Part shown: piece after piece, positions 1-28,020 of the stretch | How positions within the stretch are numbered: position 1 is the stretch's first letter | How the letters are laid out: each line of letters opens with the position of its first letter | Source: a virus | Reading direction: 5' to 3' (one strand) | IMG/VR virus record: IMGVR_UViG_3300037584_004436 | Span: 1 to 28,020 of that record | DNA length: 28,020 bases | Made by a program: the position numbers and the translations under genes | Notes under the pieces: generated by a model | Databases searched by the model: none | The model's input: the letters and a program-made list of their open reading frames with translations, nothing else | Told to the model about the DNA's origin: nothing

Positions 1-16
1 GTCATCGGTAGCCTAT

Positions 17-67
17 TTGACTTTGTATAAAAGTCGTAGTGGTGTATATTTATAATATAACTTAACC
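17..67 (+). promoter_or_regulatory. Candidate promoter for the first small-gene operon
   Basis: A perfect TATAAT lies at 51-56, about 30 bases before the start codon at 86, and TTGACT lies at 17-22. The distance between them (28 bases) is too long for a classical pair, and the hexamer at optimal spacing is weak. The string TATAATATAACTTAACC at 51-67 recurs almost exactly at 1517-1533, again with a TTGAC hexamer about 33 bases upstream. A shared regulatory module is therefore likely even if the exact promoter hexamers are uncertain. Confidence 0.45.
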
Positions 68-85
68 AACAAAAAGGAGGCAGTA

Positions 86-409
86 ATGTCAAATGTTGAG
101 CAAGAAATCACCGACTTAATCGGTGAAGTAATCCAAGATAGTACTGTTGTTGAAGATGCAGTAGACAACGCACTAAATAACAACTATGACTTTCAAGACA
201 TGCAGAGTAGAGTTGACTCTTTAGAAAGTCAGATGGACTCAAATGCTATTGACACTGATCAGATACTTATGCGACTAGCTAACCTGATCGTCAAAGATGA
301 TCCATCAAATAAAACCATAGTGTATCAAACTCATATCGACAACCTCAAGAAAGAGATTGAAGATTTGAAAAAGGCACTAGCAGACAAGGAGGAAACTGCT
401 AATGGGTAA
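86..409 (+). CDS. Hypothetical acidic coiled-coil protein (107 aa)
   Basis: I do not recognise this protein. It is acidic. Two helical stretches, roughly residues 35-65 and 80-105, show heptad-like spacing of Leu/Ile/Met with Glu/Lys/Asp between, which suggests a coiled coil and possible oligomerisation. There are no cysteines, membrane segments or catalytic motifs. The ATG at 86 has a strong Shine-Dalgarno (AAGGAGG, 9 bases upstream). The gene overlaps the next by 8 bases, so the two are probably translationally coupled. A 7-bp perfect stem-loop (108-114 with 120-126) begins 22 bases inside the coding region. As the first gene after a promoter-like element, it is probably expressed early. 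The reading frame is well supported; the function is unknown. Confidence 0.8.
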   Translation: MSNVEQEITDLIGEVIQDSTVVEDAVDNALNNNYDFQDMQSRVDSLESQMDSNAIDTDQILMRLANLIVKDDPSNKTIVYQTHIDNLKKEIEDLKKALADKEETANG

Positions 410-689
410 AACTCCACTTTTCACCGAAGGCTTCATTGAAGCCTTCGAGGAAGATCCAAGCCAGTTCATCGGCAGAACGATCTCCGAACATGAAGCTCAT
501 GAAATGTATAACGAGATGCTAGACGATCATGAAGGTGTTAACATTGGCGGAGTAATAAGAGAATACTCTCATGTTCTAAAAAGTGTTGATCCAATAATGT
601 ACAGAGTTGGCTTCAATGATTACGTTTCACACCTCGAAGAAGACCATGTTTATGTCGAGGGATACACAGAACCACCACAAGATTCCTAG
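402..689 (+). CDS. Hypothetical acidic protein (95 aa)
   Basis: Not recognised. The protein is strongly acidic and rich in Glu, Asp and His, with no Cys pairs and no membrane segment. The ATG at 402 is preceded by AAGGAGG (388-394) at ideal spacing, and the gene overlaps the end of the upstream gene, so it belongs to the same transcription unit. A near-perfect 23-base palindrome (425-435 with 437-447) lies 23 bases after the start codon, a position like that of the hairpin in the previous gene. The gene is followed by a GC-rich structured non-coding stretch. An acidic DNA-mimic or host-takeover protein would fit an early phage position, but that is speculation. Confidence 0.78.
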   Translation: MGKTPLFTEGFIEAFEEDPSQFIGRTISEHEAHEMYNEMLDDHEGVNIGGVIREYSHVLKSVDPIMYRVGFNDYVSHLEEDHVYVEGYTEPPQDS

Positions 690-800
690 TTGGTTGGGGA
701 GGCTGGACAGAAATGTCCAGCCACACTTCGTGTGACCGTACTCCACCCCGAAGTGCAGTCCCACCCCTACGGTCATCTGCAGCCAAAACCAGGTCGACAC
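690..800 (+). ncRNA. Candidate structured RNA with hairpin and pseudoknot pairing
   Basis: This non-coding stretch between two small genes is conspicuously GC-rich in an AT-rich genome. A perfect 9-bp stem (701-709 with 714-722) is closed by a GAAA (GNRA) tetraloop on the plus strand. Directly after it, 724-730 (CACTTCG) is complementary to 749-755 and 733-740 (TGACCGTA) to 768-775. These two stems interleave as in an H-type pseudoknot. A small alternative hairpin, 723-726 with 730-733, competes with the first stem. The loop between 741 and 767 is C-rich. I do not recognise the RNA class. It could be a small RNA, a processing element or a leader for the gene at 858. No convincing reading frame fills it. 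Confidence 0.5.
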
Positions 801-857
801 GATCCACGATCCATGAAACAATATCCACGAACCATTAACAATTAATAGAGGTGTAAA

Positions 858-1043
858 ATGAATTGGTTTAAATATAGTAGTATAGAAAACAATCTTAAAA
901 CTTATAATACAAAAGAAGTAAATTGTTTAGATTGCGAAGAAACATTAATAACAAGAGATTACGAAGAAACATTCACCGAATGTTATTATTGTGGATCTAA
1001 AAAACTAGGCAATGAGCAAATAAAAATAAACCCTAATGTGTAG
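858..1043 (+). CDS. Small zinc-ribbon-like protein (61 aa)
   Basis: The protein has two CxxC knuckles, Cys23/Cys26 and Cys42/Cys45, 15 residues apart. This is the pattern of a small zinc ribbon. The rest is polar and charged, with no enzymatic motif. Such proteins often bind nucleic acid or RNA polymerase, but the partner here is unknown. The ATG at 858 follows GAGGTG at normal spacing. The gene lies downstream of the structured element at 690-800, which could be its leader, and it ends inside the hairpin of a Rho-independent terminator. The next gene on the right is on the opposite strand. Base composition is strongly AT-rich compared with the preceding element. Confidence 0.75.
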   Translation: MNWFKYSSIENNLKTYNTKEVNCLDCEETLITRDYEETFTECYYCGSKKLGNEQIKINPNV

Positions 1044-1068
1044 ATCCTAGCTAGGATCTGCCTTTTTT
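1042..1068 (+). terminator. Rho-independent terminator after the zinc-ribbon gene
   Basis: A perfect palindrome (AGATCCT, loop AGCT, AGGATCT; 1042-1059) is followed by CC and seven T residues on the plus strand. It overlaps the stop codons of both the rightward gene ending at 1043 and the leftward gene ending at 1047. There is no T tract on the minus-strand side, so it should terminate rightward transcription only. Confidence 0.75.
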
Positions 1069-1490
1069 TGTTTCATAATCTGCTCTTCGTAAATCGCAGT
1101 TTGGTAAGAGGTCGCAATGGTCAATGTTTCAAGAATATTTTTCCGACTACAAAGGGTCGCAGACTTCGGAAATTCGCAATCTTGGGCAATGGATCGAGCA
1201 ACAATGCCCCCATCAAATAAAATTAGATCGTTGGTCAAGGGTACTCGGAGCAAGAAAAAAGAAACACCTTTACAAGAATTATATTTTAAATGCCAAGCAA
1301 TTTGGGACTTTTCGCATTTTATGGTATTTCCTTTTATTGGGGATTTTAACTCTATAAATAATGGAATACCATTTAATAGAATGAATAAATCAGGAAAACC
1401 ACTAGCTACTCTATTTTCTATTTTTTGGAAAAAAGAATTTTTCGGAAGTGCCTTTTTTATTTCATTCGCTAGTTGTTTTTCTCTTGACAT
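1047..1490 (-). CDS. VRR-NUC-like PD-(D/E)XK nuclease (147 aa)
   Basis: The protein has the layout of a VRR-NUC / Holliday-junction-resolvase-type nuclease: Glu25 in an early helix, then G-x-P-D with Asp34, a beta strand, Glu47-Leu-Lys49 as the (D/E)XK pair, and Gln63 in the following helix. About 110 residues is usual for this domain, and here it occupies the first two thirds. Phages use such nucleases in replication, recombination or debranching; the exact substrate is inferred only. The gene is transcribed leftward, against its neighbours. Its ATG at 1490 has no visible Shine-Dalgarno, and the start codon overlaps the -35 of a rightward promoter. Its tail converges on the gene ending at 1043. 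The C-terminal 50 residues are less conserved-looking. Confidence 0.82.
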   Translation of the reverse strand: MSREKQLANEIKKALPKNSFFQKIENRVASGFPDLFILLNGIPLFIELKSPIKGNTIKCEKSQIAWHLKYNSCKGVSFFLLRVPLTNDLILFDGGIVARSIAQDCEFPKSATLCSRKNILETLTIATSYQTAIYEEQIMKQKKADPS

Positions 1491-1533
1491 ATCGTATGGG
1501 AAAAACTAGGATAAACTATAATATAAACTTAAC
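1484..1533 (+). promoter_or_regulatory. Sigma70-like promoter for the operon starting at 1551
   Basis: TTGACA (1484-1489) is followed after 17 bases by TAGGAT (1507-1512). A second -10-like TATAAT lies at 1517-1522 within TATAATATAAACTTAAC, which nearly repeats the sequence at 51-67. The -35 hexamer overlaps the start codon of the leftward nuclease gene (1488-1490), so firing of this promoter could interfere with that gene. Confidence 0.6.
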
Positions 1534-1550
1534 ATAATGGAGAATGTTAT

Positions 1551-1841
1551 ATGAAAGTAGAAAACATGACAAGTAACAAGGGCAATAAAATTGCTAATCA
1601 ATTTATAATATGGGATGATTACGAAAACGTATATTTTCAATCATACGATAGTATAATCGTAAAAATTGGTAATAAGACTATGGGAAGAAACCCAATTTAT
1701 CTTGACCAAAAATATTGGGATTACTCAGTAACTACAGGTAAGTATAGAAATATCTTTTTGAATGAAACTAAAAAAGAAACTGAAAAAAAGATAGCTAACG
1801 GAACTTATGTTTTAAAAAATTTGAATTGGAGCAATGAATAA
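1551..1841 (+). CDS. Hypothetical protein (96 aa)
   Basis: Not recognised. A mixed alpha/beta-looking polar protein with several aromatic residues (Tyr/Trp) in its middle and no Cys pairs, signal peptide or membrane helix. It is the first gene after the promoter at 1484-1533, with GGAG upstream of the ATG at 1551. Its TAA overlaps the ATG of the next gene at 1841, so translation is probably coupled. Codon use is AT-rich like the neighbours at 1841-2814. Confidence 0.72.
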   Translation: MKVENMTSNKGNKIANQFIIWDDYENVYFQSYDSIIVKIGNKTMGRNPIYLDQKYWDYSVTTGKYRNIFLNETKKETEKKIANGTYVLKNLNWSNE

Positions 1842-2041
1842 TGAATTATTTAGAGCTTGATAATTACTTAAAAGATATTGGTTTTAATCATATCAACTAT
1901 TCCAAAAACTATAAACTCGAGGTTCCGACTTCGAGTTTAAAAGGGGTTGATGCAGTAACCGATATTTTAATTGACGAATACAACGAAACAGAAACTTTTA
2001 TAAAAGATATTTTTAACAGAACTAAAACGGAGTGGTTATAA
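1841..2041 (+). CDS. Hypothetical protein (66 aa)
   Basis: Not recognised. Acidic and largely helical in composition. The start overlaps the stop of the preceding gene and has GGAG at normal spacing; its stop overlaps the start of the next gene. The coding sequence contains a 9-bp inverted repeat (1912-1920 with 1931-1939, 10-base loop), which may fold in the mRNA. Its place in a run of coupled small genes supports a real gene of unknown role. Confidence 0.68.
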   Translation: MNYLELDNYLKDIGFNHINYSKNYKLEVPTSSLKGVDAVTDILIDEYNETETFIKDIFNRTKTEWL

Positions 2042-2421
2042 TGAAAACATTTAGAACAGAACTAAAAGAACTATATCTTGATTGGTACAACAACTATTTA
2101 ACAGTTGGTAAATTTGCAGAGCATCACGGAATGCAAGAGGAAGATATGGAAAAGATATTAGACCTCGCAAAGAAATTTCATTTTTATGATGCAGATAATC
2201 ATTATAGAAATGGTTTATCTTTAAGTGATATTGAAACTGCAATTTATAATGGATTTACTGTTTATTGGAAAAACAATAACTATCAAGTGATAAAAGATAA
2301 GATAGGTCAATATCTAATTAAATGTTCATCCAATTCGCATTGTGTCGGATTAACCAAAGCTGATGGAACTTTAAGAGATGATCCAAAAGATTTTTTCTTA
2401 GGAGGTATGAACAATGGGTAA
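2041..2421 (+). CDS. Hypothetical protein (126 aa)
   Basis: Not recognised. The N-terminal half (residues about 8-60) reads as helices, including a segment around residues 18-35 that resembles a helix-turn-helix (VGKFAEHHGM). This is suggestive only. I place the start at the ATG at 2041 rather than an in-frame GTG at 2032, because GGAG at 2029-2032 is then 8 bases away; the GTG would overlap it. It overlaps the preceding stop and the following gene's start. A member of the short operon 1551-2814. Confidence 0.72.
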   Translation: MKTFRTELKELYLDWYNNYLTVGKFAEHHGMQEEDMEKILDLAKKFHFYDADNHYRNGLSLSDIETAIYNGFTVYWKNNNYQVIKDKIGQYLIKCSSNSHCVGLTKADGTLRDDPKDFFLGGMNNG

Positions 2422-2635
2422 ACTAAATATTCAAAATTGTATTCATGTTACAAGAAACATAGATAATGCATGGCAACAAGACCCATATACTGAGTTAATC
2501 GGAACGTTTAAATCTGTGGATAATACTTTATATTTTTTCGATGCTTTTTCTAAAGAATGGGAAGAATACGATTATAATTTTAATATATTAACTAAAAAAG
2601 AAGTTAAAGAAGTTAAAAGAAAGTTGGAGATTTAA
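2414..2635 (+). CDS. Hypothetical protein (73 aa)
   Basis: Not recognised. Beta-rich, with Tyr/Phe/Trp through the middle and a Lys/Glu-rich helical C-terminus. The ATG at 2414 follows GGAGG at 2401-2405 and overlaps the end of the previous gene. The first 14 bases of the gene (ATGGGTAAACTAAA) are identical to the start of the next gene at 2638. This may reflect duplication of a translation-start cassette, although the proteins then diverge. Confidence 0.68.
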   Translation: MGKLNIQNCIHVTRNIDNAWQQDPYTELIGTFKSVDNTLYFFDAFSKEWEEYDYNFNILTKKEVKEVKRKLEI

Positions 2636-2637
2636 TT

Positions 2638-2814
2638 ATGGGTAAACTAAAAAACCACATGATGGAAATTGACGATTATGTAAATAGCATAATTGACGAA
2701 AAGACAATCGAAGAAATATTAATTTCTGTTGATCGATTGTATGGGAAATACTGGGTTGGTTATGTCGCAGAACAATTAATAGATCATGACGAGTTGACTA
2801 ATATTAATGATTAA
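2638..2814 (+). CDS. Small hypothetical protein (58 aa)
   Basis: A short acidic, helical protein starting MGKLKNHMME. It is supported by GGAG 8 bases before the ATG at 2638, by its position 2 bases after the previous stop, and by the run of coupled genes it closes. No recognisable motif. It is the last gene of the 1551 operon and faces the terminase small subunit gene tail to tail across 28 bases, with no obvious terminator hairpin between them. Confidence 0.6.
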   Translation: MGKLKNHMMEIDDYVNSIIDEKTIEEILISVDRLYGKYWVGYVAEQLIDHDELTNIND

Positions 2815-2842
2815 TGTTAAACAAAAAAGGTGTAATGCTAAA

Positions 2843-3355
2843 TCAGGAATTAGTATTTTCGCTGAAGTCGGAGATAGAGTCCCTCCCCTCACTATCTCCG
2901 ACAACTTTATAATTGCCCTCGATAAATGCAGATGGGTATTGTTTCCTAATTTCAGCAAGTCTTGCTACTATTTCATCACGGCTAAGTTGGTCGATATGGT
3001 GGGTAGTTTCTCGCCTATCAATAGTCAGACCTCCGAGTGCAGATCTAATTTTTTCGGCATTAATAGCAGAGCTAAATTGTCCTTGATCTTCTGCCCCCCT
3101 ACTAAGTTCATGAAGTCTTTTAAGTTGACCAATAAGAGTTACTCCATATTTTCTTTCTCTTTCTTCTCGGAGTTCTTTTAAATGTTCAGTTACAAGTGGA
3201 AAATCTTTACCATTCAAAAGCAGACTAGCAGTTTTATGTGCTTGAGAATGAGAATATCCTGCTCTCCTAGCACACTCGCCATTGCTATAAATACCCTCGC
3301 AAATAAGTTTGCAGAACTCTTTTTGTCTATTAGTAAGAAACTTTTCTTTTGGCAT
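2843..3355 (-). CDS. terS: Terminase small subunit (170 aa)
   Basis: The N-terminus has the pattern of phage terminase small subunits: LTNRQKEFCKLICEG, then a helix-turn-helix (GECARRAGYS, residues about 27-36) and an A-x-x-LL segment. Charged helices that would form the central oligomerisation region follow. The protein recognises phage DNA at the packaging start and hands it to the large terminase. Length is normal for the family. The gene is leftward, the direction of the late genes at 16866-28020, yet it sits alone among rightward early genes; no large terminase is next to it in this window. A promoter match lies just upstream. No Shine-Dalgarno precedes the ATG, so translation may be from a very short or leaderless mRNA. 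Confidence 0.85.
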   Translation of the reverse strand: MPKEKFLTNRQKEFCKLICEGIYSNGECARRAGYSHSQAHKTASLLLNGKDFPLVTEHLKELREERERKYGVTLIGQLKRLHELSRGAEDQGQFSSAINAEKIRSALGGLTIDRRETTHHIDQLSRDEIVARLAEIRKQYPSAFIEGNYKVVGDSEGRDSISDFSENTNS

Positions 3356-3364
3356 AACAAAAAA

Positions 3365-3393
3365 ACTATAGGGTTTTCACCATATTTTTTCAA
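3365..3393 (-). promoter_or_regulatory. Promoter for terS, close to the start codon
   Basis: Read on the minus strand, TTGAAA (3388-3393) is followed after 17 bases by TATAGT (3365-3370). The -10 ends 9 bases before the terS ATG (3353-3355), so transcription would begin at or within a few bases of the start codon. This agrees with the absence of a Shine-Dalgarno and points to a leaderless or near-leaderless transcript. Confidence 0.55.
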
Positions 3394-3502
3394 TATAAAA
3401 ACAGAAAAAAATGTCCTGACTTCATTTATGACACACTATAAGTGTAGAAACTGTAACCAAAGTGTAACCACTACCCCTATAGCTGATAAGGGTTTGAACA
3501 CC

Positions 3503-3530
3503 CTTTCTACACTTTCTACACTTTCTACAC
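3503..3530 (+). repeat. Tandem 9-bp repeat CTTTCTACA, three copies
   Basis: Three identical adjacent 9-bp units at 3503-3511, 3512-3520 and 3521-3529, with one inverted copy of the core at 3442-3450. They are iteron-like. There are no spacers, so this is not a CRISPR array. Confidence 0.8.
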
Positions 3531-3595
3531 CTATTTTTCAAAAAAAAATAATTTTAAAAAAATATGGGGAGAACACTATGTATAAATCTTTTTAG

Positions 3596-3625
3596 TTGAC
3601 CATATATGGGATTCTATGGTAGAAT
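3596..3625 (+). promoter_or_regulatory. Sigma70-like promoter for the 3662-7191 operon
   Basis: TTGACC (3596-3601), an 18-base spacer, and TAGAAT (3620-3625), 36 bases before the ATG at 3662. The element resembles the promoter at 9511-9540 in spacer length and in the bases before the -10 (GGTAGAAT versus GGTAAAAT). It probably drives the long run of overlapping rightward genes that follows. Confidence 0.65.
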
Positions 3626-3661
3626 TCTTATACGAAGTATTAATTTTAAAATGGAGATATT

Positions 3662-3907
3662 ATGATTGAAGAATTAAATAACAAACTAAAGTCCATGTAC
3701 CTTGAACCAAAGACCAAGTTACGAGTAGACGTTGATTATGTAATTGGAAGATTACAAGAGATCGTATGTGTAGGAGAAACAATGTACAGTGCAGATGCTA
3801 ACAAGCATATCTTGTCCATACCTACATGGGAACTTGAAGAATTTATTGATGAGTTAAAAGAGAACAACGACAACCACAATAAAAGATTGGAGGAAAACGA
3901 TGGATGA
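3662..3907 (+). CDS. Hypothetical acidic protein (81 aa)
   Basis: Not recognised. A helical, acidic protein with an Asn/Asp/Glu-rich C-terminus and no metal-binding or membrane motifs. First gene after the promoter at 3596-3625; GGAG lies 5 bases before the ATG. It overlaps the next gene's start (3900) by 8 bases. Probably an early accessory protein. Confidence 0.75.
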   Translation: MIEELNNKLKSMYLEPKTKLRVDVDYVIGRLQEIVCVGETMYSADANKHILSIPTWELEEFIDELKENNDNHNKRLEENDG

Positions 3908-4064
3908 CAATCAGTTCATAAAATTAGATACAAATCTTCCTAGTTTATTGGAAGATGTTGGTTATAAGATTGATTGGAATGATGATGAAGAAAGAAACAA
4001 TTATCATGCTTTCAGAAACAGAGTTTACCAATTGATAGATAAATATTACGGAGAATCAACATGA
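3900..4064 (+). CDS. Small hypothetical protein (54 aa)
   Basis: A short acidic protein starting MDDNQFIKLD. The reading frame begins at the ATG at 3900, preceded by GGAGG inside the upstream gene, and ends in an ATGA overlap with the gene at 4061. Such overlaps at both ends are the main evidence that it is translated. No motif seen. Confidence 0.62.
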   Translation: MDDNQFIKLDTNLPSLLEDVGYKIDWNDDEERNNYHAFRNRVYQLIDKYYGEST

Positions 4065-4264
4065 GTAATGTTTTAAATGACAAAGAACTAGATAGGTTAA
4101 TTGAGTTAGGTAAAGACATAAAAGGTACATTATTATTTGGAGATCCAAATGGTCATGGATATCCTAGTCGCACTAACAGACTTGCTTTGTTAGATATGTT
4201 TAAAGAATATTTAGAAATACATGAATACACAATAACTAAAAAGGAGAGTGAAAATGGAAATTAA
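4061..4264 (+). CDS. Small hypothetical protein (67 aa)
   Basis: Not recognised. Helical N-terminus, a Gly/Pro-rich central turn (residues about 27-37), and a second helical segment. The start codon is within an ATGA overlap, with GGAG upstream. Its C-terminal coding bases contain the Shine-Dalgarno of the next gene. Part of the tightly packed early operon. Confidence 0.68.
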   Translation: MSNVLNDKELDRLIELGKDIKGTLLFGDPNGHGYPSRTNRLALLDMFKEYLEIHEYTITKKESENGN

Positions 4265-4775
4265 AACTTTAGAAGTTAAGAACATATCTCACTATGCGAG
4301 GGGTTCAGAAGAAACACCTTGTTACAATGCAACAGTATATATCAATGGTAAGAAAGCCATTGAGATTAGCAATGATGGTCGAGGTGGCATGGACTATCAA
4401 CATTCATACCCTGACTTTGGAGATGGAAGAGGTGGCATTGTTCAGAAAGCAAATGAATGGTGTGTCAAAACTTTTGGTCAAGAAAGTTTCAAGTTTATGT
4501 CAGGTGGCAAAGAAGAAACTTGCACCTATGACATTGATTTAGAACACTATTGTCATAAGGTTTTGTATGATTGGTTAGATACAAAGAAACTCAAACAAGA
4601 TCTAAAAAAGCAATATCTTTTCGTAGAAAAGGGTCAACTTATGGGATACAAGAAAAGAGCCAATGATACAGACACGGCATTCAAACATTTCTTTGAGAAG
4701 AACCACCCAAACGACAAGTGTTTAAACTTTCTACCTTTTGATGATGCCCTTAAATTATTCAAGGAATGTGCATAA
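4254..4775 (+). CDS. Hypothetical protein (173 aa)
   Basis: I do not recognise a named family. The N-terminal half is beta-rich, with two Gly-Arg-Gly-Gly segments at about residues 41-44 and 57-60 (DGRGGM, DGRGGI), the second in a conserved-looking stretch PDFGDGRGG. The C-terminal half is helical, with several Cys and His. The ATG at 4254 is preferred to an in-frame GTG at 4248, because GGAG (4243-4246) is 7 bases from the ATG but abuts the GTG. It overlaps both neighbours. It is longer than the surrounding small genes, so it may be an enzyme or a DNA-binding protein, but no catalytic motif is visible. Confidence 0.75.
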   Translation: MEIKTLEVKNISHYARGSEETPCYNATVYINGKKAIEISNDGRGGMDYQHSYPDFGDGRGGIVQKANEWCVKTFGQESFKFMSGGKEETCTYDIDLEHYCHKVLYDWLDTKKLKQDLKKQYLFVEKGQLMGYKKRANDTDTAFKHFFEKNHPNDKCLNFLPFDDALKLFKECA

Positions 4776-4984
4776 TGAATAGGATAGATAAGTTAGTTGA
4801 GATCTACAACACATGGGGAGATGTCAATGGCATTTCTCCACTACCTAGTGCAGATGATTTAATATTTGATGGTTCGTATGGTAAGAAAAAAGTTTCCAAC
4901 GATCAGATGAAATGGCTCAAACGATTTAGTGAAGTTTGGAATCGTGCCGAGGATCATGAATATAAAAGGAGGACGAGAAAATAA
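4775..4984 (+). CDS. Hypothetical protein (69 aa)
   Basis: Not recognised. The C-terminus is basic (KRRTRK) after a Trp-rich helical stretch, which would suit nucleic-acid contact. The start is the ATG at 4775, overlapping the preceding TAA, with AAGGA 9 bases upstream; an upstream in-frame ATG at 4766 would sit on that site. The stop overlaps the start of the next gene at 4984. Confidence 0.68.
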   Translation: MNRIDKLVEIYNTWGDVNGISPLPSADDLIFDGSYGKKKVSNDQMKWLKRFSEVWNRAEDHEYKRRTRK

Positions 4985-5181
4985 TGGAAAAAGTAACAAT
5001 ATCAACACCCATGTGGGTTGAGATGTATTCTGAACTTGCTAGTTCTTGTTTTGATTATGGAAGTCTTGATAATCGTTATGATGAAGATGGAAATATTCTC
5101 GAGGAATATCAAGAGGAATTTGAAATGTTAACAGATGCAATGGAAGACATTATGTCTAGGTTTTTAGTAAAGGAGGATTAG
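4984..5181 (+). CDS. Small acidic hypothetical protein (65 aa)
   Basis: Not recognised. Very acidic in its second half (many Glu/Asp), with one Cys. Strong AGGAGG upstream of the ATG at 4984; the gene ends directly before the next start at 5182. Charge and size resemble many phage early host-takeover proteins, but no specific homologue comes to mind. Confidence 0.7.
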   Translation: MEKVTISTPMWVEMYSELASSCFDYGSLDNRYDEDGNILEEYQEEFEMLTDAMEDIMSRFLVKED

Positions 5182-5382
5182 ATGCAATGTATAATCTGTA
5201 AAAACGAAATTGAAGAGCAATATACTGATGATGGTATCATGTATTGGGATCAGGGACACAATGCCCAACCGATAGCAGACGGCAGATGTTGTGATTCATG
5301 TAACAAGAATGTTGTTCTTCCACAGAGAATAACAGATATGCAAATGGAAGTTCTTGGAAATTTATATAAGGAGGAAAAATAA
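5182..5382 (+). CDS. Small cysteine-rich zinc-binding protein (66 aa)
   Basis: CxxC at residues 3-6 and Cys36/Cys37/Cys40 with a nearby His26 give a four-ligand zinc site. The stretch CCDSCNKNVVLPQRI resembles a small protein that I have seen in many marine phage genomes without an assigned function. AGGAGG precedes the ATG at 5182, and the stop overlaps the next ATG at 5382. Likely roles of such knuckles are nucleic-acid or protein binding. Confidence 0.75.
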   Translation: MQCIICKNEIEEQYTDDGIMYWDQGHNAQPIADGRCCDSCNKNVVLPQRITDMQMEVLGNLYKEEK

Positions 5383-5780
5383 TGGGTAGATATTATCACG
5401 GAGATATTGAGGGCAAGTTTTGGTTTGCCGTACAGAGTTCGACAGATGCAGACTTTTTTGGAGTAGAGGGTTATGCAACACATCTTAACTATGGGTTTGG
5501 AAAAGAAGATCATTCCAAAGTTAAGGAGGGAGTTAAGAACTGCGAAGATACATTAGGCAAGTACAAAAAACTTTTAGATGAGTTTTTTGAAACAGACGGA
5601 AAAGACGGCTATAATGAGGATATGTTAATTAAGTTCTTAGATAAAAAAGAACACCCTCATAGGCATACTGAACAAGGTGTTAAGTATTACCTAGAATGGT
5701 ATGCACGATATGACTTAGGTAAACAAATAGATAATTGTATCGACAAAGAGGGTTATTGTAATTTTGAGGCAGAACTATGA
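5382..5780 (+). CDS. Conserved hypothetical phage protein (132 aa)
   Basis: It starts MGRYYHGDIEGKFWFAVQSS. The combination of an N-terminal GDI(E)GKFWF..QSS stretch with a helical middle and a C-terminal Tyr/Trp-rich segment is one I associate with uncharacterised proteins of tailed phages; I cannot name a domain. AAGGAGG precedes the ATG. It overlaps the next gene by 4 bases. Confidence 0.75.
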   Translation: MGRYYHGDIEGKFWFAVQSSTDADFFGVEGYATHLNYGFGKEDHSKVKEGVKNCEDTLGKYKKLLDEFFETDGKDGYNEDMLIKFLDKKEHPHRHTEQGVKYYLEWYARYDLGKQIDNCIDKEGYCNFEAEL

Positions 5781-5932
5781 AAACATATACAGTATTAGTT
5801 AGTGAAAGCATAGCAAAGCAATACCTTGTTCATGCTAATTCAGAAGAAGAGGCTAAAGAAAACTATAAAGACGGAGAAGAGGAAAGTTGTAAAACTCTTG
5901 AAGAATTTGTAGTAGAAGTGGAGAAAGTTTAA
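5777..5932 (+). CDS. Small acidic hypothetical protein (51 aa)
   Basis: A 51-residue beta-alpha-beta-like protein (MKTYTVLVSE at the N-terminus, then an acidic helix and FVVEVEKV at the C-terminus), similar in form to small phage proteins that read as a single ferredoxin-like half. The start overlaps the previous stop (ATGA) with GAGG upstream; its TAA overlaps the next ATG at 5932. Confidence 0.65.
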   Translation: MKTYTVLVSESIAKQYLVHANSEEEAKENYKDGEEESCKTLEEFVVEVEKV

Positions 5933-6162
5933 TGACAACAAGCTACAGTAAAATAAAAGGCAGATCAAAAGGGTATCGATATAGGAACTCTATAGTTGAT
6001 CTACAAAGAGAACTTTGGAAAGAGAATGCCAAAAAAACTCCGAAAGAGTTGGGGATGGACGAGAGATTTGAAGACCACCCTGATGCTGACAAAGATAAAG
6101 ACATAGGTAGAATTAAGAGAATATCTACGTCAGGCATTCAAGATAGAAATATGGGGGACTAA
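5932..6162 (+). CDS. Small charged hypothetical protein (76 aa)
   Basis: Not recognised. The N-terminal 25 residues are basic (KGRSKGYRYRN) and the rest is highly charged, with many Asp/Lys. This suggests a flexible nucleic-acid-binding or adaptor protein. The gene ends directly before the methyltransferase start at 6163, with GGGGG near its end serving as ribosome binding site for that gene. Confidence 0.68.
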   Translation: MTTSYSKIKGRSKGYRYRNSIVDLQRELWKENAKKTPKELGMDERFEDHPDADKDKDIGRIKRISTSGIQDRNMGD

Positions 6163-7191
6163 ATGAACCGAGATCACATTGACCTTTGTTCGGGGATCGG
6201 TGGCTTTGCTTTAGGTTTCTCGTGGAGTAGTTTAAATACTACTCCCAAACTTTTCTGTGATACTGAAGAGTGGTGTAGAAAAGTAATAGCCAAGAATTTT
6301 CCGAAAGTACCAATAGCAAATGACGTTAAGGAGGTAGCAAATGACCCAAAAAGATTTATTCGAAGAAGACCATTCATCCTCACAAGTGGATATCCATGCC
6401 AACCATTTTCAGTTGCAGGTCGTAGGGGAGGCGAAGAAGATCCTCGCCACATCTATCCGTACATCCAAAGAATTGTTGAACAAGTCAGACCCTCTTGGAC
6501 AGTTTACGAAAATGTTTATGGACACTTCTCAATGGGACTTGACGAGGTTCTCTTTCAAATGGAAAGCATTGGTTACGCAACGAGGACGTTTGTGTTTCCG
6601 TCTAGTGCAATCGGAGCATTGCACAAAAGGGACAGAGTTTGGATCGTTGGGAAATACATGGGCGACACCGAACACGATGGATCATCTTCCACCGAGATCG
6701 GAGGAGGCAACGAAGAAACTACAGAACGGACACAGAAAGGGAAGAAAGCGACCAAGCAATCTAAGGGAGCAAGTAGATCCAAACACGATAAAACTGTATC
6801 CGACTCCGAGAGCCTCGGACGTAGAGGGGGGAATGGCGAGCAATGTGGAGATCAACAACGGAAGATTCTCGAGGAAGAACAAGGACGGAGTTCGGTGGGG
6901 AGTAAAGTTGAGGGATGCCGTGAATCACATGGAAACTTTTCCGACACCTCGAGCGAGCGAGTACAAGGATTGTGGAGCAGTTGGGAGCAAGAGTCAGATC
7001 CACATGGACAATCGGTCATATCTGTGTGCCAAAGTGAAAGACCCCCACAAACCATCTGGAAAGTTGAACCCAGTGTGGACAGAGTGGTTGATGGGTTACC
7101 CAAAAGGGTGGACAGAATTAAAGGACTAGGCAATGCAATAGTTCCTCAAAATGCCATGATAATAGCGAATGCAATAGAAAAAAGTTTATAG
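6163..7191 (+). CDS. C5-cytosine DNA methyltransferase (342 aa)
   Basis: The motifs of C5 methyltransferases occur in order: motif I (DLCSGIGGF, residues 7-15) for S-adenosylmethionine, motif IV PCQPFS with catalytic Cys79, motif VI ENV (116-118), motif VIII KRDRVW (from 155) and motif X GNAIVPQNA (from 323). It transfers a methyl group to cytosine in an unknown target, probably to resist host restriction. The target-recognition segment (about 165-300) is unusually low-complexity and rich in Ser/Glu/Gly/Lys. There the same DNA also encodes a second protein in the +1 frame (6341-7129), about 77% of this gene's length. The last motif WKVEPSVDRVVDGLPKRVDR before motif X is typical of phage enzymes, so the C-terminus looks intact and not frameshifted. 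Confidence 0.93.
   Translation: MNRDHIDLCSGIGGFALGFSWSSLNTTPKLFCDTEEWCRKVIAKNFPKVPIANDVKEVANDPKRFIRRRPFILTSGYPCQPFSVAGRRGGEEDPRHIYPYIQRIVEQVRPSWTVYENVYGHFSMGLDEVLFQMESIGYATRTFVFPSSAIGALHKRDRVWIVGKYMGDTEHDGSSSTEIGGGNEETTERTQKGKKATKQSKGASRSKHDKTVSDSESLGRRGGNGEQCGDQQRKILEEEQGRSSVGSKVEGCRESHGNFSDTSSERVQGLWSSWEQESDPHGQSVISVCQSERPPQTIWKVEPSVDRVVDGLPKRVDRIKGLGNAIVPQNAMIIANAIEKSL
6341..7129 (+). CDS. Nested gene inside the methyltransferase gene (+1 frame, 262 aa)
   Basis: A complete frame nested in the methyltransferase gene. Its ATG is preceded by a strong Shine-Dalgarno, AAGGAGG (6328-6334), 6 bases upstream, which the outer gene does not need. The protein is low in random-frame character: WATPNT (107-112), YPTPRASD (153-160) and FPTPRASE (200-207) form three related repeats, and the C-terminus (242-262) contains LNPVWTEWLMGYPKGWTEL. 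I know this PTP-A-D and LNP...EWLMG.P.GWT pattern from phage and prophage proteins found with C5 methyltransferases. Function is unknown; a role as methyltransferase partner or specificity factor is inference. The outer frame is also conserved-looking, so a simple frameshift artefact is unlikely. Confidence 0.85.
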   Translation: MTQKDLFEEDHSSSQVDIHANHFQLQVVGEAKKILATSIRTSKELLNKSDPLGQFTKMFMDTSQWDLTRFSFKWKALVTQRGRLCFRLVQSEHCTKGTEFGSLGNTWATPNTMDHLPPRSEEATKKLQNGHRKGRKRPSNLREQVDPNTIKLYPTPRASDVEGGMASNVEINNGRFSRKNKDGVRWGVKLRDAVNHMETFPTPRASEYKDCGAVGSKSQIHMDNRSYLCAKVKDPHKPSGKLNPVWTEWLMGYPKGWTELKD

Positions 7192-7200
7192 AATTGTGGT

Positions 7201-7381
7201 CGGCATTGCCTCCTTTCAGTGCGATGGTGGAATATCGTGTCTTCAATGTCGTAGATGTCTTGTTAGAATATGCCCACAGAGGGGGTTTTTATATATATTT
7301 TTACCCCGTTTATTCCATATCTAACAAGGGAAATGCCGAATGCCGTAATGATAACAAGGCAAAATCTACGAAAATCCACCA
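7201..7381 (+). ncRNA. Candidate structured leader RNA before the gene at 7401
   Basis: The 209 bases between the methyltransferase stop and the next ATG hold no supportable gene but many complementary segments. The strongest is 7259-7272 with 7316-7328 (13 bp, one bulged A). Inside it GGGGT/ACCCC (7282-7286, 7303-7307) pair. Outside it 7249-7256 pairs with 7364-7371 (8 bp), and 7225-7231 with 7375-7381 (7 bp). CGGCATT (7201-7207) can pair with either copy of a tandem AATGCCG repeat (7332-7338, 7339-7345). The structure ends just before the Shine-Dalgarno at 7391, so it could control translation. The RNA class is not recognised. Confidence 0.42.
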
Positions 7382-7400
7382 CTTAATAATAGGAGATGAA

Positions 7401-7688
7401 ATGAAACCAAGCACAGTTAAAATGTTAAAAAAAGCAACTAAAAAGAAATACGACACGCAACACATGAATTATAATAATGCAGACTCGTATTACATAGAGA
7501 TCTTTACGAATGTAAGAAGAGTTATAAAAGTTGAGGCAACAACAGAGAAACAAGCGATAAGCAGAGCTTTGAAAAAAGAAGAAAGAAGATTGTGGAATAA
7601 TCTTGGCTATAAGTTTATTGATTGTGATTACAATATAGTTGAGGAAAAAGATTATGAGACCCATAGACAGAATCATAAAAAAACTTGA
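7401..7688 (+). CDS. Small basic hypothetical protein (95 aa)
   Basis: Not recognised. The N-terminus is Lys-rich (KMLKKATKKKYD), followed by a beta-alpha-beta-like region (YYIEIFTNV..VIKVEATTEKQAI) and an Arg/Lys-rich helix. The ATG at 7401 follows AGGAG (7391-7395). The open frame extends further upstream, but that part lies in the structured leader and has no good ribosome binding site, so I use the later start. It overlaps the next gene. Size and charge suggest nucleic-acid binding; no named domain. Confidence 0.7.
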   Translation: MKPSTVKMLKKATKKKYDTQHMNYNNADSYYIEIFTNVRRVIKVEATTEKQAISRALKKEERRLWNNLGYKFIDCDYNIVEEKDYETHRQNHKKT

Positions 7689-7827
7689 AGACGATGCAGT
7701 GATGTATTCATCTGTTGGTATGGATAAAGAGGCAAAAGAAGCTAGGAGACTTGCGTCTAAGTACACAGAGATGAAGTACAGAGGAGACGTAGATATAATT
7801 AAAAGGGAGAAAGATAAGAATGAGTAA
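7654..7827 (+). CDS. Small charged helical protein (57 aa)
   Basis: Not recognised. Almost entirely helical by composition (MRPIDRIIKKLEDDAVMYSS, then Glu/Ala/Arg-rich), with no motif. The ATG at 7654 is chosen because GAGG lies 9 bases upstream; an earlier TTG at 7639 is unlikely. It overlaps both neighbours in a coupled run leading to the helicase. Confidence 0.6.
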   Translation: MRPIDRIIKKLEDDAVMYSSVGMDKEAKEARRLASKYTEMKYRGDVDIIKREKDKNE

Positions 7828-8047
7828 TATTATACCATTTCCACATAGAATGAAGAGAACAGAAAAGCCTGTTCCTAAAGTATGTGAGTTGGCTGCGGAT
7901 CAATTTGAAAAAATTATTATTCTTGGAACGCACAAAAACGACAGTTTAATTCAGATGATTACAACAATAAAAGATCCTGCCGAAATTCTTTGGCATCTTG
8001 AATCTGCAAAGATTACACTTCTGCATGGTTTTGAGGAGGACGAGTAA
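7820..8047 (+). CDS. Small hypothetical protein before the helicase (75 aa)
   Basis: Not recognised. It starts MSNIIPFPHR, then a largely helical acidic domain ending in EEDE. The stop codon overlaps the helicase start at 8047. Constant neighbourhood with the helicase suggests a replication accessory role, but there is no direct motif evidence. Confidence 0.68.
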   Translation: MSNIIPFPHRMKRTEKPVPKVCELAADQFEKIIILGTHKNDSLIQMITTIKDPAEILWHLESAKITLLHGFEEDE

Positions 8048-9498
8048 TGTCATTCAAATACAAAACAAAACCATACGAGCATCAAGAAGAAGCTCTACTT
8101 AAAAGTTTTAACAGAAAAAATTATGCTTATTTTATGGAGATGGGTTGTGGTAAGTCAAAAGTTTTGATTGATAACATAACTTGGCTATACGAAAACAAAC
8201 ACATAGATACTGCCATAATTATTGCACCGAAAGGTGTGTATATGAATTGGAAAAACTCGGAGATCCCAACCCATTTACCTGACGATGTGCCAAACAATGT
8301 ATATGTATGGAAGTCAGGAGCAAACAAAACCGAAAAAATTGTATTAGAAGAGAGTGTTAGGACTAGAGATAAATTAAGAATACTACTAGTGAATGTTGAA
8401 GCCTTTGCTACGGCAAAAGTTAAAAGATATTTAGAGGCATTTATTCATCGAAGTAATTTTCTATTGGCAGTTGATGAATCTACAACAATAAAAAACATCA
8501 AAGCCAAAAGAACAAAAGAAATTTTAAAACTAGGACAATCAGCTAACTATAGAAGAATACTTACAGGTTCTCCTATCACACAATCTCCTATGGATTTATA
8601 TTCACAATGTTATTTTTTGGACAAGGAATTGTTAGGATTTGATAGCTATTGGTCTTTCCAAGGTCGGTATGCCATAATTAGGCAAACCAGGATAGGCAAT
8701 CACAGTTTTCAACAGATAGTTGGTTTTAGAAATTTAGAAGAACTAACAGACAAACTATATAACTTTTCTTACAGGGTTACGAAAGAACAAGCTTTGGATC
8801 TACCAGAAAAGATATATACAACAAGACAAGTTAATTTAACATCAGATCAAATTAAACATTACAATAGTATGAAAAATGTAGCCGTGGCATTTCTTGAAAG
8901 TGGCGACATGGTTACTGCACCCGAGGTCATGACTCGGTTACTTAGATTACAACAACTTTTATGTGGGTATCTTGTAACAGATGATGGAGAAACTGTTGAG
9001 ATAGCAAACCACAGAATAGATGCCATGCTTGATACAATAAAGGAGATGGATGGTAAAGTTATCATATGGTCTAGGTTTCGTCATGACATCAGGAAGATTA
9101 GAAAAGCTTTGGAGAAAGACTATGGATCGGGAACCGTGGTTACTTATTATGGCGACACCTCACAAGAAGATAGAGACAAAGCCATAAATAGGTTTCAGAA
9201 TGACGAGGGTACAAGATTCTTTGTTGGTAATGCACAAACTGCGGGAAGAGGTTTGACACTTACTGCAGCCACAAATGTAATTTATTATTCTAATGATTTT
9301 AATCTTGAAACTAGGATACAATCAGAGGACAGATGTCATAGGATCGGACAAAAGAACAATGTGTTGTATGTTGATTTGGTTGTTCCTGATAGTATCGATA
9401 TTCATATAGTAAAAGTTTTACAATCAAAAATTACATTGGCAGGAAAGACATTGGGAGAGGAGGCTAGAAAATGGTTGAAAGTTTCACCTAAAAAATAA
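8047..9498 (+). CDS. SNF2-type DEAD/DEAH-box helicase (483 aa)
   Basis: A superfamily 2 helicase/translocase core with two RecA-like lobes. The N-terminal Tyr10-x-His-Gln13 acts as the Q-motif region, Walker A is GCGKS (33-37), motif II is DEST (143-146), motif III is LTGSP soon after, and motif VI is QSEDRCHRIGQ (425-435), diagnostic of the SNF2 group. At 483 residues it is a compact phage version without extra chromatin domains. It should use ATP to move along or remodel DNA during replication or recombination. GAGGAGG precedes the ATG, and the start overlaps the preceding stop. A promoter follows the gene, so downstream replication genes may be separately transcribed. Confidence 0.93.
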   Translation: MSFKYKTKPYEHQEEALLKSFNRKNYAYFMEMGCGKSKVLIDNITWLYENKHIDTAIIIAPKGVYMNWKNSEIPTHLPDDVPNNVYVWKSGANKTEKIVLEESVRTRDKLRILLVNVEAFATAKVKRYLEAFIHRSNFLLAVDESTTIKNIKAKRTKEILKLGQSANYRRILTGSPITQSPMDLYSQCYFLDKELLGFDSYWSFQGRYAIIRQTRIGNHSFQQIVGFRNLEELTDKLYNFSYRVTKEQALDLPEKIYTTRQVNLTSDQIKHYNSMKNVAVAFLESGDMVTAPEVMTRLLRLQQLLCGYLVTDDGETVEIANHRIDAMLDTIKEMDGKVIIWSRFRHDIRKIRKALEKDYGSGTVVTYYGDTSQEDRDKAINRFQNDEGTRFFVGNAQTAGRGLTLTAATNVIYYSNDFNLETRIQSEDRCHRIGQKNNVLYVDLVVPDSIDIHIVKVLQSKITLAGKTLGEEARKWLKVSPKK

Positions 9499-9510
9499 AT
9501 AAGATATTAT

Positions 9511-9540
9511 TTGACATTATGGAAAATTATAGGGTAAAAT
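9511..9540 (+). promoter_or_regulatory. Sigma70-like promoter for the core replication operon
   Basis: Consensus TTGACA (9511-9516), an 18-base spacer, and TAAAAT (9535-9540), 18 bases before the ATG at 9559. It resembles the promoter at 3596-3625. It lies in the only clear gap inside the replication module, just after the helicase stop. Confidence 0.72.
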
Positions 9541-9558
9541 AAGAAAAAGGAGAATTAA

Positions 9559-9783
9559 ATGGATCCAGACAAGTGGAAATCAGTGGCAGTGCCAATTAAA
9601 ACTTGGGACATGTTAAAAAAAATGTCAGAAGGTAATGACAGATCTATAGGTGGAGAAATAACAAACCTAGCTAAAAGAGAATATGTATTCTTTTCAGCAA
9701 ATCTTAAAAATTCCCCTGATCATGAAGAAGCATTCATGGGACTTTACAAAGAAAAAGTTGACAAAGATAAGCCTGAAGTTTAA
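9559..9783 (+). CDS. Candidate ribbon-helix-helix DNA-binding protein (74 aa)
   Basis: Residues 6-43 fit the ribbon-helix-helix (CopG/Arc-like) pattern: a short strand KSVAVPIKTWDMLKKMSEG, then a loop with DRSIGGEITNLAKREY as the second helix. Such dimers bind palindromic operators. The gene is the first after the promoter at 9511, and its stop codon lies inside a perfect 18-bp palindrome (9773-9790), a possible operator for this protein or a hairpin. The C-terminal third is charged and probably flexible. Autoregulation is an inference from position only. Confidence 0.65.
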   Translation: MDPDKWKSVAVPIKTWDMLKKMSEGNDRSIGGEITNLAKREYVFFSANLKNSPDHEEAFMGLYKEKVDKDKPEV

Positions 9784-9790
9784 ACTTCAG
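9773..9790. promoter_or_regulatory. Perfect 18-bp palindrome at the end of the RHH gene
   Basis: CTGAAGTTT followed directly by AAACTTCAG. It includes the last codons and TAA of the gene ending at 9783. As RNA it would give a 7-bp stem with a TTAA loop, but no T tract follows, so it is a poor Rho-independent terminator. It may be a protein-binding site or an mRNA-processing hairpin in front of the operon at 9836. Confidence 0.6.
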
Positions 9791-9835
9791 ATTCAATACC
9801 GAAGGGTATAAACTTTAACGTAGAAGGAGAGAACG

Positions 9836-10405
9836 ATGAGTGATGTGTTTTCACTATTCGAAGAAGAGGCAGCTGACCCTCAAGCATTTAATAAAGTTAG
9901 CGAAGGAGAGACTACAAAACTCTCTTCATTAATTAGGCAATCAATCGATCTTGGTAAAGAGGTCGAGCTTGCTGAAAAACATCTAAAAGACTTACAACAA
10001 AGAAAAAGAACTGTTGATGAGGAAGACATTCCATCATTAATGGATCAACTAGGTGTTGAAAGTTTAACTGTTGATGGCAACAAAGTTTCCATAGATAAAT
10101 ATGTATCGGCTAGAATTCCTGACGATAGAAGGGAAGAAGCATTTAGTTTCATTCGTTCTATTGGCGAAGGCGATATAATTAAGAATGAAGTTGTTGTCGG
10201 ATTTGGTATGGGTCAAGATAATGTAGCAGGATCCGTGGTTGATGATTTACGCAACAAGGGATTAGAACCTGCACAAAAGACACATATCCACCCAATGACA
10301 CTGAGGACTTGGGCGAAGAACCGAATAGAAAAAGGCGATACGATAGACTTTGATCTGTTTGGTGTTTATGTTGGTAACCGTGCAAAAATAAGGGGAGCAA
10401 AATAA
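9836..10405 (+). CDS. Conserved podoviral replication-region protein (189 aa)
   Basis: Residues about 30-75 form a coiled coil (LIRQSIDLGKEVELAEKHLK...) leading to DIPSLMDQLGVESLTVDGNKVSI, then a globular C-terminal part with KTHIHPMTLRTWAKNRIEKG and DLFGVYVGNRAKI. I recognise this overall layout (coiled coil, an IP.LM..LG..SL stretch, a HP.TL...... E.G segment, FGVYVG..AKI at the end) from proteins encoded near the primase and SSB genes of T7-like marine phages, where the function is not assigned. AAGGAGAG precedes the ATG; the stop overlaps the next start at 10405. A DNA-replication accessory role fits the neighbourhood. Confidence 0.82.
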   Translation: MSDVFSLFEEEAADPQAFNKVSEGETTKLSSLIRQSIDLGKEVELAEKHLKDLQQRKRTVDEEDIPSLMDQLGVESLTVDGNKVSIDKYVSARIPDDRREEAFSFIRSIGEGDIIKNEVVVGFGMGQDNVAGSVVDDLRNKGLEPAQKTHIHPMTLRTWAKNRIEKGDTIDFDLFGVYVGNRAKIRGAK

Positions 10406-11196
10406 TGAAAAGTGCCGTTGCGTCAAAGAAAGCTACAGATGTAGCAGTTTCTGATCTTTCATCTTTATTAGAGGAAGAGGCAGGAGCAGGACTTGAGAAC
10501 TTTACAACAGAGGACATGCAGATACCTTTTATAAGGATCTTGCAAGCTTTGTCTCCACAGTTGAACAAACAAGATAGTTTGTATATCAAAGGTGCTGAAC
10601 AAGGCGATATATTTAATACTGTATCACAACAAGTGTACAAGGCAGAAGAAGGTATTACTGTAGTTCCTTGTTTCTTTGAGAAAAAGTTCTTGGAGTTTGC
10701 TTTAAGATCTACAGGTGGTGGTTTTATAAAAGAACTAGCATTTAACGATAAGGACATAACATTAGCAACAAGAGATGGTGCAGCCGAAATTTTGCCTTCG
10801 GGTAATGAGTTGGTTAGAACTCATCAACATGTTGTTATGGCTATGGATAATGAAACCAAGCTAGGTGCTCCTGCTATTCTTGATATGAAAAAGACACAAC
10901 TAAAAGTGTCTCGTAGATGGAATACATTAAAGAATGGTATCAGATTACCTTCGGGTAAGCCAATGCCATTGTATGGAACTGCTTGGAATATTCAAACCAT
11001 AGCAGAAAGTAATGACCAAGGTAGTTGGTATAACTACAAGGTTGAACGAGTCTATGACATCACGAAAGAAATAGAAGCGATGATGTTAGAGGCTAGAACT
11101 ATGTATCAAAGCTTCAGAAAAGGGGAGATTAAAACGGCTTCTGCACCTGCTGATGAAATGCAGAGTGCACAGAAGGATGATGAAATACCGTTTTAA
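10405..11196 (+). CDS. SSB-like replication protein with DDEIPF tail (263 aa)
   Basis: The C-terminus is DDEIPF (258-263), nearly the acidic tip of bacterial single-stranded-DNA-binding proteins (DDDIPF), which docks replication partners. It follows a flexible Ala/Ser/Gln-rich linker. The N-terminal region (about 25-230) is a mixed globular domain with basic and aromatic residues that could bind ssDNA; no SSB family signature is clear in it. Similar proteins sit at this place in other podovirus replication modules. It overlaps the preceding gene, and a Rho-independent terminator follows. Its tail and that of the primase downstream (TEEAPF) are alike, perhaps competing for one host or phage partner. 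Confidence 0.78.
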   Translation: MKSAVASKKATDVAVSDLSSLLEEEAGAGLENFTTEDMQIPFIRILQALSPQLNKQDSLYIKGAEQGDIFNTVSQQVYKAEEGITVVPCFFEKKFLEFALRSTGGGFIKELAFNDKDITLATRDGAAEILPSGNELVRTHQHVVMAMDNETKLGAPAILDMKKTQLKVSRRWNTLKNGIRLPSGKPMPLYGTAWNIQTIAESNDQGSWYNYKVERVYDITKEIEAMMLEARTMYQSFRKGEIKTASAPADEMQSAQKDDEIPF

Positions 11197-11208
11197 TTGA
11201 ATGAAAGT

Positions 11209-11244
11209 CGTGGCTGGTCCTCCAAGCCACGGCTCTTTTTTTTT
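11209..11244 (+). terminator. Rho-independent terminator between SSB-like and primase genes
   Basis: Stem CGTGGCTGG (11209-11217) with CC-a-AGCCACG (11222-11231, one bulged A), loop TCCT, then a run of nine T residues (11236-11244). It lies between the stop at 11196 and the GTG start at 11255, and should reduce transcription into the primase gene unless read through. Confidence 0.88.
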
Positions 11245-11254
11245 GGAGTGAAGA

Positions 11255-12793
11255 GTGAATTTAGCAGAAGAATTATTAGAAGCATTTAGTGGGTTTAGTA
11301 CGGCTCATGGGCAGACAGAAGTGTCTCAAGAACGTACGGCAGGAAAACAGAAAGCAAAATCATTTATAGTAAGAAATCCTCTTACTTTGGAATTGATAGA
11401 AGGGCACATCAACGGCAAAAAAGGTGTTGGTGCGATCCCAATAAACGAAGAAAATAAGTGCAAGTTTGGTGCATTGGATATAGATCAGTATCCATTAGAT
11501 CACAATAAATTAGTTGATAAACTAGCAGAACTCAAAGTACCATGTATCGTGTGCCGTAGTAAATCGGGTGGTGCACATATTTTTTTCTTTTTTAAGGAAT
11601 GGATGAATGCTGGGGACTTTAGGGACAAGGCTGCTGAAATATCTTCTGCTCTTGGGCATGGTCGGTGCGAAATATTCCCGAAGCAGGAACAGATTCTTGT
11701 CGAGCGGGGGGATGTGGGTAACTTCATTAATCTGCCATATTTTGACTCGGATCAAACACTCCGTTATGCAATCCTCAAAAAAAGAACAAGCTATATCGAG
11801 GCATCACTCTCGGAGTTCATCAAGCAAATACACAAAGTCAAAACGAGTCCCAAAGATTTTTTAAAATTACCGATAGGCGGACCTGTTGACTTGTTACCTA
11901 ATTATATACCTTGTCTTAGAACAAAACTAGCAATAGGAGTGTTTGAGGGCGAAAGAAACAGAACTGCATTTCATTTAGGTGTGTTTTTACAAAGACTTGA
12001 TCCTAGTAATTGGAAAACAAAACTTGAAGAACACAACATGAAAGATTTTAATCCGCCATTATCTGCATCAGAAGTTGTAGCCATTCAAAATACATTAGAG
12101 AAAAAAGAATATCAGTATCTTTGCAAAGAAGAGCCTATGTCTTCACACTGCAATCAGAGTGTATGTCGAACTATGAAATTAGGTATAGGTGCTACATCGA
12201 TGCCAACAATAAGTGGCTTGTCTGTTATTTTATCCGAGCCAAGATTGTGGTTTGTAGATATAGGTGGTCAGAGATTAGAGATAACCACAGAAGAATTACA
12301 AGCACCTCGTTTGTTTCAGCGAGCATGTATGGAACAATTAAAAGTTATGCCTCCTAAATTAAAAGATGCAGATTGGGAATCAACAGTTAATGATTTGATG
12401 GAAAAGTGCAATGAGATACAAGTTCCCGAAGAATTAACATACAAGGGTCAGTTTGTATCTATACTTGAATCTTACTGTACAGGTCGAGTTCAAGCACAAA
12501 CTTTTGAAGAAGTTATGTTGGGTAAACCATATACTGAAGTAGAAGAAGGTAGAACATATTTTAGATTAGACTCGTTGATGGAGTTCATGCGACAGAAAAA
12601 GTTTGATAGTTACACGAGAGCACAAGTACAAGAAAGACTCAAAGAGATAAACAACGAAGAAAGTTCTATTGTAAAAAAATTTAAAACATCAGCAGGTAAA
12701 TGGAAATCAGTTAGAGTTTGGTGGATACCAGAGTTTGCTTCTGAAGTAGAAATTGCAGATGTACTTATTGAAACAGAGGAGGCTCCGTTCTAA
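11255..12793 (+). CDS. Archaeo-eukaryotic-type (AEP) DNA primase (512 aa)
   Basis: The N-terminal domain has the AEP layout: DID (75-77) as the metal-binding acidic pair, SKSGGAH (102-108) with the catalytic His108, and a third acidic/basic block around Glu139 (EIFPKQ), followed by GNFINLPYF. This resembles primases of the TOTE type. The middle contains a Cys/His cluster (CKEEPMSSHCNQSVCRT, about 290-306) that may bind zinc. The C-terminal part is helical and ends in ETEEAPF, similar to an SSB tail. The product would make primers for the polymerase at 14862. The start is GTG at 11255, with GGAG 6 bases upstream. No helicase domain is fused; the helicases are separate genes. Confidence 0.85.
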   Translation: MNLAEELLEAFSGFSTAHGQTEVSQERTAGKQKAKSFIVRNPLTLELIEGHINGKKGVGAIPINEENKCKFGALDIDQYPLDHNKLVDKLAELKVPCIVCRSKSGGAHIFFFFKEWMNAGDFRDKAAEISSALGHGRCEIFPKQEQILVERGDVGNFINLPYFDSDQTLRYAILKKRTSYIEASLSEFIKQIHKVKTSPKDFLKLPIGGPVDLLPNYIPCLRTKLAIGVFEGERNRTAFHLGVFLQRLDPSNWKTKLEEHNMKDFNPPLSASEVVAIQNTLEKKEYQYLCKEEPMSSHCNQSVCRTMKLGIGATSMPTISGLSVILSEPRLWFVDIGGQRLEITTEELQAPRLFQRACMEQLKVMPPKLKDADWESTVNDLMEKCNEIQVPEELTYKGQFVSILESYCTGRVQAQTFEEVMLGKPYTEVEEGRTYFRLDSLMEFMRQKKFDSYTRAQVQERLKEINNEESSIVKKFKTSAGKWKSVRVWWIPEFASEVEIADVLIETEEAPF

Positions 12794-13065
12794 TGGAAGT
12801 ATTAATAGCTTTTTGCACAATCATAGTTGAAGAATGCAGATACAAAGGTGGCGAAGGAAAGTGTGGTTTTTGGAATCCTGGTGTAGTTTTTAAAACAAGG
12901 GACGAATGTAACAAAGATAAGAAGTTAATAGAAGATTATGTTGTTGAAGAGTTATGGAAGATACACCCAGAGGCAGTAAAGATATATGCGAGTGGAGCGT
13001 GTTTTAAATCAGAAAGTGAAACAAAAAATCCCACAACAAGAAATAAGGGCAGAGATAGAAAGTGA
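12793..13065 (+). CDS. Small cysteine-rich hypothetical protein (90 aa)
   Basis: It starts with a short hydrophobic stretch (MEVLIAFCTIIV) that is too short for a firm membrane helix but could be a signal-like anchor, then five Cys (8, 15, 24, 39, 69) and a basic, Lys/Arg/Asn-rich tail. No family recognised. The start overlaps the primase stop; GAGGAGG precedes it. The stop overlaps the helicase GTG at 13062. The Cys pattern could give disulfides outside the cytoplasm or a metal site. Confidence 0.7.
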   Translation: MEVLIAFCTIIVEECRYKGGEGKCGFWNPGVVFKTRDECNKDKKLIEDYVVEELWKIHPEAVKIYASGACFKSESETKNPTTRNKGRDRK

Positions 13066-14603
13066 CAAAAGAGCTTACAATTTTTGGGCCACCAGGCACA
13101 GGAAAAACAACAACTTTAATTGATTTAGTCAAAAGTAGAATAAAACTTGGTGCAGATCCAAACAAGATAGCATTCATGTCTTTCAGCCGTAAAGCTGCAA
13201 CAGAGGCAAGAGATCGTGCCATGGGAGAGTTAAATTTAAATGCAGATCAAATGTTGTATTTTAGAACATTACACTCACTAGCATTTACTTGGATGGGTTT
13301 GACTACAAGACAAGTTTTCAAAGGATCTGACTATAACGAATTAGGAAAACTAGTTGGGTTGGAGTTTAGAACTAACCCTACTGTTGGTTTAGAAGATGGA
13401 CCTTTGTTTCAGATAGGTGCAGGTGGCGACAGATATATGTCTATTATTCAGATGGCTCGTGTTAGAGAAGTTACACTAGAACAACAATTCAATGATACTT
13501 GGGATCATACTTTACATTGGCAACAGCTTAAAATTTTAGATAAAGCTTACACAGATTACAAAATAGCAAAAGACAAATTAGATTTTGTAGATATGATAGA
13601 AAAATTTATACGAGAGGGATCTAGTCCAAAGTTTGATTTACTAATTATAGATGAAGCACAAGACTTAGCACCTCTGCAATGGAGAATGGTAAAAGAAGTT
13701 TTAGTGCCGAACTCAAAGGCTGTGTATTATGCTGGAGATGACGATCAAGCTATATACTCTTGGATGGGTGTTAGGATAGAAGATTTTTTAGGTTCAAGTA
13801 AAAATAAAATGATTTTAGAAGAATCGTACAGAGTTCCGAATGTTGTTCATGAATTTTCACAAAACTTGATAAAGAAACTTTCTCTTAGACAACTTAAAAA
13901 GTGGAAACCCACTAGTAAAGACGGCACGATAACTTGGCATAGAGATATTTTAGATGTTGATATGACTAATGGCGAATGGCTGATACTTGCAAGAACAAAT
14001 TACATAGCAAACAAAGTTTGTGTTCGTATGAAAGAAGAAGGCTATCTTTATTGGAGAGAAGGCACAGGTTGGTCTATATCTCCAAACGTATTGAATGCCA
14101 TAGAGTTGTGGCTTAAACTACAACGAGGAGCATCAGTGCCTGCTGATTTGTTAAAACCTTTTTCAAAATTAATTAATCCTAATTATATAACAAAATCAGG
14201 TAGAAAGTTGATGTATTCTTTAGCAGACGTTAACAGCGAAAGACCTCCCGATGAGGGATACTCATTAGGAAACTTAGAAAGATTATGTGAGTTTACGGCA
14301 ACTAATTCAGTGCCGTGGCAGAAAGTTTTAAGTGTGTCCGATCAAGAAACAGCATACATCATGTCTGTTAGAAGACGAGGAGAAAAGATATTAACAGGTA
14401 GTCCAAGGATTAGAATATCTACAATACACAAAGCAAAAGGTGGAGAGGCAGATAATGTAGCTGTTTTATTAGACTCTACAAAGGCTTGTGTAGAAAGTTT
14501 AGATCAGGACTCAGAGATCAGAACTTTTTATGTGGGTATAACTCGTGCTAAAAAAACACTGCATCTAATAGAATCAACAACAAAATATAGGTTTGAAATA
14601 TGA
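13062..14603 (+). CDS. UvrD/Rep-like superfamily 1 helicase (513 aa)
   Basis: All key SF1A motifs are present: Walker A GPPGTGKT (9-16), motif Ia SFSRKAATEARDR, motif II DEAQD (197-201), motif III GDDDQAIYSWMG (from 225), motif V HKAKGGEAD (from 456) and motif VI YVGITRAKK near the C-terminus. At 513 residues it is shorter than cellular UvrD (about 720), with reduced 1B/2B inserts, as in many phages. It would unwind DNA 3'-5' in replication or recombination. The start is GTG at 13062, overlapping the preceding stop by 4 bases with only a weak ribosome binding site, so coupling is likely. The stop overlaps the next start at 14600. Confidence 0.93.
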   Translation: MTKELTIFGPPGTGKTTTLIDLVKSRIKLGADPNKIAFMSFSRKAATEARDRAMGELNLNADQMLYFRTLHSLAFTWMGLTTRQVFKGSDYNELGKLVGLEFRTNPTVGLEDGPLFQIGAGGDRYMSIIQMARVREVTLEQQFNDTWDHTLHWQQLKILDKAYTDYKIAKDKLDFVDMIEKFIREGSSPKFDLLIIDEAQDLAPLQWRMVKEVLVPNSKAVYYAGDDDQAIYSWMGVRIEDFLGSSKNKMILEESYRVPNVVHEFSQNLIKKLSLRQLKKWKPTSKDGTITWHRDILDVDMTNGEWLILARTNYIANKVCVRMKEEGYLYWREGTGWSISPNVLNAIELWLKLQRGASVPADLLKPFSKLINPNYITKSGRKLMYSLADVNSERPPDEGYSLGNLERLCEFTATNSVPWQKVLSVSDQETAYIMSVRRRGEKILTGSPRIRISTIHKAKGGEADNVAVLLDSTKACVESLDQDSEIRTFYVGITRAKKTLHLIESTTKYRFEI

Positions 14604-14872
14604 AGAAAAACAGAAAATACTTTTTAGATGAGGCAGAGAAACTAATCAATGGACCGAGAGCCAAGGAATATGGGCCTGCTAAATTTAATCATGAAAGAAT
14701 AGCCAAGATATGGTCTGTTATATTGGCAAGAGAAGTAACGGCACAAGAAGTTGTAGCTTGTATGGTTGGTGTAAAATTAGCTAGACTAGCAGAAACAATA
14801 GAACACGATGATAGCTGGGTTGATATTATCGGATATGCTGCATTAGGCGGAGAAATTATAAATGACAAATGA
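14600..14872 (+). CDS. DUF6378-like protein (90 aa)
   Basis: Pattern: an N-terminal helix with INGPRAKEYGPAKFNHERIAKIWS, then VTAQEVVACMVGVKLARLAE and HDDSWVDIIGYAALGGEI. This order (R..EYG...N...IA..W, then V...M...K.AR, then DSW.D..GYA.L) is what I associate with DUF6378, found in phage replication modules. Its function is not established; the helical fold recalls all-alpha nucleotide pyrophosphatases. The gene overlaps both the helicase stop and the polymerase start, so it is expressed with them. Confidence 0.75.
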   Translation: MKKNRKYFLDEAEKLINGPRAKEYGPAKFNHERIAKIWSVILAREVTAQEVVACMVGVKLARLAETIEHDDSWVDIIGYAALGGEIINDK

Positions 14873-16772
14873 TCAATATCATTTTTTAGATCAAGATATA
14901 AAAGATATGTCTTGGGGTAATGTGGACTCTGATTGGACACCTCCCCAAAGTTTTCCTGATCTATCTCAATACGAAACAGTTTCTATAGACTTAGAAACTA
15001 AAGATCCCAAACTACTGACTCTTGGTCCTGGTTGGACAAGAAAAGATGGATACATCATAGGGGTGGCTGTAGCTGCGGGAGAAAGTTCTTGGTATTTTCC
15101 TGTTGGTCATCAGTCTGGTAATTTACCAAAGAAAACAGTTTACAAATGGTTACAAAAATTATGTGACGATGTGAACATAACAAAGATATTTCATAATGCT
15201 TTGTACGATTTAGGTTGGCTACGAGCCGAAGGAATAGAAGTCAAAGGCAAGATAATAGACACCATGATTGCTGCACCCTTGTTGGATGAAAACAGAAGAT
15301 GGTATAATTTAAACTCACTTGCTCGTGATTATCTTGGAGAATACAAAGATGAAAAGCTATTGAAGTCTGCAGCAGATGAGTTTGGTGTAGATCCAAAGTC
15401 TGGTATGTGGAAATTACCACCTAGATATGTTGGCAAGTATGCTGAACAAGATGCTTTGATAACTTTAAAACTTTGGGATAATCTTAGAAAGAAGATAACT
15501 CAAGATGAGTGTTCAAGTATCTTTGAGTTGGAAACAAGTTTACTACCTGTTCTTTTTGAAATGAAAACAAAAGGTGTTCTTGTTGACATTGATAAAGCAC
15601 AACAGACTAAAAAAGAATTAGTGAAGATAGAAGAATCACTTATACAAGAGATAGTCAAAGAAACTGGAGTCACGATAGAACCTTGGGTCGCCACATCTGT
15701 AGCAAAAGTCTTTGATGCTGTAGGTCTTCCTTATTCTCGCACAGAAAAGTCCGGGTCGCCCATGTTTACAAAACAATTTTTGTCTAATCAGACGCACCCT
15801 ATCGCAAAAAAAATTATAAAAATTAGGGAGATAAACAAAGCCAATACGACTTTTGTTGATACTATTCTTGAACATTCTCATAATGGTAGAATACATTGTG
15901 ACTTTCATTCTCTTAGATCCGATGGTGGTGGAACTGTTACAGGTCGTTTTAGTTCAAGTAATCCTAATTTACAACAAATACCTGCAAGAGATCCAGAAAT
16001 TAAAAAATTAATTCGTGGTTTGTTTGTGCCAGAAAAAGGACACAAGTGGGGATCGTTTGACTACGCATCACAAGAGCCAAGATGGTTAGTTCATTATTGT
16101 GCCACTCTAACAGGTGTGGATAGGCATCCACAGATAGATGATGTTGTTAAAATGTATCATGAAGGCAATGCTGACTTTCATCAGATGGTTGCTGATATGG
16201 CAAACATACCTAGAAAACAAGCCAAGACAGTTAATCTTGGAATCATGTATGGTATGGGCAAGGCTAAACTCGCTAATGTTATGGATATAGATACAGACGA
16301 AGCCTCCAAACTTTTAGAAACTTATAATGAAAGAGTGCCTTTTTTGAGATCTTTATCTGACAAAGCCATGAACCGTGCTTCGAGCACAGGTATTATTAGA
16401 ACCTGGTTGGGCCGTAAATGTAGATTTGATATGTACGAGCCTGTGTCTTATGGATACAACAAAGCTTTGCCTATGGAAGAAGCCATTGATGAGTATGGTG
16501 GTAAAGGCAGAGTTAGAAGAGCATTTACATACAAGGCTCTGAATAGATTGATTCAAGGGTCAAGTGCTGACCAAACCAAGAAAGCGATGGTTGAATGTTA
16601 CAAAGAAGGATTGTGTCCTACGTTGACCGTACATGATGAACTATGCTTCAACATCAAAAATCAAGAAGAAGTAGAAAAAATCAAGGACATTATGTGTAAT
16701 TGTGTCCCAAATCTAAAAATACCCTTTGAAGTGGACGCAGAATTAGGCAAAAACTGGGGAGAAGTCGGCTAA
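14862..16772 (+). CDS. polA: Family A DNA polymerase with 3'-5' exonuclease (636 aa)
   Basis: The exonuclease domain is intact: Exo I DLE (Asp43, Glu45), Exo II with Asp116 (FHNALYDLGW) and Exo III YAEQD (Tyr193, Asp197). The polymerase domain has motif A DYASQEPR (400-407, catalytic Asp400), motif B R451...K455...Y463-G464 and motif C HDE (591-593, Asp592). The EPR variant of motif A is usual in phage enzymes rather than the ELR of bacterial Pol I. There is no 5'-3' exonuclease domain, as expected for a replicative phage polymerase of this length. I saw no DnaJ-like zinc insertion. Ribosome binding site GGAG lies 9 bases upstream. Last gene of the rightward replication operon. Confidence 0.96.
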   Translation: MTNDQYHFLDQDIKDMSWGNVDSDWTPPQSFPDLSQYETVSIDLETKDPKLLTLGPGWTRKDGYIIGVAVAAGESSWYFPVGHQSGNLPKKTVYKWLQKLCDDVNITKIFHNALYDLGWLRAEGIEVKGKIIDTMIAAPLLDENRRWYNLNSLARDYLGEYKDEKLLKSAADEFGVDPKSGMWKLPPRYVGKYAEQDALITLKLWDNLRKKITQDECSSIFELETSLLPVLFEMKTKGVLVDIDKAQQTKKELVKIEESLIQEIVKETGVTIEPWVATSVAKVFDAVGLPYSRTEKSGSPMFTKQFLSNQTHPIAKKIIKIREINKANTTFVDTILEHSHNGRIHCDFHSLRSDGGGTVTGRFSSSNPNLQQIPARDPEIKKLIRGLFVPEKGHKWGSFDYASQEPRWLVHYCATLTGVDRHPQIDDVVKMYHEGNADFHQMVADMANIPRKQAKTVNLGIMYGMGKAKLANVMDIDTDEASKLLETYNERVPFLRSLSDKAMNRASSTGIIRTWLGRKCRFDMYEPVSYGYNKALPMEEAIDEYGGKGRVRRAFTYKALNRLIQGSSADQTKKAMVECYKEGLCPTLTVHDELCFNIKNQEEVEKIKDIMCNCVPNLKIPFEVDAELGKNWGEVG

Positions 16773-16787
16773 CCTATCTATCATAAT

Positions 16788-16813
16788 CCTAGAAAAACAA
16801 AGGTATTTCTAGG
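16788..16813. other. Inverted repeat at the convergent junction
   Basis: A perfect 8-bp stem, CCTAGAAA (16788-16795) with TTTCTAGG (16806-16813), and a 10-base loop, 15 bases after the polymerase stop. No run of T follows on either strand, so it may serve as an mRNA 3'-end or processing hairpin rather than a classical terminator. Confidence 0.5.
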
Positions 16814-16841
16814 GTACAATCACACACGGACATATCGTTTC

Positions 16842-16875
16842 GGCTCTGTGTGGCGATCTGAGAGCCTAGTTTTTT
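16842..16875 (+). terminator. Probable terminator of the rightward replication operon
   Basis: GGCTCT (16842-16847) pairs with AGAGCC (16861-16866), 13-base loop, followed by six T residues (16870-16875) on the plus strand. The T run and the right half of the stem overlap the 3' end of the leftward gene 16866-17048. The stem is short, so efficiency is uncertain. Confidence 0.5.
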
Positions 16876-17048
16876 CGGACAGGCTTACAATATGCAGTAA
16901 TTTTAGCCATTTTGCCATCTAACAGCGGAACATCAGGTTGATTGTTCAAACGTCTAGCAAAATACAAACAAGTATTAATATTTTCAAATCTTTGTGTCTG
17001 ATCTACCACTCTTTCGTTGAGCATGAAGATCAGAAGAAACTCTATCAT
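16866..17048 (-). CDS. Small conserved phage protein (60 aa)
   Basis: It starts with a short hydrophobic segment (MIEFLLIFML), followed by NTCLYFARRLNNQ and a C-terminal TAYCKPV, so it has two Cys, at about residues 27 and 54. This hydrophobic-start, two-Cys layout is one I associate with small uncharacterised marine phage proteins. The start overlaps the preceding gene's stop by 4 bases. It is the last gene of the leftward late operon, next to the endolysin cluster; a lysis accessory role such as a holin-like or spanin-like protein is possible, but no clear transmembrane helix is seen. Confidence 0.65.
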   Translation of the reverse strand: MIEFLLIFMLNERVVDQTQRFENINTCLYFARRLNNQPDVPLLDGKMAKITAYCKPVRKN

Positions 17049-17686
17049 TCATCTTTTGCCTTCCAAAAATACTCGTCTGTATCTCCGAGTCTAAATTTTT
17101 GTCCGTTCTCAACTTGATATATCTCTGTGCTAACTTTGAAGTCTGGCTGCAGTGGCTTGTCTGGTGTGAGTGAATTGTCATACACTCTCATTCTATTGTT
17201 TGGATACAAACAGAATTGTCCGTTCTCTAATTCTATTATGTTATTTGATTTATGTTCTGCTGGTTTTTCGCTGGTAGAAAAATCTACTGCGTTTACATTC
17301 TCATGATAGTTATCAAGAGTGCATACATAAGATCCTTTTAGGATGCCGTGGTCTCTTGTATATACTTCAAAGTCCATGGATCCTATAAACTGTTTGCTAA
17401 CTGCCACCACCCCATAATCCATGCAATTCCAAAACTGGAGATTATAAAGATCCATATCTGGAGTTGGGGTCTGTGGTTCAGAAGTAAAAGCACTAATAGG
17501 TAGTTTATCGTAAAGAGCACCATAGTCAGGAAGGTAAGTTTCAAAATAGAAAGCTCTACCTGGAATAGATTTTGCCGTAACCCATACACCTTTTACGAAC
17601 TCTCCATGTCCATCTTCTCCATCTCTTAAATATTCTTTTCGTACCCATACATCTATAGAGGGTAAATTAACAACTAATGTAGACAT
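17045..17686 (-). CDS. Conserved marine-phage protein of unknown function (213 aa)
   Basis: The N-terminus (MSTLVVNLPSIDVWVRKEYL) and the following segments HGEFVKGVWVTAKSIPGRAFYFETYLPDYGALYDKLPI and WNCMDYGVVAVSKQF fit a protein family I know from marine phage genomes without an assigned function. It looks like a beta-rich single domain with no signal peptide. The C-terminal part has YNLQFWNCMDYG and a segment ending in EYFWKAKDE. It lies between the small terminal gene and the HNH-like gene, with 1-4 base overlaps, in the late operon. A structural or regulatory role cannot be decided. Confidence 0.78.
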   Translation of the reverse strand: MSTLVVNLPSIDVWVRKEYLRDGEDGHGEFVKGVWVTAKSIPGRAFYFETYLPDYGALYDKLPISAFTSEPQTPTPDMDLYNLQFWNCMDYGVVAVSKQFIGSMDFEVYTRDHGILKGSYVCTLDNYHENVNAVDFSTSEKPAEHKSNNIIELENGQFCLYPNNRMRVYDNSLTPDKPLQPDFKVSTEIYQVENGQKFRLGDTDEYFWKAKDE

Positions 17687-17940
17687 TATGACTTTGGATT
17701 CTTCTTTCTTGCTTTTTTGGTTCTTGGATATGATCTGTTCTTGGAAGCAGATACGACTTTCAATTTGCTTTTTTTATTTAAAGCATTACCACCAACATGA
17801 TGTACATCTTTACCATCGCCTTTACATACTTTACCTTTACGCATCATAATTCTACGAGCTAAGTTTCTATTAGCTCGTTTCTTTCTGCGAGATTTGGGTT
17901 CAATCTCATATTCTCGTTGATAATTTCTTTTGTATGACAC
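17686..17940 (-). CDS. Small basic HNH-like protein (84 aa)
   Basis: Highly basic (Lys/Arg through both ends). The middle reads GKDVHHVGGNALNKKSKLKVVSASKNRSY, which follows the D-x-H-h-x-x-x-N...N...L-x-V-x...N pattern of HNH-type folds (here His47/His48 and Asn52/Asn55). The domain is small and lacks the Cys pairs of classical zinc-bound HNH enzymes, so catalysis is uncertain; it may be a DNA-binding relic. Similar short proteins occur in the structural/lysis modules of many marine podoviruses. Overlaps both neighbours by 1 base. Confidence 0.72.
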   Translation of the reverse strand: MSYKRNYQREYEIEPKSRRKKRANRNLARRIMMRKGKVCKGDGKDVHHVGGNALNKKSKLKVVSASKNRSYPRTKKARKKNPKS

Positions 17941-18395
17941 TACTCTATACCTTTTGAGTAACCACCTGCTCTTGTATATGTTAACACATCTTTTCTATTA
18001 GCAACATCATTAACATAAGAAACATGCACCCATCCAGAATTAGGCTCCTTACCATCCCAACACTCTAAGATTAACTGATCAAAATTTAAATTTTTCTCAA
18101 TATATTTTGCTAAATCATAGTTACTAACACCAAATATTTCTATATCTGCCGCTTCTCCATCACAATGCTGCGAGGTAGATTTTGAGCCAATCGCTTCACA
18201 TAAGGCAGGACTGCGATACCCAGAGTTAATTATGATTGGTTTACCAAAAGCAGACCTGACTCTTTCTAATACATTAGAACACAAAGATTCCATAGCTTTG
18301 ATATGAATTTCGTTTGGACTGTTTTCTATACCTTTTCTTTCTGCTGTTTGTGATTTGGTAAATTCTGTTAATGAAAAATTATCTGATAATTTCAT
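17940..18395 (-). CDS. Endolysin, M15-type zinc peptidase (151 aa)
   Basis: A peptidase M15 domain: N-terminal FSLTEFTKSQTA, GYRSPALCEAIGSKSTSQH with zinc ligands His77 and Asp84 (SxHxxGxAxD form), and GWVHVSY with the third ligand His124. Such enzymes cut the stem peptides of peptidoglycan (D-Ala- or L-Ala-D-Glu-type bonds) and release progeny at the end of infection. No signal peptide is present, so a holin or similar would be needed; none is clearly recognisable nearby. Single-domain length is usual for Gram-negative hosts. The ATG overlaps the stop of the 1630-aa gene (ATGA). Confidence 0.92.
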   Translation of the reverse strand: MKLSDNFSLTEFTKSQTAERKGIENSPNEIHIKAMESLCSNVLERVRSAFGKPIIINSGYRSPALCEAIGSKSTSQHCDGEAADIEIFGVSNYDLAKYIEKNLNFDQLILECWDGKEPNSGWVHVSYVNDVANRKDVLTYTRAGGYSKGIE

Positions 18396-21300
18396 CCTAT
18401 GTTCCTTTGTTGTCTTTCTGCAATGATTCGATCATTGGGATTTAGTAGTGTAGCTAGTCTCGTATTTATATCTCTTGCCACAGGCGATACTTGAGGTGCA
18501 CTTGCCACAGGCGATGGAGGCACATTTGTCGTTACAGGTTCTGATTTCTGGACAGGCTCTTGTGTATTAACTTCAGATACATCATCTATTTCTTTTTCTA
18601 CCTCTTCTACAGGATCTAACGACATACCCAAAGATTCTTGATATCTTTTTCTGATTTCATTCAAAGGTATTGTGTGACCTTTTTCTCGAGCATCTATAAA
18701 AGAGTCACGACTAGGAAAGAAAGGTATGTATCTATTATTTATTACAGAACCTATCTCTTTATTTCCCACATTCTCTTTTTTAAGTCTTTGAATAATCTGT
18801 TGCCTTGTTGCACCTAAACTTTGTAAATCTAAAAAGTCTTGTCTAAATTTTCTAAATGTTCTGAGTCTGGCATCGTTAGCTCGTGTCCACGCATCTAATA
18901 TAGCCTCTGGTGTTGTCACAGATTTTTTTATTTCTCTGTTGTAAAGAGTTGCGGCTGTGGATCTTGCAGCTTTGAACTCGTTTGCTTTGAACATTCCAAG
19001 TCTATCAGGATCATAAGATTGAGTGTTTAATCCAGTTAATGCCCTTAATAGCTCTCCAGATGTCGTGTATTCTTTACCAGTGCTAGGCTCTGGACCTAAG
19101 TCACCGACACCTCTAGTAAATCTACCAAACTCTATGTCGTTAAAATTAGAACCAACAGGAACTCTAAATGGAGAAGCACCAGGTGTTATACCCTCAATGA
19201 CATGGATAAAACCTTTTGCCAACTGATCTCCAAAAGCATCTCCGCCCTCTCCTGTTTTAAATATTTTAGCACCAGACATTGTTTCACCACCACGACCATA
19301 CATGGTTACAGGAAGAACATCTCTGACCCTTGCAGTTATAATAGATTCTGACAAAAATGGTGTGAAAAATTCAGAAAAAGCTTCATATGACGCTCTTCTA
19401 ACTTTTTCGGCTCCGTCTTTACCTAATTTACCATCGTTATCTAAACTTCTTAACAATGCAGTAAATGGTCTAATCAAGGTATCGTATGGGTTTGTGTGAC
19501 TAAAATCTATCACCTCTATGTGACCATTTTTATCTCTACCCACAGGTAACAGAGTTGAATTTTTCTGAAAAGGTGCTGACATGTTTTGTATGGCTCTCAT
19601 TTCTTCATCACTTGTTTCAGTTAGGTTCATAGCCATTTCTCTTAGAGTTATTGGTAATGCAACAAAAGTTCCAAGAGAACCCATAAGTCTTCTCATTCCA
19701 ATTTGTCTAACTTCTGGTATGTTACTGCTTAGTTCTTTCATAGCTGTGTCTAATGTATTAAAACCAGTTCTAATAATTTCAGCAGGAAAAGATATAAAGT
19801 TACCAACAGGTAATCTTCTTAATCCAGCCACAAGCGGAGAGGTTAGATCGTAGTTTGGTACTAAGTTTCTAACTCTATCTGCAGCAAAGTCTTCTATTCT
19901 CTGTCCTTTTAAAAACTTTTCATCAAAATCTTTTGCAAGTTTTTTTACTTCAACAGCATCCCCTTTGCCTTTTGCTAAATGTTTCGCTCTAGCTGTTCTT
20001 AATTTATTTAATTCAAATTCATAGTTGTATATCTTCCAGATGTCGTCACCACCTTTGTACATATTCTCTACGATGGAGGCTCCTTTTTTAATTCCTTTGT
20101 CTATACTACCAGTAAATCCAGTGAAGTTAGTTTCTTTTAATCTTTTCATCAAAACTGGGTCTGTCTTTGTGCCGTATCGACCAGCCTCTGAAGCATCACC
20201 AACCGAGGTTCGTGTATCTTGAAACTCTTTTTGTCCTCTTAAAGTTCTTGAATCAACACCAGCCTCATAACCAATACCTCTTCTAATATTAGATTGCAGT
20301 TCTCTTAATTCTGCCTGACTTCCAATAACTCCTCTTTTTTGTAGATCAACTAAGTATGCTAGATCATCGCCTTTGTATCTTTGTAAAATATCGTTTTTAA
20401 CAAGTCTTACCGACTCCATGACGTTTGCACCACGACCCACATTACCTTGTGCAACTGCAAATAAACTAGCAGAAACTACGTTTCTAACTTGTGTTATCGG
20501 AGATAAAATAGTTTTAGCGTACTGAGAATATCCTTTTAACTTTAAGAACCCACCATAGATAGCTCTAGCTATTCTACCTGTGTCGTTTACGTCATTCATG
20601 ACAATGTGAGACATTGACTTCCACATTTCAGATGGCATGGCTATGCCGTGCATAGCACCAAAAGGTGTTTCACCAGGAGCCAATTCATCAATTTGATTTT
20701 TTATTAGACTTGATTTACCTAGTACATATGATTGATACCCTTTTGGAGTTTTAATAAATTTTTGAGCATCGTCTCCAATAGTTCTATTGTTAGTATTATG
20801 ATATATAGAGTTTCTTCCGTTTCGAGCTATATCATCGTCAACAATTTTTCTAAATAAACTATAAAAATTATCAACACCTTTGAACTGAGCCATCTGAGCT
20901 ATGGTATTTACATAAGCTTCTCTGGCGTTTTTAACTTCTCCGTAAATAGCTTTGAGAGTTGGTATGTCTATTTTTCTTTTGTTTAGAATAGTTATAGGTA
21001 TCTTTTGAATAGGTGCTCTGTAGGTATTGCCAACACCTCTAAGATTAGCTTGTTGTCTTCCTTTTTGGTTTTGAAAAACAATGTCTATATATTTTTCGAT
21101 CTGTTGTCTTGTTGGTTTAACACCTTTTTCGGCTTGATAATCTAACTTTGCGATCAACTCTAAATCTTTTTGATCTGGTGCTAGACCATCTCTTTCAGCA
21201 TTTTTCACTCTTGTTCTTACAGGTTCTAAGTGTTCGTTAAAAACTTTTGATACATGTTCATTCATTCTTACCAAAACATCTGGACTAATTGCTTGTTCCA

Positions 21301-23284
21301 CGCCAGCTACTATCTCTCTTTCTTTAGTAAACATGTTTACAACATCTTCAACAGTATTTGTATTATATTCGTATTTACTGTCTTCTAATATTCTATACTT
21401 ACGAGTCAAAAATCCTGATGTTGTACCATCAGATGCCATCATACTATTTTTTAATGCGTCTTCGACATCTTCTCGTATTAAAAAACCTTGATTTCTTTTT
21501 ATTTCAATCCATTGATCAACTTTGTCTCCTGGTAAATTTTCATCGTGTTTAAAAGATTTGGGAGGTCTTAAAGGAGATTTTTTACCTCTTCTCAAATCTT
21601 TTATTGATGGTAAATTTTGTACTGTAGCAGAGTTTAAAATATCTTTTGTCAAACCATCTTTTAAATCAACTAGTTCTTTCATTGGTTTTAAGAGTTCTTT
21701 GGGTAATCCTATTTCGGCAAACTTAGCAAAATCTGGACTTATTAAGTTAATATTCTTAGTTACTGCTTCATTGCCACTAAAAAATTCATATAAAGTATTT
21801 AATATCTTTTGTTTCGTGAGATCTGTTTGTTCTACATATTCTCTTTTCTTTAAAACTTTATCTATTTCGTTTTCTATCCCTTTAAATTTACCTTCTGCTT
21901 CTTTCAAAAAAGCTTCAATTAATGGATTAATTAAAGATGATTCTTTGGCTATATCAATTCTTTCAACCACTATTCTACCAGTTTTCACATCTTTATATCT
22001 TCTTGAAACATTAAAGTCGTTTTCTATAAGTTCGTTAAATTTACCTTCTATTAACTGTCTGCGTTCTTGTTCTAAATCTTTGACTCGTCCTTTATCTGTA
22101 GCAACACGATTTTTATCAGAAGATATTTTATCTATTTCTTTATTTATTTCCTTATATCTTTTTGTTTGAGAGGCATCTGTAATAGCTAGATCTCTAATTA
22201 CTGCTTCAGCATCTTCTCTTGTTTTGTATTGTTTTTTAAATGTAGTTTTGTCTTTGCCTTTAGTTTCTATTCTATAAAAAGCTTTTTGCTTTACATCTTG
22301 TGTTCTAATTGTTTTAGCTGTGGGCAAAAGACCACCAGGACTTAATAGTCCAGCCGTTTTTGAAATAACTTTATCCATAGTGGATGGTGTTTGTTGAGCA
22401 TCGAGAACTTTATCTTTAGCATCTTCTATTCGTTTTCCTATAGCACCTGTTATTTTATTGGCTGGAGCAGCAATTAGTTCTCCTACACTAGTCTCTACAA
22501 CGGGTAATTTAGTTGTCGTTGCTTTTGTAAAAGCAGATCCAAGTCCAGATAAAACAGGAGGCAGAGCACCTGCTAATGCACCACCTTCAACAAAGAATGA
22601 TAATCTGTTTGATAGTCTTCTTGCGGCATCTTCAGATCCAGAATCACCAACATTATATTTATCTGTAATTGTTGGGCCTGACTCAAAAAAGTCACCAATG
22701 GTCTGTGTACCGTCAGTCGCTACCACTGCATCAGCTACACCTGCAGCCACCATTTGTTGTGTAGCTAGAGCCACTTTTTCGCCTTTGGTCAGTGAAACTC
22801 TGACTGGTTTTCCTAAACCACCTATTTTTTGACCTCTACTAAGTTTTGTGGCGGCTTTACCTATCTTTGATATTTTACTAACAGCAGAAGCTGCTCCTAA
22901 TCCGGGTATTCCAAACTGAACAAGACCCTCGGCAATAGTTCCTGCTGCACCTTCTGGATCAATACCTTGCGATTTTTTAAATTCTTCAACAGTATCATGA
23001 ACTTCTTTTGCATAAGAAGTGTCGGCTCCTAGGTCTATAAGTTCTGCACCGAGTTCCACGACTCCTGTAGGTATGTTTATTAATCCAGATAATATACCTT
23101 CGCCAACTTCTGCTAAAAAGCCTTCATAAGTATCTGATTCGTTTTTGGGTTCTTCAACGCTTGCACCACCTAAACTCGGTTCTCTAGCCTTTATGGCTTC
23201 TATAACTTGTTCTCTTGTGGCTCCTTCTGGACCTTCTATTGAATAGGTTTTTCCATCTGGACCCTCTATTGAATAAGTGGGCAT
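18392..23284 (-). CDS. Giant internal virion / DNA-ejection protein (1630 aa)
   Basis: Length and position next to the lysin match the giant internal virion proteins of podoviruses (such as T7 gp16), which are ejected with the DNA and help it cross the envelope; the assignment rests on size, context and composition. The N-terminus has two tandem copies of YSIEGPDGKT/YSIEGPEGAT followed by REQVIEAI. Glycine/alanine-rich hydrophobic stretches lie at about residues 60-90, 125-150 and 235-255. The centre holds Lys/Glu-rich coiled-coil regions, and a segment ILSPITQVRNVVSASLFAVA is one I know from large marine-phage proteins. The C-terminus is Pro/Val/Ser-rich. I see no lysozyme-type active site. 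AAGGA precedes the ATG, 2 bases after the upstream gene. Confidence 0.8.
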   Translation of the reverse strand: MPTYSIEGPDGKTYSIEGPEGATREQVIEAIKAREPSLGGASVEEPKNESDTYEGFLAEVGEGILSGLINIPTGVVELGAELIDLGADTSYAKEVHDTVEEFKKSQGIDPEGAAGTIAEGLVQFGIPGLGAASAVSKISKIGKAATKLSRGQKIGGLGKPVRVSLTKGEKVALATQQMVAAGVADAVVATDGTQTIGDFFESGPTITDKYNVGDSGSEDAARRLSNRLSFFVEGGALAGALPPVLSGLGSAFTKATTTKLPVVETSVGELIAAPANKITGAIGKRIEDAKDKVLDAQQTPSTMDKVISKTAGLLSPGGLLPTAKTIRTQDVKQKAFYRIETKGKDKTTFKKQYKTREDAEAVIRDLAITDASQTKRYKEINKEIDKISSDKNRVATDKGRVKDLEQERRQLIEGKFNELIENDFNVSRRYKDVKTGRIVVERIDIAKESSLINPLIEAFLKEAEGKFKGIENEIDKVLKKREYVEQTDLTKQKILNTLYEFFSGNEAVTKNINLISPDFAKFAEIGLPKELLKPMKELVDLKDGLTKDILNSATVQNLPSIKDLRRGKKSPLRPPKSFKHDENLPGDKVDQWIEIKRNQGFLIREDVEDALKNSMMASDGTTSGFLTRKYRILEDSKYEYNTNTVEDVVNMFTKEREIVAGVEQAISPDVLVRMNEHVSKVFNEHLEPVRTRVKNAERDGLAPDQKDLELIAKLDYQAEKGVKPTRQQIEKYIDIVFQNQKGRQQANLRGVGNTYRAPIQKIPITILNKRKIDIPTLKAIYGEVKNAREAYVNTIAQMAQFKGVDNFYSLFRKIVDDDIARNGRNSIYHNTNNRTIGDDAQKFIKTPKGYQSYVLGKSSLIKNQIDELAPGETPFGAMHGIAMPSEMWKSMSHIVMNDVNDTGRIARAIYGGFLKLKGYSQYAKTILSPITQVRNVVSASLFAVAQGNVGRGANVMESVRLVKNDILQRYKGDDLAYLVDLQKRGVIGSQAELRELQSNIRRGIGYEAGVDSRTLRGQKEFQDTRTSVGDASEAGRYGTKTDPVLMKRLKETNFTGFTGSIDKGIKKGASIVENMYKGGDDIWKIYNYEFELNKLRTARAKHLAKGKGDAVEVKKLAKDFDEKFLKGQRIEDFAADRVRNLVPNYDLTSPLVAGLRRLPVGNFISFPAEIIRTGFNTLDTAMKELSSNIPEVRQIGMRRLMGSLGTFVALPITLREMAMNLTETSDEEMRAIQNMSAPFQKNSTLLPVGRDKNGHIEVIDFSHTNPYDTLIRPFTALLRSLDNDGKLGKDGAEKVRRASYEAFSEFFTPFLSESIITARVRDVLPVTMYGRGGETMSGAKIFKTGEGGDAFGDQLAKGFIHVIEGITPGASPFRVPVGSNFNDIEFGRFTRGVGDLGPEPSTGKEYTTSGELLRALTGLNTQSYDPDRLGMFKANEFKAARSTAATLYNREIKKSVTTPEAILDAWTRANDARLRTFRKFRQDFLDLQSLGATRQQIIQRLKKENVGNKEIGSVINNRYIPFFPSRDSFIDAREKGHTIPLNEIRKRYQESLGMSLDPVEEVEKEIDDVSEVNTQEPVQKSEPVTTNVPPSPVASAPQVSPVARDINTRLATLLNPNDRIIAERQQRNIG

Positions 23285-23286
23285 AT

Positions 23287-25059
23287 CTAGTCCTTAGTAG
23301 TTTTAAGGTTTGAAAATCCATCGTTAGCAGGAGTCTGATCACCGAAAGTGCCACCATAATCTTTTGCAAATTGTTTTTTTATGTCGTTGATTATGTCTGT
23401 TGCTGATTTTCCTGTTTGTATATCATCTTTTGCTCTACCTATGGCATCTGCATATCCGCCTTTATAGAATGCAAAAGCTGCTGACTTGGCTGTTTTAGCA
23501 TCTTTAAATTTCACACCAGATACTATAAAATTTTCTTGTGCATCTTTAACTTGTTGCATCAGATCTGTAAGTTTACCTGTAGTTTTAGACATCAAATATG
23601 TTTCAAGTAGCTCTCTTCCATCATCGCTAATTTTAAATTTACCATCTTTGAATGTTGCATACTCTTCACCCATTGCGAGTATTCTCTTAGCATCCTCGCC
23701 TAGAACAGCTAAATTTTCTCTGGACTCAATTTGTTTTATTGTGAGATTTAGTGTTTTTTCTCTAAGTTCTTTGTCTTGTGCTAATGTTTCTTTTTTAACT
23801 TCTAAAGTCTCTCCAGCTATTTCAATATCTTTTATAGTTTTAAATAGATTGACTTCGAAAGTTGCGGCTCTAAAAGCATTTTCGTTTGCAGCTTGTGTTT
23901 TCTTAAACTCTAAACTTTCTTTGAACTGCTCACTACTTTGTAATAGTTGTGCTTTGTTTTGTAAGTACTGAACTTTAGCTGTCCTAAGAGCTAAAAAGTC
24001 ATCTTTAGCATCTTTTACAACTTTATACCTTGCTTCTGCTAGATCTTTTCTGTCTTGTCTTTCTTGTGCATTAATTCTTGATAGATCTTTTCCATAGGCA
24101 TCCACACCTATCGTTAGTCCTTTTGCTATATTTGTTAAAGCATTAGAACTTTCTCCTCCAGCTATTGCCAGTCCACCTTTAATCAAAGATAGCCAAAAAG
24201 CAGTATGCTTATCATCATCATAACTAGCGTTATCCTCTAAACCAGCATATCTTCTAGCTAACTTATCTACCTCATCAACAGTTAATTCTCTTTGTTCTTT
24301 GTTTAATTCTGTTTGAATTTCATCTAATACGCCTTTGAACTCTGAAACAATGGGTGCTCCTGGATTTGGCTTGTTTATATTATTTTGAATTTCTTGCAGT
24401 TTAGCTTTGGCATCATCTAATTCTTTGAACTGTGTCCCTTTTAATAACGGATCAGCTTTTTCTTTTGGTTTTTCTTTTGGTTTTTCTTTCGCCTCTTTTT
24501 CAAGTGCCTTTTTAGTTTGATCATTTATGGCTCGGGGATCAACATCTTGAAACTTGACTGGTGTGGTTTCAAAATCGACTACTCTTGTCTTATCGTCAGC
24601 TTCTTTTAATTGTTTTTCAATATTTTCACTTGTTGTAACTTCACCATCAACTCCTGCTTCAACAAAAGAGGCAGGAATTATGCCTGTGTTCCCATCGTCA
24701 CTTGTCTTAATAAAAGGAATTGTGCCTCCAAGTCTCCCAACTCCTATTCTCTCTGGTAAAGAAGTTTCTCCTGTTTGCATTGGTATAACTGGAGATATCT
24801 GTGATTGTAATGATTGTTGAGCAATATTCGCTAGTGTCTCACCTTCGCCACCCTTTTTAAATTTTTCTCCTGCTAAAAATTCTAAACCTTTTGCAAGAGG
24901 AGAAGTTGCGTATCTTGGAAACATGCGATCAAAAAAACCACCATTAGCAAATCTTTGTTGCACTGTACCCATCAACTCTGGCGATGATGCAAGAATACCC
25001 ATCGCTTGATTTGGATTCATTGGTTGACGAAACATTCTTCTTTTTAATGGATCATTCAT
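23287..25059 (-). CDS. Virion-associated coiled-coil protein (590 aa)
   Basis: It starts MNDPLKRRMFRQPMNPNQAM, then GILASSPELMGTVQQRFANGG, an N-terminal layout I have seen in uncharacterised proteins of marine phages. Residues about 185-215 contain a repetitive Lys/Glu/Pro run (PKEKPKEKPKEKA). Long heptad-like helices run from about 330 to 450. No signal peptide or enzymatic motif. Located between the Gln/Ala-rich protein and the giant internal protein, it is probably an internal core or tail component. The stop lies 2 bases before the next start. Confidence 0.78.
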   Translation of the reverse strand: MNDPLKRRMFRQPMNPNQAMGILASSPELMGTVQQRFANGGFFDRMFPRYATSPLAKGLEFLAGEKFKKGGEGETLANIAQQSLQSQISPVIPMQTGETSLPERIGVGRLGGTIPFIKTSDDGNTGIIPASFVEAGVDGEVTTSENIEKQLKEADDKTRVVDFETTPVKFQDVDPRAINDQTKKALEKEAKEKPKEKPKEKADPLLKGTQFKELDDAKAKLQEIQNNINKPNPGAPIVSEFKGVLDEIQTELNKEQRELTVDEVDKLARRYAGLEDNASYDDDKHTAFWLSLIKGGLAIAGGESSNALTNIAKGLTIGVDAYGKDLSRINAQERQDRKDLAEARYKVVKDAKDDFLALRTAKVQYLQNKAQLLQSSEQFKESLEFKKTQAANENAFRAATFEVNLFKTIKDIEIAGETLEVKKETLAQDKELREKTLNLTIKQIESRENLAVLGEDAKRILAMGEEYATFKDGKFKISDDGRELLETYLMSKTTGKLTDLMQQVKDAQENFIVSGVKFKDAKTAKSAAFAFYKGGYADAIGRAKDDIQTGKSATDIINDIKKQFAKDYGGTFGDQTPANDGFSNLKTTKD

Positions 25060-26006
25060 TAAGCTCTCCCGAAACCTGGAAAACCTTTTCCTTGATTCAT
25101 TAGACCATAAGCACCAATACCTGCTTGTGCGAGACCCAGTAATTGTGAGCTTGTACTAGGAGGGGGTGTTGTAGTTCTTGAAAAGGTTTGTTGTAATGCT
25201 GGTACGCCTCTAAATATATCAGACATAAACCCAATCTGTTGAAAAGGTAATGCTTGTTCTGCAAGTATGTTAGCTCTATCTATATCAAGTTCTCTTTGTC
25301 CTTGTTGTTGTTGGAGACTACCTATACCCAATAATGTGTTCACATCTTGAACACCCATTTGTTGCCCTAATTGTCCTAATCCAGCAGTTTGAACTCCAAG
25401 ACCTGCAACTGTTTGACCTAACTGTCCAGTTAGTTGTGCTTGTCTTAACTGTTGTTGTGCTGCTTGTTGTGCCAAGTTTTGTGCTTGTTGAAAACCAGCT
25501 GATCTTAGCTGTGCACCAGTCCTTGCTTGTTGATCTGCTATATTACCTGCGATCTCACCTTGTAAAACAGCTTGCCTAGATCCACCAAACGCACCAGATC
25601 CTACAGCACTTGCTGCGGCTTGATTAGCCTGTTTTGCTCCTTCAAAAGCAATATCTTCATATTGCTTCTGTATGACATCCTCCATAAAAGGATTCATAAA
25701 CTGTTGATAACTAGTTGGATCTATTCCTGCTGCCGCAACTCTTTGTTGTGCAGTTCCTAGTTGTCCAATACCTTGACCAACAGCCTCTGCTCCTTGTTGC
25801 AAGAAAGGTGCAAAAGATCCTACACCTTGCATTGCTGAAGTTATTGCCTGTTTTTGTCCCTCTGAAAGTCCTGCTAATTGCTGTTCAGCAAAAGGCATCT
25901 GTGAACCAGGCCCCGTTAATCCTTTTGCACTAGCAAATATATCTGATAAAAACTGCTCTTGAAAAGGAGCTAATCTTACTATCTGTTCTTGTGTTGCTGT
26001 AGCCAT
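25059..26006 (-). CDS. Gln/Ala-rich internal virion protein candidate (315 aa)
   Basis: Very rich in Gln, Ala, Gly and Leu. The segment SAVGSGAFGGSRQAVLQGEIAGNIADQ (about 137-163) resembles a signature of podoviral internal virion proteins of the gp14 kind, followed by long Gln-rich helices (AQNLAQQAAQQQLRQAQLTG) and a Pro/Thr-rich linker near residue 285. The C-terminus GLAQAGIGAYGLMNQGKGF is Gly-rich and hydrophobic. These features suit a protein that unfolds and passes through the tail. Start and stop each overlap the neighbour by 1 base. Confidence 0.78.
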   Translation of the reverse strand: MATATQEQIVRLAPFQEQFLSDIFASAKGLTGPGSQMPFAEQQLAGLSEGQKQAITSAMQGVGSFAPFLQQGAEAVGQGIGQLGTAQQRVAAAGIDPTSYQQFMNPFMEDVIQKQYEDIAFEGAKQANQAAASAVGSGAFGGSRQAVLQGEIAGNIADQQARTGAQLRSAGFQQAQNLAQQAAQQQLRQAQLTGQLGQTVAGLGVQTAGLGQLGQQMGVQDVNTLLGIGSLQQQQGQRELDIDRANILAEQALPFQQIGFMSDIFRGVPALQQTFSRTTTPPPSTSSQLLGLAQAGIGAYGLMNQGKGFPGFGRA

Positions 26007-26761
26007 TATGCGGCTCCTTCTAATTGTGACATCATATCATACATTCGGGCAGCACCGATATTTCTATCGCCACCACCTGCACCACGGACAGCTTTTGCAG
26101 TTAGTACAAACTCACCGTCTGATAGTCTAGCAGGAACTGAATCACTGGTTCCTGTACCGGGGCCTTTTATTTCTCCACCTGCGGCTGCAAATATCCCCCT
26201 ATTTCTATTATCTTCAAAGTATTTCTCTCGTTCTTCTTCATTATCTAAATTATACAGTTTATTACCTATACGTCCATACCCTAATCTTGTTTTACCCTCT
26301 GGAAAAGGAGACATTTTTCTTTCTTCTTCTTTTTCTTCTCCTCCTAACCCTCCTAGTAATGCTATTCCTGCACCACCTAATGCAACTTTACCAGCAGTAG
26401 ATTCTGGAATCATACCTTTTAAAAAAGATCCAATACCACCTGTGTCTGCTTGTTTTACAGAACTAATAACATTTGTGTCTGCGAATTCTCCTGACCCTAA
26501 CATTTGTGGCGAGGCAAAAGGAGATCCAGAAGTATCAAAATTAAAACCTTTACCAAAATCTTTACCACCCATTGCATAGGTTGATGCACCTGCAAGTGCA
26601 GCATTTCTTAACGCTTCTTCGGCACTTCTACCTGCCGCAAGAGATCCTATACCAGAACCTATTGATGCACCAAGTGGACCTCCATAAAACATACCTATAG
26701 CACTACCGATTACTGGTGCAGCTTTTTTTAATGCTCTTGTGATATTTTTAAAAATGCCCAT
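26006..26761 (-). CDS. Conserved Gly-rich phage structural protein (251 aa)
   Basis: The N-terminal half has glycine-zipper-like hydrophobic helices (VIGSAIGMFYGGPLGASIGSG; later GKVALGGAGIALLGGLGG). The C-terminal half has AAGGEIKGPGTGTSDSVPA, LSDGEFVLTAKAVRGAGGGD and AARMYDMMSQLE, a combination found very widely in marine phage virion genes. The role is not established; membrane-active ejection protein or head-tail component are options. The stop overlaps the next gene's start. The ATG at 26761 lies 36 bases after the upstream gene. Confidence 0.8.
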   Translation of the reverse strand: MGIFKNITRALKKAAPVIGSAIGMFYGGPLGASIGSGIGSLAAGRSAEEALRNAALAGASTYAMGGKDFGKGFNFDTSGSPFASPQMLGSGEFADTNVISSVKQADTGGIGSFLKGMIPESTAGKVALGGAGIALLGGLGGEEKEEERKMSPFPEGKTRLGYGRIGNKLYNLDNEEEREKYFEDNRNRGIFAAAGGEIKGPGTGTSDSVPARLSDGEFVLTAKAVRGAGGGDRNIGAARMYDMMSQLEGAA

Positions 26762-26797
26762 GATTTATACTACCAATAATTTATTGTTTCTTCAATA

Positions 26798-27187
26798 CTA
26801 TATCCTTGATAAAGCACTTGTTGTCACTCTAGTTTTAGATAACTCTTGAATACTAGCTACAACATGTAATCTATTAGCTGTAGCAGCCTGTACTTTTAAT
26901 ATCTCTCCACTCTGCAATATTAGATCTTTTGTAAGTAATTCTATGGTTGTATTCGCTCCCACAGTTTTGACTTTGAATAAACTAAATGTATCACTGCCAT
27001 TTACAAGTGTAACTGTTATTGTATCTGCATTTCCACTGTCTTCTGATACTAATATGGAGTTAACAATAGCAGCGTTAAAATCGGCATCACTGGGAACTGT
27101 AAATAATGTAGTTAAATCAGTGGTAGTTAAATCTAACTTTGCATTTGTTACACCTTGAATATACTGAGGAATACTAGTGATTAACAT
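26798..27187 (-). CDS. Small beta-rich structural protein (129 aa)
   Basis: Not assigned to a named family. Alternating Val/Thr/Ile strands (ITVTLVNGSDTFSLFKVKTV, ANTTIELLTKDLIL) without Cys, and a Thr/Ser-rich character, suggest a compact beta-sandwich such as a minor head, tail or decoration protein. The start overlaps the stop of the preceding gene by 1 base. It lies in the late operon, where virion proteins are expected. Confidence 0.7.
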   Translation of the reverse strand: MLITSIPQYIQGVTNAKLDLTTTDLTTLFTVPSDADFNAAIVNSILVSEDSGNADTITVTLVNGSDTFSLFKVKTVGANTTIELLTKDLILQSGEILKVQAATANRLHVVASIQELSKTRVTTSALSRI

Positions 27188-28020
27188 TAGCGTCTACCAT
27201 CCTCTCTTATATCCACACGGGGAGTGCCTAACTTATACTTTGTTCCCAGTGATGTGGAATCAATTCTTAATGCAAAAGATCTACCTCGTAAACGATAATT
27301 TAATTTTTCTGTAAACTGCTCTACTGGACTGGTTGCAGATCTTTGTGTTGTAACTTGTGTTGTTTCATTAAAATTAGCACCAGGATTGTTTCTTGATTTC
27401 ATGGTAAACGACACATCTGGGTTAACACTTGTTGATCCAGTAAACGTAATATCTGGTATAACTTGTTTTAAAAACAAGAACTTATCGCCATCTCCTATAT
27501 CTATGGCTGAAGATTCTATAAAAGATGTCATAGCAGATCCATCATCATCAAATCCAACCTCGTGGTTATATAACAATGAACTACCTGTGGCTTGTGGTAG
27601 ATTTCTAATACCTCTATCAAGCCACGCATCTCTTGCTAGTGTTCCGTAATACCAAACTTTTTCTAAATAATTATAGGCAACATACTTATCTATTTGTGTA
27701 CCAGCAGATGATGGATAAAACCATAATATTTCACTAAATTCAGAATTAAGTCCTACATGTACTTTATCACGCTCTGCAAAATTAAAATCTAAAAATACTT
27801 TATCTTTCACTGTGCATGGAAGTTGTATAGTTTGACCTCCAGAATAAACATAGAACGTATCTACACCCATCCAAAACACTGCATCCTCAACAGCTATTGC
27901 AGAGAACGGACTCATAATTGTTATGTTCTTTGACAATTCTTGCAAACCAAACGTAAATGGTGGACCTATGAACTTCATGGCGTGTAGTGTTTTATTAGTG
28001 AAGACTAGTATCTGTTGTTT
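27187..28020 (-). CDS. Tail/DNA-stabilisation-type virion protein, 5' end cut off
   Basis: The frame stays open through the right edge of the window; the residues before the first internal Met (27978) are QQILVFTNKTLHA, so the true start lies outside. The visible part has GPPFTFGLQELSKNITIMSP, then AVFWMGVDTFYVYSGGQTI, VFLDFN, and HVGLNSEFSEILWFYPS. This order resembles phage tail or packaged-DNA-stabilisation proteins, where a beta-propeller-like domain is expected. The C-terminal 100 residues are beta-rich and end in an Arg/Asp-rich tail. The role in a tail-tube or head-completion complex is inferred from motif and neighbourhood. Confidence 0.75.
   Translation of the reverse strand, partial: KQQILVFTNKTLHAMKFIGPPFTFGLQELSKNITIMSPFSAIAVEDAVFWMGVDTFYVYSGGQTIQLPCTVKDKVFLDFNFAERDKVHVGLNSEFSEILWFYPSSAGTQIDKYVAYNYLEKVWYYGTLARDAWLDRGIRNLPQATGSSLLYNHEVGFDDDGSAMTSFIESSAIDIGDGDKFLFLKQVIPDITFTGSTSVNPDVSFTMKSRNNPGANFNETTQVTTQRSATSPVEQFTEKLNYRLRGRSFALRIDSTSLGTKYKLGTPRVDIREDGRR

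Follow-up and report, generated by a model that had tools for sequence, protein, structure and literature searches.

A repeated intergenic block in phage contigs is probably a hairpin-plus-promoter cassette between exchangeable small genes

The region at about positions 690-857 of a linear 28-kb IMG/VR virus record (36% GC; "the window" refers to the whole 28,020-nt stretch analysed) is probably one copy of a composite intergenic exchange cassette, hairpin plus promoter, that separates small exchangeable genes. We propose that the left part of the cassette acts at the RNA level. Its GC-rich tetraloop hairpin, placed just past the stop codon and supported by a small helix and a GACCGT/ACGGTC stem, would form or protect the 3' end of the upstream message and limit readthrough. 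The right part would act as DNA: its C-rich boxes and ACGGTCAT, set at a fixed distance ahead of a -10 sequence, would provide the regulatory region upstream of the promoter for the next gene. In the window copy, a weaker promoter-like site would take the place of the strong -10 sequence.

Results

Three stems in a GC-rich intergenic stretch

Positions 690-800 have a GC content of 59-62%, compared with 36% for the contig. The stretch starts directly behind the stop of one gene and ends ahead of the next, in the following surroundings:

402..689, + strand: upstream gene, 95 aa, phrog_9294-like, of unknown function, with its stop codon TAG at 687-689
858..1043, + strand: downstream gene, 61 aa, with a weak zinc-ribbon match; exchangeable, having no homologue at the same place in relatives
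1040..1061, + strand: ordinary intrinsic terminator with a U-tract, at the end of the rightward unit

The upstream gene shows weak tblastn similarity to rV5-like Escherichia phages, whose hypothetical proteins match it at ~43% across 60 residues. A tRNA-derived element or attachment site was considered and dropped, since the window has no tRNA.

An earlier note on this DNA had described a hairpin at 701-722 followed by two interleaved stems, 724-730/749-755 and 733-740/768-775. All three pair by exact Watson-Crick complementarity: GGCTGGACA/TGTCCAGCC closed by a GAAA loop, CACTTCG/CGAAGTG, and TGACCGTA/TACGGTCA, respectively. The estimate that such a set is unlikely by chance was borne out by 5000 dinucleotide shuffles of 690-800, of which 19 yielded a 9-bp short-loop hairpin, 40 yielded a 7+8 bp H-type arrangement, and a single one yielded both together. 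Competing pairings are present in the window copy, including a small helix at 722-734.

The element is a repeated cassette

We found related contigs by searching with the two upstream proteins. Orthologous intergenic regions are present in V2 (L013), V3 (L010), V4 (L012) and V6 (L011), and the stop-proximal hairpin is kept in all of them; it is identical in V2, V3 and V4, while in V6 its stem measures 11 bp and its loop 16 nt. Further downstream, these four orthologues form one long hairpin, GTGACCGTAGGGGTGGG...CCCACCCCTACGGTCAT, of which the window lacks the matching 5'-arm piece. Stop-codon readthrough into an open frame at 690-845 was also dropped, since both V2 and V6 close this frame early.

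The same contigs contain parts of the element at other places as well. Pattern scans, together with a profile built from the copies, yielded 30 near-complete copies in 19 related IMG/VR contigs; since most were found via patterns inside the conserved boxes or the -10 sequence, the apparent conservation is inflated. The common core reads ACTCCACCC, about 6 nt, GCA, a variable segment, CCCACCCC, W and ACGGTCAT. Searches of an annotated phage collection and of bacterial genomes with the element returned no match. The window itself begins within a second copy:

1..13, + strand: 3' remnant of a second cassette copy (GTCAT CGG TAGCC), cut by the contig end; in alignment it matches ACGGTCAT..TAGCC of other copies
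43..60, + strand: conserved -10 promoter sequence TGTATATTTATAATATAA, with TATAAT at 51-56, upstream of gene 86-409
86-409: gene behind the left-end -10 sequence

This remnant was detected by nhmmer at 1-64 (E=0.0059), and the homologous contigs V2 and V3 begin at the same remnant. Several contigs start or stop inside a copy, as expected where assemblies break at repeats. At one contig end (L089, reverse strand 5465-5544), a long perfect inverted repeat stands beside the copy and is probably an assembly or amplification artefact.

The nearest relatives of the DNA polymerase A and helicase are those of HTVC023P/HTVC027P-type phages, 023Pt_psg01 and DSL-LC04 (~45-52% identity). On protein similarity, the cassette contigs are distant relatives of the Pelagibacter phages HTVC023P and HTVC027P, and it is from this similarity that we infer the host. 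No cassette copy was found by nhmmer in the genomes of HTVC023P, HTVC027P or 023Pt_psg01. Promoters, terminators and intergenic elements go unmentioned in the main text of two papers on this phage group. Intergenic regions of 023Pt_psg01 (L102) at ~15.5, 16.2, 16.9 and 17.8 kb carry repeated C-rich blocks resembling GGGCCCACCC[A/T]CCCC, one of which is followed by TTGACT..TATAAA; these blocks are perhaps a distant counterpart of the cassette boxes.

The hairpin and the long-range stem are conserved, the pseudoknot is not

Three pairing elements make up the RNA side of the cassette:

701..722, + strand: stop-proximal RNA hairpin, 9 bp with a GAAA loop, beginning 11 nt past the stop codon
722..734, + strand: small helix CACAC-TTC-GTGTG, corresponding to the CAY...RTG helix seen in most other copies; G734 is common to it and the next stem
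734..739, + strand: 5' arm GACCGT of a long-range stem, which in full is TGACCGTA at 733-740 paired with 768-775

Because the variable hairpins do not align properly, RNAalifold gave no useful result for a MAFFT alignment of seven copies; hence, stems were compared copy by copy. Reading the listed stems in this way, we found compensatory double changes in the hairpin (among them GCTGGGGAG/CTCCCCAGC, GCTAGGGAG/CTCCCTAGC and CTGCAAGGGAG/CTCCCTTGCAG), such that the stem sequence varies and the pairing stays. The hairpin occupies the same post-stop place in all 16 scored copies that follow a gene, as befits the rightward RNA hairpin with a GNRA loop that the earlier note had envisaged. Its stem is 6-16 bp long and starts 4-14 nt past the stop where the upstream frame is readable; the loops are mostly GAAA, UUCG or UCAAG. 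Shuffles of each copy's region seldom produced such a hairpin (P no higher than 0.037 in any case). For copy 615 of V6 the hairpin GGGGAGC-GAAA-GCTCCCC was read by hand, the automated pick being a neighbouring AT-rich stem. The small helix, of 3-5 bp with a loop of 2-6 nt, lies between the hairpin and GACCGT in 13 of 16 copies, with CAC standing opposite GTG and CAT opposite ATG.

The interleaved stems fared unevenly in the same comparison. The core GACCGT/ACGGTC of 733-740/768-775 is kept in 16/16 gene-following copies, but 724-730/749-755, the first stem of the proposed H-type pseudoknot, occurs in the window copy only and is missing from every other copy, and the pseudoknot was dropped for this reason. 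Rfam 15 covariance models gave no match at gathering score in the window and none at E<=1 in contigs L005, L006 and L008, so a known RNA family was likewise dropped. A structured regulatory RNA built on the pseudoknot, whether small RNA, ribozyme or leader, could draw on three stems that match exactly in the window and would seldom arise by chance; with its first stem absent from homologues, no Rfam match, and the orthologous region folding as one long simple hairpin, we consider it highly improbable. Nor is there support for a discrete small RNA, for a ribozyme, or for a leader that would control translation of the zinc-ribbon gene, given a downstream gene that varies among phages and promoter-like sequence lying between element and gene. 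In some copies, those whose gene begins ~100 nt past ACGGTCAT, a further 5' leader hairpin, GAAGG...CCTTC, may precede the start codon (e.g. L078 4540-4575).

Two classes of copy separate RNA-like from DNA-like parts

The 30 copies fall into two classes. All 16 gene-following copies have both the stop-proximal hairpin and the GACCGT arm, the latter 34-60 nt ahead of ACGGTCAT. The other 14 adjoin a divergently transcribed terminase gene, and 0/14 have hairpin or arm, a contrast that does not represent 14 independent events since these first copies are all orthologous. Terminase-adjoining copies have TTACCC or TAACCC where GACCGT would stand. Copies that lack a co-directional upstream gene nevertheless keep the boxes, ACGGTCAT and the promoter. 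In the region separating the leftward terminase gene from the first copy (e.g. L078, ~4330-4480), two occurrences of TTACCC or TAACCC flank GGGGGTGGGGG, whose opposite strand is C-rich, and a leftward TTGATA..TAT promoter-like site stands ahead of the terminase gene.

The features of the hairpin and small helix, and their confinement to sites that a transcript enters, point to RNA. This bears on the view that the palindromes are DNA elements only, serving as cruciform, recombination or packaging sites with no role in RNA. In its favour are perfect arms of at least 15 bp in some orthologues, a possible product of templated repair, together with the exchange seen at the element in these contigs and the proximity of elements to the terminase gene. 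Several features indicate RNA instead: loops of the GNRA and UUCG kinds, a fixed position past the stop codon, a small helix whose loop varies, and the absence of the palindromes where no transcript enters. We therefore regard a DNA-only role as quite unlikely.

None of the tails examined behind stop-proximal hairpins has a U-tract. Termination by these hairpins is uncertain, both because they lack the U-tract that the window's terminator at 1040-1061 possesses and because in one relative such a hairpin lies between two genes without the remaining cassette. The hairpins may terminate transcription or protect the 3' end.

ACGGTCAT and a probable promoter stand at a fixed spacing in most copies

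The DNA side of the window copy consists of the following parts:

740..748, + strand: conserved box 1, ACTCCACCC
760..767, + strand: conserved box 2, CCCACCCC
769..776, + strand: ACGGTCAT, 3' arm of the long-range stem and fixed reference for promoter spacing
794..822, + strand: weak promoter-like site TCGACA-17-AACAAT, replacing the strong -10 sequence

In gene-following copies the two boxes are enclosed by the GACCGT...ACGGTC arms. TATAAT, mostly inside TGTATATTTATAATATAA, stands 46 nt (23 copies) or 45 nt (2 copies) past ACGGTCAT in 25 of the 30 copies; in the same 25 copies, the distance to box 1 takes eight values. The 20-nt linker between ACGGTCAT and promoter has a mean pairwise identity of just 0.41, which argues that the fixed spacer length is not due to recent copying alone. 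The sequence TATATTTATAAT is confined to cassette sites in the 15 contigs first compared. No clear conservation of a -35 hexamer was seen in standard copies.

The window copy and its orthologues lack TATAAT and a strong -10 sequence. At equal spacing, nnGACN plus AACAAT is found also in V2, V3 and V6. In a promoter scan of the window region, promoter-like sites were no more frequent than in shuffles, so that the scan by itself is weak evidence for the site at 794-822.

Another reading places the whole element in the upstream transcript, as a cis-acting RNA that controls elongation: either a Rho-type terminator, with an unpaired C-rich stretch coming after the hairpins, or an antitermination RNA of the put kind. 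In the HK022 put RNA, termination is suppressed by two stem-loops located where the early transcript begins. An RNA of this kind would account for the hairpin, small helix and GACCGT stem being present in gene-following copies and missing where there is no upstream gene, and the sense strand of the boxes is rich in C and poor in G. However, the boxes and ACGGTCAT are equally conserved without an upstream gene, and upstream RNA leaves the rigid spacing to TATAAT unexplained. Moreover, put elements sit in the first early leader, and here the first copies are the ones without hairpins, which speaks against put. We judge elongation control to be unlikely, and favour the composite cassette with an RNA part and a promoter part.

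Within that cassette, the ACGGTCAT octamer would sit near -62 from the start, which we take to be a usual place for an upstream activator site. We suggest, tentatively, that the GC-rich block (CCACCC boxes plus ACGGTCAT) could be the site for a phage or host regulator of the exchangeable small genes, whose promoters lack a -35 element. If so, a gene inserted between two cassettes would join the same regulon at once.

Gene exchange at the cassette

Several unrelated kinds of small gene stand behind the cassette in different phages. Compared with V2, gene 1 of the window shows 94% identity and gene 2, over its 3' half, 91%. On the hairpin side, 36 bases agree with V2 and V3 without a difference. 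To the right of ACGGTCAT, a run of 66 bases shares 98.5% identity with V6 and has no counterpart in V2. Gene 3 of the window found no match in this comparison, and the gene after it is 96% identical to V2. These switches of identity, from V2 to V6 to no match and back to V2, place mosaic breakpoints at the cassette. Because they are common to all copies, the cassette blocks may serve as short homologies for gene swapping, with homologous recombination as the putative route of exchange.

Discussion

Genes that travel with their own expression signals are known from other phages. Morons of lambdoid phages are extra genes with their own promoter and a stem-loop terminator. The cassette is similar in that a gene is carried with a promoter and a stem-loop, but here many neighbouring genes share one conserved intergenic block.

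The promoter early stem-loop (PeSL) of T4-like phages reportedly combines a stem-loop with an early promoter between small ORFs and is repeated, marking points of gene shuffling. Our cassette resembles it as a composite of stem-loop and promoter between small ORFs, repeated in a variable region where genes are shuffled, and its stem-loop lies directly behind the upstream ORF, 4-14 nt past the stop where measurable. The stem-loop of the PeSL acts as a terminator and is followed by an early promoter; the cassette hairpin may likewise terminate, and a strong -10 sequence at fixed spacing in 25/30 copies is the candidate promoter. The two differ in several respects. The cassette hairpins lack a U-tract; standard copies have no conserved -35; an extra GC-rich block, two CCACCC boxes plus ACGGTCAT, stands at a fixed distance from the -10; and the carrier is of HTVC023P/HTVC027P-like lineage rather than a T4-like myovirus. 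Since the phage is not T4-like, and terminator and early expression are putative here, we do not file the cassette as a PeSL. PeSL cassettes of T4-like phages are the subject of Arbiol 2010 and Comeau 2014, as cited in PMC4503421.

The ESAS/SAS elements of cluster K mycobacteriophages are repeated upstream inverted repeats with a variable spacer, found near gene starts and proposed to control expression (PMC12699233). They share with the cassette the repetition of inverted repeats near gene starts. ESAS/SAS repeats are 17 nt long and stand beside a SAS motif, however, whereas the cassette arms are 6-8 bp and longer in some copies only, and the cassette differs further in having hairpins behind stop codons and a strict promoter spacing. 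The SAS motif, GGGATAGGAGCCC, was not found in the aligned cassette copies.

A shared cassette of hairpin, boxes and promoter would explain how small genes are swapped with correct expression retained. It would extend the principle of the T4-like PeSL to an unrelated phage lineage, and would provide a precise signature for locating small genes and transcription units in uncultivated marine phages.

Follow-up and report, generated by a model that had tools for sequence, protein, structure and literature searches.

A gene nested in the +1 frame of a phage C5-cytosine methyltransferase gene and its proposed role as the second subunit of a split enzyme

A complete second gene was found in the +1 frame of a C5-cytosine methyltransferase gene in a 28-kb virus record (IMGVR_UViG_3300037584_004436; 28,020 nucleotides, analyzed at full length and called the window here). 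The pair very probably encodes one split C5-cytosine methyltransferase of the M.EcoHK31I kind, whose alpha subunit is the outer protein and whose beta subunit, proposed to carry the target-recognition domain (TRD) and motif IX, is the inner protein. Comparison with relatives shows here that both frames are conserved coding sequence and that the middle of beta varies as a cassette. Long genes nested on the same strand as their host gene are rare. They are often dismissed, and gene callers usually keep only one frame.

The locus and the catalytic chain

The outer gene (6163..7191, plus strand), the proposed alpha (catalytic) subunit, encodes 342 amino acid residues. The inner gene (6341..7129, plus strand), the proposed beta subunit, encodes 262 and matches phrog_1008 (2.1e-26). 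Both ORFs are intact, as a sequence-only reading of this DNA had described. The other elements named in that reading are also present: the Shine-Dalgarno sequence AAGGAGG, read directly at 6328..6334 (plus strand) within the outer coding sequence and located 6 bases before the inner ATG at 6341; three repeats in the inner protein; and the outer motifs, including motif X after the overlap. The replication module of the window lies on the plus strand, and its Pfam matches are a SNF2-type helicase, a TOTE-type primase, a UvrD-type helicase, and a family A DNA polymerase. The primase gene (11255-12793) has an AEP-TOTE domain, the name of which was first given in conflict systems, inside this phage replication module. 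A terminase small subunit-like gene lies on the minus strand (2843-3355) among the plus-strand early genes (Pfam E 1.9e-5, just under the cut-off). A possible hairpin (GGGGGTTTTTATATATATTTTTACCCC) is found at about 7275-7310, a short distance 3′ of the methyltransferase gene.

Residues 6-206 of the outer protein match Pfam DNA_methylase (2.4e-30), and the protein also matches phrog_363 (1.4e-56). Its model was matched to M.HhaI by Foldseek with prob 1.00, and the best folds were M.HhaI and its relatives. In an alignment of 102 members, invariant residues were found in five motifs, all on the plus strand: G11 and G14 in motif I (IDLCSGIGG, 6178..6204), P78 and the catalytic Cys79 in motif IV (SGYPCQPFS, 6385..6411), E116, N117, and V118 in motif VI (ENV, 6508..6516), H154, R156, and R158 in motif VIII (HKRDRVWI, 6622..6645), and G323, N324, and P328 in motif X (GNAIVP, 7129..7146), which begins on the last base of the overlap.

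The AlphaFold model of the outer protein (102 homologues) has high confidence for residues 1-175 apart from a dip, is disordered for residues 176-307 (132 residues; 6688..7083, plus strand; pLDDT <50), and becomes mostly confident again in the motif X helix at about 310-342. Gly, Ser, Glu, and Arg are abundant in the predicted linker, which is near-neutral in the outer frame and occupies the canonical position of the TRD and motif IX. The alignment of the outer-family profile with canonical C5 methyltransferases ends after motif VIII. Since the linker is disordered in the model and the profile alignment stops there, alpha apparently has no counterpart of the small domain in which M.HhaI and M.HaeIII house the recognition region and motif IX (PMC3404938), and it is predicted to have neither a folded TRD nor a folded motif IX. 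The outer chain resembles these two enzymes in having motifs I-VIII and X and the catalytic fold. Unlike canonical single-chain enzymes, it has no TRD or motif IX detected between motifs VIII and X in the model or the profile alignment.

Selection on the inner frame

Is the inner frame a real gene? In a close group of 20 sequences including the window, the outer third positions differ at 0.28 before the overlap and 0.31 after it, versus 0.083 inside it, and the inner wobble position (equal to the outer first position) differs at 0.166. I performed a wider codon-position test on 95 disjoint pairs of phage and bacterial loci, counting the differences per site at codon positions 1/2/3. The values were.149/.088/.390 before the overlap and.144/.106/.422 after it. 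Inside the overlap, they were.158/.091/.205 over the outer motifs IV-VIII and.189/.085/.114 near the overlap end, and both frames are constrained in these two parts. Between motifs VIII and X, they were.364/.174/.168, which is the pattern of the inner frame. The outer third-position change was lower inside the overlap in 89 of 94 pairs. The middle part comprises about 126 codons in the window, and selection there lies nearly all in the inner frame. Thus, the earlier suggestion that both frames are selected at once over about 77% of the gene holds for the part over outer motifs IV-VIII and for the C-terminal part but not for the middle, where the inner frame is selected nearly alone.

When the window is compared with most relatives over the same DNA, the inner protein is conserved as much as or more than the outer protein (for example, 0.863 for the inner and 0.749 for the outer against locus L011). 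The Shine-Dalgarno match before the inner starts was 5.10 in 147 loci, versus 3.91 predicted from outer coding and codon usage (Wilcoxon p 1e-20, kinship among the 147 loci being ignored). Synonymous shuffles of the window that keep the outer protein and its codons left the inner frame free of stop codons in about 1% or less. Because an open inner frame has a chance of about 1% given the outer protein, openness by itself is modest evidence, and the comparative data are decisive, namely the codon-position reversal in relatives and the nesting found in nearly all homologues (see below). Summed probabilities from multi-locus stop-count shuffles, whose loci were chosen for open frames and whose sequences are related, were set aside as evidence.

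From these comparisons, the inner frame is a protein under purifying selection. A conserved but untranslated shadow of the methyltransferase coding sequence would fit the modest improbability of openness in a single sequence and the fact that the inner frame in part shares its DNA with conserved outer motifs. It does not fit the third-position constraint in the overlap, the inner wobble pattern in the middle, the higher conservation of the inner protein between most relatives, or the Shine-Dalgarno enrichment. The shadow hypothesis was rejected on the codon-position patterns of the close group and the 95 pairs, and its remaining probability is negligible. The sequence-only reading had itself weighed an annotation shadow with no extra constraint against its claim, and that objection fails on the codon-position patterns and the nesting.

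Nested, un-nested, and broken loci

Among the ORFs matching the inner profile in viral and bacterial loci, 272 of 278 lie cleanly in the +1 frame inside an outer methyltransferase gene; these are loci and not independent genomes, and some contigs occur in both sets. Most of the loci were found by inner similarity and 32 by outer similarity, an open frame being no criterion. This result bears out the expected co-occurrence of the two genes as overlapping frames. As for the other six ORFs, two overlap but match the outer profile too, and four are C-terminal fragments adjoining a nested pair. No stand-alone inner homologue clearly lacking an outer frame was found in the viral, bacterial, and phage loci searched. 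In L026 (2119-2350) and also in L030, L031, and L254, a second inner-type C-terminal fragment with a WPTP repeat and LNPDWVEWLMGYP lies right after the outer gene. It is possibly a remnant from replacement of the 3′ part.

When records were read singly, nesting was seen by ORF coordinates in phages of diverse hosts: Escherichia K1H and Bas74 (L307), Pseudomonas PMG1, Xanthomonas PhiXhv-18, Synechococcus Ssp-JY39, Mycobacterium Ochi17, Lactobacillus Lc-Nu, and Salmonella SEN4, as well as in a Bacteroides plasmid record and in L001-L003. The outer frame is broken in L001 and in L311. In the latter (Mycobacterium phage Ochi17, 898-1814), the outer methyltransferase is split between two frames, each annotated as a DNA methylase gene, and the inner ORF is short. 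The nested ORF has been annotated as 'Mte8-like' in K1H and as a second methyltransferase in Paenibacillus larvae phages, and it is annotated in PhiXhv-18 too. The PHROG 1008 or 'Mte8-like' ORFs of K1H and the P. larvae phages are homologous to the inner gene of the window and likewise nested, their annotated function being only 'methyltransferase' or 'Mte8-like'.

In 17 genomes, the methyltransferases matching the whole Pfam DNA_methylase have no nested partner, except for L280 with a weak inner match of 62 amino acids, and those matching Pfam over roughly motifs I-VIII carry the inner frame. Matches turned up in 5 of 300 Bacillota genomes, one match being marginal (E 8e-4), so that the pair is uncommon in bacterial genomes; it is probably prophage-borne.

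A few loci are un-nested. In the Paenibacillus isolate L305 (L326 has the same sequence), alpha stops directly behind motif VIII, and the inner protein and motif X, in this order, are encoded by one ORF. A second virus, L327, has the same layout with a beta 59% identical to that of L305/L326. At these loci (L326:2319-3634 and L327:2196-3589), the ORF carrying the inner protein and motif X still partly overlaps alpha in +1. The un-nested layout was also found in L133, a metagenome assembly. The occurrence of this layout in two divergent sequences argues against a sequencing error. According to PMC3404938, M.AquI consists of two polypeptides, the split lying in the variable region that follows motif VIII. 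The window differs from M.AquI, whose small subunit has motifs IX and X, in that motif X stays in the outer frame and beta is nested instead of following alpha; only L305/L326/L327 and L133 resemble the M.AquI layout in that their small subunit has both IX and X. The order TRD-IX-X in the un-nested ORF matches the M.AquI small subunit, and this lineage supports the view that the inner protein is the missing piece of one enzyme. The Paenibacillus macquariensis genome has a second copy (L320), in which both frames seem fragmented; it is probably a decayed pair.

The inner chain and its likely function

The inner protein of the window has three repeats on the plus strand: WATPNTMD from residue 107 (6659..6682), YPTPRASD from residue 153 (6797..6820), and FPTPRASE from residue 200 (6938..6961). 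Inner proteins mostly have 1-6 repeats with a spacing of about 40 residues, and the protein length tracks the repeat number. With an identity of 75% or more required in the N-terminal part, 887 pairs of inner proteins were compared. In 85 of them, the middle falls below 40% identity, but the C-terminal 20 residues keep at least 70%; the pairs are not independent of one another, and 85 is not a count of exchange events. In L206 and L244, for example, the N-terminal part is 86%, the middle 14%, and the C-terminal part 80% identical. In these alignments, the repeat-bearing middle varies as a recognition cassette exchanged between relatives would, and the inner protein was therefore read as the probable target-recognition part. 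It ends in LNPVWTEWLMGYPKGWTEL. The proposed motif IX comprises residues 241-260 (KLNPVWTEWLMGYPKGWTEL; 7061..7120, plus strand), where L242, N243, L250, M251, and P254 are invariant. In hhalign, the sole match of the inner protein to a canonical C5 methyltransferase profile fell exactly on motif IX (LTxREaaRLQGFPD), although this match is weak (E 0.045, HH probability 1%) and the motif IX-like nature of the C-terminus is suggestive only. The model of the inner protein has low confidence (pLDDT 61.9, pTM 0.29), and no PDB relative was found either by its sequence or by the fold of this model.

Lee, Kam and Shaw (1995) reportedly found the small polypeptide of M.EcoHK31I to be encoded in a different frame inside the large gene, both polypeptides being needed for activity. 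This small polypeptide has about 176 residues. M.EcoHK31I and M.EaeI are both two-polypeptide C5 methyltransferases with the site YGGCCR. The 'Mte8-like' label in K1H is no more than a lead toward homology with M.EcoHK31I. The window resembles the described layout of M.EcoHK31I: its small polypeptide is encoded in the +1 frame within the large gene, although at 262 residues with PTP repeats it is larger than that of M.EcoHK31I, and the pair comes from a phage and not from an Escherichia coli restriction-modification system. According to PMC3404938, the large polypeptide of M.EcoHK31I has motifs I-VIII and X, as in the window, and the small one has motif IX; in the window, inner residues 241-260 align weakly with motif IX of canonical enzymes, and the outer chain has no folded motif IX in its model. 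The same source places the predicted TRD of M.EcoHK31I in alpha, not beta, unlike the window, where the TRD position of alpha is predicted to be disordered and is near-neutral. The published M.EcoHK31I and the annotation of the nested ORF in some phages thus overturn the earlier statement that such a pair had no formal description. The breadth of the layout across phages and bacteria appears to be undescribed; no description of the phage family as such was found in the open-access literature searched, which omits most subscription papers.

How might the two chains work together? In alpha, motifs I-VIII and X would form a catalytic domain resembling that of M.HhaI, and the long stretch connecting VIII to X would be a disordered linker. 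Beta would be translated from its own Shine-Dalgarno sequence and ATG, and would supply in trans what alpha lacks: target recognition by a variable region that bears the repeats, and a C-terminus similar to motif IX. I infer that alpha and beta assemble, that both are needed for activity, and that together they methylate the phage DNA at a sequence that beta specifies; protection from host restriction is the presumed purpose.

The sequence-only reading had left open whether the inner product is a partner, a specificity subunit, or an inhibitor. A partner or specificity subunit is the most likely, and an inhibitor found no support. More generally, the inner protein might be an accessory (an inhibitor, an anti-restriction factor, or a stabiliser) of an outer protein that methylates alone, which would accord with the missing structural match and the low-confidence model of the inner protein. 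Such a role is improbable, given that the outer model has no folded TRD or motif IX and the outer protein matches canonical enzymes only through motif VIII, and that the inner protein has a motif IX-like C-terminus and is fused to motif X in the un-nested lineage. It is still less likely that the inner frame is reached from the outer frame by a programmed +1 frameshift, giving one fusion chain with motifs I-VIII, the TRD, and motif IX. Motif VIII, the TRD, and motif IX do follow in one chain in canonical enzymes, and a few loci have mixed frames (L192). However, the inner start and its Shine-Dalgarno sequence are conserved and lie upstream of motif VIII, so that the inner N-terminal residues overlap the catalytic core of alpha, and the outer frame is open to motif X: across the middle of 96 loci (selected for open frames) it has 0 stop codons, where about 448 would be expected.

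The split-enzyme reading can be extended to a widespread family, and I lean slightly toward this extension. The nested beta would carry the TRD in full, with PTP repeats in varying number (mostly 1-6) as its units, and the TRD would be exchanged as cassettes; the overlying stretch of alpha would be a near-neutral disordered linker that needs only to be free of stop codons. If so, new specificities evolve inside an overlapping gene. The arrangement indicates how an overlap can be relieved, with one frame catalytic at its ends and a free linker in its middle, and the inner middles would form a set of natural TRD cassettes. Conservation of the nested gene extends to phages infecting many hosts and to several bacterial phyla. 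Because of this breadth, a protein annotated as a 'cytosine methyltransferase' is in many cases probably half of an enzyme, the specificity subunit of which either lacks an annotation or is called hypothetical.
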